Shown: one piece after another, positions 1 through 64,000 of the stretch | Numbering within the stretch: position 1 is the first letter of the stretch | How the letters are laid out: every line of letters begins with the position of its first letter | Source of the DNA: Actinokineospora enzanensis DSM 44649 | GTDB lineage: Bacteria; Actinomycetota; Actinomycetes; Mycobacteriales; Pseudonocardiaceae | Assembly (NCBI RefSeq): GCF_000374445.1 | Contig: NZ_KB894413.1 | Span: forward strand, 124,001-188,000 | Direction: 5' to 3' | DNA length: 64,000 nt | The notes under the pieces: model-generated | Databases searched by the model: none | The model's input: only the letters and a program-made list of their open reading frames with translations | What the model was told of the DNA's origin: nothing | Program-made: the position numbers and the translations under genes

Positions 1-327
1 CACGTCGACGACGGCGCCGGTGGGGTCGGCGCGCAGCACCGGCGCGGCCGCGGTGAGGTCGCGCACGGCGGCGACCGAGTCGGCGTCCACCTCGCCCGCC
101 TCGGTGACGACGGCGGCGGCCTCCAGGCCCTCGGCACCGCTGGCCACCGCGGCGGCCACGGCGGCCTGCAGCGCGGTCAGCCGCAGCGACGGCAGGGCGA
201 CGGTGGCGGCGGCGTAGGTGCGGCCGTCCAGGTCACGCACGGCGGCGCCCTCGGCGGCCCCCGTCCGCGCCCGACTGGACCGGGCCAGGGTGACGATCTT
301 CGCGTCCTCCGGGTCGAGCTCAGCCAC
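1..327 (-). CDS. Cytidine-deaminase-fold protein without catalytic residues (3' end outside window)
   Basis: The first 109 codons are visible; the C terminus lies beyond position 1. It starts with GTG at 327 (MAELDPEDAKIV) and overlaps the end of the upstream CorC gene by 8 bases, so it is translated in the same operon. The pattern GAAVRDLDGR, then a short strand, then LRLTALQAAVAAAVASG follows the layout of cytidine deaminases. The usual zinc Cys and catalytic Glu (C-A-E-R) are replaced by T-A-L-Q, and no P-C-x2-C motif is seen in the visible part. The position between CorC and (outside) era matches Rv2365c of M. tuberculosis. I infer a non-catalytic paralogue of unknown role, possibly linked to Era or ribosome assembly. 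Confidence 0.7.
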   Translation of the reverse strand, partial: MAELDPEDAKIVTLARSSRARTGAAEGAAVRDLDGRTYAAATVALPSLRLTALQAAVAAAVASGAEGLEAAAVVTEAGEVDADSVAAVRDLTAAAPVLRADPTGAVVDV

Positions 328-1681
328 GCTCGCCGCTCCTCTCTCGGTGTCGCTCCTGGGCGTGCTCCGCGGCACTGTCCGGGACGGTGGTGCCGTCGGA
401 CTCCGCCTCGCCCGGCCGCACCACCACCGAGGTGATCCGGACCCGGCCGCGGTTGTCCTTGCCGCCCTCCGCCCGGAACCGTAGCCCGGTGATCTCCGCC
501 TCCGCACCGGGCAGTGGCACACGTCCCAGTCGCTGGGCGAGCAGGCCGCCCACCGTCTCCACGTCCTGACCGGCCAGCTCCAGGCCGAACAGCGCGCCGA
601 GGTCCTCGACCGGCAGCCGGGAGCTGACCCGCACCGCGCCGTCGGCCAGGTGCTCGACCGGCGGCCGCTCGTCGGTGTCGGACTCGTCGGTGATCTCGCC
701 GACGATCTCCTCCAGGATGTCCTCGATGGTCAGCAGGCCCGCCGTGCCGCCGTACTCGTCGACCGCGATGGCCAGGTGGTTCTTGGACACCTGCATCTCG
801 CGCAGCAGGTCGTCGAGCCGCTTGGTGTCCGGCACGAAGCCCGCGGCGGCCATCACCTCGGTGAGGTTCACCGGCGCGCCGCCGGTCTCCCCGGCCTGCA
901 GGGCGCTGCGCACCAGGTCCTTGAGGTTGACCACGCCGACCACGTCGTCCACGCTCTCGCCGATCACCGGGATGCGGGTGTAGCCGGTGCGCAGCGACAG
1001 GGCCAGCGCCTGCCGCACCGACTTGGTCTGCTCGATCCACACCATCTCGGTGCGCGGCACCATGACCTCGCGGGCGATCGTGCCGCGCAGCTCGAACACC
1101 GAGTGGATCATCTCGCGCTCGTCCGCGTCGACCACGCCGCGCTCCTCGGCCAGGTCGACCAGCTCGCGCAGCTCCACCTCGGAGGAGAACGGGCCCTCGC
1201 GGAAGCCCTTGCCCGGAGTGATGGCGTTGCCGACCAGGATCAGGAACCGGGACAGCGGGCCGAGCACCGAGCCGAGCACCCGCACCGGCCCGGCCGCGAT
1301 CAACCCGACGCCGTAGGGGTGCTGGCGGCCGATGGTGCGCGGGCCCACGCCGACCAGCACGTACGACACCACGATCATGCCCAGCGCGGCGACCAGCCCG
1401 GCCAGCCAGGCGGGGTCGATCGAGCGCGCGCAGACGAAGGTGACCAGGACGGTGGCCGCCAGCTCGCAGCCCAGCCGCAGCAACAGCAGCAGGTTGATGT
1501 GCCGGGGCCGCTCGTCGACCACCGCGATCAGCTGCTTCGCGCCGGTGCGGCCGGACCGCACCAGGCCCTCCACCCTGGCCTTGGACACCGCGGACAGCGA
1601 CGCGTCGGCGGCGGCGAAGCACCCGGCGGCCAGCACCAGCAGGACCGCGACGACGAGCAGACCGACCGAGTCGGCGGGCAC
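320..1681 (-). CDS. CNNM/CorC family membrane protein with CBS pair (HlyC/CorC type)
   Basis: About 453 residues. The N-terminal DUF21/CNNM region (residues ~5-150) has three to four hydrophobic segments. Two CBS domains follow at ~215-340 (EVMVPRTEMVWIE and the DEYGGTAGLLTIEDILEEIVGEI hallmark), then a C-terminal CorC_HlyC transporter-associated domain to ~430 and a charged tail. Family members take part in Mg2+/Co2+ homeostasis at the membrane. I chose the GTG at 1681 because GAGGA lies 9 bases upstream and the gene then begins 5 bases after the ybeY stop. A CTG at 1690 would overlap that stop. It is co-transcribed with ybeY upstream and the deaminase-fold gene downstream. Confidence 0.85.
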   Translation of the reverse strand: MPADSVGLLVVAVLLVLAAGCFAAADASLSAVSKARVEGLVRSGRTGAKQLIAVVDERPRHINLLLLLRLGCELAATVLVTFVCARSIDPAWLAGLVAALGMIVVSYVLVGVGPRTIGRQHPYGVGLIAAGPVRVLGSVLGPLSRFLILVGNAITPGKGFREGPFSSEVELRELVDLAEERGVVDADEREMIHSVFELRGTIAREVMVPRTEMVWIEQTKSVRQALALSLRTGYTRIPVIGESVDDVVGVVNLKDLVRSALQAGETGGAPVNLTEVMAAAGFVPDTKRLDDLLREMQVSKNHLAIAVDEYGGTAGLLTIEDILEEIVGEITDESDTDERPPVEHLADGAVRVSSRLPVEDLGALFGLELAGQDVETVGGLLAQRLGRVPLPGAEAEITGLRFRAEGGKDNRGRVRITSVVVRPGEAESDGTTVPDSAAEHAQERHRERSGERG

Positions 1682-1686
1682 CGGGG

Positions 1687-2229
1687 TCAGTCCTCGGGCT
1701 GCTCGGCGAGACCGACGGCGCCGAGCAGCTTGTCGTCCTCCACCCGCTGCGCGGCCCGGCGCCGGGCGTCCGCGGCGGCGGTGCGGAAGTCGGCGAGGAT
1801 GCGCTTCTGCAGGGTGAACATCTCCCGCTCCTCGGCGGGCTCGGCGTGGTCGTAGCCGAGCAGGTGCAGCACGCCGTGCACGGTCAGCAGGTGCAGCTCG
1901 TCGAGCAGGCTGTGGCCCGCGGTGCGCGCTTGGTCCTTGGCGAACGCCGGGCACAGCACGATGTCGCCGAGCAGCGCGGGCCCGGACTCGGAGGCGTCCG
2001 GGCGGCGCGCCGAGTCCAGCTCGTCCATCGGGAACGCCATCACGTCGGTGGGACCGGGCAGGTCCATCCACCGCTCGTGCAGGTCGGCCATCACGTCCAG
2101 CTCGACCAGCAGCACCGACAGCTCGGCGAGCTTGCTGACGTTCATGCGGTCCAGGGCGAACCGGGCCGCCGCGACGATCGACGCCTCGTCGACCGCCACC
2201 CCCGACTCGTTGGCGATCTCGATACTCAC
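1687..2229 (-). CDS. ybeY: Endoribonuclease YbeY (rRNA maturation factor)
   Basis: 180 residues with the zinc motif [11 protein letters not shown] at residues 118-128 (His118, His122, His128 as metal ligands). YbeY is a single-strand endoribonuclease in 16S rRNA 3' maturation and late 70S quality control. It starts at GTG 2229 (MSIEIAN), 22 bases after the phoH stop, and is followed directly by the CorC gene. phoH-ybeY-corC-(deaminase-like)-era is the standard actinobacterial order. The C-terminal ~25 residues, rich in Arg and acidic residues, are an extension beyond the core fold. Confidence 0.95.
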
Positions 2230-2251
2230 CGGGCCATTGTCGCCGGTCGGC

Positions 2252-3322
<1,071 letters not shown>

Positions 3323-3430
3323 GCGCCCTCTGCCCCACCTTCACCCAGGCGCTCGCGCGCCCCACGTCCCGACCCCACCGATGCTATCCCCCACCCCGCC
3401 CCCACCGCACCGACAAAACCGCGCCCCCGC

Positions 3431-3505
3431 CACTAGGCGCTGTCCTGCAAGTCCGGCACACGCTATCCGCGCCCGCGCGCCAGACTTACCGGACAGCGCC
3501 TAGTG
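3431..3505. mobile_element. 75-bp inverted-repeat element (MITE-like)
   Basis: Two perfect 15-base inverted ends, CACTAGGCGCTGTCC at 3431-3445 and GGACAGCGCCTAGTG at 3491-3505, enclose 45 bases. Pairing continues imperfectly inwards (about 9 of the next 12 bases). Read as GGCGCTGTCC...GGACAGCGCC, the element is flanked by TA on each side, as expected of a TA target duplication (IS630/Tc1 or some IS5-type transposons). No transposase is present. It ends 9 bases before the HIT start codon, so it forms the HIT promoter and upstream region. This is inference from symmetry alone; no second copy was noticed in the window. Confidence 0.55.
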
Positions 3506-3514
3506 TGCCGTCCC

Positions 3515-3856
3515 ATGGCCGACTGCTTGTTCTGCAAGATCATCGCTGGCGACATCCCGTCCACCGGGGTTCACGAGACCGACACCACCTACGCGTTCCG
3601 CGACATCAACCCGCAATCCCGCGTCCACGTCCTGGTGGTCCCCAAGAACCACCACGAGGACGCGAACGAGCTGGCGAACCACCCGAACCTGCTCGCGGCC
3701 CTCCTGAAGGCAGGTGTCGAGGTAGCGGACATCGAAGGCATCAAGGACTCCGGCTACCGCTTCGTCTTCAACACCGGCGACGACGCCTGCCGCACCGTCT
3801 TCCACGCCCACCTACACGTCCTGGGCGGCGAACAACTCACCGACTTCGGCCGCTAA
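3515..3856 (+). CDS. HIT family nucleotide-binding hydrolase
   Basis: 113 residues, typical of HINT-like proteins. The N-terminal C-L-F-C-K-I-I zinc-type pair is at residues 4-9. The histidine triad H-A-H-L-H-V-L lies near residue 100, with the central His as nucleophile for hydrolysing nucleoside phosphoramidates or AMP-linked substrates. I chose ATG 3515 (MADCLFCK) over a start at 3503, because the latter would lie inside the inverted repeat. No Shine-Dalgarno is visible and a TAGTGT hexamer sits 8 bases before the ATG, so a leaderless transcript is possible. It is a lone plus-strand gene between minus-strand operons. Confidence 0.9.
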   Translation: MADCLFCKIIAGDIPSTGVHETDTTYAFRDINPQSRVHVLVVPKNHHEDANELANHPNLLAALLKAGVEVADIEGIKDSGYRFVFNTGDDACRTVFHAHLHVLGGEQLTDFGR

Positions 3857-3993
3857 CCCCAAACCCCCCAACACAAGCACAAAAGGCAAGAAAGAAGGAA
3901 GAAGAACGAAAACGAGGGCCGAAGGACAAGCGGCAAGGGGCGAGGGACAGGGAGCAAGAGGCAGGAGGCGGGAGGCAGAAACGACAGCCACCG

Positions 3994-4097
3994 CTGGTCC
4001 AGCGCCACCATGGCCAGCGCCCGCCAACGCGAGGAGCTCGCACCGTTGGTCCAACGCCATCGCCCCCAGCGCCCGCCAACGCGAGGAACTCGCACCG
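3994..4097. repeat. Two-copy 52-bp tandem repeat
   Basis: Unit 1 (3994-4045) and unit 2 (4046-4097) align without gaps. The core CAGCGCCCGCCAACGCGAGG is identical in both, and the 33-bp stretches 4014-4046 and 4066-4098 differ at one base. The 5' part of each unit is a small palindrome (CTGGTCCAG or TTGGTCCAA), changed on both arms together, which hints that pairing is kept. Confidence 0.75.
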
Positions 4098-4223
4098 TGG
4101 GGGCCTGGGGGCTCGGCCCCCAGAACAAGGAACCGCCCGCCCAGGGAAGAAGCCCGCAGGGCTACGAACAGGAAGCCGCGCGGGCGGTGAAGCCTGGGGG
4201 TCGCTCCACCGCCCCGCGCGGCG

Positions 4224-4254
4224 CCGCCGGACCGAGGGGGGAGGTGTCCGGCGG
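4224..4254 (-). terminator. Candidate terminator after rsmE
   Basis: Perfect 9-bp inverted repeat CCGCCGGAC (4224-4232) / GTCCGGCGG (4246-4254) with a 13-base loop, about 70 bases downstream of the rsmE stop on the minus strand. There is no U-tract, as is common in high-GC actinobacteria. Confidence 0.4.
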
Positions 4255-4321
4255 TAGTCGGGTGAATGCGCTTCGCAATACTTGAAACGCTTTGCGGATA
4301 AAGGGTAAACCCTCGGCTGAC

Positions 4322-5056
4322 TCAGCGCCAGCGGGCGGTGAGGGCGCCGAGGGCGCCGAGGGCGACCGCGGCGGCGGTGGACGTGCGCAGTACAGCGGGT
4401 CCGAGCCGGGTCGGGCGGGCTCCGGCCTGTTCAAGGGCGTCGAGCTCGTCGGGAGCGATGCCACCCTCGGGTCCGACCACCACGACAAGATCACCCGTTT
4501 CGGGTAGTGGGATATCGGCCAGCCGGGTGGCCCGGTCCGCTTCCAGGACGAGGGCGAGGGCCGCCGACCGGGTCAGGTCGAGCAGGCCGGGCAGGCCGAC
4601 CGGGTCGGCGATGTCCGGGATCCAGGGCCTGCGGGCCTGTTTGGCGGCCTCGCGGGCGGTGGCGCGCCAGCGGGTCAGTGCCTTGTCGCCGCGCGGGCCG
4701 TCGTCCCACCTGGCGATGCTGCGGCCTGCCCGCCATGGCACGATCGCGTCGGCGCCCGCCTCGGTGGCCAGTTCCACGGCCAGCTCGCCCCGGTCGCCCT
4801 TGACCAGCGCCTGGACCACGACCACGCGCAGCTCCGGCGCCGGTTCGGTCCACCGCTCCAGCACGTCCAGTTCGAGGCTGTCGCGGGCGGCGGCGGTGAC
4901 GGCGCAGCGGGCGGTGCCGCCGCGGCCGTCGGCGATCAGCAGCTCCTCGCCGACGCGCAGCCTGCGGACGGCGGCGGCGTGCCTGCCCTCGGGGCCGTCG
5001 AGCACGTGCGTGTCGCCCGCGGGCAGCGCGTCGACCAGGAACAGCGCCAGGGTCAT
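4322..5056 (-). CDS. rsmE: 16S rRNA (uracil1498-N3)-methyltransferase RsmE
   Basis: 244 residues. An N-terminal PUA-like domain (residues 1-70, with [21 protein letters not shown]) is followed by a SPOUT knot domain ending in [17 protein letters not shown] and [19 protein letters not shown], which form the SAM-binding trefoil. It methylates N3 of U1498 in 16S rRNA, using assembled 30S subunits. Start ATG 5056 overlaps the dnaJ stop (ATGA), so it is translationally coupled as the last gene of hrcA-dnaJ-rsmE. Confidence 0.94.
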
Positions 5057-6213
5057 CGGGTGTGGCGGGAGCGCAGCCGGGAGAACAGCCCGCCCGCGCG
5101 CCCGTTGGCACCGGCCAGGGTGTGTTCCTCCTCGCCGCGCACCGCGGCCAGCTCGCGCAGCAGCTCGGTCTGCCGGGCGTCGAGCCGGGTGGGGATCTCC
5201 ACCTCGACGTGCACGTGCAGGTCGCCACGGCCGTCGACGCGGCCGGTGGAGCGCAGCCGGGGCAGGCCGCGGCCGGACATGACCAGCTCGGTGTCCGGCT
5301 GGGTGCCGGGCTCCAGCTCCAGGTCGACCGGGCCGTCCAGGGTCTCCAGCGGCAGTACCGCGCCGAGCGCGGCGGTGGTCATCGGGACCCGCAGGGTGCA
5401 GTGCAGGTCGGCGCCCGCGCGCTCGAAGGTGGCGTGCGGCAGCTCCTCGACCTCGACATACAGGTCGCCTGCCGGGCCGCCGCCCGGTCCGACCTCGCCC
5501 TGTCCGGACAGCCGGACGCGCATGCCGTCGGCGACGCCGGGCGGGATCTTGGCGGCGATGGTGCGCCGGGCGCGCACCCGGCCCTCGCCTTGGCACTGCC
5601 TGCACGGGTCGGGGATGACCTCGCCGAGGCCGCGGCAGGTGTGGCAGGCGCGCGCGGTGACGACCTGGCCGAGGAAGGAGCGCTGCACGGACTGGACCTC
5701 GCCGCGCCCGCCGCAGGTGTCGCAGGTGACCGGGACGCTGCCCGCGGCGCAGCCGGAGCCGCGGCACAGGTCGCACAGGATGGCGGTCTCCACCGCGATC
5801 TCGCGGGTGACGCCGGTGGCGCACTCCTCCAGGGTCATCTGGATGCGCAGCAGCGCGTCCGACCCGGGCTGCACCCGGCTGCGCGGGCCGCGCCCGCCGC
5901 CGCCCGCGCCCGCCGCGCCGAAGAAGGCGTCCATGATGTCGCCGAGACCGAACCCGCCGAACGGGTCGCGGCCGCCACCGCCGCCGCCCCCCATGGCGCC
6001 CAGCGGGTCGCCGCCAAGGTCCACGATCTTGCGCTTCTGTGGGTCGGAGAGCACCTCGTAGGCGGCGGTGACCTCGCGGAAGCGGGTCTGCGCTGCCTCG
6101 TCCGGGTTGACGTCCGGGTGCAGCTCGCGCGCCAGCTTGCGGTAGGCGCGCTTGATCTCCTCGGAGGTCGCGTCCTGCCGCACCCCGAGCGTCCCGTAGT
6201 AGTCCCTCGCCAC
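5053..6213 (-). CDS. dnaJ: Chaperone protein DnaJ (DnaJ2 type)
   Basis: 386 residues in canonical order: J domain (1-70) with the HPD tripeptide at residues 32-34, a Gly-rich segment (~75-115), four CxxCxGxG zinc repeats ([32 protein letters not shown]) and the C-terminal substrate-binding domain. It is the DnaK co-chaperone that stimulates ATP hydrolysis. I chose GTG 6213 ([10 protein letters not shown]) because AGGAGGA lies 9 bases upstream and other DnaJ proteins start here. It lies 63 bases after hrcA and overlaps rsmE. Confidence 0.95.
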
Positions 6214-6276
6214 CGTGTCCAGTCCTCCTGCCCCGGGCACCCGGGACCAGTCGTTTTACTTCAGAGCCGACCCTCG

Positions 6277-7299
6277 TTAGTGGCCGAGGATCTCGCCGAC
6301 GTAGTTCGCCACCGCGCGGACCGCGGCGATGTTCGTGGGGTAGTCCATCCGGGTCGGCCCGACCACGCCCATGCCGCCCAGCAGCGCGGCCCTGGTGCCG
6401 TAGCCGATCGACACCACCGAGGTGCTGCGCATCTCCTCGGCCTCGTTCTCCTCGCCGATACGCACCGTGATGGTGCCCGGGTCGGCCGTGGCGGCCAGCA
6501 GCTTGAGCACCACGACCTGCTCCTCCAGCGCCTCCAGCACCTGCCGCAGCGAGTTCGGGAAGTCGGCGACGTTGCGGGTCAGGTTGGCGGTGCCGCCCAG
6601 CACCAGCCGCTCCTCGGGGTGCTCGACCAACGACTCGATCAGCACCGTGGCCACCCGGACCATCACCTCGCGCAGCTCGACCGGGGTGGTGTCGGTCAGC
6701 TCGGCCACGCCCGCGGCGGCGTCGGTGAGCCGCTTGCCCGCCAGCCGGGAGTTCAGCATGGCGCGCAGCCGCGCGACGGTCTCGTCCGTGACGACGTCGC
6801 CGAGGTCGACCACCCGCTGGTCGACCCGGCCGGTGTCGGTGATCAGCACCATCATCAGCCGGGCCGGGGTGATGCCGACCAGCTCGACGTGCCGCACGGT
6901 GGAGGTGGTCAGCGTCGGGTACTGGATCACCGCGACCTGCCTGGTCAGCTGGGCCAGCAGCCGCACGCTGCGGCGCATCACGTCGTCCAGGTCGATGGCG
7001 CCGTCCAGGAAGGTCTGGATGGCCCGGCGCTCGGCCGAGCTGAGCGGCTTCACCTCGGTGAGCCGGTCGACGAACAGCCGGTAGCCCTTGTCGGTGGGGA
7101 TGCGGCCCGCGCTGGTGTGCGGCTGCGTGATGTAGCCGTCCTCCTCCAGCGAGGCCATGTCGTTGCGCACGGTCGCGCTGGACACGCCCAGGTTGTGCCG
7201 GTCCACGATGGCCTTCGAGGCGACCGGCTCGTGGTTGCTGACGTAGTCGGCGACGATGGCGCGCAGCACCTCGAACCGGCGTTCGTCCGTGCTGACCAC
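6277..7299 (-). CDS. hrcA: Heat-inducible transcription repressor HrcA
   Basis: 340 residues. An N-terminal winged helix (residues ~3-75, including [39 protein letters not shown]) is followed by a GAF-like C-terminal domain. HrcA normally binds CIRCE elements and represses groE-type chaperone genes, with refolding helped by GroEL. Start GTG 7299 follows GAGGGGG by six bases. No CIRCE sequence (TTAGCACTC-N9-GAGTGCTAA) is visible upstream, so autoregulation through CIRCE is not supported here. It heads hrcA-dnaJ-rsmE. Confidence 0.94.
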
Positions 7300-7414
7300 G
7301 CGCCACCCCCTCGCATCCCACGCCGCGGCCGCGTCCCGGTCGACGCGCCTCAGCCCAAGTTTACGGAGCGCGGCCGATGGCCGGGGGTGCGGTCCACCAC
7401 CGGTTTCGCGAGGA

Positions 7415-7711
7415 TCACCTGGCCCCCGCCCCGTCCCGGTGCTCCGGGTGCTCCAGCGTGCGCAGCGCGGCCGACGCGGCGATCCGGATGATCGGGTCGG
7501 TGTGCTCGGCCGCGGCGGTGATGATCTCGACCGATCCCGGCCCGCCGATCCGGCCTGCCAGGTACACGGCCTTGCAGGCCAGCACGGTGTCATCGGCGGC
7601 GGCTAACTCGGCCAGGTGCGGCAACGCGGCCTGGCCCAGCTCGCTGGCGGCGTCGAAGTCGGTGACGGCGCCCGCGAGTCGTCGCCGCACGTCCTGCAGG
7701 GTGATCGGCAT
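7415..7711 (-). CDS. Small HEAT-repeat-like protein
   Basis: 98 residues from ATG 7711 ([12 protein letters not shown]), with GAGGAG 5 bases upstream. The sequence is a run of amphipathic helix pairs, for example [33 protein letters not shown] and [18 protein letters not shown], which read as two HEAT-type repeats. No catalytic motif is visible and it probably mediates protein contacts. It is monocistronic on the minus strand, upstream of hrcA. I do not recognise a specific family. Confidence 0.7.
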
Positions 7712-7907
7712 CCGGACTCCTCGGGTCGGCGGGCGGGTGCTGCCCACAAGAGGGGGATCGGCGGTGCCAGATACGCCCTGCGGCGGAAGTCGGGAGCAAG
7801 TCGGGTCTTAGGACCCGATTCGTCCGTCCCGGTGGTGGCGGAGAGCGTCGGCGAGCCGGGGTTCCGGCCCGCCGACGCCAGCCCCTCGGACTTGCTCGGC
7901 AAAGCGA

Positions 7908-7928
7908 CCGGGTGTCCGGGACACCCGG
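7908..7928 (-). terminator. Palindromic terminator after the P450 gene
   Basis: CCGGGTGTCC-G-GGACACCCGG forms a 10-bp perfect stem around one base, starting 16 bases past the P450 stop on the minus strand. The one-base spacing would need some loop opening, so an operator role cannot be excluded. Confidence 0.5.
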
Positions 7929-7943
7929 AACGACCAGGTCCGG

Positions 7944-9161
7944 TCAGACGGAGACCGGGACCTTGGCGGCGCCGCGCAGGTTGATGCGGCCGTTCCAGGT
8001 GACCTCACCCGCCAGGGCCAGGTTCGGGAAGCGCTCGACCAGCCGACCGATGGCGACCCGCCCCTCCATCCGAGCCAAGGCGGCACCGAGGCAGTGGTGC
8101 GGACCGGCACCGAAGGACACGTGTTGACGGGCGTTGGCACGGTCCAGCCGCAGTTCAGCGGCGTCCGGGCCCCAGAAGCGCTCATCGGTGTTGGCAGCCG
8201 CGAGAGTGGCGATGACGAAGCTGCCGACCGGGATCTCGTGCCCGTCGAGCACGAACGGCGCCGTCGTGACGCGCCTGCTGGACTGCACCGGGCTGTCGAA
8301 GCGCAGCAGCTCCTCGACCGCGTTGTCGATCAGGGTGGGGTCGGCGCGCAGGGCGGCGAGCTGGTCGGGGTGGCGCAGCAGGGCGACGGTGCCGTTGGAG
8401 ACCAGGTTGACCGTGGTCTCGTGGCCCGCCACGTAGAGCAGCACGACCTGGGCCACCAGCTCCTCGTCGCTGAGCATCGCGCCGTCGTGCTCGGCCCGGA
8501 CCAGGGCGGTGAGCAGGTCGTCGGCCGGGTTCGCGCGTTTCCACGCGATCACCTCGCCGACCAGGCCGGACAGCTCGCGGTCGGCCTCGCCGATGCGGCA
8601 GGCCAGGTCGAGGTCGGCGATCGGTTCCAACGAGCGGACCAGCAGGCCCGCCAGGTCGCGGACCCGGGTCGAGTCGGTGGGCGGCATGCCGAGCATCTCG
8701 GTGATCACGGTGAACGGCAGCGGGAACGCCAGCTCCTCGACCAGGTCGCCGCCGCCCGCCTCGGCCAGGCCCGCCAGCGCGGTGTCCACCAGCTCGACGA
8801 TGCGCGGTTCCAGGGCGCCGATGGCGCGCGGGGTGAAGACCTTGGTCACCAGGCCGCGCAGGCGGGTGTGGTCGGGGGCGTCGCGGTCGAGCATGGACAG
8901 GCGGCGCCAGGAGTCGCTGGTGCCGATGGCGTCCGAGACCTGCTGGCGGACGGGGTTCGGGGCGAGGTTGCGGTTCTCCACCGACAGTCCGGCCCGTAAG
9001 ACGGCGGTGACGTCCGCGTGTCGGGTGGTCACCCAGAACCCGAGCGGGTGTTCCTGCACCGGATGGTTGTCACGCAGCCGGGCGTACTCGGGATATGGGT
9101 TGTCGGTGAAACCCGGCGCGAACGGGTTGAACAGCTCCGGGTTGAAGACAGCCTCGGTCAT
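7944..9161 (-). CDS. Cytochrome P450
   Basis: 405 residues, the usual size of a soluble bacterial class I P450. The I-helix motif AGHETT is at 245-250, the K-helix E-x-x-R (EELLR) at 283-287, and the heme loop FGAGPHHCLG at 350-359 with Cys357 as axial ligand. Start ATG 9161 follows a GAGGTGGGGTC ribosome-binding stretch. It needs ferredoxin and reductase partners that are not encoded nearby. It is divergent from a TetR regulator, with two palindromes in the 85-bp gap, so substrate-inducible control by that regulator is likely. The CYP family and substrate cannot be assigned from sequence alone. Confidence 0.94.
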   Translation of the reverse strand: MTEAVFNPELFNPFAPGFTDNPYPEYARLRDNHPVQEHPLGFWVTTRHADVTAVLRAGLSVENRNLAPNPVRQQVSDAIGTSDSWRRLSMLDRDAPDHTRLRGLVTKVFTPRAIGALEPRIVELVDTALAGLAEAGGGDLVEELAFPLPFTVITEMLGMPPTDSTRVRDLAGLLVRSLEPIADLDLACRIGEADRELSGLVGEVIAWKRANPADDLLTALVRAEHDGAMLSDEELVAQVVLLYVAGHETTVNLVSNGTVALLRHPDQLAALRADPTLIDNAVEELLRFDSPVQSSRRVTTAPFVLDGHEIPVGSFVIATLAAANTDERFWGPDAAELRLDRANARQHVSFGAGPHHCLGAALARMEGRVAIGRLVERFPNLALAGEVTWNGRINLRGAAKVPVSV

Positions 9162-9184
9162 GACCCCACCTCTTCGACCTTCGC

Positions 9185-9229
9185 TACGTCTTTGACGTAT
9201 CCGACGTCGGTCACATACACAGTGTATGT
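9185..9229. promoter_or_regulatory. Paired TetR operator palindromes
   Basis: Two perfect palindromes lie in the divergent P450/TetR gap. They are TACGTC-TTT-GACGTA at 9185-9199 and ACATACAC-A-GTGTATGT at 9213-9229. Their centres are 29 bases apart, roughly three helical turns. The second also contains the upstream ATG codon of the TetR frame, which argues that translation starts further in. Confidence 0.65.
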
Positions 9230-9246
9230 CAGTAGGGTCTCCCGCT

Positions 9247-9939
9247 GTGGCAGTCGTGAAGAGCAGGCGCGAGCAGTACTCCGAGGCGACCCGCGCGGCC
9301 CTGCTCGCGGCCGCCACCCACCGGTTCGCCACGCTCGGCTACGCGGCCACCGGCCTTGAGGACGTCGCCGCCGACATCCAGGCCACCCGGGGCGCGGTCT
9401 ACCACCACTTCAGCAGCAAGAAGGCCCTGTTCGAGGCGGTGCTGGACGAGCAGGAGGAGCGGGCGACCAGCAGGCTCGGCGCCGCCTACCGGGCCGCGCC
9501 GGACCCGTGGAGCGGGGCGCTCGCCGCGCTGGAGGCGTTCCTGGACCAGTGCCTGGACCCGGTCTACAGCCGGGTGGTGTGGCGCGAGGGCCCGATCGCC
9601 ATGGGCTGGCAGGGCTGGCACCACAGCGAGGAGAAGTACGCCTACGGCCTGGTCGAGTCGATCATCGGCGAGCTGGTCGAGCACGGGTACCTGGCCGCGC
9701 TGCCCACCGCCGCGGCCGCCGACGTCACCTTCCACGCGATCGGCACCGCCGGGCACCGGATGGCCGAGGCGGACCCGGCGGACCGGCCGCGGCTGCGCAC
9801 GGAGTACGGCGCGGTGCTGCGGCGGATGCTCGCGGGCCTGCGCCCGGACGTGGACCCGGACAGGCCGCCCCACTCCGAACAACAGCAGCGGTCAGGTCAG
9901 TCGGCGGACCACGGCGTCGGCGAGCAGTCGACCCCGTGA
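9247..9939 (+). CDS. TetR/AcrR family transcriptional regulator
   Basis: 230 residues. The N-terminal TetR helix-turn-helix is intact at residues ~12-60 (ATRAALLAAATHRFATLGYAATGLEDVAADI, then ATRGAVYHHFSSKKALFEAVL). The C-terminal ligand domain is variable, as usual. GTG 9247 is preferred because ATG 9226 lies inside the likely operator; GTG 9256 is also possible. It probably represses itself and the divergent P450. Its 3' end overlaps the convergent hemW by 48 bases. Confidence 0.88.
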   Translation: MAVVKSRREQYSEATRAALLAAATHRFATLGYAATGLEDVAADIQATRGAVYHHFSSKKALFEAVLDEQEERATSRLGAAYRAAPDPWSGALAALEAFLDQCLDPVYSRVVWREGPIAMGWQGWHHSEEKYAYGLVESIIGELVEHGYLAALPTAAAADVTFHAIGTAGHRMAEADPADRPRLRTEYGAVLRRMLAGLRPDVDPDRPPHSEQQQRSGQSADHGVGEQSTP

Positions 9940-11106
9940 GGTGAGCACGCAGCGGCCCGCCGCCAACGCGCGCTCGTCCAGCAACCCGTCCACGACGGCG
10001 GCGCGCGCCTCGGTCACGGCATCGCTGTCGAGCGCGGTCACCGGCAGCCCCTCCGCCAGCCGCAGCTCCAGCAGGACCCGTTCCACTCTCCGGTCGTCCG
10101 CGCTCAACGTCTCTCGTCCCGCCGCGGGCGAGTGCCCCTCGGCGAGCAGTGCGGTGTAGCGGGCCGGGTGCTTGACGTTCCACCAGCGCACGCCGCCGAC
10201 GTGGCTGTGCGCGCCGGGGCCCGCGCCCCACCAGTCGCCGCCGAGCCAGTAGCCGAGGTTGTGTCGGCATCGGGCAGGTGCGGACGCGGCCCAGTTGGAC
10301 ACCTCGTACCAGTGCAGGCCCGCGGCCGTGAGCGCGGCGTCGACCTGCTCGTACCGGTCGGCGAGCACGTCGTCGTCGGGCATCGGCAGCTCGCCGCGGC
10401 GCACCCGGCGGGCCAGCGCGGTGCCCTCCTCCACGATCAGCGCGTACGCCGAGACGTGGTCCACGCCCGCTTCCAGCACCGCGTCCAGCGAGGCGGCCAG
10501 GTCTTCCGGGCGCTCACCCGGGGTGCCGTAGATCAGGTCCAGGTTGACGTGTCCGATGCCTGCCGCGCGCGCCTCCTTCGCGGCGGCCACCGCGCGGCCC
10601 GGGGTGTGCTTGCGGTCCAGCACCGTCAGCACGTGCCGGGCGGCGGACTGCATGCCCAGGGACACGCGCGTGTACCCGGCGTCGGCGAGCTCCGCGAAGA
10701 ACGCCGGGGAGGTCGATTCCGGATTGGACTCGGTGGTCACCTCGGCGCCGTCGGCGAGCCCGAACGTGTCCCGCACCACATCCAGGACCGCCGCGAGGCC
10801 GTTCGCGCCGAGCAGCGAGGGTGTCCCGCCGCCGACGAACACGGTGTCCGCGCGGGGCGCGGAGCCCAGCACCCGGCCCGCCAGCGCCAGCTCGTGCCGC
10901 AGACCTGCCAGCCAGGACTCGGGCGAGGCGGATCCGCCCAGCTCACCGGGGGTGTAGGTGTTGAAGTCGCAGTAGCCGCAGCGGCTCGCGCAGAACGGCA
11001 CATGCACGTAGACGCCGAATGGGCGAGCACCCAGTCCGGACAACGCGGGCGCGGGCAATGCGCCATCGGGCGGAGCGGGATCCCCCTCGGGGAGTGCGGC
11101 GGCCAC
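9892..11106 (-). CDS. hemW: HemW-like radical SAM protein (oxygen-independent coproporphyrinogen oxidase family)
   Basis: 404 residues. The radical-SAM cluster motif C-x3-C-x2-C (CASRCGYC, residues 41-48) follows FGVYVHVPF, then VFVGGGTPSLL and the HNLGYW motif near residue 280. It lacks features that would mark it as a true HemN, and HemW proteins act as heme chaperones. Start GTG 11106 gives a normal length with a 30-residue N-terminal lead. The order matches the hemN-like Rv2388c just before the sulfite reductase region. It is convergent with the TetR gene. Confidence 0.88.
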   Translation of the reverse strand: MAAALPEGDPAPPDGALPAPALSGLGARPFGVYVHVPFCASRCGYCDFNTYTPGELGGSASPESWLAGLRHELALAGRVLGSAPRADTVFVGGGTPSLLGANGLAAVLDVVRDTFGLADGAEVTTESNPESTSPAFFAELADAGYTRVSLGMQSAARHVLTVLDRKHTPGRAVAAAKEARAAGIGHVNLDLIYGTPGERPEDLAASLDAVLEAGVDHVSAYALIVEEGTALARRVRRGELPMPDDDVLADRYEQVDAALTAAGLHWYEVSNWAASAPARCRHNLGYWLGGDWWGAGPGAHSHVGGVRWWNVKHPARYTALLAEGHSPAAGRETLSADDRRVERVLLELRLAEGLPVTALDSDAVTEARAAVVDGLLDERALAAGRCVLTSRGRLLADAVVRRLT

Positions 11107-11225
11107 CCGGACATCATCCCAGGTCCGAATGGGCCATCCCGCTGCGTGGGCGTCGCCGCCGTGAGCCTCGTCCCAGCATCCGGATGGCTGTAGACCACAA
11201 GGTGGACACATGGCACGCTGGGTTC

Positions 11226-11312
11226 ATGTCCGCGACCGAAGTCTTCCTGGTGGCCCGCCGCCACGTCGACTTCCAGCGCGTGTCCAGCGCGATGTGCCGG
11301 CCGAACAGCTGA
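11226..11312 (+). CDS. Sulfur-operon leader peptide (RRHVD...SSAMC type)
   Basis: A 28-codon reading frame, MSATEVFLV then ARRHVDFQRVSSAMC, ends 119 bases before sir. The ARRHVD-x2-RVSSAxC core is the signature of the short leader peptides found before sulfur-assimilation operons in actinobacteria. In mycobacteria, Cys-rich leader peptides work as cysteine-responsive attenuators. Here the conserved Cys is codon 24. It lacks a clear Shine-Dalgarno, and CACGCT lies 6 bases before the ATG, so it may be leaderless. I infer that ribosome movement over its Arg-Arg-His or Cys codons controls access to the downstream sir start. Confidence 0.8.
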   Translation: MSATEVFLVARRHVDFQRVSSAMCRPNS

Positions 11313-11381
11313 CCCGTCGCGCCTCTTCTCGCATTCAGCCAGGCGTCGGGCGCGCCGCTGAGTGACTCCCCGCAACGCCGC

Positions 11382-11425
11382 CCGGGGTCCCGGTGGTGCG
11401 CGCGAGCGCCCCGACCCCGGAGGAA
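11382..11425 (+). promoter_or_regulatory. Hairpin reaching the sir ribosome-binding site
   Basis: CCGGGGTC (11382-11389) can pair with GACCCCGG (11413-11420). The 3' arm shares its last GG with the sir Shine-Dalgarno GGAGGA at 11419-11424. Closing the stem would mask part of that site. With the leader peptide upstream, this fits translational attenuation. It is inference from sequence complementarity only. Confidence 0.5.
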
Positions 11426-11431
11426 CAACCG

Positions 11432-13126
11432 GTGTCTCCCACCACTCCCCCCACCGAGTCCACGCCTCGCCGCGCCCCCGCGCGCCGGGGTGAGGGTCAA
11501 TGGGCGCTCGGCTACCGCGAGCCGCTGAATCCGAACGAGCGGTCGAAGAAGGACGACAACCCGCTCAACGTGCGGGCCAGGATCGAGAACATCTACGCCC
11601 ACGGCGGGTTCGACAGCATCGACCCGGGCGACCTGCGCGGCCGCTTCCGCTGGTACGGCCTCTACACCCAGCGCAAGCCCGGCATCGACGGCGGCCGCAC
11701 CGGCGCGCTGGAGCCGGAGGAGCTCGACGACGAGTACTTCATGCTGCGCGTCCGGCTCGACGGCGGCGCGGTCACGACCGAGCAGCTGACCGTGCTGGGC
11801 GAGGTGTCGCAGACCTACGCGCGCGACACCGCGGACATCACCGACCGGCAGAACATCCAGTACCACTGGATCCGGGTCGAGGACATGCCCGCCATCTGGG
11901 CGCGCCTGGAGGGCGCGGGCATGACCACCATGGAGGCCTGCGGCGACAGCCCCCGGGTCATCCTGGGCTCGCCGGTCGCGGGCATCTCCCGGGACGAGGT
12001 GCTGGACGGCAGCGCGGCCATCGACGAGATCAAGCGCCGCTACATCGGCGACCCGCAGTTCGCGAACCTGCCGCGCAAGTTCAAGACCGCGGTGTCCGGT
12101 CTGTCCGATGTGGCGCACGAGATCCACGACGTCGCGTTCGTCGGTGTGCTGCACCCGGAGCACGGCCCCGGGTTCGACGTGTGGGTGGGCGGCGGTCTGT
12201 CCACCAACCCGATGCTGGGCCAGCGGCTGGGCGCGTGGGTCCCGGCGGACGAGGTCGCGGACGTGTGGGCCGCGGTGATCAGTGTGTTCCGCGACTACGG
12301 CTACCGCCGCCTGCGCCACCGGGCGCGGATCAAGTTCCTGGTGAAGGACTGGGGCGCGGCGAAGTTCCGCGAGGTCATGGAGGAGAAGTACCTCGGCCGC
12401 AAGATGGTCGACGGCCCGGCGCCGGAGGTGCCCGCGCAGCCGATCGACCACGTCGGGGTGCACCCACAGAAGGACGGCAAGTTCTACGTCGGCGCGGCCC
12501 CGATCGCGGGCCGGGTGTCCGGGTCGACCCTGGTGGAGGTCGCCAAGGCGGCCGAGCGGGCCGGGTCGAAGCGGGTGCGGTTCACCCCGCAGCAGAAGCT
12601 GGTCGTGCTGGACGTGCCCGAGGGCGAGGTGCCCACGCTGCAGGCGGAGCTGACCAAGCTGGGCCTGCAGACGACGCCGTCGCCGTGGCGGCGCGGGATC
12701 ATGGCGTGCACCGGTATCGAGTTCTGCAAGCTCGCCATCGTCGAGACGAAGGCGCGCGCGCACGACCTGGTGTCCGAACTGGAGTCCCGGCTGGCCGATA
12801 TCACCGACGGCATCACCGCGCCGATCACCGTCCACATCAATGGCTGCCCGAACTCGTGCGCGCGTATCCAGACCGCCGATATCGGACTCAAGGGACAGAT
12901 CGTCACCGATGACGACGGGAACCAGGTCGAGGGTTTCCAGGTGCACCTCGGCGGCGGTCTCGGCCTGGACGCCGGGTTCGGCCGCAAACTGCGCGGGCAC
13001 AAGGTGACCAGCGCGGAACTACCGGACTACGTGGAGCGCGTGGTGCGCAACTTCGTCGCCGATCGGGACGGTGAAGAACGATTCGCCCAGTGGGTGGTCC
13101 GCGCGGCCGAAAACCACCTACGATGA
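11432..13126 (+). CDS. sir: Assimilatory sulfite reductase (ferredoxin), siroheme/4Fe-4S
   Basis: 564 residues with two ferredoxin-like/siroheme half repeats. The second half carries the cluster motif C-T-G-I-E-F-C and, ~40 residues later, N-G-C-P-N-S-C, the four Cys that hold the 4Fe-4S cluster and bridge to siroheme. It reduces sulfite to sulfide by six electrons from ferredoxin. Nitrite reductases share this family, but the adjacent cysH/cysD/cysN favour sulfite, as for NirA/SirA of M. tuberculosis. Start GTG 11432 has GGAGGA 7 bases upstream. It is the first enzyme gene of the sulfur operon. Confidence 0.93.
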   Translation: MSPTTPPTESTPRRAPARRGEGQWALGYREPLNPNERSKKDDNPLNVRARIENIYAHGGFDSIDPGDLRGRFRWYGLYTQRKPGIDGGRTGALEPEELDDEYFMLRVRLDGGAVTTEQLTVLGEVSQTYARDTADITDRQNIQYHWIRVEDMPAIWARLEGAGMTTMEACGDSPRVILGSPVAGISRDEVLDGSAAIDEIKRRYIGDPQFANLPRKFKTAVSGLSDVAHEIHDVAFVGVLHPEHGPGFDVWVGGGLSTNPMLGQRLGAWVPADEVADVWAAVISVFRDYGYRRLRHRARIKFLVKDWGAAKFREVMEEKYLGRKMVDGPAPEVPAQPIDHVGVHPQKDGKFYVGAAPIAGRVSGSTLVEVAKAAERAGSKRVRFTPQQKLVVLDVPEGEVPTLQAELTKLGLQTTPSPWRRGIMACTGIEFCKLAIVETKARAHDLVSELESRLADITDGITAPITVHINGCPNSCARIQTADIGLKGQIVTDDDGNQVEGFQVHLGGGLGLDAGFGRKLRGHKVTSAELPDYVERVVRNFVADRDGEERFAQWVVRAAENHLR

Positions 13127-13229
13127 ATAGTCGCGGTTACGTTTTCCCGGCGAACAATGGCAATGAAGCTGGGAATGGGAATGGGAACGCGCGCCCGGTA
13201 ATTAAATGGGAACCAAGCGGAGGGCGGGA

Positions 13230-13388
13230 ATGAGCGAGCGCGCGACACCGTTCTACTGCCCGTACTGCGGGGACGAGGACCTGCGCCCGCAGGAGGAACC
13301 GCACGCGGCCTGGCTGTGCACGGCCTGTCGCCGCGTCTTCACGGTCAAGTTCGTCGGTTTGAACCTCACGGGGAAGGCACCACGGTGA
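13230..13388 (+). CDS. Small zinc-ribbon protein of the sulfur operon
   Basis: 52 residues from ATG 13230 (MSERATPFYCPYCG). It has two C-x2-C knuckles, CPYC near residue 10 and CTAC near 30, spaced as a zinc ribbon, and a short basic C terminus (LNLTGKAPR). Its stop overlaps the cysH GTG (GTGA), so the two are translationally coupled. A gene of this size sits between sulfite reductase and cysH in Streptomyces as well, so it belongs to the pathway. The role is unknown; metal delivery or a redox/assembly helper are guesses. Confidence 0.85.
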   Translation: MSERATPFYCPYCGDEDLRPQEEPHAAWLCTACRRVFTVKFVGLNLTGKAPR

Positions 13389-14092
13389 CCACCTCTGCCA
13401 CTGGGACCACTACCAATTACCAGAACCTGGCCAGACAGGCCGAGCACGATCTCGCCGACGCCACCGCGGCCGAGGCGCTCGCCTGGACGGTCGAGAACTT
13501 CGGCGACCGGTTCATCGTCGCCTCCAACATGCAGGACGCCGTCCTGATCGATCTGGCCTATCGGGCCAAGCCCGATATCGATGTGCTGTTCCTGGAGACC
13601 GGCTACCACTTCGCGGAGACCATCGGCGTCCGCGACGCGGTCGACCTGGTCTACCCGGAGGCACGGATCGTCAACGCCGCCGCCGAGCAGTCGGTGGCCG
13701 ACCAGGAGGCCGAGTTCGGACTGCTGAACCGGACCGATCCGGCCAAGTGCTGCTTCCTGCGCAAGGTCGAGCCGCTGCGCAAGACCCTGGCGGGTTACGA
13801 CGCGTGGGTGACCGGGGTGCGCCGGGTCGACGCGCCGACCCGGGCGACCACGCCGATCGTGCAGTGGGACGAGCGCAACGGGCTGGTGAAGATCAACCCG
13901 CTGGCGGCGTGGAGCGACGAGGAGTTCCACGCCTACATCGCCGAGAACGGGATCCTGGAGAACCCGTTGGTGCAGGCCGGTTACCCGTCCATCGGCTGCG
14001 CGCCGTGCACCGCGAAGCCGCTGCCCGGGCAGGACGCCCGCAGCGGCCGCTGGGCAGGCCAGGCCAAGACCGAGTGCGGACTGCACGGGTAA
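13385..14092 (+). CDS. cysH: Adenylylsulfate (APS) reductase, thioredoxin-dependent
   Basis: 235 residues. Cys122-Cys123 (AKCCFLRK) and Cys205-x2-Cys208 (GCAPC) supply the 4Fe-4S ligands that mark APS rather than PAPS reductases. The C-terminal ECGLHG holds the catalytic Cys231. It reduces APS to sulfite and AMP with thioredoxin. The absence of cysC (APS kinase) in the operon agrees with direct use of APS. Start GTG 13385 overlaps the zinc-ribbon stop. Confidence 0.95.
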   Translation: MTTSATGTTTNYQNLARQAEHDLADATAAEALAWTVENFGDRFIVASNMQDAVLIDLAYRAKPDIDVLFLETGYHFAETIGVRDAVDLVYPEARIVNAAAEQSVADQEAEFGLLNRTDPAKCCFLRKVEPLRKTLAGYDAWVTGVRRVDAPTRATTPIVQWDERNGLVKINPLAAWSDEEFHAYIAENGILENPLVQAGYPSIGCAPCTAKPLPGQDARSGRWAGQAKTECGLHG

Positions 14093-14102
14093 GGGAAACG
14101 AG

Positions 14103-15050
14103 ATGACCACTGAGATGACCGAGACTCCAGTCCCCACACGACAACCGAGCGCCACCGAGCCCCTGGATGCCCTGGCGCGCCTGGAGTCCGAGGCGATCCA
14201 CATCTTCCGCGAGGTGGCGGGCGAGTTCGACCGACCGGTGATCCTGTTCTCCGGCGGCAAGGACTCCACCGTACTCCTTCATTTGGCCGTCAAGGCGTTC
14301 TGGCCCGCACCTGTCCCATTCCCGCTACTGCATGTGGACACCGGGCACAATCTGGACGAGGTCATCGACTTTCGCGATCGGACGGTCGAGCGCTACGGCC
14401 TCCGACTGGTCGTGGCCAACGTCCAGGACTACATCGACGACGGTCGGCTCGAAGAGCGGCCGGACGGAACGCGAAATCCTTTGCAGACGGTCCCGCTGCT
14501 GGATGCCATCGCGGGCAACAGGTTCGACGCCGTGTTCGGCGGCGGCCGCCGCGACGAGGAGCGCGCCCGGGCGAAGGAAAGAATTTTCAGCCTACGCAAT
14601 TCCTTCGGCCAGTGGGAGCCGCGGCGCCAGCGTCCCGAACTGTGGAACCTCTATAACGGCAGGCACCGCGCCGGCGAACATGTTCGCGTGTTCCCGCTGT
14701 CCAACTGGACCGAGCTCGACGTCTGGCGCTACATCAAGCGCGAGGCGATCGAGCTGCCGTCCATCTACTTCGCGCACCGCCGAGAGGTGTTCCAGCGCGA
14801 CGGTATGTGGCTGACGGCCGGTCCGTGGTTCGGGCCGCGCGCCGACGAGCCGACCCAGGAGCTGACCATCCGGTACCGGACGGTCGGCGACGGGTCGTGC
14901 ACCGGTGCCGTGCTGTCCGAGGCGGCCGACCTGGACGAGATCATCGCCGAGGTGTCGGCGAGCAGGTTGACCGAGCGCGGCGCGACCCGCGCCGACGACC
15001 GGCTGTCCGAGGCCGCCATGGAAGACCGCAAGCGGGAGGGCTACTTCTGA
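14103..15050 (+). CDS. cysD: Sulfate adenylyltransferase subunit 2
   Basis: 315 residues. The PP-loop motif SGGKDS is at 50-55, followed by HVDTGHNLDEVIDFRD and GGGRRDEERARAKERIFS, all typical of CysD. With CysN it makes APS from ATP and sulfate, driven by GTP hydrolysis. ATG 14103 lies 11 bases after the cysH stop; MTETPV at 14115 is an alternative. The stop overlaps the cysN ATG (TGATG). Confidence 0.96.
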   Translation: MTTEMTETPVPTRQPSATEPLDALARLESEAIHIFREVAGEFDRPVILFSGGKDSTVLLHLAVKAFWPAPVPFPLLHVDTGHNLDEVIDFRDRTVERYGLRLVVANVQDYIDDGRLEERPDGTRNPLQTVPLLDAIAGNRFDAVFGGGRRDEERARAKERIFSLRNSFGQWEPRRQRPELWNLYNGRHRAGEHVRVFPLSNWTELDVWRYIKREAIELPSIYFAHRREVFQRDGMWLTAGPWFGPRADEPTQELTIRYRTVGDGSCTGAVLSEAADLDEIIAEVSASRLTERGATRADDRLSEAAMEDRKREGYF

Positions 15051-16381
15051 TGAGTGATCTGCTGAGGCTGGCCACGGCGGGCAGTGTGGACGACGGCAAG
15101 TCCACCCTCGTCGGACGGCTGCTCTACGACACCAAGTCGGTGCTGGCCGACACCCTGGACGCGGTGCACCGCGCCAGCGTGGACAAGGGACTGTCCACTC
15201 CGGACCTGTCGCTGCTGGTGGACGGCCTGCGCTCGGAACGCGAGCAGGGCATCACCATCGACGTGGCGTACCGGTACTTCGCCACCCCCAAGCGGTCCTT
15301 CGTGCTCGCCGACACCCCCGGGCACGTGCAGTACACCCGCAACACCGTCACCGGCGCGTCCACCGCGCAGCTGGCCGTGCTGCTGGTGGACGCGCGCAAG
15401 GGCGTGCTGGAGCAGACCCGCCGCCACGCCGCGGTGCTCGCGCTGCTGGGCGTGCCGCGACTGGTGCTGGCGGTGAACAAGATCGACCTGGTGGACTACG
15501 ACGAGGCCGGGTTCGAGGTCATCGCCAAGGAGTTCACCGACCACGCCACCGCGCTGGGCTACCCGGTCGGCTCGGTGCTGTCCATCCCGGTCTCCGCGCT
15601 GGTCGGCGACAACGTGGTGGAGCGCTCCCCGCACACCCCCTGGTACACCGGTCCCACGCTGCTGCAGCACCTGGAGGACGTGCCGGTCGAGCCGGACCCG
15701 CACGACGCGGCGTTCCGCTTCCCGGTGCAGTACGTCATCCGCACCAACACCGCCGAGCACACCGACTACCGCGGCTACGCGGGCCAGGTGGCCGCGGGCA
15801 CGGTGCGGCCGGGCGACGAGGTGGTGGTGCTGCCCGCCGGGCGGCGCACCAGCGTGGCCAGGGTGGACACCCCGGACGGCGCGCTGACCGAGGCCGAGGC
15901 GGGCCGGTCGGTGACCCTGGTGCTGGCCGACGAGATCGACATCTCGCGCGGCGACCTGATCGCCACCGCCACCGAGGCACCCGTGCCGGTGGACGAGTTC
16001 GACGCCACCCTCGCCTGGCTGTCGGACAAGCCGCTGCGCGCGGGCGCCCGCGTACTGGTCAAGCACGGCGCGCGCACCGTGCAGGCGGTGGTCGGCGAGC
16101 TGAGCGCGCGGTTCGACGAGCAGAAGCTGGCCACCGTGCCCGCCCCGCAGACCCTGGACCTCAACGAGATCGGCCGGGTGCGGCTGCGCACGGCCGAGCC
16201 GTTGCCGGTGGACGACTACGCCGTCAACCGGCGGACCGGCGCCTTCCTGGTGATCGACGCGGGGGACGGTTCGACCCTCGCCGCCGGCCTGGTGGGCGCC
16301 GGGCTGCAGGCCCTGGAGACCGACCGGAACTGGGGCGGCACCGCCGCCACCACCGGGGATCTCGTCTCCCCCGGTCCTTGA
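15050..16381 (+). CDS. cysN: Sulfate adenylyltransferase subunit 1 (GTPase)
   Basis: 443 residues, an EF-Tu-like GTPase. The P loop GSVDDGKST is at 11-19, followed by the switch region GITIDVAYRYF, DTPGH and NKIDLVD. The two beta-barrel domains follow. It ends without an APS-kinase (CysC) domain, so only the GTPase subunit is present. Start ATG 15050 overlaps the cysD stop. Confidence 0.95.
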   Translation: MSDLLRLATAGSVDDGKSTLVGRLLYDTKSVLADTLDAVHRASVDKGLSTPDLSLLVDGLRSEREQGITIDVAYRYFATPKRSFVLADTPGHVQYTRNTVTGASTAQLAVLLVDARKGVLEQTRRHAAVLALLGVPRLVLAVNKIDLVDYDEAGFEVIAKEFTDHATALGYPVGSVLSIPVSALVGDNVVERSPHTPWYTGPTLLQHLEDVPVEPDPHDAAFRFPVQYVIRTNTAEHTDYRGYAGQVAAGTVRPGDEVVVLPAGRRTSVARVDTPDGALTEAEAGRSVTLVLADEIDISRGDLIATATEAPVPVDEFDATLAWLSDKPLRAGARVLVKHGARTVQAVVGELSARFDEQKLATVPAPQTLDLNEIGRVRLRTAEPLPVDDYAVNRRTGAFLVIDAGDGSTLAAGLVGAGLQALETDRNWGGTAATTGDLVSPGP

Positions 16382-16420
16382 TGTACCCCCGTTAACCGAT
16401 CCACCTGAGAGGCCCTTGTC

Positions 16421-17497
16421 GTGAAGCGCACCGTCCGCAGCTCCCGTGTCCTGGCAGCAGGCGTCATCGCCTTATCCCTCCTCGCCGCCGCCTGCTCCCG
16501 TGCCGAGTCCAAGGACCCGGCCCCCGCCGCCGACGCGGCCGCCGACAAGGGCCCGGCGGCCGAGCTGCGGCTGGGGTACTTCCCCAACGTCACGCACGCC
16601 TCCGCGCTGATCGGTCTGGAGAAGGGGCTGTTCGCCAAGGAGCTGGGGAACACGAAGCTGGTGCCGACCAAGTTCAACGACGGGCCGACCGAGGTCGCGT
16701 CGTTCCTCGGCGGCTCGCTGGACGTGGGCTTCATCGGGTCGGGTCCGGCCATCAACGCGTTCGCCAAGTCGAACGGCGAGGCCGTGCGGCTGATCGCGGG
16801 CGCCACCTCGGGCGGCGCGCAGCTGGTGACCACCGCGGACATCGCCAAGCCGGAGGACCTGGCAGGCAAGAGCATCGCCACCCCGGCGCTGGGCAACACC
16901 CAGGACGTCGCGCTGAAGAAGTGGCTGGCGGAGAAGAACCTGACCGGCCAGGTCAAGATCACCAACCAGGAGAACGCGCAGACCCTGGACCTGTTCAAGA
17001 AGGGCACCGTGCAGGCCGCGTGGCTGCCCGAGCCCTGGTCCTCCCGGCTGGTGCTGGAGGGCGGCGCCAAGGTCCTGGTGGACGAGAAGGAGCTGTGGCC
17101 GAGCGGGAAGTTCCCGACCACGGTCGTGCTCGTGCGCACCCAGTTCCTCAAGGAGCACCCGCAGTCCGTGCAGGCGGTGCTACGCGGTCTGCTCGCGGCG
17201 AACGACTACGCGCAGAACAACTCGGCGGACGCCAAGGCGGCGGTGAACAAGCAGCTGGAGGCCCTTACCGGCAAGGGTCTGGCGGCCGCGACCATCGACC
17301 GCGCGTTCACCTCGATCTCGTTGGACACCGACCCGTTGGCGGCCACCTTCCCGCAGCTGGCGAAGGACGCGGTCACCGCGAAGGTCGCCGAGAAGGAGAC
17401 CCCGCTGGCCGGTTTCGTCGACCTGACCGCGCTCAACGCGGTGCTGAAGGCGGCGGGCAAGCCGGAGGCGGACGCGGCGGGCCTGGACAAGAAGTAG
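16421..17497 (+). CDS. SsuA/TauA-like substrate-binding lipoprotein
   Basis: 358 residues. A lipoprotein signal (KRTVRSSR, hydrophobic core, then SLLAAAC with the lipobox Cys at ~25) is followed by an Ala/Asp linker and an NMT1/SsuA-type binding domain (LRLGYFPNVTHASALIGLEKGLF, GSLDVGFIGSGPAINAF). It is anchored outside the membrane and feeds the ABC importer encoded next. Operon context suggests sulfate or alkanesulfonate; sequence alone does not separate these. GTG start at 16421, 39 bases after cysN. Confidence 0.9.
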   Translation: MKRTVRSSRVLAAGVIALSLLAAACSRAESKDPAPAADAAADKGPAAELRLGYFPNVTHASALIGLEKGLFAKELGNTKLVPTKFNDGPTEVASFLGGSLDVGFIGSGPAINAFAKSNGEAVRLIAGATSGGAQLVTTADIAKPEDLAGKSIATPALGNTQDVALKKWLAEKNLTGQVKITNQENAQTLDLFKKGTVQAAWLPEPWSSRLVLEGGAKVLVDEKELWPSGKFPTTVVLVRTQFLKEHPQSVQAVLRGLLAANDYAQNNSADAKAAVNKQLEALTGKGLAAATIDRAFTSISLDTDPLAATFPQLAKDAVTAKVAEKETPLAGFVDLTALNAVLKAAGKPEADAAGLDKK

Positions 17498-17537
17498 CGA
17501 GCGGACTGACGAGGCGAGGAAGGCAGGCGAGGGAACC

Positions 17538-18314
17538 ATGACCGCGACTCTGCAGGCGATCGGGACGGCCGTCCGGCTGGACGGCGTGCGCAAGACCTTC
17601 GGACACGGCGCCCGCGCCGTGACCGCGCTCGACGGGATCGACCTGGCGGTCGCGCCCGGCGAGTTCGTCTGCCTTCTCGGCGCGTCCGGCTGCGGCAAGA
17701 CGACCGTGCTCAACCTGATCGCCGGGTTGGACACGCCGACCTCCGGCGAGATCGAGCTGACCACCGGCCGCCCGGCGGTGATGTTCCAGGAGGCCGCGCT
17801 GATGCCGTGGCTGACCGCCGCGCGCAACGTGGAGCTGCCGCTGCGGCTGGCGGGCGTGCGCAAGCCCGCCCGCGCCGAGCGCACCCGCGAGCTGCTCGAC
17901 CTGGTGCGGCTGGGCGACGTGGGCAACAAGCGCCCGCACGAGCTGTCCGGCGGCATGCGGCAGCGGGTGGCGCTGGCCCGCGCGCTGGCGTCCGCGTTGG
18001 ACGGCAACCGGGGCAAGGCCGCCTCGCTGCTGCTGATGGACGAGCCGTTCTCCGCGCTCGACGCGATCACCCGGGACGTGCTGCAGAGCGAGCTGCTGCG
18101 GGTGTGGCAGGCCACCGGCACCGCGGTGGTGTTCGTGACGCACGACGTGCGCGAGGCCGTCCGGCTGGGACAGCGGGTGGTGCTGCTGTCGTCCAAGCCG
18201 GGCCGGGTCGTGCAGGAGTGGGACGTCGAGGGCCTCACCGGGCCGGACGAGCTGGCCGCGGTGGACCGGATCAACACGCGCCTGCGCGAGGTGATCAGCA
18301 GCCATGCGGCGTGA
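17538..18314 (+). CDS. ABC transporter ATP-binding protein (SsuB/TauB-like)
   Basis: 258 residues. Walker A GASGCGKT, Q-loop VMFQEAALMPWLTAARNVELPL, signature LSGGMRQR, Walker B LLLMDEPFSALD and switch VFVTHDVREA are all intact. The Q-loop sequence is typical of nitrate/sulfonate/taurine importers. It energises uptake with the adjacent permease and lipoprotein. Its last 11 bases overlap the permease start, so translation is coupled. Confidence 0.94.
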   Translation: MTATLQAIGTAVRLDGVRKTFGHGARAVTALDGIDLAVAPGEFVCLLGASGCGKTTVLNLIAGLDTPTSGEIELTTGRPAVMFQEAALMPWLTAARNVELPLRLAGVRKPARAERTRELLDLVRLGDVGNKRPHELSGGMRQRVALARALASALDGNRGKAASLLLMDEPFSALDAITRDVLQSELLRVWQATGTAVVFVTHDVREAVRLGQRVVLLSSKPGRVVQEWDVEGLTGPDELAAVDRINTRLREVISSHAA

Positions 18315-19266
18315 GACCCTGCCCGGCGCCAACGACGCCGCCGGGCCAGAGCCGACCGAGAACGGCGCGCTGCCCGCGTCCGGGGTGGACCCGGCACCCG
18401 GCGCGAAACCCACCGACGCGGCCGCCGCGGTCGGTGCCGGTCTGGACGCGCTGGACACCCCGCCCACGGGTGCCCGCACCGGGCGGAACCTGTTCCGCGC
18501 GATCGCCTCGCCGATCATCGCGATGGCCATCGCCATCGCGGTGTGGCAGTTCCTGTGGTCGCAGGCGTTCTGGCCGGAGTTCCAGCTGCCCGCGCCGATC
18601 GCGGTGTGGGACCAGATCCTGAAGGTCGTCGACAGCGGCGAGGTCTGGGAGTTCCTCTGGGTCTCGGTGCACCGCGCGGTGATCGGCTTCCTGGTGTCGG
18701 TCGCGGTGGCGACCCCGCTGGGGCTGCTGCTGGCCAAGGTGCGGGTGGTGCGCGCGGCGATCGGCCCGCTGATCTCCGGCCTGCAGAGCCTGCCGTCGGT
18801 GGCCTGGGTGCCCGCCGCGGTGCTGTGGTTCGGCACCACCGACGCGGCGATCTACACCGTGGTGCTGCTTGGCGCGGTGCCCTCGATCGCCAACGGCCTG
18901 GTCGCGGGCATCGACCAGATCCCGCCGATCCTGCCCAGGGTGGGCAAGGTACTGGGCGCGGGCAGGCTCGACTCGGCCCGCTACATCCTGCTGCCCGCCG
19001 CGCTGCCCGGCTACCTGGCCGGGCTCAAGCAGGGCTGGGCGTTCTCCTGGCGGTCACTGATGGCCGCCGAGCTGATCGCCACCTCGCCCGAGCTGGGTGT
19101 CGGCCTCGGCCAGTACCTGCACAACGGCATGTCGCTGTCGGACATGTCGATGGTGCTGGCGGGCATCATCCTGATCTTCCTGGTGGGCGTGGGCATCGAG
19201 CTGGCGGTGTTCCGCCCGCTGGAGCGCGCGGTGCTGCGGGCCCGTGGACTGAACGGAGCCATGTAG
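18304..19266 (+). CDS. ABC transporter permease (SsuC/TauC-like)
   Basis: 320 residues. An unusually long N-terminal cytoplasmic tail (~65 residues, Pro/Ala/Gly-rich, low complexity) precedes six hydrophobic segments and a BPD_transp_1 loop near residues 215-250 (YILLPAALPGYLAGLKQGWAFSW). It forms the membrane channel of the sulfur-source importer. An internal start after the tail cannot be ruled out, but ATG 18304 is the one overlapping the ATPase stop. Confidence 0.9.
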   Translation: MRRETLPGANDAAGPEPTENGALPASGVDPAPGAKPTDAAAAVGAGLDALDTPPTGARTGRNLFRAIASPIIAMAIAIAVWQFLWSQAFWPEFQLPAPIAVWDQILKVVDSGEVWEFLWVSVHRAVIGFLVSVAVATPLGLLLAKVRVVRAAIGPLISGLQSLPSVAWVPAAVLWFGTTDAAIYTVVLLGAVPSIANGLVAGIDQIPPILPRVGKVLGAGRLDSARYILLPAALPGYLAGLKQGWAFSWRSLMAAELIATSPELGVGLGQYLHNGMSLSDMSMVLAGIILIFLVGVGIELAVFRPLERAVLRARGLNGAM

Positions 19267-19268
19267 CG

Positions 19269-20018
19269 ATGCGACCGTCCAGTCCGGGATGGACCGTGCC
19301 CCTGGTCGCCGTGGCGCACGGCAGCCGGGACCCCCGTTCGGCGGCCACCGTGCGCGAGCTGGTGGCGGCCGTGCGGGAACGGCGTCCCGGACTGGACGTC
19401 CGCGCGGCGTTCCTCGACCTGTCCACTCCCCCGGTGTTCGACGTGCTGGCGGAGCTGCACACGGAGGGGCACCGGGAAATCGTTGTGGCGCCACTGTTGT
19501 TGGGCCGCGCCTACCACGCGCGTGTGGACCTGCCCGCGTTGCTCGATGACGCACACACACGCCTGCCGCACCTGCGCACGACTGTCACGGATGTGTTGGG
19601 GCCGGACCCCAAGCTGGAAGAGGCGGCACTGACCCGGCTCGCGGAGGCGGGTGTCCACCCGGGCGACTCGCGGGTGGGGGTCGTGCTGGCGGCGACCGGT
19701 TCGTCGCACGCACCCGCCAACGCACGGGTCGTGGAGATCGCCGAACGCTGGTCGTCCACACTGGGCTGGTCGGGTGTCCGGGCCGCGTTCGCGTCCACGG
19801 CGGAACCCGATGTACCCGCCGCGATCGCCGCACTGCGCGCGCGGGGGGCCCGCCGGATCGCGGTGGCCTCGTACTTCCTCGCGCCCGGCCTGCTCCCCGA
19901 CCGCGTACGAAGCCTGGCCGGTGCCGCGGTGGTCGCCGCTCCGCTGGGCACGACCGTCGCCGAGATCGTGCTGGACCGCTACGACGAGGTCCGGGCCGCG
20001 GAACTCCGCTCCGCCTGA
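19269..20018 (+). CDS. CbiX-like sirohydrochlorin ferrochelatase
   Basis: 249 residues made of two CbiX-type halves. The first starts LVAVAHGSRDPRSAATVRELV with the metal-site His, and the second VGVVLAATGSSHAPANARV. It probably inserts Fe2+ into sirohydrochlorin to make the siroheme needed by Sir encoded at the head of the operon. ATG 19269 begins 2 bases after the permease stop. It is the last gene before a strong terminator. Cobalt insertion for B12 is the alternative reaction of this family. Confidence 0.88.
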   Translation: MRPSSPGWTVPLVAVAHGSRDPRSAATVRELVAAVRERRPGLDVRAAFLDLSTPPVFDVLAELHTEGHREIVVAPLLLGRAYHARVDLPALLDDAHTRLPHLRTTVTDVLGPDPKLEEAALTRLAEAGVHPGDSRVGVVLAATGSSHAPANARVVEIAERWSSTLGWSGVRAAFASTAEPDVPAAIAALRARGARRIAVASYFLAPGLLPDRVRSLAGAAVVAAPLGTTVAEIVLDRYDEVRAAELRSA

Positions 20019-20082
20019 TCCCGCTTGCCGTCACCGGGCGACTCCCCGTTCAGCGGCCCCGACATCCGAATCATCGACACGT

Positions 20083-20120
20083 TCGGCCGCACGGCACCCC
20101 TGGGGGCACCGTGCGGCCGA
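20083..20120 (+). terminator. Terminator of the sulfur operon
   Basis: TCGGCCGCACGG (20083-20094) pairs perfectly with CCGTGCGGCCGA (20109-20120) over 12 bp, with further pairing possible in the loop (CACCCCTGGGGGCA). CTGTTT follows. It lies 65 bases after the chelatase stop. Confidence 0.8.
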
Positions 20121-20184
20121 CCTGTTTCCCCGGGGCGACCACCTGTCGGATGTGACCGAGACCGCACCGCGACAGGCCGTATCG

Positions 20185-20204
20185 ATACCCCCCAGGGGTA
20201 TAGT
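20185..20204 (+). promoter_or_regulatory. CsoR-type operator overlapping a leaderless promoter
   Basis: ATACCCC-CCA-GGGGTAT at 20185-20201 is a perfect 7+7 bp inverted repeat of the A-T-rich-flanked C-tract/G-tract form bound by CsoR copper sensors. The -10 hexamer TATAGT (20199-20204) shares its 3' half. Seven bases follow before the ATG at 20212, so the start point probably coincides with the start codon. Cu(I)-responsive repression is inferred; no csoR gene is in the window. Confidence 0.65.
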
Positions 20205-20211
20205 CGCCGCC

Positions 20212-20688
20212 ATGGAACACACCCACGAACACCACCACCACGCGGGAATGTCGAACTCCTGGCGCCAGGCCGCCGCCGCGACGCTGCACTGCCTCACCGG
20301 CTGCGCCATCGGCGAGGTGCTCGGCATGGTCCTGGGGATCGCGTTCGGCTGGTCGAACCTGCCGGTGGTGCTGCTGTCGATCGCGCTGGCATTCGTCTTC
20401 GGCTACACGCTCACCATCAGCCCGGTCCTGCGCGCCGGTGTCCCCGTGCGTCGGGCGATCGGGGTCGCCCTGGCCGCCGACACGGTGTCGATCGTGGTCA
20501 TGGAGATCCTGGACAACGCCGTGATGCTGACCGTGCCCGGCGCCATGGACGCGGGCCTGGGCGACGTGCTGTTCTGGCTGGCCCTCGCCCTGTCCCTGGT
20601 GGTGGCCTTCGTCCTGACAGTGCCGGTCAACAAGTGGCTCATCGGCCGGGGAAAGGGGCACGCGGTCGTCCACGAGTACCACCACTGA
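20212..20688 (+). CDS. DUF4396 family membrane protein, His-rich N terminus
   Basis: 158 residues. The N terminus MEHTHEHHHHAGM has six His within the first 11 residues. Four hydrophobic segments follow (TLHCLTGCAIGEVLGMVLGIAF, LPVVLLSIALAFVFGY, and two later ones), and it ends in VVHEYHH. Conserved His and Cys in the first helix (LHCLTGC) could bind metal. The preceding CsoR-type operator suggests a copper-responsive gene. The biochemical function of DUF4396 is not known to me. It is monocistronic. Confidence 0.85.
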   Translation: MEHTHEHHHHAGMSNSWRQAAAATLHCLTGCAIGEVLGMVLGIAFGWSNLPVVLLSIALAFVFGYTLTISPVLRAGVPVRRAIGVALAADTVSIVVMEILDNAVMLTVPGAMDAGLGDVLFWLALALSLVVAFVLTVPVNKWLIGRGKGHAVVHEYHH

Positions 20689-20709
20689 ACGCGCGTTAAC
20701 GTGTGCCCC

Positions 20710-21465
20710 ATGACTGAACTGGTGCACTACGCGGTCGAGAAGGGCATCGCCCGCGTCACGCTGGACTCCCCGCACAACCGCAACGCCCTGTCCACGCAGT
20801 TGCGCGGGGAGCTCCGCACCCACCTGACCACCGCCATCGCGGACGACGCGGTCCGCGTGATCGTGCTCGACCACACCGGCCCGGTCTTCTGCGCGGGCAT
20901 GGACCTGAAGGAGGCGGCGACCACCCCGGAGGGCGTGCGCGAGTTCCCCGCGATCCTCGAACAGATCTGGACCAGCCCCAAGCCGGTCGTCGCCCGCCTG
21001 GCCGGTCCCGCCCGCGCGGGCGGCGTCGGCATCGTGGCCGCGGCCGACATCGCGATCGCCGTGGACACCGCCACGTTCGCGTTCACCGAGGTCCGCATCG
21101 GCGTGGTCCCGGCGATCATCTCGGTGACCGTGCTGCCCCGGCTGGTCCCCCGCGCCGCGCACGAGCTGTTCCTGACCGGCGAGCAGTTCACGGCCCCGCG
21201 CGCGGTGGAGATCGGGCTCCTCAACGCGGCCGTACCCGCGGACCGGCTGGACGCGGAGGTCGACCGCTACACCGACATGCTCGCCCTGGGCGGCCCGAAA
21301 GCGTTGGCGGGCACCAAGGAGATGCTCCGCCGGACCCGCCCGACCGACATGTCGACGGACTTCGCCGAGATGCTCGACCTCTCAGCGGGCTACTTCGCGA
21401 GCGACGAAGGCCGGGAAGGCATCACCGCGTTCACACAGAAACGCAAGCCCGACTGGACTCTCTGA
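20710..21465 (+). CDS. Enoyl-CoA hydratase/isomerase family protein
   Basis: 251 residues, crotonase fold. The oxyanion-hole strands VFCAGMDLKEA (~residues 58-68) and ARLAGPARAGGVGIVAAADIAIA (~95-117) are present. The first catalytic Glu position reads Ala-Gly rather than Glu-Gly, so the exact reaction is uncertain. The acidic residue after RIGVVPAIIS is also not the classic one. ATG 20710 is 7 bases after TAACGT, so transcription may be leaderless. It is convergent with the XRE/TPR gene (5-base gap). Confidence 0.88.
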   Translation: MTELVHYAVEKGIARVTLDSPHNRNALSTQLRGELRTHLTTAIADDAVRVIVLDHTGPVFCAGMDLKEAATTPEGVREFPAILEQIWTSPKPVVARLAGPARAGGVGIVAAADIAIAVDTATFAFTEVRIGVVPAIISVTVLPRLVPRAAHELFLTGEQFTAPRAVEIGLLNAAVPADRLDAEVDRYTDMLALGGPKALAGTKEMLRRTRPTDMSTDFAEMLDLSAGYFASDEGREGITAFTQKRKPDWTL

Positions 21466-21470
21466 GGCTC

Positions 21471-22505
21471 TCAGGCTCTCGCGGCCAGCAGGTCCCGAAG
21501 ACAGGAGACTCCTTCCGCGAAACTCGGCCGGACCTCGTCGACCGGGACCTGCCGCAATGCCCGATCGAGAATGCTCGCCGTCCTGCCCGACCCGACCTCG
21601 GCGACGTACGTGGCGAGGGAGGGAAGCAGGTCCTCGGCATCGCGCCGGCCCCGGAGAGCCGTGAAACTGGCGAACAGGTAGGCCGATCTGCTGTAGAGCC
21701 CCCGGACCCGCTCCTGGGGACTGGACTCCAGGGCGGCGTGGAAGATGTCGGCCGCCTTGCCGTGATCGTGCAACGCGGTCCACACCATCGCCTCGAACCA
21801 GGCCATCTGCCGATCATCGACCCAGTACGCCCAGGCAGGCTCGTCTCCCGAGGGCCCATCCAGGTAGCGCGACTTGGCTTCCCCGAGCGCCCGCAACGCG
21901 TCCCCCCGCTGCTGCCGCAACGCCAGAGCGTGCGCACTCCGCGCGAGGAACAGCACCCGCAACCGGGGCGGCAGTTTCTCCCTTGCCAGAACATCACGGG
22001 ATATCCTGAGCGCCTCGGCCGGACGACCGAGGTACTCCGCCTGCATCGCGATGTTCTGCAAGGTCAGGAGTTCCAGACTCTTGTCCCCTGCCCACCGCAG
22101 GTAGTACAGAGCCTCCTGGTTGAACCGTCGAGCCGTGTCCTGCCGATCGGCGTCATAGAAGAACCAGCCCGCCACCTCCGCCAACTCGCCGACCGTGGAA
22201 TACTGCTCCCGCTCGATCGAAGGCGGACAGTGGGCGACGCCCACCGTCCTTTGCACTGACCGAAAGAGCAGTAGGGCCTGCTTCGATGCTTCGTTGCCGC
22301 CGTATCGGGCATCGACCGCCAGAAGTTCCCGCATCCGCGCGCGAGTCCGGACGATGTAGTCCTCACTGATCGAATCCTGCGCGCCGGGATTCGTTTCCGG
22401 CCGACCGGGGTACGGCTTGCTGTAGCCCGTTCGACGAGCCATGGCGGCAAGGCCGAGACCAGCCTCCAGTCGAGCGTCCCGCAAGATCCCGGCGATACCG
22501 TCCAC
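21471..22505 (-). CDS. XRE-type regulator with rearranged N terminus and TPR-like C terminus
   Basis: 344 residues from GTG 22505 (AAGGTGG lies 5 bases upstream). Residues 1-40 read as the first half of a Cro/C1 helix-turn-helix (ILRDARLEAGLGLAAMARRTGYSKPY). The expected continuation (LGxxETGxRxPT...) is missing; after GRPETNPGAQ it passes straight to a different segment (YIVRTRARMRELLAVDARYGGNEASKQALLLFRS). That segment begins the helical TPR-like sensor seen in other actinomycete regulators. I infer an in-frame deletion or fusion that removed the recognition helix. The reading frame itself is open throughout. DNA binding is doubtful. Confidence 0.65.
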   Translation of the reverse strand: MDGIAGILRDARLEAGLGLAAMARRTGYSKPYPGRPETNPGAQDSISEDYIVRTRARMRELLAVDARYGGNEASKQALLLFRSVQRTVGVAHCPPSIEREQYSTVGELAEVAGWFFYDADRQDTARRFNQEALYYLRWAGDKSLELLTLQNIAMQAEYLGRPAEALRISRDVLAREKLPPRLRVLFLARSAHALALRQQRGDALRALGEAKSRYLDGPSGDEPAWAYWVDDRQMAWFEAMVWTALHDHGKAADIFHAALESSPQERVRGLYSRSAYLFASFTALRGRRDAEDLLPSLATYVAEVGSGRTASILDRALRQVPVDEVRPSFAEGVSCLRDLLAARA

Positions 22506-22628
22506 GACGTCCACCTTTGTATACGGCGTGCATACGGCACGCAGACGACCGCCCCACTCGTCACTCCTGGCAGTCACCAGACTACTCCTCGCCAGGCGCC
22601 GCAAGGGAGCGAAGGATGGTGGTCGACA

Positions 22629-22817
22629 GTGCCGGACTCACTCCCGGACGACCACAGGACGGCACTGACCGAAACATTCGCGAACCACACCGGCGAGATA
22701 GCCGAGTCGCTCGCCGGGCATATCGCGAGCGCTCACCTGCCGAGGATATATCGAAAATGCCCAGTGATCAGCCGGTACTGGAATGGTTGCAAGTCAACGC
22801 CGCCGGACGGCGCCTGA
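22629..22817 (+). CDS. Possible small open frame or gene remnant
   Basis: 62 codons starting GTG CCG GAC (MPDSLPDDHRTALTE) after a GGATGGTGG stretch. Third positions favour G/C for the first ~40 codons, then lose the bias near an AT-rich patch (GGATATATCG). After that a second frame (MPSDQPVLEWL...) looks more gene-like up to ~22910. This may be one decayed gene with a frameshift near 22755, or chance. It lies in the 400-bp gap between the XRE-like gene and barstar; nothing else recognisable is there. Confidence 0.25.
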   Translation: MPDSLPDDHRTALTETFANHTGEIAESLAGHIASAHLPRIYRKCPVISRYWNGCKSTPPDGA

Positions 22818-22912
22818 CGCCACAGCCACGGTGGTGGGCCCTGGCCCACCACCTTCGGCGTGGACCTTCAGGGAAACGGATCTCCCCACGTCGCCGGGCA
22901 CACGGTAAAAGC

Positions 22913-23218
22913 TCAGGCGCGCAGATCCTCGATGACCACGGTCAGCTCCCGGCCCGGCGCCGCGAAGTGCTCCACCACGTCCGTCAACACTTCCCGGATC
23001 GCCCGATACGCAACCGGATCGGCCTCGGCCAACACCTCCGGATGTGTCCACACCAGCACGATCTCCCCGGCAGGCAGCCACGACAGGTCGATCAGACAGT
23101 CATGCAACGCGTCCAGGTTATGGCCGAACCAGTCCGGAAAGGACAGTGCGTCGGCGAGTGCGGCCAGCATCCCCGCCTTGTCCCGGACCTCGCGCCCGTC
23201 GACCTCGAAGCGAGTCAT
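22913..23218 (-). CDS. Barstar family ribonuclease inhibitor
   Basis: 101 residues with the barstar fold signature: MTRFEVDGREV, DALSFPDWFGHNLDALHDCLIDLSWLP and the C-terminal VVEHFAAPGRELTVVIEDL. Barstar binds and blocks barnase/RNase Sa-type enzymes in the cytoplasm. ATG 23218 overlaps the stop of the RNase gene upstream (ATGA), so the inhibitor is made together with its likely target. Confidence 0.92.
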   Translation of the reverse strand: MTRFEVDGREVRDKAGMLAALADALSFPDWFGHNLDALHDCLIDLSWLPAGEIVLVWTHPEVLAEADPVAYRAIREVLTDVVEHFAAPGRELTVVIEDLRA

Positions 23219-23607
23219 CGGCTCGGGTCCACGGCGACGAAGGTCACGTAGTGGTCGCCGGTGTAGTACAGCTCGTGGCCCGACCCGGTGACCAGCCTGC
23301 GCGCGCCTCGGTCGTGGCTGCCCGGTGTGGGCACGGTGTACTCCCGGTAGTAGTCGGAACGCTGCGCGGGCAGGTGTCCTTCGCGGTTCGCGAACGGGAC
23401 GCCGTCGTTGCCCGGGTATGGGAACGGTCCGCCGCGCTCGATCAGGTGCCACGTCGCGGCCGCCTCCACCGGCAGCGTCGACAACCCCTGGACCGGCAGC
23501 GGGTCGGCGCCGCTGCCCCGCTGGATCAGCCATCCGGCCAACACCAGCGCGACCAGTCCGACCAGCGCGACCGTGATGCGCCTGCGCGAGCCCACCCTAG
23601 GAATCAT
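23215..23607 (-). CDS. Secreted or anchored guanyl-specific ribonuclease (RNase Sa/barnase family)
   Basis: 130 residues. An N-terminal basic region and hydrophobic helix (residues ~10-28) form a signal peptide or anchor. The RNase N1/T1-type domain follows with all catalytic residues: Glu89 in YREYTVPTP, Arg103-Arg104 in GARRLV and His119 in TGDHYVTF. It would cleave RNA after guanosine outside the cytoplasm. Start ATG 23607 overlaps the end of the small membrane gene by 11 bases. Paired with barstar, this is a toxin/immunity-like arrangement. Confidence 0.92.
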   Translation of the reverse strand: MIPRVGSRRRITVALVGLVALVLAGWLIQRGSGADPLPVQGLSTLPVEAAATWHLIERGGPFPYPGNDGVPFANREGHLPAQRSDYYREYTVPTPGSHDRGARRLVTGSGHELYYTGDHYVTFVAVDPSR

Positions 23608-23812
23608 GGTCCGGCCGCGCGCCAAGCGGCGTCTCGTCCCGGGACTTGCCCACCCGGGCCGACGCGTAGTCCACGACCCGGTCGATCAGCCAGGCCACCA
23701 CCACGCACAGCGGCAGCAGGATCGCCATCACGAGGGCGAACTGCAGCGGGAACGACAGCTGGATCAACCACAGCTCGACATCGTTCCACCAGTCCGAGAG
23801 CCCCTGTAACAC
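23597..23812 (-). CDS. Small single-pass membrane protein upstream of the RNase
   Basis: 71 residues from GTG 23812 (MLQGLSDWWND). A strong hydrophobic span lies at ~20-43 (LQFALVMAILLPLCVVVAWLI), followed by a charged cytoplasmic-type tail ending GARPDHDS. It overlaps the RNase start, so the three genes form one translation unit. No family recognised. A role in RNase export, anchoring or membrane targeting is only suggested by position. Confidence 0.75.
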   Translation of the reverse strand: MLQGLSDWWNDVELWLIQLSFPLQFALVMAILLPLCVVVAWLIDRVVDYASARVGKSRDETPLGARPDHDS

Positions 23813-23856
23813 GCGTCCGAGCGTAGACCCACCGGCGCCGCCTCTCCGAGGTGACT

Positions 23857-24834
23857 ATGGTCGAACTCATGTTCGCCGTCTACGCCACCGCCCCGAACCC
23901 GGACGACCCGCTGGCGTCGCTGACCGTCGGCGAACGCCCCGATCCCGAGGTCCCGCCCGGCTTCGTCGCGGTGCGGGTCCGGGCCGCCAGCCTCAACATG
24001 CACGACCTGTGGACGCTGCGCGGGGTCGGCCTCAAACCCGAGGGCTACCCGATGATCCTCGGCTGCGACGGCGCGGGCACCCTGCCGGACGGCACCGAGG
24101 TGGTCCTGCACTCGGTCGTCGGCACCCCCGACTGGTACGGCGACGAGACCCTGGACCCGGGCCGCACGCTGCTGACCGAGAAGCACCAGGGCACCTTCGC
24201 CGACACCGTCGTCGTCCCGGCCCGCAACGCCCTGCCCAAGCCAGCCGACCTGACCTTCACCGAGGCGGCCTGCATGGGCACGGCCTGGCTGACCGCCTAC
24301 CGCATGCTGTTCGTCAAGTCCGGCCTGCGCCCCGGCCAGACCATGCTCGTCCAGGGCGCCTCCGGCGGCGTCTCGACCGCCCTGGTCACCCTCGGCCGCG
24401 CGGCGGGCCTGCGTGTCTGGGTCACCGGCCGCACCGAGGAGAAGCGGGCGGTGGCCGCCGGGCTGGGCGCGCACGACACGTTCGAGCCCGGCGCCCGACT
24501 GCCGGAACGGGTCGACGGCGTGTTCGAGACCGTCGGCAAGGCCACCTGGCAGCACTCGATGCGCGCCCTCAAACCCGGCGGCGTGATCGTCGTGTCCGGC
24601 TCAACCAGCGGCCCGGACGCCGACGCCGACCTGCAACGGCTGTTCTTCCTGCAGCTGCGGGTGGTCGGCTCCACCATGGGCACCCGCGAGGAGCTGGCCG
24701 ACCTGCTCCGCTTCTGCGCCCTGACCGGCGTACGCCCGCGCGTCGGCACCGAGCTGCCGATGGATCGGGCCCGCGAGGGCTTCACGGCGATGCTCTCCGG
24801 CGACACCGCAGGCAAGATCGTCTTCACCCGCTGA
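23857..24834 (+). CDS. Zinc-type alcohol dehydrogenase-like (MDR) oxidoreductase
   Basis: 325 residues. A GroES-like N domain (VRVRAASLNMHDLWTLRGVG, GCDGAGTLPDGTEV) precedes a Rossmann domain with LVQGASGGVSTALVTLGRAAGLRVWVTG. The usual structural zinc Cys cluster is absent, as in the quinone oxidoreductase branch. It is probably NADPH-dependent, acting on quinones or enones. ATG 23857 is chosen because GAGG is 6 bases upstream; MFAVYAT at 23869 is the alternative. It is divergent from the RNase operon. Confidence 0.9.
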   Translation: MVELMFAVYATAPNPDDPLASLTVGERPDPEVPPGFVAVRVRAASLNMHDLWTLRGVGLKPEGYPMILGCDGAGTLPDGTEVVLHSVVGTPDWYGDETLDPGRTLLTEKHQGTFADTVVVPARNALPKPADLTFTEAACMGTAWLTAYRMLFVKSGLRPGQTMLVQGASGGVSTALVTLGRAAGLRVWVTGRTEEKRAVAAGLGAHDTFEPGARLPERVDGVFETVGKATWQHSMRALKPGGVIVVSGSTSGPDADADLQRLFFLQLRVVGSTMGTREELADLLRFCALTGVRPRVGTELPMDRAREGFTAMLSGDTAGKIVFTR

Positions 24835-24867
24835 CAACCGTCCGCGACATCGCCTCGCGTACCGGAC

Positions 24868-25181
24868 TCCCAGGTCGACCCGATCCACCTCGACGATGTC
24901 GTCGCCGAGCTGCTGACCTCGGAACGCCACCCCTCCCGTCGACAGGTGATCACCGGGCCGGGGTCGCCGCGCCTGCGGGACGTCGGCGAACAGGTCGGTC
25001 AGGCGCTGGGCAGTCGCTCGCGGTCGACGAGCCGACCCGGCCGCCCTCGATGCCCGAGCAGACTATGGCCACGCTGCCTGCGATCTCCGCCGAGTCCGTG
25101 GGCGTCCCACGATCACCAATGGCGTGCAGCGGTCACCGGCCATCCCGCGTGGGCCCGGGAGGTCGGGACGAGTTCGTCTGA
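24868..25181 (+). pseudogene. C-terminal remnant of an NmrA-like NAD(P)-binding protein
   Basis: Translation in one frame gives SQVDPIHLDDVVAELLTSERH and QVITGPGSPRLRDVGEQVGQALG. A frame change near 25010 then continues SLAVDEPTRPPSMPEQTMATLPAISAESVGVP. A further change gives AAVTGHPAWAR, and the last frame ends DEFV and a stop. These pieces, in order, match the C-terminal third of NmrA/SDR-type proteins (HxxDVA, TGP, MP, VTGxPA). The nucleotide-binding part is missing. I infer a decayed gene with at least two frameshifts and a large 5' deletion. Confidence 0.7.
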
Positions 25182-25184
25182 CGC

Positions 25185-26207
25185 TCAGGCGTGGAAGCGG
25201 TCGATCAGCGGCCAGGTGGTCTCGCGCGCGGCGCGGCCGGTGAGGACACCGAGATGACCACCCGGGACCGTGACGAACTCGGCGTGCGGGACCAAATCCT
25301 GGAGGCGGCGGGCCGAGCGGGGTGGCGCGATGGTGTCGCCCGCGCCCGCGACGACCAGGGTCGGGACGTCGATCGTGGACACGTCGATCCGGGTGTCCGC
25401 CAGGATGACCACGCCGTCCGCGAGGGCGTTGGCGCGGAAGAACCGGCGGTAGACCTGGTCCATCGCACGCCCGGGGAACGCGAGCATGCCGGTGGTGAAG
25501 CCGTCGACGGCCTCCAGTTGGGCCAGGTAGTCGCGGTCGGTGAGGTTGCGGGCGATGGCGAACGGTTTGGTCAGGTGCTTGTCCAGGGCACTGATCTGGA
25601 ACGCCCGCCGCACCAGCGGCGCCGGGACGCCTCCGAAGGCCCGATACAGCAGCGGGAACGCGAGCCTGCCGGTGGCCGTGTCGAGCGGGCGCAGGGCGGT
25701 GAGCAGTGGGATCGCGGTGAAGTCGAACGGGCTGCCGAGCACGGTCAGCGAGGCGATCGGACCGTCGGCGTGGCGGGCGGCGGTGAGCGCGGTCAGGATG
25801 CCGCCCAGGCACCACCCGACCAGGTGAACCGGCCGTCCGCCGCAGTGATCGTGGACCGCGCCCAGGGCGGCGGGCAGCACGTCGTCGACCCAGTGCTCCA
25901 GACCCAGGTCACGGTCGTCGGAGCGGATCTCGCCGTAGGACACCGAGTAGGTCGGCCTGCCCGCGGTGACCAGGTGCTCGACCAGGCTGCACCCGCGCCG
26001 CAGGTCGAAACAGCTGTCCGACACCGCGAGCGGCGGCACCAGCAGAACCGGGTCGCCCTGCCTCGCCCCGGGCACGTCGAACGCGTGGACCGCGCGTGTA
26101 CGACCGCGATCGATCACCGTGGACGGCATCGGTCGCCGGTCCGCGAGCCCGCCGAACAGCCACCGCTGGGCCACGTTGCCCGCGGCCTCCCGCACGCTGT
26201 CCAGCAC
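25185..26207 (-). CDS. PhaC-like alpha/beta hydrolase
   Basis: 340 residues. The lipase-like box G-W-C-L-G-G at 131-136 has Cys133 as nucleophile, as in polyhydroxyalkanoate synthases rather than Ser lipases. VVAGAGDTIAPP supplies the Asp and VPGGHLGVLTG the His. The sequence VPPLAVSDSCFDLRRGCSLVEHLV is also PhaC-like. It is shorter than class I synthases (~560), so it may be a class III-type subunit or a related acyltransferase. GTG 26207 follows GGGAGG by 5 bases. A perfect 12-bp palindrome lies just upstream. Confidence 0.85.
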   Translation of the reverse strand: MLDSVREAAGNVAQRWLFGGLADRRPMPSTVIDRGRTRAVHAFDVPGARQGDPVLLVPPLAVSDSCFDLRRGCSLVEHLVTAGRPTYSVSYGEIRSDDRDLGLEHWVDDVLPAALGAVHDHCGGRPVHLVGWCLGGILTALTAARHADGPIASLTVLGSPFDFTAIPLLTALRPLDTATGRLAFPLLYRAFGGVPAPLVRRAFQISALDKHLTKPFAIARNLTDRDYLAQLEAVDGFTTGMLAFPGRAMDQVYRRFFRANALADGVVILADTRIDVSTIDVPTLVVAGAGDTIAPPRSARRLQDLVPHAEFVTVPGGHLGVLTGRAARETTWPLIDRFHA

Positions 26208-26224
26208 GGCGACCTCCCGATACC

Positions 26225-26236
26225 TACTCCGGAGTA
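26225..26236 (-). promoter_or_regulatory. Palindromic operator candidate upstream of the PhaC-like gene
   Basis: TACTCCGGAGTA is a perfect 12-bp palindrome, 17 bases upstream of the GTG at 26207. It lies between the PhaC-like gene start and the end of the nitronate monooxygenase gene. The cognate regulator is unknown. Confidence 0.45.
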
Positions 26237-26297
26237 ACGTAACCGCGCGAGCCGATCACCATCGCCATTGTGTGCGCGACGGCACACCCGCCGCGAG

Positions 26298-27356
26298 TCA
26301 GTCCGCGACCGGCCACCGCCGGGTCAACGCCGCCACGGCGTCCCGGGCCTGCGCGGTCAGTATCCCGATCACCTCGGCCACCGGCGCCTCGACGGCGAGC
26401 GGGTACGCCTGCCCCGCCCACAGCGCCATGGCCTCCGGATCCCCGGCCCGTCCCGCTGCCACCCGCACCGGTTTGGTCACGTGATGCACGTCCGGGTACG
26501 CATTGGGCGCGTCCTGGTGCTCGGCGATGAACGAATTGACCAACCCGCGCGCCGGTCGACCGGTGAACGCCCGCGTCAACGTGGTCTCCCGCTCCGCGAC
26601 GACAAGCGCCTTCCGGTGCGCCTCCGACGTGCCTGCCTCAGGGCAGAGCAGGAACGCCGTCCCCAACTGCGCGGCAACCGCCCCGGCCGCGAGCACGGCG
26701 GCGACGTCCGCGCCATGGGTCAACCCGCCCGCCGCGATCAACGGCAGCCCGGTCTCGGTCCCGATCACACGCATCGCGGGCAGGAGGTCATAAAGCGGCG
26801 CGCCACCCGGGTAAGCCGCGTCGTTCTCGAACGCCCCACGGTGCGCGCCGGCCGCCGCCCCCTGCACACACAACACGTCCGCGCCTCGCTCGGCAGCGGC
26901 GCGCGCCTCGGCAGGGGTCGTCACGGTGGCCACCACTGTGCTGCCCACCGCCTTGAGCCGACGCACGTCCTCGGCACTGGGCAGCCCGAACGTGAACGAG
27001 ACCACCGGGATCTTCGCCGCCACCACGATGTCGACCTTCGCGGCGTAGTGGTCGTCGTCCCACCGAGGCTCACCCACGTCGACCCCGAGCCGCTCGGCCT
27101 GGGCCCGCACCCGGTCCCGGTAGCCGGTGGTGTCCGCAGTGGACCGAGCACCGGGCGTGAACAGGTTGACCCCGAACGGCTTACCCGTCAGCGCCTTGGT
27201 CTGCTCGACCTGCTCCCGGAACGCCTCCGGCGTCAGGTACCCGGCGGGGAGGAAGGCATACGCACCCGCCGCCACCGCCCCCGCGACCAGGGCAGGCGTG
27301 CTGACCCCACCCGCCATCGGTGCGACGATGATCGGCACAGCGAGCTTGGTGATCAC
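26298..27356 (-). CDS. Nitronate monooxygenase / NPD-type FMN enzyme
   Basis: About 352 residues, TIM barrel. APMAGGVSTPALVAGAVAAGAYAFLPAGY, VVSFTFG, VLCVQGAAAGAHRG (with the His of the FMN/catalytic region) and PLIAAGGLTHGADVAAVLAAGAVAAQLGTAFLLCPEAG are typical of the 2-nitropropane dioxygenase family. It oxidises alkyl nitronates with FMN. I chose GTG 27356 (MITKLAVPIIVAPM) because TACGGT lies 7 bases upstream, giving a leaderless start; GTG 27362 and 27365 are alternatives. The 94-bp repeat begins 37 bases upstream. Confidence 0.9.
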   Translation of the reverse strand: MITKLAVPIIVAPMAGGVSTPALVAGAVAAGAYAFLPAGYLTPEAFREQVEQTKALTGKPFGVNLFTPGARSTADTTGYRDRVRAQAERLGVDVGEPRWDDDHYAAKVDIVVAAKIPVVSFTFGLPSAEDVRRLKAVGSTVVATVTTPAEARAAAERGADVLCVQGAAAGAHRGAFENDAAYPGGAPLYDLLPAMRVIGTETGLPLIAAGGLTHGADVAAVLAAGAVAAQLGTAFLLCPEAGTSEAHRKALVVAERETTLTRAFTGRPARGLVNSFIAEHQDAPNAYPDVHHVTKPVRVAAGRAGDPEAMALWAGQAYPLAVEAPVAEVIGILTAQARDAVAALTRRWPVAD

Positions 27357-27363
27357 ACCCACC

Positions 27364-27369
27364 ACCGTA
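27364..27369 (-). promoter_or_regulatory. Candidate -10 box of the nitronate monooxygenase gene
   Basis: TACGGT on the minus strand, seven bases before GTG 27356, fits TAnnnT and a leaderless start. It is weak on its own, but the same spacing recurs at other genes in the window. Confidence 0.4.
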
Positions 27370-27392
27370 CTGGCTCACTTCACCCGCCACCT

Positions 27393-27486
27393 CGGCCCGG
27401 CACCATTCCCGACCTGGCAACCGCACTGCCGACGTGGCACCGAGCTACGTCGCGGGACGAGCCACCGGGGACTGCCGACTGCCTAG
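27393..27486. repeat. 94-bp intergenic repeat, copy A
   Basis: 94 bases from CGGCCCGGCACC to CCGACTGCCTAG that match 43242-43335 over their whole length (about 80% identity with two compensating one-base gaps). Identical blocks include CGGCCCGGCACC, CCTGGCAACCGCA and TCGCGGGACGAGCC. Both copies lie downstream of one minus-strand gene and upstream of the next. Function unknown. Confidence 0.75.
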
Positions 27487-27501
27487 TGGTCGCACCACTA
27501 G
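27483..27501 (-). terminator. Hairpin at the TIGR04222 stop codon
   Basis: CTAGTGGT-CGC-ACCACTAG is an 8-bp perfect stem containing the stop codon of the TIGR04222 gene (27498-27500) and running into the 94-bp repeat. Confidence 0.45.
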
Positions 27502-28403
27502 CCGCCGCACCCGCCTCCGCCGCCACAGCTGCTGCCGCCCCCGCAACTGCTGCCACTGCTACAGCTACTACTGCTGCTGCAACTGCTGCCGCCGGAGTCG
27601 CTGCTGGAGCTGCCGGAGCCGGTGTAGGACTGCGGGACGTACTGGGTGAGAATCGCGCTGACGTCGTCGTCCGGGTAGGCCATGAGGCCGTAGAGCGCGA
27701 CCGGCGCGAGCACGGCGGCACCGAGGGCCAGGTTCGTGATCGGCGGCCGCCGGGACACGCTCGCCCGCGCCATGGCCAGCGCGGCGGCCCCGTAGCGGGT
27801 CGGCCGCTGCCGGGAACGGCCGAGCAGCAGCCGCGCGACCAGCCAGATCACCAGCGTCGCGGGCAGCGACAGCGCGAGGTAGCCGACCGGCCGGTCCAGG
27901 GTCAACCCGTTGATCAGCCGCACCAGACCGATCACGAAGATCGCCAGGAAGAAGAAGTGCACCCGGCGGAACCCGACCTTCCCGTTGGTCAGGTACCCCC
28001 GCTCGACCAGCCCGTCGGCCAACCGCTTGCCCAGTTCGCTGCCCTGCACCCCGAGCGAGTCCCGGGTGGTCAGCGTGCGCGACCGTCCGATCCGGTCCAG
28101 CACCTGCTTCTGCACGGCGTCGGCGGGCGACCCCGACCCGGTCGGCGATGCCTTGCCCGACCGGCTGACCCGCACCACCCCGCGCGCCAACAACCCGGCC
28201 AACGCGGTGTGCTCGACCCGCCGGTGCCCACCGGCCAGCAACGCCAGCTCGTAGTCGTCCAACCGCCGCTCGTCCCGCGCGGCCCGACCGCCGCCCAACC
28301 GCTGCGCCACGGCCACGACCACGCACAGCCCGAAGACCACCGCGATCGAGATCCAGTAGATCCTCAGGAACTCCGGACCGGATAAACCCCACGGATCACC
28401 CAT
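27498..28403 (-). CDS. TIGR04222 domain membrane protein with Ser/Gly/Cys tail
   Basis: 301 residues. An N-terminal hydrophobic helix (~15-35), a cytoplasmic winged-helix-like stretch (LALLAGGHRRVEHTALAGLLARGVVRVS), then three further hydrophobic segments (~145-165, 170-195, 220-240). The last ~45 residues are a Ser/Gly run with five Cys, ending GGGGGCGG. Such Cys/Gly tails are characteristic of TIGR04222 proteins; the function is unknown. Start ATG 28403 (MGDPWGLSG) follows GAGGAGGGTTCG. It is divergent from the HD protein. Confidence 0.85.
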   Translation of the reverse strand: MGDPWGLSGPEFLRIYWISIAVVFGLCVVVAVAQRLGGGRAARDERRLDDYELALLAGGHRRVEHTALAGLLARGVVRVSRSGKASPTGSGSPADAVQKQVLDRIGRSRTLTTRDSLGVQGSELGKRLADGLVERGYLTNGKVGFRRVHFFFLAIFVIGLVRLINGLTLDRPVGYLALSLPATLVIWLVARLLLGRSRQRPTRYGAAALAMARASVSRRPPITNLALGAAVLAPVALYGLMAYPDDDVSAILTQYVPQSYTGSGSSSSDSGGSSCSSSSSCSSGSSCGGGSSCGGGGGCGG

Positions 28404-28478
28404 CGAACCCTCCTCACACCGCCGCGCCCAGTGTGCAACACCATCGTGTGATCGACATGCGCTTCACGCCAAGCGAGT

Positions 28479-28484
28479 TACATT
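28479..28484 (+). promoter_or_regulatory. -10 box of a leaderless promoter (HD protein)
   Basis: TACATT with six bases to the ATG at 28491, and no Shine-Dalgarno in between. Confidence 0.55.
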
Positions 28485-28490
28485 CCGGGC

Positions 28491-28934
28491 ATGTTCACCC
28501 TGGACGACGCCATCCGGATCGCCCACGACGCCCACGAGGGCCAGCTGGACAAATCCGGCGGCCCCTACATCCAGCACCCCCTCCGGGTGATGGCCGCCGT
28601 CTCCGGCGAACACGAGAAAATGATCGCCATCCTGCACGACGTCCTGGAGGACACCCCGGTCACCGCCGACGACCTCCGCGCCGCGGGCTGTCCGTCCGAC
28701 GTGGTCACCGCCGTCATCGCGATCAGCAAACGCCCCGGAGAGTCCCAGGAGGACTACCTGACCCGGGTCGCCGCCAACCCCCTCGCCCTCGCCGTCAAAC
28801 ACGCCGACATCGCCGACAACTCCTCCCCCGCCCGCCTGGCCACATTGGACGCCCCCACTCGCGAACGCCTCAGCGCCAAGTACGTCCACGCCCTCGCCTT
28901 CCTGGCGGGCAGGCCACCCACACACCAGCCTTAG
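28491..28934 (+). CDS. HD-domain protein related to SpoT/MESH1 hydrolases
   Basis: 147 residues. The order AIRIAHDAHEGQLDKSGGPYIQHPLRVM, then AILHDVLEDT, then ALAVKHADIADN matches the hydrolase half of RelA/SpoT proteins (HD metal site plus ED and the later N/D). There is no synthetase or regulatory domain, so it may act as a small alarmone hydrolase or on another nucleotide. It begins right after a TACATT box, so it is probably leaderless. Convergent with the YjbR-like gene. Confidence 0.85.
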   Translation: MFTLDDAIRIAHDAHEGQLDKSGGPYIQHPLRVMAAVSGEHEKMIAILHDVLEDTPVTADDLRAAGCPSDVVTAVIAISKRPGESQEDYLTRVAANPLALAVKHADIADNSSPARLATLDAPTRERLSAKYVHALAFLAGRPPTHQP

Positions 28935-29008
28935 ACGCCCACCTGCCCATCAGGTTCCCGCCCCACTGCCTGCCGGCAAGGCAACCGGCGCCCCACCCGG
29001 TCGCACCG

Positions 29009-29350
29009 TCACATCTCAGCCGCCAGCTTCCTGGGGGCCACCACCCGATAAGCGTCCCGGACGATCTCCCCCACTTCCGTCCAATCCACCTCGCCATCCA
29101 GATAGACCCCCAACCACCCCCGATGCCCCACATACGGCGGCCGGAAGAACCTCTCCGGATCCTCGCCCACCATCTCCTCCTGCACCCCCACCGGCGCCGC
29201 GCACCAGAACGCCTCCCGCGAATTGCCGTGATGAAACCCCACCCACATCACGAACATCTTCTTGTCCCGGACAAACCAAGCAGGCGCCCCATGACTGACG
29301 CGCTCGGTCACCTCCGGCAACCCCATGCACAGCTCCCGCAACCGCCCCAC
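29009..29350 (-). CDS. MmcQ/YjbR family protein
   Basis: 113 residues from GTG 29350 (MGRLRELCMGLPEV) with AAGGGTGGGG upstream. LPEVTERVSHGAPAWFVRDKKMFVMW, then a VGVQEEMV helix and the YVGHRGWLGVYLDGEVDWTEVGEIVRDAYRVVAPRKLAAE end match the CyaY-like fold of the MmcQ/YjbR DNA-binding family. The exact role is not established. Convergent with the HD gene; its upstream region abuts the DUF3224 gene. Confidence 0.85.
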   Translation of the reverse strand: MGRLRELCMGLPEVTERVSHGAPAWFVRDKKMFVMWVGFHHGNSREAFWCAAPVGVQEEMVGEDPERFFRPPYVGHRGWLGVYLDGEVDWTEVGEIVRDAYRVVAPRKLAAEM

Positions 29351-29422
29351 GCCCCACCCTTCCGCCGACCTGGACCACCGGACAGAATCCCCGGGGAACA
29401 GTCCACAAGCAAGGGAGCCGCC

Positions 29423-29821
29423 ATGGCCACCGCCACCGGCACGTTCGAGGTCACCGACTGGCAGCCGGAGGCCCCGTACGACCAGGAGGGCGACGTCTCG
29501 CTCGGCCACGTCGTGCTGCGCAAGACGTTCGCGGGCGATCTCGACGGCACCAGCGAGGTCCACATGACCAGCGTCGCGCTGCCCGAGCACAAGTCGGCCG
29601 CCTACGTCGCCCTGGAGCACGTCCGCGGCACCCTCGCGGGCAAGCGGGGCGGTTTCGTCCTGCTGCACTCGGCGTTCGCCACCAGCACCGCCGACTCGCT
29701 GGAGATCAGGGTCGTGCCCGACATGGGCACCGGCGACCTCGCGGGCATCACCGGCACCCTGACGATCACCCGGGACGAGTCCGGCGCGCACACCTGGACC
29801 CTGGACTACGACCTGGCGTAG
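29423..29821 (+). CDS. DUF3224 family protein
   Basis: 132 residues. The beta-rich pattern ATGTFEVTDWQPEAPYD, RKTFAGDLDGTSEVHM, AAYVALEHVRGTLAGKRGGFVLLHS and VPDMGTGDLAGITGTLTI is the DUF3224 (allene-oxide-cyclase-like barrel) signature. No enzymatic role is established. ATG 29423 has AAGGGAG upstream. It ends 21 bases before the convergent lepA stop. Confidence 0.88.
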   Translation: MATATGTFEVTDWQPEAPYDQEGDVSLGHVVLRKTFAGDLDGTSEVHMTSVALPEHKSAAYVALEHVRGTLAGKRGGFVLLHSAFATSTADSLEIRVVPDMGTGDLAGITGTLTITRDESGAHTWTLDYDLA

Positions 29822-29842
29822 CCGGGCGCCGCCGGACGGGGC

Positions 29843-31687
<1,845 letters not shown>

Positions 31688-31759
31688 TCAGGTCCTCGCA
31701 TGGTCAAGGGGTACCCCCATGGTCCCATGGCCACCGCCCGTCCTGGCCGTTCGGGGTGT

Positions 31760-31795
31760 CCGGGCATTGCCCCTATATGCCCGGTCGGTTATGTT
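31760..31795 (+). promoter_or_regulatory. ArsR operator and leaderless promoter
   Basis: CCGGGCAT (31760-31767) and ATGCCCGG (31777-31784) form a perfect 8-bp inverted repeat with a 9-base spacer. TATGTT (31790-31795) lies six bases before the GTG at 31802. A regulator bound here would cover the -35/-10 region, consistent with autorepression. Confidence 0.55.
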
Positions 31796-31801
31796 CGAGG
31801 C

Positions 31802-32107
31802 GTGGCGACCACCTTCACCGTGCTGGCCGAGCCGACCCGGCGGCGCATCCTCGACCTGCTGCGCGAGCAGCCGCGCTCGGTCGGCGAGCTGGTCGACGAG
31901 CTGGGCCTGACCCAGCCGGGCACCTCCAAGCACCTGCGGGTGCTGCGCGAGGCCGGGCTGGTCCGGGTCCGCCGGGACGCCCAGCGCCGCTGGTACGAGC
32001 TGCGCGTGGAACCGCTGGTGGAGATCGACTCCTGGCTCGCGCCCTACCGGCGGCTGTGGGGCGAGAGCCTCGACCGCCTGGAACGCCACCTGGACACGAT
32101 GGACTAG
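31802..32107 (+). CDS. ArsR family transcriptional regulator
   Basis: 101 residues. Winged helix VLAEPTRRRILDLLREQPRSVGELVDELGLTQPGTSKHLRVLREAGLVRVRRDAQRRWYEL, followed by EPLVEIDSWLAPYRRLWGESLDRLERHL. No Cys pair (CVC) is present, so it is not a metal sensor of the ArsR/SmtB type. The sequence resembles the SdpR/GntR-like ArsR subgroup that accompanies START/SRPBCC proteins. Start GTG 31802, probably leaderless. Convergent with the VOC gene. Confidence 0.9.
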   Translation: MATTFTVLAEPTRRRILDLLREQPRSVGELVDELGLTQPGTSKHLRVLREAGLVRVRRDAQRRWYELRVEPLVEIDSWLAPYRRLWGESLDRLERHLDTMD

Positions 32108-32116
32108 CCGGGTGGA

Positions 32117-32494
32117 CTAGTCGGGCTGCCGGGAGTCCAGCCGCATGGGATGGTCCGGCGGCACCTCGACCAGCACGATCCGCACACCGTCGGGATCGGC
32201 CAGCCACGCCTCGCGCAGCCCCCACGGCTCCAGCCTCGGCTCCACGGCGATCCCGTGCGTCCGAAGCTCGTCGGCCGCCGCCGCGATGTCCCGCACCTGC
32301 AGCCACAGCGCGACGTCCGGCCCCGGCTCGGTGTCGCCCTGACCGGACAGCTCCAGGTAGCCGCCGCCGAGGAAGAAGACCGTGCCGCCGGGGAACTCCC
32401 GGTACACGGCGAGCCCCAGCACGTCCCGGTAGAACGCCAGGGACCGCGCCCGGTCCCGGGGGTGGATGACGACCCTGCCGCTGAGGAACTCCAC
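32117..32494 (-). CDS. VOC (glyoxalase/bleomycin-resistance) family protein
   Basis: 125 residues. One betaalphabeta2 unit reads GRVVIHPRDRARSLAFYRDVLGLAVYREFPGGTVFFLGGGYLEL; the second ends LREAWLADPDGVRIVLVEVP, with a Glu at the usual metal position. VOC proteins include dioxygenases, isomerases and drug-binding proteins, so the substrate is not predictable. GTG 32494 (MEFLSGRVV). Convergent with arsR (9-base gap), divergent from the PemK-like gene. Confidence 0.88.
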   Translation of the reverse strand: MEFLSGRVVIHPRDRARSLAFYRDVLGLAVYREFPGGTVFFLGGGYLELSGQGDTEPGPDVALWLQVRDIAAAADELRTHGIAVEPRLEPWGLREAWLADPDGVRIVLVEVPPDHPMRLDSRQPD

Positions 32495-32554
32495 CCTTCA
32501 GTACTACCGCCAGTCGCCGCCACCCGCGCGTCGTCGGCGCTACGCTGCCGGGTC

Positions 32555-32995
32555 GTGCGGAACTTCTCGGAGGACGACCCCCGCCCGGCCCGCGGCGCGG
32601 TGTGGCAGGTACCGACCAGCGACCGGCCGGACCACATCAGCTACTCCCCCGACCTGGACGGCGACGCCGACCCTGGCGAGATCGTCTGGGCCTGGGTGCC
32701 CTACGAGGACGACCCGGACCGCGGCAAGGACCGCCCGCTGCTGGTGGTCGGCCGCACCGGCCGGACGCTGCGCGCGATGATGCTGTCCAGCAAGCACCCG
32801 CACGACAACGAGCGCGACGACTGGCTGGAACTGGGCTCGGGCGAGTGGGACCGCGACGGCCGCAAGTCCTACCTGCGCCTCAACCGGCTGTTCGAGCTGG
32901 GCGAGCACGACATCCGCCGGGAGGGCTCGATCCTGGAGCCGGACCGCTTCACGCTGGTCGCCGACGCCCTCGCCGCTCGCTACGGCTGGCGCTGA
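32555..32995 (+). CDS. PemK/MazF-like protein, no antitoxin gene
   Basis: 146 residues. RGAVWQVP at the N terminus, VPYEDDPDRGKDRPLLVVGR, a long insertion, then SYLRLNRLFELGEHDIRREGSILEPDRFTLVADAL match the PemK/MazF beta-barrel plan. That family includes mRNA endoribonuclease toxins. No small antitoxin gene flanks it, and the sequence is longer than classical MazF (~110), so it may be a housekeeping relative. GTG 32555 sits 8 bases after TACGCT. Its last 47 bases overlap the convergent membrane protein gene. Confidence 0.75.
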   Translation: MRNFSEDDPRPARGAVWQVPTSDRPDHISYSPDLDGDADPGEIVWAWVPYEDDPDRGKDRPLLVVGRTGRTLRAMMLSSKHPHDNERDDWLELGSGEWDRDGRKSYLRLNRLFELGEHDIRREGSILEPDRFTLVADALAARYGWR

Positions 32996-33476
32996 ACTCA
33001 CCAGCCACGAACTGCCTGCTGTTCGCCATCTGCCACACGGTGTTGAGCAGGCACAGCCACAGCATCCCGAAGGTCAGCACCCAGAACAGCCAGTGCGGCC
33101 ACTCGTGGTGCTCGACCAGCTCCCAGGTCTCCTTGGTGGCGATGAGCGCGCCGCCGAGCCCGACGAACATCCACCCGACGGCCTTGTTCTTGAAGGTGGC
33201 CAGCACGTCCCGCTGCTCGACCGTCATCGCCGCCAACGCCGCGGCCATGTACCGCTTCCGCCGCCGACGCCCGACCCAGTACCGCGCGGGCGGCAACAGC
33301 CACCACCACGGCGACACCCGCGGCAGCTGCTCCATCTCATCCCGCACGTGGGCGAACTGGTCCTCCTCCAGGTCCTGTTCCCGCAGCTCGACAGCGGCCT
33401 GATAGATCGGCCCGGCAACGAGCAGCCAGGCACCGAGAAACCCCGCCCACGCGATCAACGAGTGCACGAACCGCAC
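32949..33476 (-). CDS. Membrane protein of unknown function
   Basis: 175 residues from GTG 33476 (MRFVHSLIAWAGFLGAWLLVAGPIYQ). One hydrophobic helix lies at the N terminus, a charged middle (ELREQDLEEDQFAHVRDEM, then a Trp-rich PWWWLLPPARYW), and two more helices near 110-150. The end is basic (SERRGRRRP). No family recognised. An ATG at 33548 would overlap the SPFH operator, so I prefer the inner start. Its 3' end overlaps the PemK-like gene by 47 bases. Confidence 0.65.
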   Translation of the reverse strand: MRFVHSLIAWAGFLGAWLLVAGPIYQAAVELREQDLEEDQFAHVRDEMEQLPRVSPWWWLLPPARYWVGRRRRKRYMAAALAAMTVEQRDVLATFKNKAVGWMFVGLGGALIATKETWELVEHHEWPHWLFWVLTFGMLWLCLLNTVWQMANSRQFVAGEFSASRSERRGRRRPA

Positions 33477-33535
33477 GCTACAACCGGCCACCCACCCCCG
33501 CACGCAGCCGGGGGGTGGGTGGCGCGCTCGACGGA

Positions 33536-33568
33536 AAAGTGATATCACTTTGCTAGATTCGAGCTAGC
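33536..33568. promoter_or_regulatory. SPFH/RHH promoter with perfect 16-bp palindrome
   Basis: AAAGTGATATCACTTT (33536-33551) is fully palindromic, with TGATATCA at its core. Right after it GCTAG-ATTCGAG-CTAGC (33552-33568) is another 5-bp inverted repeat. Both lie 14-46 bases before the SPFH ATG and are AT-rich compared with their surroundings. They are the natural operator for the RHH protein encoded downstream. Confidence 0.7.
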
Positions 33569-33581
33569 GCCGGAGGCACCC

Positions 33582-34529
33582 ATGACCACCATCAACGTCA
33601 TCGACCACCCACAGCTGCCCGCGCCCACCGTGCGGGAGAAGCCCGCGTTCGGGGCGACCGGGTTGCCCATCGCCGCCGCGACCTTCGTGGTCGGGTTGGG
33701 GGGTGCGGCGCTGGTCGGGCTGGGCGGGGCCACGCTCGGCGGCGCGCTCGACCTCGCGCACGGGACCGGGGTGGCGTCCCTGGTGCTGGGCGTGCTGGTG
33801 TTCGTGGGCGCCTCGATCGTGGCGTCCGGGCTGACCGTGGTGGCGCCCGGCGAGGCCAGGGTGATCCAGTTCCTGGGCCGCTACGTGGGCACCGTGCGGC
33901 TGGACGGGCTGCGCTGGGTCAACCCGTTCACCACCCGGCGCAAGGTGTCGACCCGGATCCGCAACCACGAGACCGCGGTGCTGAAGGTCAACGACGCGGA
34001 CGGCAGCCCGATCGAGATCGCCGCGGTGGTCGTGTGGCAGGTGCAGGACACCGCGCGCGCCGTGTTCGAGGTGGACGACTTCATCGCGTTCGTGGGCATC
34101 CAGACCGAGACCGCGGTCCGGCACATCGCCACCACCTACCCGTACGACGCGCACGACACCGAGGCCACGCTGTCGCTGCGGGACAACGCGGAGGAGATCA
34201 CGCAGCGGCTATCGGCGGAGATCGCGGCGCGGGTCGAGGCGGCGGGTGTGGGGGTGATCGAGTCGCGGATCACGAACCTGGCGTACGCGCCGGAGATCGC
34301 GGGGGCCATGCTGCGCAGGCAGCAGGCGGGGGCGGTGGTCGCGGCCCGGCAGCGGATCGTGGAGGGCGCGGTCGGCATGGTCGAGTCCGCGCTGGCGCGG
34401 CTGGCCGAGCACGATGTGGTGGACCTGGACGAGGAGCGCAAGGCGGCGATGGTGAGCAACCTGTTGGTGGTGCTGTGCGGTGACCGGGAGGCCCAGCCGG
34501 TGGTGAACACCGGGTCTCTCTACCAGTGA
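33582..34529 (+). CDS. SPFH (stomatin/prohibitin) domain membrane protein
   Basis: 315 residues. Two hydrophobic segments (~25-60 and ~65-85) form an N-terminal membrane hairpin. The SPFH core starts at [34 protein letters not shown], and a coiled-coil-prone helix follows near 215-265. Family members scaffold membrane microdomains or modulate membrane proteases. Start ATG 33582 follows GGAGG by ~7 bases. Three bases separate it from the RHH gene, forming a two-gene operon under the TGATATCA palindrome. Confidence 0.92.
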
Positions 34530-34532
34530 CCC

Positions 34533-34739
34533 ATGGAGCGCAAGAAGATCCTGTTGCGGCTCGACCCGGCCGTGCACGACGCCGTGGCCCGGTGGGCGGG
34601 CGACGAGCTGCGCAGCACCAACGCCCAGATCGAGTTCATGCTGCGCCGCGCGCTGGCCGAGGCGGGCAGGCTCCCCGACGGTGCGGGCCGCCCTGCGACG
34701 CGGGGCCGTCCGCGCAAGGACCCGGAACCCGACGAGTGA
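34533..34739 (+). CDS. Ribbon-helix-helix (Arc-type) DNA-binding protein
   Basis: 68 residues. KKILLRLDPAVHDAVARWAGDELRSTNAQIEFMLRRALAEAG is the beta strand plus two helices of an RHH dimer. A Gly/Pro/Arg tail (GRPRKDPEPDE) follows. It sits 3 bases after the SPFH gene and probably binds the palindrome before it, controlling both genes. A neighbouring toxin gene is not present, so it is not a conventional toxin-antitoxin pair. Confidence 0.88.
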   Translation: MERKKILLRLDPAVHDAVARWAGDELRSTNAQIEFMLRRALAEAGRLPDGAGRPATRGRPRKDPEPDE

Positions 34740-34859
34740 CCACCGGCTGTTAGCCTGGTTCGTCGCGCCGTACGGCACTCCGCCCTGGAGGAGACCTGCC
34801 CCGGCAGGGCCACCGAAAGTTCGCGGCGCGCGATCCGGACTGACCTAGAGGAGACACGC

Positions 34860-35123
34860 ATGGCCAACATCAAGTCCCAGCTGAAGCGGATCAAGACGAA
34901 CGAGAAGGCGCGCCTGCGCAACAAGTCCGTCAAGTCCTCGGTCAAGACCGCGATCCGCAAGTTCCGCGAGGCCGCCGACGCAGGCGACCAGGCGAAGGCC
35001 CAGGAGCTGCTGGCGGTCGCCAGCCGCAAGCTGGACAAGGCCGCGGGCAAGGGTGTCATCCACCCGAACCAGGCCGCGAACAAGAAGTCGGCGATGGCGC
35101 TGCGCGCCAACAAGCTCGGCTGA
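34860..35123 (+). CDS. rpsT: 30S ribosomal protein S20
   Basis: 87 residues, full-length S20: [30 protein letters not shown] at the start and [22 protein letters not shown] at the end. Binds 16S rRNA early in 30S assembly. RBS GAGGAGA precedes ATG 34860. The ~120-base upstream region carries its own promoter and leader. A strong hairpin terminator follows. Confidence 0.98.
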
Positions 35124-35137
35124 CCACTGCGCTTACC

Positions 35138-35171
35138 GGCGGCGCCGCCCCCCTCGGGGAGCGGCGCCGCC
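35138..35171 (+). terminator. rpsT terminator
   Basis: GGCGGCGCCGC (35138-35148) and GCGGCGCCGCC (35161-35171) pair perfectly over 11 bp with a 12-base loop, 15 bases after the rpsT stop. Confidence 0.8.
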
Positions 35172-35191
35172 GTCGTCTGGGCCACACTGCG

Positions 35192-35707
35192 GTGGTGAGC
35201 CCCCTGGACCCGAAGCCCACCTCGGCCGCCCGCACCTCGCTGTCGCACATCATGACGGCCGTGGACACCAACCTCCTCGGCACCGTCCACGGTGGAGTCA
35301 TCATGAAGATGGTCGACGACGTCGCGGGCGCGGTGGCCCAACGCCACTCCGGCGGCCCCGCGGTGACGGCCGCCATGGACGGCATGACCTTCCTGCACCC
35401 GGTCCGCGTCGGCGACCTGGTCCACGCGCACGCCCAGGTCAACTGGGCAGGCCGTTCCTCGATGGAGGTCGGCGTCCGCGTCCTGGCCGAACCCTGGGAC
35501 CGCGCGGGCATCCCCCCGACCCGCGTCGCCACCGCCTACCTGGTCTTCGTCGCCGTCGACAGCGAGGGCACCCCCCGCCCCATCCCCCCGGTCACCCCGG
35601 AGACCGACGAGGACCAACGCCGCCTCCGCGAAGCCGAGATCCGCCGCCACCACCGCCTCACCCGCCGCGACGAGATCCTCGCCAGCCGCACCCACCACCC
35701 CTCCTGA
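35192..35707 (+). CDS. Acyl-CoA thioesterase (hotdog fold)
   Basis: 171 residues. The single hotdog domain has HGGVIMKMVDDVAGAVAQRHSGGPAVTAAMDGMTFLHPVRVGDLVHAHAQVNWAGRSSMEVGVRV, the YciA/BFIT-type pattern with the HGG and catalytic Asp. A basic His/Arg-rich tail ends the protein. Hydrolyses acyl-CoA. GTG 35192 or 35195 are equivalent candidates. Transcribed after the rpsT terminator, away from holA. Confidence 0.9.
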   Translation: MVSPLDPKPTSAARTSLSHIMTAVDTNLLGTVHGGVIMKMVDDVAGAVAQRHSGGPAVTAAMDGMTFLHPVRVGDLVHAHAQVNWAGRSSMEVGVRVLAEPWDRAGIPPTRVATAYLVFVAVDSEGTPRPIPPVTPETDEDQRRLREAEIRRHHRLTRRDEILASRTHHPS

Positions 35708-36063
35708 CCCGACTTTCCCCCACCAAGATCAATATCCCCTTCGGCCTCGCCCCACCCTCCCGAATTCACCCACCCCAGCGACAAAACTTATCCACACCCC
35801 ACCCCCTCCCACCCCACATTCAAGATCCACTATCACCCCCACCCACTAGAATGGGCCCTGGGGGATCCCCCTGGGAGCGGCGGGCTTTTTTGGGGGGCCG
35901 GACGAGCGTCGCGGGGCGAAGCCGAAGTTCTGCGGCGAGCAGTGGGGGCCGATTCCGGTCACGGCAGCCAGCGGCCAGCAGGCTTCCTGCACCGCACGCG
36001 AAACTCCCCCGAGCCGATCGAATCTCGATCACGCAAGCGCGTGACGCGCGAAGGACGCGCCCC
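35708..36063. other. Gene-free stretch with terminator-like palindrome and a DnaA-box match
   Basis: The 356-bp gap holds no gene. Positions 35710-35850 are C/A-rich with a sequence matching the DnaA box consensus, TTATCCACA (35788-35796). GGGGGATCCCCC (35860-35871) followed by a T6 run (35886-35891) resembles a plus-strand terminator for the thioesterase gene. The rest, up to holA, is unremarkable. Confidence 0.5.
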
Positions 36064-37041
36064 TCAGTCCCGCTGATGAGCGCGGGCGAGCCGCAGCACC
36101 GCACGCTCCAACGCGTAGTCGGCGTCCGCCGCCACGCCCTTCACGTCCGCGTTGACCTCGGCCACCGTCCGCATCGCCACCGCCAGTCCGGCCGGGCTCC
36201 ACCCCCGCGCCTGCGCCAGCGCCTTCTTCACCTTCCACGCGGGCATCCCCAGTTCGCCCGCGAGCCGGAACGGATCCGCCCGCCCGGCCCCCGACACCCG
36301 CGCGACTGTCCGCACCGCGTCCGCCAGCGCGTCGGCGACCAACACGTGCGGCACGCCCAGCTGCATCGCCCACCGCAGTGCTTCCATGGCGCCCGGCAGG
36401 TCGCCGGTCACCGCCTTCTCGGCGACCGCGAAGCCCGTCACGTCGGCGCGCCCCCGGTGGTACCGGCGCACCGCCTCCTCCGTGACCTCCCCCGCCGCGT
36501 CGGCGACCAGCTGGGCCGCGGCCGCCGCCAGCTCGCGGAGGTCCGAGCCGACCGAGTCGATCAACGCGGCCACCGCGGCCGGGTCGGTCTTGCCGCCCGC
36601 GCGGCGGATCTCGTTGCGCACGAAGGCTTCGCGCTCCGCCGCCTTGGTGATCTTGGGACAGTCGGCGACGACCGCGCCAGCCTTCCGGAACGCGGCCACG
36701 ATGTCCTTGCCCGCCTTGCGGCCCGCGCCGTTGTGGACCACGGTGAGCACGATGCCGTCGGCGGGCGCCTTGGCGTAGGAGATCACCAGGGCGGCGATGT
36801 CCTGGGTGGCCTCGTGCGCGGCGTCCAGCACGATGACCCGGCCCTCGGCGAACAGCGACGGGCTGACCAGCTCGGCCAGCTCCGGGGCTGTGAGTTCAGC
36901 CACCCGGATCCGGGTCAGGTCCGCCGCCGGGTCGGCCAGCCGGGCCGTCTCCAGGATCGTGCGGATGGCGCGCTCGACGAGCAGTTCCTCTTCCCCGAGC
37001 ACGAGTTGCAGCGGGGGCGGGGTGACCGCGGGCGAGTTCAC
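36064..37041 (-). CDS. holA: DNA polymerase III, delta subunit
   Basis: 325 residues from GTG 37041 (MNSPAVTPPPLQLVLGEEE). The P-loop-like LVLGEEELLVERAI and the later SLFAEGRVIVLD and CPKITKAAEREAFVRNEI segments, with the C-terminal helical collar (VRRYHRGRADVTGFAVAEKAVTGDLPGAMEALRWAMQLG), are those of HolA. It opens the sliding clamp in the clamp-loader complex. It lies convergent to the thioesterase, and in other actinobacteria it is next to comEC. Here thrC and regulators lie between. Confidence 0.92.
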   Translation of the reverse strand: MNSPAVTPPPLQLVLGEEELLVERAIRTILETARLADPAADLTRIRVAELTAPELAELVSPSLFAEGRVIVLDAAHEATQDIAALVISYAKAPADGIVLTVVHNGAGRKAGKDIVAAFRKAGAVVADCPKITKAAEREAFVRNEIRRAGGKTDPAAVAALIDSVGSDLRELAAAAAQLVADAAGEVTEEAVRRYHRGRADVTGFAVAEKAVTGDLPGAMEALRWAMQLGVPHVLVADALADAVRTVARVSGAGRADPFRLAGELGMPAWKVKKALAQARGWSPAGLAVAMRTVAEVNADVKGVAADADYALERAVLRLARAHQRD

Positions 37042-37169
37042 GCCCGCGATCCTGCCACGCCGCGCCGACACCGGGGCGGCGGGAAGCGGGCTGGCCTCAC
37101 CGGCCTGCCGTGCCGTACCGTTGTCGGCACGTCCTGGGCACCGAGCGCCCGGACCACAACCGAATACCG

Positions 37170-37299
37170 CTCATCCAGAGGGGCAGAGGGATCGGCCCGA
37201 AGAAGCCCCGGCAACCGGCGTTACGCGTCACTTCCTCATCGCGAGGAGGCGGACGACCACGGTGCCAATTCCGACCCGCCACGCGGGATAGATGAGGAG
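37170..37299 (+). ncRNA. SAM-I (S-box) riboswitch upstream of thrC
   Basis: The conserved S-box elements occur in order: CTCATCCAGAGGGGCAGAGG, GGCCCGAAGAAGCCCCGGCAACC, and GGTGCCAATTCCGACC. P1 is CTCATC (37170-37175) with GATGAG (37291-37296). That 3' strand overlaps the thrC Shine-Dalgarno GAGGAG (37294-37299). SAM binding would close P1 and hide the ribosome site, so control is probably translational. Confidence 0.92.
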
Positions 37300-37309
37300 A
37301 TGCCTCGCG

Positions 37310-38575
37310 ATGACCACGTCCGTCGACGTCCAGAACTCCACCGCCCTCGACCTGGGCCCCGCGCGCGCCCTGGCGTGTCGTGAGTGCGGCCACCGGATCC
37401 CGCTCGCCGCCGAGTTCGCCTGCGCCGAGTGTTTCGGCCCGCTTGAGGTGGCCTACGAGTTCGGCAAGGTCACTCGGGCGGACATCGAGGCGGGCCCCAG
37501 GTCGATCTGGCGCTACCGCGCGCTGCTGCCGGTCCCGGCCGACGTCGACTCGTACCCGAACACCGAGCCGGGCCTGACCCGCCTGGTGAAGGCCGACCGG
37601 CTGGCCGCCGCGCTCGGCGTGAAGTCGTTGTGGGTCAAGGACGACACCGGCAACCCGACGCACTCGTTCAAGGACCGCGTGGTCGCGGTCGCGCTCGCCG
37701 CCGCCCGCAGGCTCGGGTTCACCGTGCTGGCCTGCCCGTCGACCGGCAACCTCGCCAACGCCGTCGCGGCCGCGGCCGCCCGCGCGGGCTGGGACTCGGT
37801 CGTGCTGATCCCGTCCTCGCTGGAGCGCGCGAAGATCCTGACCACCGCCGTGTACGACGGCGCGCTGATCGCCGTGGACGGCAACTACGACGACGTGAAC
37901 CGGCTGGCCACCGAGCTGGCCGCGGAGCACGAGGACTGGGCGTTCGTGAACGTCAACGTCCGCCCCTACTACGCCGAGGGCTCCAAGACCCTGGGCTACG
38001 AGGTCGCCGAGCAGCTGGGCTGGCGGCTGCCCGAGCAGATCGTGGTACCGGTGGCCTCCGGCTCGCAGCTGACCAAGGTCGACAAGGCGTTCCGCGAGCT
38101 GGGCGAGCTGGGCCTGGTCGAGGCCACCCCGTACCGGGTGTTCGGCGCGCAGGCCACCGGCTGCTCGCCGGTCGCGGCGGCGTTCAAGGCGGGCCAGGAC
38201 GTGATCCGCCCGGTGAAGCCGGACACCATCGCCCGGTCGCTGGCCATCGGCGCCCCGGCGGACGGCCCGTACGTGCTGGACTCGGTGCGCCGCACCGGGG
38301 GCGCGGTGGAGGACGTGACCGACGCCGAGGTGGTCGAGGGCATCCGGCTGCTGGCCCGCACCGAGGGCATCTTCGCCGAGACCGCGGGCGGCGTGACCGT
38401 CGCGACGGCGAAGAAGCTGATCGAGACCGGGCAGCTGGACCCGAACGCGGAGACCGTGCTGCTGATCACCGGCGACGGCCTGAAGACGCTGGACGCGGTG
38501 CAGGACCACATCGGCCCGCGGGCGACCGTGCCGCCGTCGGCCGCCGCCGTGCGCGAGGTACTGAACCGCGGCTGA
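37310..38575 (+). CDS. thrC: Threonine synthase
   Basis: 421 residues from ATG 37310 (MTTSVDVQNST), 10 bases after the GAGGAG site. An N-terminal zinc-finger-like stretch (CRECGHRIPLAAEFACAEC) precedes the fold type II PLP domain. The PLP Lys is in NPTHSFKDRV, and SGSQL/STGNL bind phosphate. It converts O-phosphohomoserine to threonine. The zinc-ribbon N terminus is typical of the actinobacterial form. The upstream SAM riboswitch connects it to the methionine branch. Confidence 0.94.
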   Translation: MTTSVDVQNSTALDLGPARALACRECGHRIPLAAEFACAECFGPLEVAYEFGKVTRADIEAGPRSIWRYRALLPVPADVDSYPNTEPGLTRLVKADRLAAALGVKSLWVKDDTGNPTHSFKDRVVAVALAAARRLGFTVLACPSTGNLANAVAAAAARAGWDSVVLIPSSLERAKILTTAVYDGALIAVDGNYDDVNRLATELAAEHEDWAFVNVNVRPYYAEGSKTLGYEVAEQLGWRLPEQIVVPVASGSQLTKVDKAFRELGELGLVEATPYRVFGAQATGCSPVAAAFKAGQDVIRPVKPDTIARSLAIGAPADGPYVLDSVRRTGGAVEDVTDAEVVEGIRLLARTEGIFAETAGGVTVATAKKLIETGQLDPNAETVLLITGDGLKTLDAVQDHIGPRATVPPSAAAVREVLNRG

Positions 38576-38585
38576 CCTTTGTGGA

Positions 38586-38627
38586 CGGCCCGCGTCCGAA
38601 CAGGACGGTCTGTCCGGACGCGGGCCG
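38586..38627. terminator. Bidirectional terminator between thrC and the HTH/zinc-finger gene
   Basis: CGGCCCGCGTCCG (38586-38598) and CGGACGCGGGCCG (38615-38627) pair over 13 bp. The stem lies 10 bases after the thrC stop and 6 bases after the convergent HTH gene stop. Confidence 0.8.
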
Positions 38628-38633
38628 AGTCGA

Positions 38634-39044
38634 TCACCCCGCCAGCGCCGCCCGCGGGGCGAACTCGCGGTGGAAGCGGGTGTGCCGCTCCCGGTCGGCG
38701 ACCAGGGCACCGCACAGGTCGCACTCGACGGGTTCCTGGGCGCGCAGCCCGATCACCCGTGCGGGCACGGTCGGGGCGGTGATCGGGTCGACGACGTCCA
38801 TCATGTCGGTCCAGGCTCTGCGCCACGGCCCGCCGATGCGGTCCTCGGGGACGCCGAGCGCGGTCAGCATGGCGGTGACGACCTTCCAGGACGGTGGGCC
38901 GTCCGTGCGGAAGGCCCTGGTGACGGTGGCCACCGAGTAGCCCATGTCGGCGGCCAGCCTGCGGTGCGCGGGTGCCCCCGCGCCGCGGTGCGCCTGCCGG
39001 AGCCGGGCGACGAAATCGGTGATGGCTTGCTGGTACTGGGTCAT
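38634..39044 (-). CDS. HTH regulator with C-terminal Ros-like zinc finger
   Basis: 136 residues. An N-terminal helix-turn-helix (RRLAADMGYSVATVTRAFRTDGPPSWKVVTAMLTALG) of XRE/LacI character is followed by a linker. A C-terminal CDLC-x9-H-x3-H segment (VECDLCGALVADRERHTRFH) follows. The C-x2-C-x9-H spacing is that of Ros/MucR prokaryotic zinc fingers, with three instead of four residues between the two His. ATG 39044. It shares the minus strand with the small membrane gene upstream and ends on the thrC terminator. Confidence 0.8.
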   Translation of the reverse strand: MTQYQQAITDFVARLRQAHRGAGAPAHRRLAADMGYSVATVTRAFRTDGPPSWKVVTAMLTALGVPEDRIGGPWRRAWTDMMDVVDPITAPTVPARVIGLRAQEPVECDLCGALVADRERHTRFHREFAPRAALAG

Positions 39045-39120
39045 GCGCGCTCCCCTCGCGGGAGGAAGGCCGGCCGGTGACCCGGGGACGCCCCGGCGGG
39101 CGCCCCCGGGTCGGTGGTGA

Positions 39121-39330
39121 TCAGCCCCGGAGCTGCTTCCGGGGTCCGCCCCGGCGCGGCCCCCGCCGGTCGCCGCCGACGCGGTCGACGACGTGGGCCA
39201 TCCCGAGGCAGATCACCCCCGCCGCGGTGACCGCCTCCCGCGTCGGGAAACCCCGACGCAGCAGCTCGATCACCAGCAGCGGGTACAGCACGACGATCCA
39301 GCAGGTCACCAGCTCGCGAGCAGCGAACAC
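39121..39330 (-). CDS. Small two-helix membrane protein
   Basis: 69 residues from GTG 39330 (MFAARELVTCWIVVLYPLLVIELLRRG), with a very good RBS (AGGAGAGG, 5-base spacing). Hydrophobic helices at ~7-24 and ~30-46 (EAVTAAGVICLGMAHVVDRV) precede a basic, Arg/Gly-rich tail. No family recognised. Probably co-transcribed with the HTH/zinc-finger gene, 76 bases away. Confidence 0.55.
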   Translation of the reverse strand: MFAARELVTCWIVVLYPLLVIELLRRGFPTREAVTAAGVICLGMAHVVDRVGGDRRGPRRGGPRKQLRG

Positions 39331-39775
39331 CGGCGCCTCTCCTCCCTGTTCGGCACAGACGGGACTCGAATCGCGGATCTCGATTTGCGCGCACACCACG
39401 ATCCCGTTGTTCACGCGGGGGTGGATGTGCACACGGTGACGATGGCAGCAAGGCGGGAGGACCGCAACCATTTCGGGGAATCCACACCCGAAATGCGTCG
39501 ACAATGTCGACGGGATGATCACCGCGCGGAGGGAACTCCCCGGTGAACAGCCGGGGAGCCGCCCGAAGCCCGAATGCCCGTCTGTGCCGTCAGGAGGCGA
39601 TCCGGTACAACTTGAGGCAGGCACGCTCACGCACGGGCGATAATCATGCACCCGCCGAGTAAGCGGAACCCGCTCCGCTGGCTTCTCCATTTTGCACCAC
39701 CTGCGCCGGACCACACAACCACATTTCGTCGACGACGACGAAATGACCACGAATTGTCCACGCCGCCCGCCCTTC
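39331..39775. other. 445-bp gap with four perfect inverted repeats
   Basis: Between the small membrane gene and the comEC 3' end. It contains ATTTCGGG-N9-CCCGAAAT (39470-39494), CGTCGAC-AAT-GTCGACG (39497-39513), CTCCCCGG-N7-CCGGGGAG (39536-39558) and CATTTCGTCG-N4-CGACGAAATG (39722-39745). No gene is supported. The last one lies ~30 bases past the comEC stop and may be its terminator. The others lie upstream of the membrane and HTH genes, where operators are expected. Confidence 0.6.
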
Positions 39776-42316
39776 TCACCGCCCCGGAGGTGCTCTCGCC
39801 GCACCGCGCGCCACCACCACGGGCCGCCCGCCATCGGCGACCACGGCGCTGTCCCCGTCCTGGTCGGTGCGCGCCACCAGGACACCGCGCCTGGCGAGCT
39901 CGGCCAGCGTGCGCGGGCTGGGATGCCCGTAGCGGTTGCCCGCGCCGACGCTGACCAGGGCGACCCGGGCGCCGACCGCGGCCAGGAACGCCGGGTCGGT
40001 GTAGCGGGAGCCGTGGTGCGGCACCTTGAGCACGTCGGCGGCCAGGTCCCGGTGCGCGGCGAGCAGGTCGGCCTGCGCGGCCAGCTCCACGTCGCCGGTC
40101 AGCAGCACCCGGCCCGCGGCCGTCGTCGCCCGCAGGACCACGGACTGGTTGTTGATCGCCGTACCGTCCTTGTCGTCACCTGTCCTCTCGCCACTCCCCT
40201 CCCTGTCGCCCGCAGGCGCCAGTACCTCCAGCGCCAGTCCCGGCCAGGCCATCCGCTGCCCGGCACTCAGCCGCACCAGCGGCACACCCGCGTCCCGGGT
40301 CTCCCGCCGCACCTGCCGCCACGCCCAGTCCGGCGCGCGCCCCGACCCGACGGCGACCGCGCCCACCGCCCGATCCGCGAGCACCGCCGACAACCCACCG
40401 ACGTGGTCGGCGTGCAGGTGCGTGAGCACCACCAACGGCACCTGCCGCACACCGAGCCGATCGAGACAGGCCCGGACCGGCGCCGGATCAGGACCCGTGT
40501 CGACCAGCACCGCCCGCCCCTTGTCGGCGGTGGACAACGCCAACGCATCCCCCTGCCCGACATCGCACGCGACCACCGCCCACCCCGGCGGTGGCCACCC
40601 GGGCGCGATCACCTGGATCGGGACGACCACTACGACCACCCCGACCAGGCCCAACGCAACCAACACCCGTGCCCGGCGACCGCGTAACAGCAATACGAGG
40701 CCGCCCAGCGCCGCGAGCAGCAACGCGCCACCCCACCAGCCCGCGGGCCAGTCGAGCACCGCGCCGGGCACGGCCGCCGCGTGCCTGCCGACCAGGACGA
40801 GCCAGTCCACCTCCGGTCCCGCCGCCCGCGCGAACCACTCGGCAGGCACGGCCACGGCCGCCAGCAGCCCCAGCACGGTCGCGGGCGCCACCACCGGCGC
40901 GGCCACCAGGTTCGCCACGACCGCCACCAAGCTCACCTGACCGCTCACCCCGGCCACGACCGGCGCCGTGACCAGGTGGGCGGCCACCGGCGCGGCCAAC
41001 GCCTCGGCGAGCACCCTCGGCACCCGCCGTCGCACGAGCGCCTCCACCCACGGCGGGGTCAACAGGACGAGCGCCCCGGTCGCCAGCACCGACAGCCCGA
41101 ACCCCACGCTGACGGCCATGTCCGGGTCGTGCACCACCAGCACCACCACCGCCGTGGCGAGCGCGGGCAACGCCGACCGTTCCCGGCCGAAAGCCAGGGC
41201 GAGCAGCCCGACCGCGCCCATGACACCCGCCCGCAGCACGCTCGGCTCCGGCCCGGCGAGCACGACGTACCCGACCAGCGCGGCCAGCGCGCCCGCGGCG
41301 GACCCACGTGGGCCGATCCGGACCAGGCCGAGCAGCCAGAGGACCGCGAGGCAGACGATGGCCAGGTTCGCGCCGCTGACCGCCAGCAGGTGGGTCAGCC
41401 CGGCCGCCCGGAACTCGCCCTCGACGGCCTGGGTCATCCCGTCGGTGTCGCCAACGACCAGGGCGGGCAACAGCCCGGCCGAGTCGGGGTCGAGCACGCC
41501 CGCGGCCGCCCGCAGCCCGGCCCGCAGGTGCTGCGCGACGCCCTGCCACCACGGCGCCGGACCGACCCGGTTCGGGGGACCCCGGACGCGCAGCACGGCG
41601 ACGGTGAGCGACCCCGGCCGGGCAGGCGCGAGGTTGCCGCGTGCGGAGAAGTCCTGTCCCGGCAACAACTCCGCCCATCGCTCGACCGGCGCCAACACCA
41701 GAACCCGACTGCTCCCGGTCGCCGCGGGCACGACGACCGACTGAACCCCGGACGGCTGCGCCCCGAACCCGCTCCCCCGCACCGACTTCGGCCGCTCCGC
41801 GACGGTGAGCCGCAGCTCGACGGCGTCCGATCGAGCCGCCGCCACCCGCAACGGATCACTCGCCGCGCCCTCTATCCGGCTGGCGATCGGCCAGATCACC
41901 AGCGTGCCGCAGACCGCCAACGGCCAAGCCGCGCCGAGAACGGGGCCATGGGCTCGCAGCCCCCGCAGGCCACCGACCACGACGGCGAGCACACCCACCA
42001 CGACGGCCAGCGACCAGTGCACGAGCAGACCAAGCAGGGCACCCAGCCAGACAGCCAGCGCCGCGGGCACCAACCGCCAGTCGGCCGGGGCTGACTCCCG
42101 AGGTCGCGTGTCGAACCACTTGGCCCGCAACACACCCAGCCGAGACGTCGACCCACCCGGCAACAGCCCCACCGCCGCAAGCCGCGCGGCGGATGCCTGT
42201 TGCCCGGCCCGCGAACCCATCGGCACCGGATCAGCCGATGCGCCTACACGGTCATCCGAGTTCATCGCCGGACGCTCGCTCGAACCTGAGCGGGTCCCGC
42301 CGACATCCTGTGTCAT
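39776..42316 (-). CDS. comEC: ComEC/Rec2-type DNA uptake channel protein
   Basis: 846 residues. An N-terminal OB-like region with DUF4131-type sequence (~90-260) leads to the multi-pass Competence domain, which starts FRAAGLTHLLAVSGANLAIVCLAVLWLLGL. A C-terminal metallo-beta-lactamase domain has VVLTHLHADHVGGLSAVLADR and VLKVPHHGSRY, with metal ligands intact. It forms the inner-membrane DNA channel, and the MBL domain may degrade the complementary strand. ATG 42316 overlaps the stop of the 45-codon frame upstream (ATGA). Confidence 0.92.
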   Translation of the reverse strand: MTQDVGGTRSGSSERPAMNSDDRVGASADPVPMGSRAGQQASAARLAAVGLLPGGSTSRLGVLRAKWFDTRPRESAPADWRLVPAALAVWLGALLGLLVHWSLAVVVGVLAVVVGGLRGLRAHGPVLGAAWPLAVCGTLVIWPIASRIEGAASDPLRVAAARSDAVELRLTVAERPKSVRGSGFGAQPSGVQSVVVPAATGSSRVLVLAPVERWAELLPGQDFSARGNLAPARPGSLTVAVLRVRGPPNRVGPAPWWQGVAQHLRAGLRAAAGVLDPDSAGLLPALVVGDTDGMTQAVEGEFRAAGLTHLLAVSGANLAIVCLAVLWLLGLVRIGPRGSAAGALAALVGYVVLAGPEPSVLRAGVMGAVGLLALAFGRERSALPALATAVVVLVVHDPDMAVSVGFGLSVLATGALVLLTPPWVEALVRRRVPRVLAEALAAPVAAHLVTAPVVAGVSGQVSLVAVVANLVAAPVVAPATVLGLLAAVAVPAEWFARAAGPEVDWLVLVGRHAAAVPGAVLDWPAGWWGGALLLAALGGLVLLLRGRRARVLVALGLVGVVVVVVPIQVIAPGWPPPGWAVVACDVGQGDALALSTADKGRAVLVDTGPDPAPVRACLDRLGVRQVPLVVLTHLHADHVGGLSAVLADRAVGAVAVGSGRAPDWAWRQVRRETRDAGVPLVRLSAGQRMAWPGLALEVLAPAGDREGSGERTGDDKDGTAINNQSVVLRATTAAGRVLLTGDVELAAQADLLAAHRDLAADVLKVPHHGSRYTDPAFLAAVGARVALVSVGAGNRYGHPSPRTLAELARRGVLVARTDQDGDSAVVADGGRPVVVARGAARAPPGR

Positions 42317-42450
42317 CGGAGATCCCCCTGCCCAGGCACAAGGATCTCCATGACCTCAAGGACGAACACTCCGCTGCCCTCCGACGAGGAGCACGCATAA
42401 GTGTCGTCCCAGGCCGGGGACAGCGGTTCGTGGGTGTTTGGGCTGGTCAT
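42313..42450 (-). CDS. 45-residue smORF wedged between comEA and comEC
   Basis: ATG 42450 overlaps the comEA stop, and the smORF stop overlaps the comEC ATG, both as ATGA. AGGTGA lies 7 bases upstream of its ATG, and an AGGGGGA stretch inside its 3' end serves comEC. The peptide begins MTSPNTHEPLSPAWDDTY, has one Cys (ACSSSEGSG) and ends VFVLEVMEILVPGQGDLR. Codon third positions are G/C in roughly three quarters of the codons. No homologue recognised. Either a real small protein or a translational link. Confidence 0.6.
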   Translation of the reverse strand: MTSPNTHEPLSPAWDDTYACSSSEGSGVFVLEVMEILVPGQGDLR

Positions 42451-43124
42451 CGGATGGTCACCTGCTCGCGGAGCTTGTCGAATCGGGTCGGGCCGATGCC
42501 CTCTATCTCGCGGAGTTGTTCGACGCGGCTGAAGCGACCATGGGCCGTGCGCCAGTCGAGGATGCGTTGGGCGGTCACGGTTCCCACGCCGGGGAGCGTG
42601 TCGAGCTGGGGCAGGGAGGCCGTGTTCAGGTTGACCTTGCCGCCCGGTTGGGACGGCAGGGCCTCGCTCGCGGGCACGCCGACGGCGATCTGTTCGCCGT
42701 CCACGAGTCTGCGGGCCAGGTTGAGTGTGGACAGATCCGCGTCCGGGAGCGCTCCACCACAGGCGCGCAGGGCGTCGTCGACCCGCGCTCCCTCGGGCAG
42801 GGTGCGCAGGCCCGGCTCGTGCACCTTGCCCACCACGTCGACCACGATCGAGGCCGTGCTTGGCTCGGTCACGACGGCGGCGACCAGGTCCGGCGGTGGT
42901 TCCCGGGGCGGCGCCCCGGACAGGCCGAGCACGGCCGTGGCCAGCCCGGCCGCGACCACCACCCCGATCCCCACGAACACCGGTATCCGGCGCTCCCGGA
43001 AGCGGCTCAGCAGCGAGGGACCCCGGGGCTCGGGTTCCTCCGCGCGGTCCCACGGCCGCCCGGCGACGGCCGCGAGGCGGTCGAGGACGGTGTCCATCTG
43101 TGCGGTGCGTTCGTTGTCTGCCAT
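42447..43124 (-). CDS. comEA: ComEA-like DNA-binding protein
   Basis: 225 residues from ATG 43124 (MADNERTAQMDTV). A cytoplasmic N-terminal part, one membrane helix at ~50-70 (VFVGIGVVVAAGLATAVLGLS), a SLBB-like region (VVDVVGKVHEPGLRTLPEGARVDDALRACGG) and a C-terminal helix-hairpin-helix pair (VNLNTASLPQLDTLPGVGTVTAQRIL). It binds incoming DNA outside the membrane and passes it to ComEC. TAGCGT is 7 bases upstream, so the transcript may be leaderless. Confidence 0.93.
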   Translation of the reverse strand: MADNERTAQMDTVLDRLAAVAGRPWDRAEEPEPRGPSLLSRFRERRIPVFVGIGVVVAAGLATAVLGLSGAPPREPPPDLVAAVVTEPSTASIVVDVVGKVHEPGLRTLPEGARVDDALRACGGALPDADLSTLNLARRLVDGEQIAVGVPASEALPSQPGGKVNLNTASLPQLDTLPGVGTVTAQRILDWRTAHGRFSRVEQLREIEGIGPTRFDKLREQVTIR

Positions 43125-43131
43125 GTCTCCG

Positions 43132-43137
43132 ACGCTA
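43132..43137 (-). promoter_or_regulatory. -10 box of a leaderless promoter (comEA)
   Basis: TAGCGT on the minus strand with seven bases to the comEA ATG at 43124. Confidence 0.5.
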
Positions 43138-43241
43138 GAAACCCGGCAGGGCAACGGAAAGCCAGGCGAGGAGCCTGTGGATGGATTCCGAGGGTTGTGG
43201 ATAACTGGCTGGTCTTCCTCCCGCCACCCACCCCGTCATCC

Positions 43242-43335
43242 CGGCCCGGCACCGTCCCCGGCCTGGCAACCGCAACCGCCGCCACGGCACCAAGAGGGTC
43301 GCGGGACGAGCCGTCACGGACAGCCGACGGCCTAG
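43242..43335. repeat. 94-bp intergenic repeat, copy B
   Basis: Matches copy A at 27393-27486 over the full 94 bases. On the minus strand it begins at the degV stop and ends ~120 bases before the comEA start, mirroring copy A. It can form a small stem, GCCGTC-N10-GACGGC. Confidence 0.75.
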
Positions 43336-44168
43336 CGCTGGGAGACCACGACCCCCAGGACGCCGGGGCCGGTGTGGGCGCCGATGACCGCGCCCAGTTC
43401 CGACACCAGGCATTCGCCGACGTCGGATACCCGCTCACGGAGCCGGGCGGCCAGTTCCGCGGCCCGCTCCGGCGCGCCCAGGTGGTGCACGGCCAGGTCG
43501 ACCGGTCCCCCACCGGCGGCGTCGACCGCGAGGTCCACCAGGCGGCCGAGGGCGCGGCTCATCGTGCGGACCTTCTCCAGCGGCATGATCTGGCCGTCGT
43601 CCACGTGCAGGATCGGTTTCACCGCCAACGCCGTCCCCAGCAACGCGGCAGCCGCGCCGATCCGACCGCCCCGGCGCAGGTACTCCAGCGTCTCCACGAC
43701 GAAGAAGCTCCGCGTGCGGGCCGCCACAGCAGCAGCCTCAGCCTCCGCTCCCCCACCTCCGGCAGTGGCCACGGACGCGGCACGCAACACCGCGAACCCC
43801 AGCCCCATCCCCGTGGTCCGCGAATCCACCACGCGTACCACGCCCGGACCGAACTCGGCGGCGGCCAGTCGCGCGGACTCCCACGTCCCCGACAGCTCCC
43901 GCGACAGGTGCACGGACACCACCCCGTCCGCGCCCTCGTCGAGCAGCCGCCGGTACTGCGCGGCGAACTCGGCCGGGTTGGGCCGGGAGGTGGTCACCAT
44001 CCGGCGCTCGCGCAGGGCCTGGGCCAGCTCCGCCGGGCCGAGGTCGATGCCGTCGCGCCCCTCGCGGCCGTCGACCCGCACCAGCAGCGGGATGACCCGG
44101 ACGGCGTGCCGGTCGGCGAGGCCTTCCGGCAGGTACGCGGTCGAGTCGGTGACTACGGCGAGCGGCAC
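43332..44168 (-). CDS. DegV family fatty-acid-binding protein
   Basis: 278 residues from GTG 44168 (MPLAVVTDSTAYLPEGLADRH). LAVVTDSTAYLP, then TTSRPNPAEFAAQYRRLL, VSVHLSRELSGTWESARLAA and the C-terminal HTGPGVLGVVV are the DegV hallmarks. In Firmicutes such proteins deliver fatty acids to a fatty-acid kinase (FakB). No kinase partner is seen here. The gene precedes octT as in M. tuberculosis (Rv2417c). The 94-bp repeat follows its 3' end. Confidence 0.88.
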   Translation of the reverse strand: MPLAVVTDSTAYLPEGLADRHAVRVIPLLVRVDGREGRDGIDLGPAELAQALRERRMVTTSRPNPAEFAAQYRRLLDEGADGVVSVHLSRELSGTWESARLAAAEFGPGVVRVVDSRTTGMGLGFAVLRAASVATAGGGGAEAEAAAVAARTRSFFVVETLEYLRRGGRIGAAAALLGTALAVKPILHVDDGQIMPLEKVRTMSRALGRLVDLAVDAAGGGPVDLAVHHLGAPERAAELAARLRERVSDVGECLVSELGAVIGAHTGPGVLGVVVSQR

Positions 44169-44179
44169 GTGCCGGGAGC

Positions 44180-44917
44180 CTAGTTGGCGGCCGCCCCGGG
44201 TGCCCGACCGAGCAGGGGCCGGATCAAGTCCGCGAGAGCCTCGCCTACCAGTTCGTGCCCCGCCCATCCCCAGTGCAGACCGTCCGCGTTGCCGTGGCCG
44301 CCCAGGACATGGTCACCCACCACGGATGCCACGTCGAACACCGTCACGTCCGCACGAGCCGCCCACGCGCGGACCGACGCGACCGCGTGCGTGCGCGCGG
44401 TGTGCACGTACCCGTACGCGGGCGCGCGGTGCACGGCAGGCAGCATGACCACCGCCGGAAGGTCCGGACGCAACGCACGGATCGCGACGAGAGTGTCGTT
44501 CAAGTACCGGACCGTGAGCCGCGCCGGCAGCGCTACCGGCCTCCCCTGCGTCAACCGCGCCAAATACGGCTGCGCCGCGAGATAGGCCTTACGCACGCGC
44601 CTGCGCAACGTGTCCGGACGCAGATAGCGGATCCCCTGCCGCAGATACGTGGGCAACGGCGACGGCAGAGTGTCCATGCCACCCACGGCCAGTACCAACA
44701 CGTCCGCGCGCGGTAGCTGGCTCCACACGCGAGGGTCGCCCACCAGCGACCAGTACGCGTCCCGCGCGGTCCACCCGAAACCGGCGAACATCTCGGTGCG
44801 ACCGCCCAGGGCCGCGGCGGCGAGATTCGGCCAGATCCGCGGATCGTCGGCGGGGTGGGGACCGTCCGGGCCGTGAAAGCCCAGCGAGTCGCCGAACAAC
44901 AGCACCGTGGGCGCCAT
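44180..44917 (-). CDS. octT: SGNH-family acyltransferase (OctT-like)
   Basis: 245 residues. SGNH block I is LLFGDSLGFHG near residue 10 (Ser nucleophile) and block V is NADGLHWGWAGHELV near 220 (His). Context octT-gpgP-rsfS-nadD matches Rv2418c-Rv2421c of M. tuberculosis. There OctT puts octanoate on diglucosylglycerate during methylglucose lipopolysaccharide synthesis. I assign it from order plus fold; the substrate itself is not verifiable here. ATG 44917. Confidence 0.75.
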   Translation of the reverse strand: MAPTVLLFGDSLGFHGPDGPHPADDPRIWPNLAAAALGGRTEMFAGFGWTARDAYWSLVGDPRVWSQLPRADVLVLAVGGMDTLPSPLPTYLRQGIRYLRPDTLRRRVRKAYLAAQPYLARLTQGRPVALPARLTVRYLNDTLVAIRALRPDLPAVVMLPAVHRAPAYGYVHTARTHAVASVRAWAARADVTVFDVASVVGDHVLGGHGNADGLHWGWAGHELVGEALADLIRPLLGRAPGAAAN

Positions 44918-44922
44918 CGGTT

Positions 44923-45537
44923 CTACCCGGTGATCCCCACGTTGTAGCCGATCAGGCGCCAGGCCATGCCGCTCGTCTCGCGACGGGCCAGCACCGTCCA
45001 GTGGCAGTTGCCGATGCCGCCCAGCTGCCACCAGTTGGCCACCGGCAGCTCCAGCAGGCTGCCGGTCAGCGCGGTGATCAGGCCGCCGTGCGCGCACAGC
45101 ACGGCCGTCTCGTCGGTGCCCTCGTCCAGCGTGCCGACCACCTCGGTGGCCCGCGCGGCGACCTCCACCCTGGACTCGCCGCCGGGCGGGGTCCAGGTGG
45201 CGTCGGTCTGCCACTCGGCCCGCCCGCCCGGCCACTCCACGTCGATCTCGGCCCCGGTCTTGCCCTGCCAGAGCCCCAGGTTGGTCTCGCGCAAACGCTT
45301 GTCCACGCGCAGCGGCACACCGACGGCGGTGCTGAACGTGGTGGCGGTGTCCATCGCCCGGCGCAGGTCGGACGACACGATCACGTCCGGTGAGAACCGG
45401 GCCAGCGCGGGTACCGCGAACCGGGCCTGGTTGCGGCCGATCTCGGTCAGGTGCGAGTCGATGTGCCCCTGCATCCGGCCGGACGCGTTGTAGTCGGTCT
45501 CGCCGTGCCGCCAGAGGACCAGCCTGCGCAGCGTCAC
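44923..45537 (-). CDS. gpgP: Histidine phosphatase family protein, GpgP-like
   Basis: 204 residues from GTG 45537, overlapping the rsfS stop (GTGA). The RHG motif in LVLWRHGETDYNASGRMQGHIDSHLTEIG and the second His in VLCAHGGLITALTG are catalytic. In M. tuberculosis the equivalent gene makes glucosylglycerate from glucosyl-3-phosphoglycerate. Other phosphoglycerate-mutase-type activities are possible. Co-transcribed in nadD-rsfS-gpgP-octT-degV. Confidence 0.85.
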   Translation of the reverse strand: MTLRRLVLWRHGETDYNASGRMQGHIDSHLTEIGRNQARFAVPALARFSPDVIVSSDLRRAMDTATTFSTAVGVPLRVDKRLRETNLGLWQGKTGAEIDVEWPGGRAEWQTDATWTPPGGESRVEVAARATEVVGTLDEGTDETAVLCAHGGLITALTGSLLELPVANWWQLGGIGNCHWTVLARRETSGMAWRLIGYNVGITG

Positions 45538-45920
45538 TCGGCGCCGTCCTCGTCGGCGGGCGGGTCCGCCTCGAACTCGATCCGCGGGCAGTCCTTCCAC
45601 AGCCGCTCCAGGCCGTAGAACGAACGCTCCTCCGCGTGCTGGATGTGCACCACGACGTCGACGAAGTCGAGCAGGACCCAGCGGCCCTCGCGGGCGCCCT
45701 CGCGGCGCACCGGCTTGGTGCCCGCCTCGCGCATCCGGTCCTCGACGTTCTCCACGATCGCGCCCACCTGCCGCTCGTTGGCGGCGGAGGCGATCACGAA
45801 ACAGTCGGTGATCACGAGCTGGTCGGAGACGTCCAGCACGACCACGTCCCCGGCCTTCTTGTCGGCGGCCGCGGCGGCCGCCACCAGTGCCAGCTCGCGT
45901 GCCTCGTGCGTCGCTGCCAC
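45534..45920 (-). CDS. rsfS: Ribosomal silencing factor RsfS
   Basis: 128 residues from GTG 45920 (AGGAG four bases upstream). AAAAAADKKAGDVVVLDVSDQLVITDCFVIASAANERQVGAIVENVEDRMRE and GRWVLLDFVDVVVHIQHAEERSFYGLERLWKDCP are the family core. It binds L14 (uL14) on the 50S subunit and prevents joining under starvation. Standard position after nadD. Confidence 0.95.
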   Translation of the reverse strand: MAATHEARELALVAAAAAADKKAGDVVVLDVSDQLVITDCFVIASAANERQVGAIVENVEDRMREAGTKPVRREGAREGRWVLLDFVDVVVHIQHAEERSFYGLERLWKDCPRIEFEADPPADEDGAE

Positions 45921-46023
45921 GTCACTCCTTTTGCTGCGGTTCCGATCCGGCACTGTCCGTGCCACCTCGCCCGGCCACCTGGCCAGGGCGAACCTCTTGA
46001 GGGTACCGGTCGACCGCCACCGG

Positions 46024-46614
46024 TCATGCCTCGGCGGCGTAGAGACCGCGCTTGGAGATGTACTGCACCACCCCGTCCGGGACCAGGTACCAGACCGGTT
46101 GGCCCGCCGCGACCCGCGCGCGGCAGTCGGTGGAGGAGATGGCCAGCGCGGGGACCTCGATCAGGCTGACCGAACCGGACGGCAGGTGCGTGTCGGCCAG
46201 GTTGTATCCCGGTCGGGTGACGCCGACGAAGTGGGCCAGGGTGAACAGCTCGTCGGCGCGGTGCCAGGACAGGATCTGCTCCAGCGCGTCCGCGCCGGTG
46301 ATGAAGAACAGTCGGTCGTCCGGGTAGCGTTCGCCCAGGTCGCGCAGGGTGTCCACGGTGAAGGTGCGGCCGTCGCGGTCGATGTCGACCCGGCTGACCG
46401 AGAAGCGCGGGTTGGACGCGGTGGCCACCACGGTCATCAGGTAGCGGTCCTCGGCGGCGCTCACCTCGCGCTCGTCCTTCTGCCACGGCACGCCGGTGGG
46501 CACGAAGATGACCTCGTCCAACTCGAACCGGGCCTGCACCTCGCTGGCCGCCACCAGGTGTCCGTGGTGCACCGGGTCGAAGGTGCCGCCCATCACCCCA
46601 ATCCGCCGCGCCAT
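46024..46614 (-). CDS. nadD: Nicotinate-nucleotide adenylyltransferase
   Basis: 196 residues. [22 protein letters not shown] carries the (H/T)xGH nucleotidyl-transfer motif, and [14 protein letters not shown] the C-terminal ISST(D/x)xR motif. Transfers AMP to NaMN to form NaAD. ATG 46614 has TACGCT 6 bases upstream, pointing to a leaderless transcript that heads nadD-rsfS-gpgP-octT-degV. Confidence 0.96.
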
Positions 46615-46620
46615 GTCCGG

Positions 46621-46626
46621 AGCGTA
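46621..46626 (-). promoter_or_regulatory. -10 box of a leaderless promoter (nadD)
   Basis: TACGCT on the minus strand with six bases to the nadD ATG at 46614. Confidence 0.5.
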
Positions 46627-46794
46627 CGGGCGCGACCCGCGCGCGGGGGTCTTGACATGCGGGGATACTCGACTTCTGTGGGCGATGTCTCCCCGCGCGA
46701 TCGACTTCCGAACACCACCGTTCGGGTCATGACGCGGGTCCTATGACCGGATCGGTATGACCTTCGGCGGCTTTTCGACCGGGAGACTGCCGGC

Positions 46795-47481
46795 ATGGCT
46801 TGGATACCGATCCACGATCAGCCGTACGACCCGGTGCCGTACCGGCCGTCCAAGGTGACGGCGGAGGAGTCGTTACGGGCGGCCGCCGAGCTGCGCGCCA
46901 TGATGGACCAACGGCGCACCGTGCGCGCGTTCTCGAAAGAGCCCGTGCCGGAGCAGGTCGTCGTGGACGCGATCGCGGTGGCGGCCACCGCCCCGTCCGG
47001 GGCCCACCAGCAGCCCTGGACGTTCGTTCTGGTCACCGATCCGGAGATCCGGGCGAAGATCCGGGCCGAGGCCGAGCGGGAGGAGCAGATCTCCTACGCG
47101 GGCAGGCTCGGTGAGGAGTGGCTCTCGGCGTTGCGACCACTCGGGACGGACCACAACAAGCCGCACCTGACCGACGCGCCGTTCCTGATCGTGGTGTTCC
47201 AGCAGCGGTACTACCTGGACGACAACGGCTCGCAGCACAAGCACTACTACGTGGACGAGTCGGTGGGCATCGCGGTGGGCATGCTGCTCACGGCGTTGCA
47301 CCTGTCCGGGCTGGCGGCGCTGACACACACACCGAGCCCGATGAAGTTCCTTTCCGAGGTACTGAACCGTCCGCGCAACGAGAAGGCCTTCGCGGTGATC
47401 CCGGTGGGCTACCCGGCGGACGACGCGACGGTGCCGCAGCTGGTGCGCAAGGACCTCGACCAGGTCCTGGTCCGGTTCTAG
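46795..47481 (+). CDS. Nitroreductase family flavoprotein (iodotyrosine-deiodinase-like)
   Basis: 228 residues. MMDQRRTVRAFSKEPVPEQVVVDAIAVAATAPSGAHQQPWTFVLVTDP binds FMN, and VGIAVGMLLTALHLSGLAALTHTPSPMKFLSEVLNRP is the C-terminal half. HTPSPMKFL and the overall length resemble the bacterial IYD group, which reduces halogenated phenols. ATG 46795. The upstream 180 bases contain GGTCAT and ATGACC repeats. A hairpin terminator follows. Confidence 0.9.
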   Translation: MAWIPIHDQPYDPVPYRPSKVTAEESLRAAAELRAMMDQRRTVRAFSKEPVPEQVVVDAIAVAATAPSGAHQQPWTFVLVTDPEIRAKIRAEAEREEQISYAGRLGEEWLSALRPLGTDHNKPHLTDAPFLIVVFQQRYYLDDNGSQHKHYYVDESVGIAVGMLLTALHLSGLAALTHTPSPMKFLSEVLNRPRNEKAFAVIPVGYPADDATVPQLVRKDLDQVLVRF

Positions 47482-47484
47482 GAC

Positions 47485-47516
47485 TCCGGCGGGAGGTCAC
47501 GACCTCCCTGTCCGGA
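47485..47516 (+). terminator. Nitroreductase terminator
   Basis: GGGAGGTC-AC-GACCTCCC (47491-47508) is extended by CCGG on both sides (47486-47489 and 47512-47515). Confidence 0.65.
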
Positions 47517-47726
47517 ACCCCGGTCTCCGCATGCCGGGGTCCTGCCTCGCGCGGATGGTGCGCGTCCGCGCGGGGCAGGTCATCCTGGTCGTCCAGGTTC
47601 CCGACCATCGAACTTCCAGTGTTCTGATCGGGTGTCCGCATCCGTTCATCCACAACGGGCCCGAGTTGTCCACAGGCCCGCGCGGCGGGGTCGACGGCGG
47701 GCGTCGCCGGACGGTATCCATGTCGT

Positions 47727-49808
47727 GTGGACGACGTGGCATTGCGACATTCGGCGGAGGAGCGGCTCCGGGCCCTGGCGGGCCCCGAGGCGCGGTTGCG
47801 GGACGACCAGTGGACCGCGATCTCGGCCCTGGTGGCCGATCGCGGGCGGGCCCTGGTGGTGCAACGCACCGGGTGGGGAAAGTCGGCGGTGTACTTCCTC
47901 GCCACCGCGCTGCTGCGCGAACTCGGCGAGGGCCCCACGGTGATCGTGTCCCCGCTGCTGGCGCTGATGCGCAACCAGGTCGACGCGGCGGCGCGCGCCG
48001 GGGTACGCGCGGCCACGATCAACTCGGGCAACCCCGAGGAGTGGGAGCGGATCCACGAGGCGGTCGCCGAGGGCGAGGTCGACGTCCTGCTGGTGAGCCC
48101 CGAGCGACTGAACAACCCGGACTTCCGCGACGCCGTGCTGCCCAGGCTGACCGCGTCGGCGGGTCTGCTGGTGGTCGACGAGGCGCACTGCATCTCGGAC
48201 TGGGGACACGACTTCCGGCCCGACTACCGTCGACTTCGGACACTGCTGGGCGAGCTGCCGCCGGGCGTGCCGGTGCTGGCCACCACGGCGACCGCGAACG
48301 ACCGCGTGGTGCGGGACGTGGCGCAGCAGCTGGGCCTGGGCAGCGAGGACGCGATAGTCCTGCGCGGACCGTTGGACCGGGAAAGCCTGCGGCTCTCCGT
48401 GCTGCGGCTGCCCACGGCGCAGGCCCGGCTGGCCTGGCTGGGCGAGAACCTCGCCCGCTTCACCGGTTCCGGGATCATCTACACGCTCACCGTGAGCGCG
48501 GCCGAGGAGCTGGCGTCGTTCCTGCGCGAGCGCGGCTACGAGGTGACCGCCTACACCGGACGGACCGAGCAGGCCGACCGGCTCAAGGCCGAGGACGACC
48601 TGCTGGCCAACCGGGTCAAGGCCCTGGTGGCGACCTCCGCGCTGGGCATGGGGTTCGACAAGCCGGACCTCGGGTTCGTGGTGCACGTGGGCGCGCCGCA
48701 GTCACCGATCTCGTACTACCAGCAGATCGGCCGCGCGGGTCGTGGCGTGCTGCGCGCGGACGTGGTGCTGCTGCCGGGACGCGAGGACAAGGACATCTGG
48801 GCGTACTTCGCGTCACTGGCGTTCCCGGCGGAACGGGTGGTGCGCGAGGTGATCGCGGCACTGTCCGATGCCGGGCGCCCGTTGTCCACACAGGCGTTGG
48901 AGCCGTTGGTGGACCTGTCTCGGGGGCGGCTGGAGATGGTGTTGAAGGTGCTCGATGTGGACGGTGCGGTCCGTCGGATGCGCGGTGGGTGGGAGTCCAC
49001 CGGGCAGGCCTGGGAGTACGACGCGGAACGGTACGGGCGGATCGCGCAGGCTCGGGAGGCGGAACAGCGGGCGATCCTGGACTACCAGGAGACATCCGGG
49101 TGCCGGATGGAGTTCCTGTTGCGGCAGTTGGACGATCCGCACGCGGTCGCTTGTGGGCGGTGCGACAACTGCACCGGGGAACGGTTGAGCGCTTCGGTGT
49201 CCGAGGCCGGGGTGGTTCAGGCCGAGGAGCGGTTGCGGCGGCCCGGGGTGGAGATCGTGCCCAAGAAGCTCTGGCCGACGGGGATGGCCGCGTTGGGTAT
49301 TCGGTTGTCGGGAAAGATCCCCCAGCCGTTGTTGCCCGGGCGGGCGGTGGGGCGGCTTACGGATATCGGGTGGGGGAATCGGCTGCGGGAGTTGTTCGCT
49401 TCCGGGGATGAGGAGGTTCCGGAGGATTTGGTGCAGGCCTGTGTGAAGGTGTTGGCGGCCTGGGGATGGGAGGAACGGCCTGTGGGGGTGGTGACCGTGG
49501 GGTCCGGTCGGTTGGCCCGGAGTCTTGGGGAGCGGATTTCCTCGCTCGGACGGTTGCCGTTGTTGGGAGAGGTTCGGGTGAGCGGAGGGGGCGTTCCGCA
49601 GTCGAATAGTGCGCAGAGGTTGGCGCGGTTGTGCGGGGCTATGGGGGTTTCGGAGGAGTTGGCGGAGGCGGTTCGGGGGGCGGCGGGGCCGGTTTTGTTG
49701 GTTGGCGACCGGGTTGATAGTGGGTGGAGCATGACGCTTGCCGGGCATTTGTTGTGTGAAAGCGGGGCTCGGGGGGTGTTGCCGTTCGCGTTGGCGACGA
49801 CCAGCTGA
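47727..49808 (+). CDS. recQ: RecQ-family ATP-dependent DNA helicase
   Basis: 693 residues. Motif I TGWGKSAVYF (instead of GxGKS), motif II VVDEAHCISDWGHDFRPDY, motif VI QQIGRAGRG, and the zinc-binding CGRCDNC of RecQ proteins are present. Between ~430 and ~480 lies a helical insert, and the C-terminal ~200 residues (GKIPQPLLPGRAVGRLTDIGWG...) are a phosphoribosyltransferase-like extension. This form is found in actinobacteria. Codon usage shifts towards TTG/CGG/GGG in the last third. GTG 47727. Confidence 0.92.
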   Translation: MDDVALRHSAEERLRALAGPEARLRDDQWTAISALVADRGRALVVQRTGWGKSAVYFLATALLRELGEGPTVIVSPLLALMRNQVDAAARAGVRAATINSGNPEEWERIHEAVAEGEVDVLLVSPERLNNPDFRDAVLPRLTASAGLLVVDEAHCISDWGHDFRPDYRRLRTLLGELPPGVPVLATTATANDRVVRDVAQQLGLGSEDAIVLRGPLDRESLRLSVLRLPTAQARLAWLGENLARFTGSGIIYTLTVSAAEELASFLRERGYEVTAYTGRTEQADRLKAEDDLLANRVKALVATSALGMGFDKPDLGFVVHVGAPQSPISYYQQIGRAGRGVLRADVVLLPGREDKDIWAYFASLAFPAERVVREVIAALSDAGRPLSTQALEPLVDLSRGRLEMVLKVLDVDGAVRRMRGGWESTGQAWEYDAERYGRIAQAREAEQRAILDYQETSGCRMEFLLRQLDDPHAVACGRCDNCTGERLSASVSEAGVVQAEERLRRPGVEIVPKKLWPTGMAALGIRLSGKIPQPLLPGRAVGRLTDIGWGNRLRELFASGDEEVPEDLVQACVKVLAAWGWEERPVGVVTVGSGRLARSLGERISSLGRLPLLGEVRVSGGGVPQSNSAQRLARLCGAMGVSEELAEAVRGAAGPVLLVGDRVDSGWSMTLAGHLLCESGARGVLPFALATTS

Positions 49809-49885
49809 GGAACCGGGGGCCGGAACGACCGAGCACGCCAGGATGCCAGGCCCGCACAGCCGAGATCGCACGCCAGGGCAGCGAG

Positions 49886-50998
49886 TCAAGCCTGGCGCAG
49901 GGGGACCAGGTCGTCGGCGTGGACTACCTCGCGGCGGCGGTCGGCGGGGAGGTCGTGGGTGGAGTGGCCGATCAGGGCGGGGAGCTCGGTGGCGTCGAAG
50001 TTGGTGACGCCCCGGGCGATGACGCGGCCCGTGAGATCGGCCAGTTCGACCACGTCGCCCGCCACGAACTCGCCCTTGGTGGCGGTGATGCCCGCGGCCA
50101 GCAGGGAGCGGCGGCGGTCGACGACTGCCGTGACGGCGCCGTTGTCGAGGGTGAGGGTGCCGTTGGCGTCGGCGGCGTAGGCGAGCCAGAAGCGGCGGGA
50201 GGTGAGGCGGCGGCCACTGGCGGCGAAGGCGGTGCCCACGTCGGCGGTGTCCAGGGCACGGAGGGCGTCCGAGGCGGCGGCCAGCAGGACCGGCACGCCC
50301 GCGGCGGAGGCGAGGCGGGCGGCGGCGAGTTTGGAGGCCATGCCGCCGGTGCCCAGGCCCGAGGCCCCGGTCGCGCCCGCGCGGACCTCGGTCAGGTCGG
50401 CGGGGCTGGCCACCTCCGCGATCCGCCGGGCGTCGCCGAGGCGGGGGTCGCCGTCGTACAGGGAGTCCACATCGGACAGGAGGATCAGGGCGTCGGCGCC
50501 GATGAGGTGGGCGACCAGGGCGGCCAGGCGGTCGTTGTCGCCGAAGCGGATCTCGTCGGTGGCGACCGTGTCGTTCTCGTTGACCACGGGGACGGCGCCG
50601 AGGGCGAGCAACCGGGTCAGGGTGCGCTGGGCGTTGCGGTAGTGGGAACGGCGGACGACGTCATCCGCGGTCAGCAGGACCTGGCCGACGCGCAGGGAGT
50701 GGCGGCCGAACGACGACACGTAGGCGTGGCCGAGCGCGAGCTGGCCGACGCTGGCGGCGGCCTGTTGGGTGGCCAGGTCGCGGGGGCGGCGGGCCAGGCC
50801 GAGAGGGGCCAGGCCCGCGGCGATGGCGCCGGAGGAGACCAGCACCACCTGGGTGCCCGCGGCCCGCCGGGTGGCGACGGCGTCGACCAGGGCGTCCAGG
50901 CGGGCCGGGTCGAGACCACCCGCCGCCGTGGTCAGCGAGGACGAGCCGACCTTGACCACCAGCAGCCGGGCGGCGGCGACGGTGGCGCGGGTGGTCAC
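49886..50998 (-). CDS. proB: Glutamate 5-kinase
   Basis: 370 residues. The amino-acid-kinase domain has [42 protein letters not shown] and [14 protein letters not shown]-terminal PUA domain (~285-360) begins [22 protein letters not shown]. First step of proline synthesis from glutamate. GTG 50998 overlaps the obg stop (GTGA). proA does not follow in the window. Confidence 0.95.
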
Positions 50999-52455
50999 CC
51001 GTCCCCGTCCAGTCCTGCCTCGCCCTCCCAGTCGTGGTGGACGCGGCGGGCCTGTTTGGCGACCTTGCGCTCGGCGGCGCCGACGCGCTCGTTGCGTTCC
51101 AGGCGCGGGTCGCTGCCGCGGTTGTGCATCATGACCGCGATACCGGCCGGGGTGGACGGCTCCCAGTCGAAGGTGACGCCGCCGATGGTGACCGGGCAGC
51201 CGGGGACCGCGCCCGCGCGGGCGAGCGCCTCCTCCACGCCGAGCCGGGCCAGGCGGTCGGCGAGGTAGCCGACGGCCTCGGTGTTGTTGAAGTCGGTCTG
51301 CCGGACCCAGCGCTCCGGGCGTTCGCCACGCACGACGAAGCCGGTGTCGTCGTCCGGGTCGTGGTCGACGGTGAAGCCCGCGTCGTCGACCGCGGTGGGC
51401 CGCAGGACGATGCGGGTGGCCTCGGGGGCGGGCTTGCTCGCCCGGTCCTCCTCGATGACCTTGGCCAGCGCGAAGGTCAGCTCGCGCAGGCCCGCGCGGG
51501 TCACCGTGGAGATCTCGAACACCGGCAGGCCGCGCGCCTCGATCTCCGGGCGGACCAGCTCGGCCAGGTCGCGGGCCTCGGGCACGTCGAGCTTGTTGAG
51601 TACCACCAGGCGCGGGCGTCCGGCCAGGTCACCGCCCAGCGCGGGGGTGTAGCGGGCCAGCTCCTCCTCCAGCGCGTCGATGTCCGAGAGCGGGTCCCGG
51701 CCGGGCTCGTAGGTGGCGCAGTCGATCACGTGCACGAGCACCGAGCAGCGCTCGATGTGCCGGAGGAAGTCCAGGCCGAGGCCCTTGCCCTCGCTGGCGC
51801 CCGGGATCAGGCCGGGCACGTCGGCGATCGTGTAGACCGACTCGCCCGCGGTGACCACGCCCAGGTTGGGCACCAGGGTGGTGAACGGGTAGTCGGCGAT
51901 CTTGGGCTTGGCCGAGGACAGCACCGAGATCAGCGACGACTTGCCCGCGGACGGGAACCCGAGCAGGCCCGCGTCGGCGACCGAGCGCAGCTCCAGCACC
52001 AGGTCGTTGGCCTCGCCCGGCTCGCCGAGCAGGGCGAACCCGGGCGCGCGCCGGGCCTTGGAGGCCAGCGCGGCGTTGCCCAGCCCGCCCCGGCCGCCCC
52101 GGGCCGCGACGAACCGGGTGCCGTGGCCGACCAGGTCGACCAGGATCTCGCCCGCGCCGTCGAGCACCACGGTGCCGTCCGGGACCTTGAGCTCCAGGTC
52201 CTCGCCGGTGGCGCCGTCGCGGTTGGCGCCCTGTCCCTGCCTGCCGTTGGTGGCGGTGGCGTGCGGGCGGAAGTGGAAGTCGAGCAGCGTGTGCACGTTG
52301 TTGTCGACGACGAGCACGACGTCGCCGCCGTTGCCGCCGTTGCCCCCGTCGGGGCCGCCCAACGGCTTGTACTTCTCCCGGTGCACCGAGGCGCAACCGT
52401 TGCCCCCGCCACCCGCGGCGACGTGGATGACCACCCGGTCGACGAACTTTGACAC
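50995..52455 (-). CDS. obg: GTPase Obg/CgtA
   Basis: 486 residues. Glycine-rich Obg fold at 1-160 ([38 protein letters not shown]), G domain with [29 protein letters not shown], then the OCT domain and a charged tail. It supports late 50S assembly and links GTP level to stress. GTG 52455 (MSKFVDRVV). Third gene in rplU-rpmA-obg-proB. Confidence 0.97.
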
Positions 52456-52476
52456 CAGGAATCCTCTCCGAACACA

Positions 52477-52519
52477 GGACGAGGGGCGGACCGGATGCGC
52501 TCCGACCCGCCCCTCGTCC
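52477..52519 (-). terminator. Hairpin between rpmA and obg
   Basis: GGACGAGGGGCGG (52477-52489) pairs over 13 bp with CCGCCCCTCGTCC (52507-52519), with further CGGA/TCCG pairing in the loop. It lies 30 bases after the rpmA stop and 22 before obg, so it probably attenuates read-through from rplU-rpmA rather than ending all transcripts. Confidence 0.75.
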
Positions 52520-52548
52520 GGGGTCTAGCTAGCTCGTGGCGGTGGGCC

Positions 52549-52806
52549 TCAGGCCTCGACCGGCACGATGTTCACCGTCTTGCGGCCGCGCTTGGCGCCG
52601 AACTGGACGGCACCGGCGGCGAGCGCGAAGAGCGTGTCGTCCTTGCCGCGGCCCACGTTCACACCGGGGTGGAACTTGGTGCCGCGCTGGCGGATCAGGA
52701 TCTCGCCGGACTTCACGACCTGGCCGCCGTAGCGCTTCACGCCGAGGTACTGGGCGTTCGAGTCGCGTCCGTTGCGGGAGCTGGACGCGCCTTTCTTGTG
52801 TGCCAT
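52549..52806 (-). CDS. rpmA: 50S ribosomal protein L27
   Basis: 85 residues, full length: [29 protein letters not shown] with the A/P-site N terminus. No N-terminal extension for Prp-type cleavage as in Firmicutes. 15 bases after rplU. Confidence 0.98.
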
Positions 52807-52821
52807 GGCTGCTCAGGTCCT

Positions 52822-53130
52822 CTACTTGGTGATGCCGGTGACCTCGACGCGGGTCAGCTTCTGACGGTGACCCTGCCGCTTGTGGTAGCCGGTCTTGTTC
52901 TTGAACTTGTGGATCCGGATCTTGGGGCCCTTGGTCTGCTCGACGACCTTGCCGGTCACCGAGACCTTCGCCAGGGCGTCCGCGTCCGTGGTGACGTCGG
53001 TGCCGTCGACGACGAGCACCGCGGCGAGGTTGAGCTCGGTGCCCGGCGCGCCTTCGAGCTTCTCGACCTCGACGACGTCGCCGACAGCCACCTTGTACTG
53101 CTTGCCGCCGGTCTTGACGATCGCGTACAT
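52822..53130 (-). CDS. rplU: 50S ribosomal protein L21
   Basis: 102 residues, full length: [27 protein letters not shown] and the C-terminal [19 protein letters not shown]. Its ~180-base upstream region contains a hairpin (GACCCGC-N11-GCGGGTC near 53180) and the promoter of rplU-rpmA-obg-proB. Confidence 0.98.
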
Positions 53131-53313
53131 CGGGACGGAAGTCTCCTGCTACTAGACGGTGGGGGTCCTGCGTGCCCTGACCCGCTGGGGTAATCGCGGC
53201 GGGTCGGGCTTCGCACGACGCAGCCCACCGAAAGGCGGGCCGCGTTACAGGTTACGTGTCTGCGTGAACCAGGGTCAAACCGGGGTCGGCTAACCCTGAT
53301 CGGGTGACCGGCG

Positions 53314-56300
53314 TCACCCCTCGTGTGCGGCGTCGACGGGCGGACCGGCGGGCCGGGACGCGGACCGTCGGGGCGTCCGACGGCGCGGCACGACCGGCTC
53401 GACCGGCTCGGGAGCCGCCACCGACCGGGGCTCGGACGCGGAGCGGACCTCCGCGGCCGACCGGGCGGGCACGGAAGACACGGCAGGCACGGAAGACACA
53501 GCGGGCTCGACCGACCCGGCGCGCTCGACAGGCTCGGCGGACCGGACCGTGGTCTCCGCGGACCAGTCCTCGCCCGCGGTGAAGTTGGCCGCCGCGCCCT
53601 GGGCGCGCCTGCCGACCCGCCGCCTGCGCGGCTCGCGGGCCGCCGGGGCCTCCTCGGCCGGTGCCTCGGCGCGCGCCGGTCGGGCGGCCCGGGTGTCGGA
53701 CCGCCGGTCGGAGCGCTCGTCGGCCTCGGCAACGACCTCGGCGACGGCGTCCCGCCCGGCCCGCGACCCCTGGCCGTTGGCACCGTGCCCGGCGGGCGCG
53801 TCGACGGTCTCGACGGCGTCCTCCGGCCGGACCGTGGCCTTGGCGATGTCCCGCACGGCGACCTTGGCCACCTCGGACTTGACCTCGTCCTCGCGGCCCC
53901 TGGTCTCGTCCTCGCGCGGCCGGGCCTCCTCGGCGCGGGCCTTGTCCTCGCCGCCGCGGTTGCGGTTGCGCCTGCCGCCGCCCTGCTGCTGCCCCTTGTC
54001 GGACTGCGGCTGGGCCTTCTCGGCCTGGCCGCCGCCGTTCTGCCCGTTGGCGGGCGCGGGGGCGCGGACGGCGGGGTCGGTGGAGACCACCACGCCGCGG
54101 CCCTTGCAGTGCTCGCAGGTGCTGCTGAACGCCTCCAGCAGCCCGGTGCCGACCCGCTTGCGGGTCATCTGCACCAGGCCCAGGGAGGTGACCTCGGCGA
54201 CCTGGTGCCGGGTGCGGTCGCGGCCGAGGCACTCGGTCAGCCTGCGCAGCACCAGGTCCCGGTTGGACTCCAGCACCATGTCGATGAAGTCGATCACGAT
54301 GATGCCGCCGATGTCGCGCAGCCGCAGCTGGCGGACGATCTCCTCGGCCGACTCCAGGTTGTTGCGGGTGACCGTCTCCTCCAGGTTGCCCCCGGAGCCG
54401 GTGAACTTGCCGGTGTTGACGTCGATGACGGTCATCGCCTCGGTGCGGTCGATCACCAGGTAGCCGCCGGAGGGCAGCCAGACCTTGCGGTCGAGCGCCT
54501 TGAGCAGCTGCTCGTCGACCCGGTGCTCGGCGAACACGTCCTTGGTGCCGACGTGCTTGCGGACCCGCTCCAGCAGCTCGGGGGCGACGTGCCGGACGTA
54601 GGCGTCGATGGTCTCCCAGGCCGTGTCGCCCTGTACCACCAGCGAGCTGAAGTCCTCGGTGAACAGGTCGCGGACGACCTTCACCAGCAGGTCGGGCTCC
54701 TCGTAGAGCAGCGCGGGCGCGGCGGAGCGGCGGTTGCCGTTGCCGGACTTCTCCCTGATGACCTGCCACTGGGCCTGCAGGCGGCGCACGTCGCGGCCGA
54801 GCTCCTCCTCGCTGATGCCCTCCGAGGCGGTGCGGATGATCACGCCCGCGTCCTCGGGGACGATCCGCTTGAGCACGTCCTTGAGCCTGCGCCGCTCGTT
54901 CTCCGGCAGCTTGCGGGAGATGCCGGTGGCGCCGCCGCCGGGCACGTAGACCAGGAAGCGGCCGGGCAGGCTGATCTGTGTGGTCAGCCGGGCGCCCTTG
55001 TGGCCGACCGGGTCCTTGGTGACCTGGACCAGCACGCTGTCCCCGGTGGACAGTGCCTGCTCGATCCGGCGCGCCTTGCCCTCCAGGCCCGCGGCGTCCC
55101 AGTCGACCTCGCCCGCGTAGAGCACGGCGTTGCGGCCGCGGCCGATGTCGACGAACGCGGCCTCCATGCTGGGCAGCACGTTCTGCACGCGGCCCAGGTA
55201 GACGTTGCCGACCAGGGAGCCGCTGCCGGAGGAGGTGACGAAGTGCTCGACGAGCACGCCGTCCTCCAGGACCGCGATCTGGGTGCGGTCGCCGTGCTCG
55301 CGCACGATCATGGCCCGGTCGACGGCCTCGCGCCGGGCGAGGAACTCGGCCTCGGACAGGATCGGCGCGCGCCTGCGGCCCGCCTCCCGGCCGTCCCGGC
55401 GGCGCTGCCGCTTGGCCTCCAGCCGGGTGGAGCCGCGCACGCTGCGCACCTCGTCGCGGGCGTTGCTCTCGGGCTTCTCCTCACGTGCCTCACGCACGTG
55501 CACGACGGTGTTGGGCGGGTCGTCGCCCACGTCGGCGTCGCCGTCCTCGCCGCCCTTGCGGCGACGGCGGCGGCGGCGCCTGCGGTTGCCCGCGTCACCG
55601 GCGTCGCCTGCCTCGTCCGCCTCCGGCTCGGCCTGCTCCTCGGGCTCGGCCCCGGCGGTCTCCTCGGCCTGCTGCGCGCGGGGCTCGTCCTCGGCGGCCT
55701 CGACGTCGTCGACGGCGCCCTTGCCCCGGCCGCGACCACGACGGCCACGGCGGCGGCGCCTGCTGCCGCTCGGGTCGTCGTCGTCGGCGTGGTCGTCGAC
55801 GGGCTCGGCCGCGCGGGTGTCCTGGGTCTCCTCGACGTCCTCGTGGTCGACCTCGTCGACCACCGCGGGCGCGGGCTCGGGGGCGCGGACGGGCCGGGCG
55901 GTGGCGGGCTCCGGCGGCAGGAACAGCGGCGACGCGGAGGCGAACACCGGCGTCGGCGGGATCCGGCGCACCGGCTCCGGCGCGGCGGCCTGCTCCTCGA
56001 CCGGCTCCTCCACCGGCTCGGCGGGTTCGGCGGGCACTGTGGTTTCGGCGGGGTCGGCGGGGTCGGCGGCCGGGTCCGCGGACTCGTCCAGCAGCACCCT
56101 GGCGACCCGCTCGGCCACGTCCCGGGACACGCTCGACTGCGCGCCCCGCACCGCCTCGCCCAGGTCGGCCAGCGTCGCCAGCACGTCCTTGCTGCTCACC
56201 TCCAGCAGCTTGGCCAACGCGTGCACGCGGACCTTCGCGGGCAGTTCCGCCAGCACCGTCTCGACAGGTGTGGTGGTAGCCCCGCCGGTGCTTCCGGCAG

Positions 56301-56319
56301 GGGTAGACATATCCGACAT
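53314..56319 (-). CDS. rne: Ribonuclease E/G with IF2_N-like N terminus
   Basis: 1001 residues. Residues ~18-75 (VETVLAELPAKVRVHALAKLLEVSSKDVLATLADLG) resemble the IF-2 N-terminal module. A long acidic/basic low-complexity stretch (SRRRRRGRRGRGRGKG, NRRRRRRRRRKGG) to ~290 follows. The catalytic core has the S1 segment (LVGNVYLGRVQNVLPSMEAAFVDIGRGRNAVLY), the metal Asp in VIDVNTGKFTG and VIDFIDM, and the Zn-link CEHC. A ~300-residue disordered tail completes it. Acts in rRNA processing and mRNA decay. ATG 56319 or 56310. Confidence 0.94.
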   Translation of the reverse strand: MSDMSTPAGSTGGATTTPVETVLAELPAKVRVHALAKLLEVSSKDVLATLADLGEAVRGAQSSVSRDVAERVARVLLDESADPAADPADPAETTVPAEPAEPVEEPVEEQAAAPEPVRRIPPTPVFASASPLFLPPEPATARPVRAPEPAPAVVDEVDHEDVEETQDTRAAEPVDDHADDDDPSGSRRRRRGRRGRGRGKGAVDDVEAAEDEPRAQQAEETAGAEPEEQAEPEADEAGDAGDAGNRRRRRRRRRKGGEDGDADVGDDPPNTVVHVREAREEKPESNARDEVRSVRGSTRLEAKRQRRRDGREAGRRRAPILSEAEFLARREAVDRAMIVREHGDRTQIAVLEDGVLVEHFVTSSGSGSLVGNVYLGRVQNVLPSMEAAFVDIGRGRNAVLYAGEVDWDAAGLEGKARRIEQALSTGDSVLVQVTKDPVGHKGARLTTQISLPGRFLVYVPGGGATGISRKLPENERRRLKDVLKRIVPEDAGVIIRTASEGISEEELGRDVRRLQAQWQVIREKSGNGNRRSAAPALLYEEPDLLVKVVRDLFTEDFSSLVVQGDTAWETIDAYVRHVAPELLERVRKHVGTKDVFAEHRVDEQLLKALDRKVWLPSGGYLVIDRTEAMTVIDVNTGKFTGSGGNLEETVTRNNLESAEEIVRQLRLRDIGGIIVIDFIDMVLESNRDLVLRRLTECLGRDRTRHQVAEVTSLGLVQMTRKRVGTGLLEAFSSTCEHCKGRGVVVSTDPAVRAPAPANGQNGGGQAEKAQPQSDKGQQQGGGRRNRNRGGEDKARAEEARPREDETRGREDEVKSEVAKVAVRDIAKATVRPEDAVETVDAPAGHGANGQGSRAGRDAVAEVVAEADERSDRRSDTRAARPARAEAPAEEAPAAREPRRRRVGRRAQGAAANFTAGEDWSAETTVRSAEPVERAGSVEPAVSSVPAVSSVPARSAAEVRSASEPRSVAAPEPVEPVVPRRRTPRRSASRPAGPPVDAAHEG

Positions 56320-56503
56320 GTAGCTCCTCCGCCCCCGGGCGCGTCGTCCCAGACGCGGCCGCTCAGGGGCCTAGTTGTTCGTTCCGCCGCGCGTGGCGGC
56401 GGGAATCCTCGCCCGTCACCGCCGCCGCTGTGGGTCGTGCTGACCCCAGCCCGCGGACGGCAGGTCGTTCGACCACGGTGACCCGCTTCGTCTCCCCGAT
56501 GGA

Positions 56504-57286
56504 CTACCCGAGGCCCGCTTGCCTGTCGAGGGCCAACGGATCGGACAGACCGCCTTCGTCGTCAAGCCGTCCCTGGGCCAGTCGAGTCGCCTTAGCGGGC
56601 ACCGGTGGTTCCAGGGCGGCGACGACACGAAGCGCGCTCAGTACGTCGTCGGGTCGCACAGCCGGTGTTGTCTGCCGGACGACCACCCGCAGTATCCCAC
56701 ACGAACGCTCCGGGTAGGACATGTCGAGGCCCACACCGCGCGGCGCGTCGTCCGCCGACTCGACCGCGGCGCGGATCACCGCAGGTCGGGCGTCGATCGT
56801 CCGCCTGCCGTCCTTGGTGAGCCGCTCCACCTCGACGTGCTCCTCGGCGAGCAGCCGGTCGAGTGCCGCGCGCAGCTCGCCGGGCGGCACCCCGGGCAGC
56901 TCCACGCGCCAGTCGCTGGCCTCCATCCGGTCGGCCAGGCCGCCGGGGCCCGCGGTGACCGCCTCCAGGATGTCCAGGCCGGGGGCCAGCGCGGCGTCCA
57001 GCACCGCGGCCAGCCGGTCCGGGTCGACCGGGGTGACGACCTGGATCTCCACGTACTCGGCCTCGCTGGCCACGCCGGTGGGCGCGGCCCCGATCCAGGA
57101 GATCTTGGGGTGCGGGTTGAAGCCCTGGGAGTAGGCCATCGGCACCCCGGCGCGGCGCAGCGCGCGCTCGAAGGCGCGGGCGACGTCGCGGTGCGAGGTG
57201 AAGCGGAGCCTGCCGCGCTTGGCGTAGCGCAGCCGGATCTTCTGCACCGGCGAGGCCGACGGGTTGGGCTGGTCCTGGCGGCTCAG
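56504..57286 (-). CDS. TIGR03936-type radical-SAM-associated protein
   Basis: 260 residues. IRLRYAKRGRLRFTSHRDVARAFERALRRAGVPMAYSQGFNPHPKISWIGAAPTGVASEAEYVEI is the family core. I set the start at CTG 57286, because AAGGAG is 6-7 bases upstream and homologues begin (M)SRQ at this point. GTG 57346 and the internal GTG in SPVQKIRL are weaker. It works with the TIGR03960-type radical SAM protein (59363-61330), but a subtilase and a GNAT gene lie between. Upstream of rne. Confidence 0.82.
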   Translation of the reverse strand: MSRQDQPNPSASPVQKIRLRYAKRGRLRFTSHRDVARAFERALRRAGVPMAYSQGFNPHPKISWIGAAPTGVASEAEYVEIQVVTPVDPDRLAAVLDAALAPGLDILEAVTAGPGGLADRMEASDWRVELPGVPPGELRAALDRLLAEEHVEVERLTKDGRRTIDARPAVIRAAVESADDAPRGVGLDMSYPERSCGILRVVVRQTTPAVRPDDVLSALRVVAALEPPVPAKATRLAQGRLDDEGGLSDPLALDRQAGLG

Positions 57287-57490
57287 GATTACTCCTTCTG
57301 GTGGTGTGGCACTGCTCCGGTGGTGAGCACACCGGGACAGTGGCACCGTACCGGGAGCGCCAATTCGGCCCGCGCGCTTGTTTCGTTCCCCGAGCCTGGC
57401 TAGCGTCCGCACCCAGCGGACACGCGCGCGGTTTGCGGCGCGCGTGCCGAGAAAACCAGCGCAGAGGGACACCAGCACTGGAGGTCGCCC

Positions 57491-58900
57491 GTGCCCCTGG
57501 CCCGCCTGACCAGGGCCGCGGCGGTCGGTGCCGCGGTCGTCGCGGCGGCCGTCGCCGTACCCGCGGTCGCGCTGGGCGACCCCCTCGGGCAGGCGGCTCC
57601 CGTCTGCTCGACCGAGGGGCACCAGCTGCGCTACCTGGTGTTGTTCGCCACGGGGACCGACCGGTCCGGCGCGACCGAGGAGATCACCGGGGATTGCGGG
57701 GAGACCGTGGCCTACTACCCGGAGATCGCGGTCGCGGTGGCCACCTCGCCCGATCCCGCGTTCGCCGACCTGGTCGGCCGCGACCGCGCGTTCAGCACCG
57801 AGGCGGCGCTGACCAAGGCCGCCAAGCAGGCGCCACCGGTCCGCACCGGCGCCGACGCGGGCGCGACGGACCGCACGGGCGAGCAGTGGGACATGGACAT
57901 GATCCACGCGAAAGAGGCACACGCGGTCACCCTCGGTGACCCCCGGGTGCTGGTCGGGGTGCTCGACTCCGGCATCGACGACACCCACCCCGACCTGGTC
58001 CGGGCGGTCGACCCGACGCGCTCGGCGGGCTGCCTGACCGGCGCGGCGGACCCGTCGCCCGCGGCCTGGCGGCCGACGAACTCCCCGCACGGCACGCACG
58101 TGGCGGGCATCATCGCGGCCGCCGACGACGGCCGCGGCATCACCGGCGTGGCCCCGGACGTGCGGCTGGCCTCGGTGAAGGTGGTCGACGACGACGGCAC
58201 GGTGCGGCCGGAGTCGGTCGTCTGCGGGCTGATGTGGGCGGCGGAGCAGCGGATGGCCGTGGCCAACAGCAGCTACTACGTCGACCCGTGGCCGCGCACC
58301 TGCGACCACGGCGACGAGCACGTGGTCTACGAGGCGGTGCGCCGGGCCACCGACTACGCCACCGGCAAGGGCGTGCTGACCGTGGCCGCCGCCTCCAACG
58401 AGGGCAGCGACCTGACCGCGCCGGGCGGCCGCACGGCCGGGCCGGACGGGCAGTGGCGCACGCTCGACTCGGACTGCCGGGTGCTGCCCGCGGGCCTGCG
58501 CGGGGTCATCGCGGTCTCGGCCGTGGGCCCCGACCGAGCGAAGGCCGGTTACAGCGCGTACGGCCTGGGCGTGATCGACGTGGCCGCCCCGGGCGGCGAG
58601 CAGCGCGACGACCGCTGCGTGCTCTCCACCGTGCCCGGCGGCTACGCCACGGCCTGCGGCACGTCCATGGCGGCTCCGCACGTGTCCGGCGTGGTGGCCC
58701 TGCTGGTCTCCACCCACCCGGGCGCGTCGCCGCAGCAGCTGGCCCGCCTGGTCACCGGCGAGGCGGAGGCGGTGGCCTGCCCGACCGACTACGACCTGGA
58801 CGGCACCGGCCAGCAGGACGCGTACTGCTCGGGGTACGCCCCGTTCAACAGCTTCTACGGCCACGGCCTGGTCGACGCGCTCGCCGCCGTGCGTCCCTGA
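57491..58900 (+). CDS. Secreted subtilisin-like serine peptidase (S8)
   Basis: 469 residues with a signal peptide (residues 1-30, ARLTRAAAVGAAVVAAAVAVPAVALG). Asp159 (VGVLDSGIDDTHPDL), His200 (SPHGTHVAGI) and Ser392 (GTSMAAPHVSG) form the triad. It has six or more Cys for disulfides and no obvious C-terminal extension. GGAGG lies 9 bases before GTG 57491. Divergent from the TIGR03936 gene; the intervening 204 bases hold the inverted repeat CACGCGCGCG-N-CGCGCGTG. Confidence 0.94.
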   Translation: MPLARLTRAAAVGAAVVAAAVAVPAVALGDPLGQAAPVCSTEGHQLRYLVLFATGTDRSGATEEITGDCGETVAYYPEIAVAVATSPDPAFADLVGRDRAFSTEAALTKAAKQAPPVRTGADAGATDRTGEQWDMDMIHAKEAHAVTLGDPRVLVGVLDSGIDDTHPDLVRAVDPTRSAGCLTGAADPSPAAWRPTNSPHGTHVAGIIAAADDGRGITGVAPDVRLASVKVVDDDGTVRPESVVCGLMWAAEQRMAVANSSYYVDPWPRTCDHGDEHVVYEAVRRATDYATGKGVLTVAAASNEGSDLTAPGGRTAGPDGQWRTLDSDCRVLPAGLRGVIAVSAVGPDRAKAGYSAYGLGVIDVAAPGGEQRDDRCVLSTVPGGYATACGTSMAAPHVSGVVALLVSTHPGASPQQLARLVTGEAEAVACPTDYDLDGTGQQDAYCSGYAPFNSFYGHGLVDALAAVRP

Positions 58901-58901
58901 C

Positions 58902-59366
58902 TCACTCGGGCAGGCGGCTCATCAGCATGTCCGCGGGCCCGAAGCCCGCGCGCCGGTAGAACGACACCGCCCGCTCGGTCGGGCTGAGCACCAGCCGGAC
59001 GAGCCCGCGGTCGTCGGCGTACCGGACCACCGCGTCCATCAGCAGCGTCCCGACGCCCGCGCCGCGCCGGTCGGCGCGGACGAAGGCGTTGCCGATATAG
59101 CCCCAGCCGGTGGTGGTCCGGCCGGGGCGGGGCATGCGGGTGAAGACCAGCAGGTTGATGAATCCCAGCGGCTCGCCGGTGCCCGGGTCCTCGGCGAGCC
59201 AGAACAGCCGGTGGTCCCGCTCGGCCGCCCACCATTCGGCGAAGGCCGTCTCGTAGTCGGCGTTCTCGGCCGGGGTCGGCGGCCCGGCCTGGCCCTCCTC
59301 CGTCCACAGTCGACGGAGGAGGGCCAGCGCCGGGGCGTCCGCGTCGGTGGCGAGCCGGATCCTCAC
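58902..59366 (-). CDS. GNAT family N-acetyltransferase
   Basis: 154 residues. VRADRRGAGVGTLLMDAVVRYADDRGLVRLVLSP is the acetyl-CoA-binding motif A; AVSFYRRAGFGPADMLM is motif B. Substrate unknown. GTG 59366 overlaps the stop of the TIGR03960 gene (GTGA), so the two are made together. It ends one base from the subtilase stop. Confidence 0.9.
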   Translation of the reverse strand: MRIRLATDADAPALALLRRLWTEEGQAGPPTPAENADYETAFAEWWAAERDHRLFWLAEDPGTGEPLGFINLLVFTRMPRPGRTTTGWGYIGNAFVRADRRGAGVGTLLMDAVVRYADDRGLVRLVLSPTERAVSFYRRAGFGPADMLMSRLPE

Positions 59367-61330
59367 TGGGTCAGTGCGGGGTTGCGCACCGGTGAGCCGA
59401 CGCCGACCGGGCTGATCGGCAGCAGCTTGCGGCCGGTGGGCCCGATCTCGATGTCGGTGCCCATGGCCGGGCAGACGCCGCAGTCGAAGCACGGGGTCCA
59501 GCGGCAGTCGTCCTGTTCGCGGGCGTCGAGGGCGTCCATCCAGTCGTCCCACAGCCACTGCTTGTCCAGGCCGGAGTCCAGGTGGTCCCAGGGCAGGACC
59601 TCGGCCTCGGTCCGCTCGCGCGTGGTGAACCAGTCGAGCGAGACGCCCAGCGGTTCGAGCTCGGCGGCGGCCGAGGACACCCAGCGGTCATAGGAGAAGT
59701 GCTCGCTCCAGCCGTCGAAGCGGCCACCGTCGCGCCAGACGCGTTCGATCACGCGGCCCACCCGGCGGTCGCCCCGGGACAGCAGTCCCTCGATCAGGCT
59801 GGGCTTGCCGTCGTGGTACCGCATGCCGATGTTGCGGCCGAGGCTGCGGTCGCGGTCGGAGTTGACCGCCTCGCGCAGCTTGCGCAGCCGGGAGTCCACA
59901 GTGTCCGGGTCGGTCTGCGCGGCCCACTGGAACGGGGTGTGCGGCTTGGGCACGAACCCGCCGATGGAGATCGTGCAGCGGATGTCCTTGCGGCCGCTGG
60001 CGGTCCGGCCCGCGCGGATGACGTTCTTGGCCATCTCCGCGATCTGCAGCACGTCCTCGTCGGTCTCGGTGGGCAGGCCGCACATGAAGTACAGCTTCAC
60101 CTGCCGCCAGCCGTTGGCGTAGGCGGCGCTGACCGTCTTGATGAGGTCCTCTTCGGACACCATCTTGTTGATGACGCGCCGGATCCGCTCGCTGCCGCCC
60201 TCGGGGGCGAAGGTGAGCCCGGAGCGGCGGCCGTTGCGGGACAGCTCGTTGGCCAGGTCGATGTTGAACGCGTCGACTCGGGTGGACGGGAGAGAGAGGC
60301 CGGTGTTGGTGCCCTCGTAGCGGTCGGCCAGCTGCTTGGTGATCTCGCCGATCTCCGAGTGGTCCGCGCTGGACAGCGACAGCAGGCCGACCTCCTCGAA
60401 CCCGCTGGCCGCCAGGCCATTCTGGATCATCGCGCCGATGCCCTCGATGGACCGCTCGCGCACCGGGCGGGTGATCATCCCGGCCTGGCAGAAGCGGCAG
60501 CCGCGGGTGCAGCCGCGGAAGATCTCCACGCTCATCCGCTCGTGCACGCTCTCCGCCAGCGGCACCAGCGGCTTCTTCGGGTACGGCCAGGCGTCCAGGT
60601 CCATGGTGGTCCGCTTGGCCACGGTCTCCGGCACCCGCTCGCGGTTGGGGCGCACGGTGTCGAGGTGACCGTCGGGGCGGTAGACGACGTCGTAGAAGCG
60701 CGGCACGTAGACGCCGCCGGTCTCGGCCAGCCGGGTCAGCAGCTCGTCCCGGCCTCCTGGACGGCCCTCGTGCTTCCAGCGGCGCATGATGTCGGTGATC
60801 TCGCCGACCGCCTCCTCGCCGTCGCCGAGCACGGCCGCGTCCACGAAGTCGGCGATCGGCTCCGGGTTGAACGCGGCGTGTCCACCCGCCACCACGACCG
60901 GGTGATCCTCGGTGCGGTCGGCGGCGTGCAGTGGGATCCCGGCCAGGTCCAGCGCGGTGAGCAGGTTCGTGTAGCCGAGCTCGGTGGAGAAGCTGACGCC
61001 GAGCAGGTCGAACGCGCCGAGCGGGCGGTGGCCGTCCACGGTGAACTGCGGGACGCCGTGCTCCCGCATGAGCTTCTCCAGGTCGGGCCAGACCGAGTAG
61101 GTGCGCTCGGCCAGCACGTCCGGCAGCTCGTTGAGCACCTCGTAGAGGATCATGACGCCCTGGTTGGGCAGCCCGACCTCGTAGGCGTCCGGGTACATCA
61201 AGGCCCAGCGCACGGTCGCGGCATCCCAGTCCTTGACCGTGGCGTTCAGCTCCCCGCCGACGTACTGGACCGGCTTGGACACCCGGGGCAGCAGGGGTTC
61301 GAGCTGGGGGAAAACGGACTCGACGCTCAC
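59363..61330 (-). CDS. TIGR03960 family B12-binding-domain radical SAM protein
   Basis: 655 residues. An N-terminal Rossmann/B12-like region (MYPDAYEVGLPNQGVMILYEVLNELPDVLAERTY, VVVAGGHAAFNPEPIADFVDAAVLGDGEEAV) is followed by the radical SAM motif C-x3-C-x2-C in FRGCTRGCRFCQAGM. The C-terminal extra Cys (CFDCGVC) may hold a second cluster. The reaction is unknown. GTG 61330 (MSVESVFPQLEPLLPRVSKPVQYVGGE). Its partner (TIGR03936-type) is 2 kb downstream. Confidence 0.92.
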   Translation of the reverse strand: MSVESVFPQLEPLLPRVSKPVQYVGGELNATVKDWDAATVRWALMYPDAYEVGLPNQGVMILYEVLNELPDVLAERTYSVWPDLEKLMREHGVPQFTVDGHRPLGAFDLLGVSFSTELGYTNLLTALDLAGIPLHAADRTEDHPVVVAGGHAAFNPEPIADFVDAAVLGDGEEAVGEITDIMRRWKHEGRPGGRDELLTRLAETGGVYVPRFYDVVYRPDGHLDTVRPNRERVPETVAKRTTMDLDAWPYPKKPLVPLAESVHERMSVEIFRGCTRGCRFCQAGMITRPVRERSIEGIGAMIQNGLAASGFEEVGLLSLSSADHSEIGEITKQLADRYEGTNTGLSLPSTRVDAFNIDLANELSRNGRRSGLTFAPEGGSERIRRVINKMVSEEDLIKTVSAAYANGWRQVKLYFMCGLPTETDEDVLQIAEMAKNVIRAGRTASGRKDIRCTISIGGFVPKPHTPFQWAAQTDPDTVDSRLRKLREAVNSDRDRSLGRNIGMRYHDGKPSLIEGLLSRGDRRVGRVIERVWRDGGRFDGWSEHFSYDRWVSSAAAELEPLGVSLDWFTTRERTEAEVLPWDHLDSGLDKQWLWDDWMDALDAREQDDCRWTPCFDCGVCPAMGTDIEIGPTGRKLLPISPVGVGSPVRNPALTQ

Positions 61331-61369
61331 GACGAACCAGGGTAACCCGTCCGGCGCGGGACCCCGTGG

Positions 61370-62209
61370 TCAGGACAGCAGCAGCCGCCCCAGCCGCCGC
61401 GAGGCCACCACCACGCCGACGGCCGCCATCACCACGAAATAGGACAGGTGTCCGAGGATCGAGAGGTCCACGTACCCGGTGCACAGCGACCGCATGATCT
61501 CGATCGCGTGGTAGAGCGGGAAGCACCGCACCAGGAACCGCACGACCTCCGGGTAGACGGTGATCGGGAAGAACGTGGTGGAGAACAGGAACATCGGCAT
61601 CACGGCCAGCTGGACCAGGTCGAAGTCCTGCCAGGACCGCATGAACGTGGTGGCCGCCATGCCCAGGGCGGCGAACGCGAACGCCACCAGCACCGCGGCG
61701 GGCAGCGCGAACAGCGCCCAGCCCGAGGTCAGCAGGCCCATGCCGAGCAGGACCGCGAGGAACCCGCCCGCGTACAGCGCGCCCCGGATCAGCGCCCAGG
61801 AGATCTCGCCGATGGCCACGTCCAGCGGGCCGAGCGGGGTGGCCAGCATGGCGTCGTAGAGCTTGGCGTACTTGAACTTGAAGAAGATGTTGAAGGTGGC
61901 GTCATAGACCGCGCCGTTCATGGCCGAGGCGGCCAGCAGCGCGGGCGCCACGAACGCCACGTAGCGGATCGGCTCGCCGCCCGGCCCGACCACGTCGCCG
62001 ACCAGCGCGCCGAAGCCGTAGCCCAGGCCGAACAGGTAGAACAGCGGCTCGAAGAACCCGGACGCGATCGCCAGCCAGACCCGCCGGTTGACCAGCAGGG
62101 ACCGCTCGACCAGGACCCGCGCGCGGCCCGCGTACATGCCGGTGGGCAACACACGCAGGAGCAGACCGGCGCGCTCGGGCACCAGGGGACGTGACTCGGT
62201 GGTGGTCAT
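61370..62209 (-). CDS. ABC-2 type transporter permease (second)
   Basis: 279 residues with six hydrophobic segments: after a cytoplasmic N terminus, RVWLAIASGFFEPLFYLFGLGYGFG, YVAFVAPALLAASAMNGAV, GALYAGGFLAVLLGMGLL, WALFALPAAVLVAFAFAALGMAATTF, MFLFSTTFFPITVYPEVV and SYFVVMAAVGVVVAS. NodJ/DrrB-like exporter component. Start ATG 62209 is directly adjacent to the stop of the first permease (no gap). Confidence 0.9.
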   Translation of the reverse strand: MTTTESRPLVPERAGLLLRVLPTGMYAGRARVLVERSLLVNRRVWLAIASGFFEPLFYLFGLGYGFGALVGDVVGPGGEPIRYVAFVAPALLAASAMNGAVYDATFNIFFKFKYAKLYDAMLATPLGPLDVAIGEISWALIRGALYAGGFLAVLLGMGLLTSGWALFALPAAVLVAFAFAALGMAATTFMRSWQDFDLVQLAVMPMFLFSTTFFPITVYPEVVRFLVRCFPLYHAIEIMRSLCTGYVDLSILGHLSYFVVMAAVGVVVASRRLGRLLLS

Positions 62210-63037
62210 CTAGATCTCCAGCCGCCGGACGAAGGTGCGCCTGCCCAGGTGGACGCCCGCGGCAACGAGGGCGACCAGGTAGGCCAGGTGGCCAAGGGCG
62301 GGCAGGAGCTCCAGGGCGCCGATGGCGGCGTCCCGGCACAGCTCGGTGCCGTGCCAGAGCGGGGTCAGCCACACCAGGGGGTGCACCCAGACGGGCAGCT
62401 GGGCGACCGGGAAGAAGGTGCCCGCGAAGATCGTCATCGGCATCACGATGAACCGCATGACCACGCTGAACTGCTGCACCTCGGTCTCGATGGTGGCCGA
62501 GTAGGCGACCATCGGCGCGACGAACGCCATGGCCGTGAGCACCGCGAACACCAGCGACAGCAGCACCCCGGGGCCGGGCAGCGCGCCCAGCGGGGCGGCG
62601 ATGACCAGGAACGCGGCGGCGGAGAACCCGACGCGCAGCGCGATCCACAGCAGCTGACCGGCCAGGACCTGCGTGGCGCTGATCGGGGTGGCGGTGATGC
62701 CGTGGTAGGTGCGCTGCCACTTGAACGCCGACAGGATCGGGTAGGTCGACTCCCCCGACCCCGTCTGCAACGCCGACGAGGCCAGCAGCGCGGGCGCCAG
62801 GTACTGCAGGTAGGGCAGGCCGTCGGTGGCCGCGCCTGGACGCACCTGCGAGCCGAGCCCCAGGCCGAGGGCGACCAGGAACAGCACCGGCTGCAGCACG
62901 GTGGAGAAGACCGACGAGCGCCAGTTGCGCCGGTACCAGATCCACCTGCCCTCGACGACGAGCCAGGCGGCGCGGACCGTGCCCGGCACCCGCGCGGCGG
63001 TCCGGGTGTTCGTCCCGGTGGGGTCGGTGGTGGTCAT
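62210..63037 (-). CDS. ABC-2 type transporter permease (first)
   Basis: 275 residues. Membrane segments include SVFSTVLQPVLFLVALGLGLGS, YLQYLAPALLASSALQ, LLWIALRVGFSAAAFLVIAAPL, VLLSLVFAVLTAMAFVAPMVAYSA and MRFIVMPMTIFAGTFFPVAQLP. Pairs with the second permease, probably as a heterodimer. ATG 63037 follows the ATPase stop by one base. Confidence 0.9.
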   Translation of the reverse strand: MTTTDPTGTNTRTAARVPGTVRAAWLVVEGRWIWYRRNWRSSVFSTVLQPVLFLVALGLGLGSQVRPGAATDGLPYLQYLAPALLASSALQTGSGESTYPILSAFKWQRTYHGITATPISATQVLAGQLLWIALRVGFSAAAFLVIAAPLGALPGPGVLLSLVFAVLTAMAFVAPMVAYSATIETEVQQFSVVMRFIVMPMTIFAGTFFPVAQLPVWVHPLVWLTPLWHGTELCRDAAIGALELLPALGHLAYLVALVAAGVHLGRRTFVRRLEI

Positions 63038-63038
63038 G

Positions 63039-63971
63039 TCAGTCCACCAGGGTCCGGCCGGTGAGGTGCAGGAAGACGTCCTCCAGCGTGCTGCGCCGCA
63101 CCAGGCTCGACAGCGGCGTCACCCCGCGCGCGTGCGCGGCGGCCAGGGTGGCCTCGCCGTCGGCGGTGTAGAGCAGCAGCCGGTCGGGCAGCACCTCCAC
63201 CCGCTCGGCCAGCCCCTCGACGGCCGCCGGGTCCTGGTCGCCGGGGGTGAACCGCAGCTCCAGCACCTCGCGCGTGGAGTACCGGGAGATCAGCTCGCCG
63301 GGACTGCCCTCGGCGACGATCCGGCCGCCGTCCATGACCACCAGGCGGTCGCAAAGCTGCTCTGCCTCGTCCATGTAGTGCGTCGTCACGATGAGGGTGA
63401 CGCCCTGCTGCTTGAGCCGGAACAGCCGGTCCCAGAGCAGGTGGCGGGCCTGCGGGTCGAGGCCGGTGGTCGGCTCGTCGAGCAGCAGCAGGTCCGGGTC
63501 GTTGATCAGCGAGCGGGCGATGGTGAGCCGCCGCTTCATGCCCCCGGACAGCGGCTCCACCTGGTCGTCGGCCCGGTCGGCGAGCTGGGCGAACTCCATC
63601 AGCTCGGTCGCCTTGGCGCGCACGACGGACTTGGACAGCCCGAAGTAGCGGCCGTAGACGTACAGGTTCTCCCGCACAGTCAGCTCGGTGTCGAGGTTGT
63701 CCTGCTGCGGGACGACACCCAGCCGGGCCCGGATCCGCGGCCCCTGGGTGAGCGGGTCCATCCCGAGGACGGTCAGGTCGCCCTCGGTGCGCGGCGACAC
63801 GCAGGCCACCATCCGCATGGTCGAGGACTTGCCCGCGCCGTTGGGCCCCAGGAAGCCGAACGCCTCGCCCGGCCGCACGTCCAGGTCGATCCCCCGGACG
63901 GCGGCGAAGTCGCCGAACCGCTTGGCCAGGCCACGCGCCCGCACCAGCCCGCCGTCGCCGTTTCCGCTCAT
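63039..63971 (-). CDS. ABC transporter ATP-binding protein (DrrA/NodI-like)
   Basis: 310 residues from ATG 63971 (MSGNGDGGLVRARGLAKRFG). Walker A GPNGAGKSS, signature LSGGMKRR, Walker B LLLDEPTTGLD and switch IVTTHYMDEAEQ are intact. The C-terminal ~80 residues (VLELRFTPGDQDPAAVEGL...) are the DUF4162-type extension of drug/lipooligosaccharide exporters. With the two permeases it forms an export system; the cargo is unknown. Confidence 0.93.
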   Translation of the reverse strand: MSGNGDGGLVRARGLAKRFGDFAAVRGIDLDVRPGEAFGFLGPNGAGKSSTMRMVACVSPRTEGDLTVLGMDPLTQGPRIRARLGVVPQQDNLDTELTVRENLYVYGRYFGLSKSVVRAKATELMEFAQLADRADDQVEPLSGGMKRRLTIARSLINDPDLLLLDEPTTGLDPQARHLLWDRLFRLKQQGVTLIVTTHYMDEAEQLCDRLVVMDGGRIVAEGSPGELISRYSTREVLELRFTPGDQDPAAVEGLAERVEVLPDRLLLYTADGEATLAAAHARGVTPLSSLVRRSTLEDVFLHLTGRTLVD

Positions 63972-64000
63972 GACCCCGACACTAACCGCAGCCACCGACA

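Follow-up and report, generated by a model that had tools for sequence, protein, structure and literature searches.

A candidate 45-codon translational bridge between comEA and comEC of Actinokineospora enzanensis, possibly created by duplication of the gene junction

The locus described here lies in a stretch of 64,000 nucleotides from Actinokineospora enzanensis DSM 44649 (contig NZ_KB894413.1, positions 124,001 to 188,000), referred to below as the window, and all positions are counted from its first letter. Two neighbouring genes on the minus strand (Table 1) had been named comEA and comEC in a preliminary description made from the sequence, and the domain content of their products bears these names out, since domain searches revealed SLBB and helix-hairpin-helix domains in the former and Competence and metallo-beta-lactamase domains in the latter. 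With NCBIfam models, the ComEA helix-hairpin-helix region meets its cut-off, with the comE (73 of 152 bits) and ComEC_Rec2 (186.9 of 190) models remaining under theirs. Translation of the minus strand from 42450 to 42313 yields a frame of 45 residues followed by TGA, the product of which is MTSPNTHEPLSPAWDDTYACSSSEGSGVFVLEVMEILVPGQGDLR. The ATG of this small frame overlaps the comEA stop as ATGA, the comEA frame ending at 42447, and its TGA overlaps, again as ATGA, the ATG at 42316, which is the first ATG of the comEC frame (39776-42316). Translation and coordinates therefore confirm the exact fit between comEA and comEC, with an ATGA overlap on either side, that had been reported for the frame. 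The ribosome sites that had been noted at both junctions were likewise recovered by calculation, with pairing energies of -9.8 kcal/mol for the small frame and -9.4 kcal/mol for the comEC ATG at 42316 against the sequence of the 16S tail. The stop-free frame around the 45-codon ORF amounts to 273 codons and extends back through comEA out of frame, so the openness of the 45 codons alone tells little.

Table 1. Positions of features at the comEA-comEC junction, numbered within the window
Feature	Position	Strand	Basis
45-codon frame, ATG to TGA, candidate translational bridge	42313..42450	-	translation, shuffles, ribosome site, codon score
comEA frame as read (HHH_3 and SLBB domains); TGA overlaps small-frame ATG	42447..43133	-	domain matches
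comEC frame from first ATG (Competence and MBL-fold domains); putative start ATG 42316 or TTG 42163	39776..42316	-	
First copy of 9-nt direct repeat TCCGATGAC (comEA stop / small-frame start)	42446..42454	-	
Second copy of TCCGATGAC (small-frame stop / first comEC-frame ATG)	42312..42320	-	
Predicted hairpin, -27.3 kcal/mol alone, taking in ribosome site and ATG 42316	42312..42354	-	
Stretch from presumed ancestral start codon to ComEC homology	42083..42450	-	

The junction at the 3' end of comEA was read in 158 genomes of the family and order, the focal genome included; comEC was located in 151 of these, and in seven no comEC was found. A comEA match was present in 162 genomes of the family, and 34 of those junctions were left out of the reading. 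At 95 of the 151 junctions comEC starts on [A/G/T]TGA overlapping the comEA stop, the coupled start codon being GTG in 62 cases, ATG in 32 and TTG in one. The comparison places ATG 42450 at the usual, presumably ancestral, start position of comEC, such that the small frame would be using the orphaned start of comEC, in which case the upstream overlap calls for no chance explanation. Overlapping and co-transcribed comEA and comEC have been described in Micrococcus luteus (PMC8467076), the overlap being the state found at those 95 junctions also; unlike the focal locus, no intervening frame is mentioned in the part of that account available to us. Within the genus (16 genomes) the two genes are directly coupled in three and separated by a 4-codon frame in one; three have a TAG comEA stop with comEC nearby, and in nine the ComEC homology is displaced by 277-1037 nt. 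The ComEC match begins at residue 67 or later in 13 of the 15 congeners, at residue 33 in G002 and at residue 52 in G010, and in one Kibdelosporangium it begins at residue 21. The comEC match of a further congener, G003 (locus L033), holds one in-frame TGA.

The fit of the small frame was compared with dinucleotide shuffles of the gap, 20000 in each run and with the first ATG taken as given, where one run covered the gap to one codon short of the ComEC homology and the other the full gap. A frame of at least 45 codons arose in 7173 of 20000 shuffles (36%), and any overlapping start was encountered in 18-20% of gap shuffles. An ATGA fit into the open comEC frame was obtained in 684 of 20000 shuffles in the shorter run and in 765 of 20000 in the full-gap run (3.4-3.8%), whilst such a fit combined with a ribosome site as strong as that at 42316 occurred in 78 of 20000 (0.4%). 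The length of the small frame is therefore ordinary, and its downstream fit is unusual. The earlier assertion that so exact a fit is unlikely by chance thus stands for the downstream half, but neither for the length nor for the upstream ATG, which sits at the usual comEC start.

Nine bases, TCCGATGAC, are identical at both ends of the frame, 134 nt apart, and it is this spacing that sets the second TGA in frame; a match as long was present in 27 of the 1657 shuffles that bridge by ATGA. The congener G010 carries GTCCGATGA at both ends of an unrelated 82-codon frame (equalled in 51 of 1888 bridging shuffles), and in G004 a 22-nt copy of the comEA junction, with 19 identical positions, is located immediately before the comEC start, where none of 400 shuffles was as good. 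The G004 copy sits beside the bridging overlap as opposed to at the overlap itself. Additionally, the last codons of the G004 frame are common to the 4-codon frame of its sister G008, and these two genomes are therefore not independent. In a plain local-alignment repeat test of 15 genomes a value below 0.05 was returned for G004 only (focal genome, p 0.098; G010, 0.19), and hence the argument for a duplication depends on the register of the matches and on G004. These junctions suggest that extra DNA entered between the two genes and that the stop/start motif was duplicated as it did so.

A bridge created by duplication of the junction is the best single reading of the locus, one that we hold tentatively and with slightly less than even confidence. 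Its basis is the usual comEC start in relatives, the lack of credible homologs of the peptide, the nine-base repeat and the calculated ribosome sites. According to this reading, ATG 42450 would have kept the place of the ancestral comEC start together with its overlap with the comEA stop, whilst a gain of DNA would have duplicated the stop/start motif; with the second ATGA in register 134 nt downstream, translation from the first ATG would run for 45 codons and end there, and comEC may now begin at the second ATG, 42316. A ribosome finishing comEA would then re-initiate at once on the small frame, would melt in its passage across the 45 codons a hairpin thought to hide the 42316 site, and would terminate at the small-frame TGA before re-initiating on comEC. 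The hairpin that is returned by fold prediction encloses the comEC ribosome site at 42316. The gap folds better than its shuffles in two tests (z -3.3 and -3.4), and for a 171-nt stretch one of 200 shuffles folds as well. A role of the frame in cis in the expression of comEC is plausible. Of the readings considered, the likeliest is that the frame marks DNA acquired at the former comEC start site, the peptide probably being a by-product.

If 42316 is the comEC start, then the layout equals that of the iraD leader frame and of uPPE2-PPE2. In Escherichia coli the stop of a short frame overlaps the start of iraD, RNA structure hides the ribosome site, and expression was found by experiment to need translation of the short frame (PMC5574718). 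The focal frame would be its counterpart if comEC starts on the ATG that its stop overlaps and if the predicted hairpin hides the site there. The iraD ORF is an experimentally established, CsrA-controlled frame of a 5' leader (PMC5574718), whereas the focal frame lies between two genes and is known from sequence. In Mycobacterium tuberculosis, uPPE2 and PPE2 overlap by AUGA, and PPE2 expression depends on the short frame being translated, chiefly through termination-reinitiation (PMC11260477). This too is an actinobacterial stop-start overlap of a short frame with the next gene, but one that belongs, as far as the available part of the source goes, to a riboswitch-linked leader and to no competence operon, and that is not placed between two coupled genes (PMC11260477). 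More generally, both sides of the focal frame have the type of junction seen in ATGA gene pairs with termination-reinitiation; such pairs, in the portion of the source at hand, join annotated genes, whereas the link here is a frame of doubtful protein function (PMC6728339).

Recurrence of bridging was assessed at the 56 uncoupled junctions, from which 20 without an overlapping start and two (G015 and G177) without a located ComEC N-terminus were dropped, leaving 34. A junction counted as bridging if its frame ended in a stop codon that overlaps a putative start of the open comEC frame, and the frames of genus g20 (described below) were scored as non-bridging, their overlap with comEC being of another kind. 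Bridging was present at 11 of the 34 junctions versus 2.0 expected from shuffles, at 3 of 7 within the genus versus 0.85 (P 0.03), and at 7 of 26 with gaps of more than 150 nt versus 1.6. With one row per lineage, grouped by hand, the figures were 8 of 18 versus 1.6, and for the lineages with gaps over 150 nt, the focal one excluded, they were 4 of 10 versus 1.1 (P 0.013), both the lineage grouping and the gap cut-off having been set after the data were seen. The remaining 23 of 34 rows, and 10 of 18 lineage rows, are non-bridging; these include four congeners with 46-48 codon frames, a fifth being outside the test. The recurrence lends modest support to the frame, and not the peptide, being what is kept. 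In g65 (L195, L200 and L211, from G408, G409 and G407), frames of 170, 190 and 329 codons occupy the interval from comEA to comEC, and the final GTGA of each falls on a start of the comEC frame. Shuffles stay open for as long in 22%, 19% and 11% of cases, respectively, and the three frames have an RNWRI-like stretch in common.

It is quite possible, although we lean against it, that the frame arose by chance in a non-coding spacer, the surviving start reading gained DNA to a random stop and comEC being translated from a site of its own, such as TTG 42163. The start of comEC is uncertain, since ATG 42316 and TTG 42163 have equally good predicted ribosome sites: among nine in-frame starts further along, as far as residue 83, eight pair at -5.0 or weaker and TTG 42163 pairs at -10.0, whilst the -9.4 of ATG 42316 is attained by 5.5% of the 862 ATGs in the window. 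Clear ComEC homology starts at DWRLV (residue 79), 364 nt past the comEA stop, and TTG 42163, which is residue 52 of the comEC frame, is 27 codons ahead of it and closer to the N-terminal length of relatives. Were comEC to start at TTG 42163, the 45-codon frame would not be a bridge. ComEC residues 1-76 have a flat base composition by codon position, 0.70/0.66/0.72 versus 0.82/0.55/0.91 in the body of the gene, as if not long translated. Chance is favoured also by the shuffles that reach 45 codons or the ATGA fit, by the lack of a credible homolog of the peptide, and by the frames at the same codon in G010 (82 codons) and G004 (108 codons), whose codon scores are not gene-like (p 0.81 and 0.96, respectively). 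However, it accounts less well for the rarity in shuffles of the fit together with a strong ribosome site at 42316, for the nine-base repeat at the junctions, for the gene-like codon usage of the frame and for bridging being commoner in other lineages than in shuffles. Separately, a second very stable hairpin is predicted at 42157-42206 (-32 kcal/mol in 50 nt), within the pre-homology part of the comEC frame, and contains TTG 42163.

An interpretation of the frame as a protein-coding gene confined to this species or of very recent origin, with a peptide that functions in DNA uptake or in some other process, comparable to the conserved small frames of other genera, appears distinctly unlikely. 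In its favour, the codon score is -0.044 per codon, whereas stop-free dinucleotide shuffles give -0.511 (p 0.001); the 45 residues include one arginine, and GC content by codon position is 0.62/0.49/0.78. The score falls between those of real genes (mean 0.35) and of wrong frames (about -0.7) in the window. Of 89 further short frames of the window that lie outside coding-like frames, however, 10 score as high; judged by eye, about half of these ten resemble real genes and the others do not, so that the score does not decide the matter. Structure prediction from the single sequence, used without an alignment, gave no confident fold (pLDDT 63.5, pTM 0.16), which is weak evidence against a protein. 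The proposal that the frame encodes a conserved small component or regulator of DNA uptake, recognisable at the comEA-comEC junction of relatives, found no backing, and a lack of conservation in relatives is the very outcome that the preliminary description had named as refuting it. None of 389 other family genomes, 15 congeners among them, contained a match to the peptide at E<=0.01, a peptide homologue was absent from the 15 congener junctions read, and a search of 60 relatives with the peptide returned nothing credible (best other E 0.06). The single further match in a class sample of 393 other genomes (E 0.0076) has an internal stop, comes from a genome that is 63% complete and is spurious. 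No Pfam or NCBIfam family was found for the peptide at E<=10, nothing credible in PHROGs (best match 0.051), E values of 5-6 for the five matches listed from 15 plasmid records, and no match in phages, such that the frame is known from a single sequence. At the DNA level, the best similarity between the focal gap and those of congeners had an E value of 0.085. The open-licence literature, from which subscription papers mostly fall away, contained nothing found to join comEA and comEC with Pseudonocardiaceae or with an intergenic small ORF.

Small frames do occur at the same codon elsewhere, and these are the closest parallel for a young gene. In five of six genomes read of genus g20 (L141, L142, L145, L149 and L153; G255, G258, G256, G257 and G259), a membrane-like frame of 62-98 codons starts from the comEA stop by ATGA, and in all five its stop overlaps by 8 nt a comEC ATG that is two residues before the homology. 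The g20 frame is conserved: the six pairs that leave out G255 have a purifying-type pN/pS ratio of 0.24-0.51, and the pairs that include it 0.61-0.93. Five of eight genomes read of genus g55 (L147, L151, L152, L154 and L156; G251, G253, G249, G252 and G250) have a conserved frame of 38-39 codons that starts MTIP[FL]LP at the comEA stop and contains one hydrophobic stretch, with pN/pS of 0.39-1.0 and with ComEC homology 223-1228 nt downstream in the three genomes where it was located. In one Actinokineospora clade, frames of 46-48 codons are present at the comEA stop (L051, L052, L053, L054 and L056; G005, G012, G006, G015 and G009), with ComEC homology 277-632 nt past that stop. These five membrane-like frames have gene-like codon scores (p 0.004 or less) and ambiguous pN/pS, at 0.95-1.20 in nine pairs and 0.43 in G006-G015. 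Three of them resemble the first membrane hairpin of ComEC: those of G005, G012 and G009 match a ComEC N-terminal profile, each outscoring 20 shuffled controls, the other two do not, and a piece of the comEC 5' end may therefore have been left or copied there. Four of the small proteins, one from g20, were searched and had no Pfam match and only weak NCBIfam matches below cut-off.

Other origins considered for the focal frame found no support. A common origin with the 46-48 codon frames of congeners is not supported, the frame scoring -1.9 bits against their profile and -4.2 bits against the ComEC N-terminal profile. As to a repeat element, the genome has no other near-full copy of the stretch, and no terminal inverted repeats were seen by eye.

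Action of the stretch as RNA or DNA, with the palindrome at 42312-42354, between the two genes, serving as an operator or attenuator and with the frame incidental, is very improbable: the strong folding of the gap and a palindrome without mismatch that occurs only here in the genome speak for it, but terminator and promoter scans found nothing at the frame, no Rfam family scored above its threshold at the stretch, and seven of eight congener gaps tested fold ordinarily, G004 (z -2.65) being the exception.

Should the reading as a duplicated-junction bridge be true, the operon would keep its two genes translationally coupled despite inserted DNA, and new small genes could arise from a start site already in place. 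A wider, family-level proposal, which we put forward as rather unlikely, is that gain of DNA between comEA and comEC repeatedly orphans a comEC start that is still coupled to comEA, thereby providing a cradle for small frames, of which some would only bridge and others (those of g20, of g55 and of one Actinokineospora clade) would now be conserved small membrane-like frames of the DNA-uptake operon, the focal frame representing a young stage. The species compared would then present, at a single locus, a series in which direct overlap is followed by arbitrary bridging frames, and these by small membrane-like frames that are conserved.
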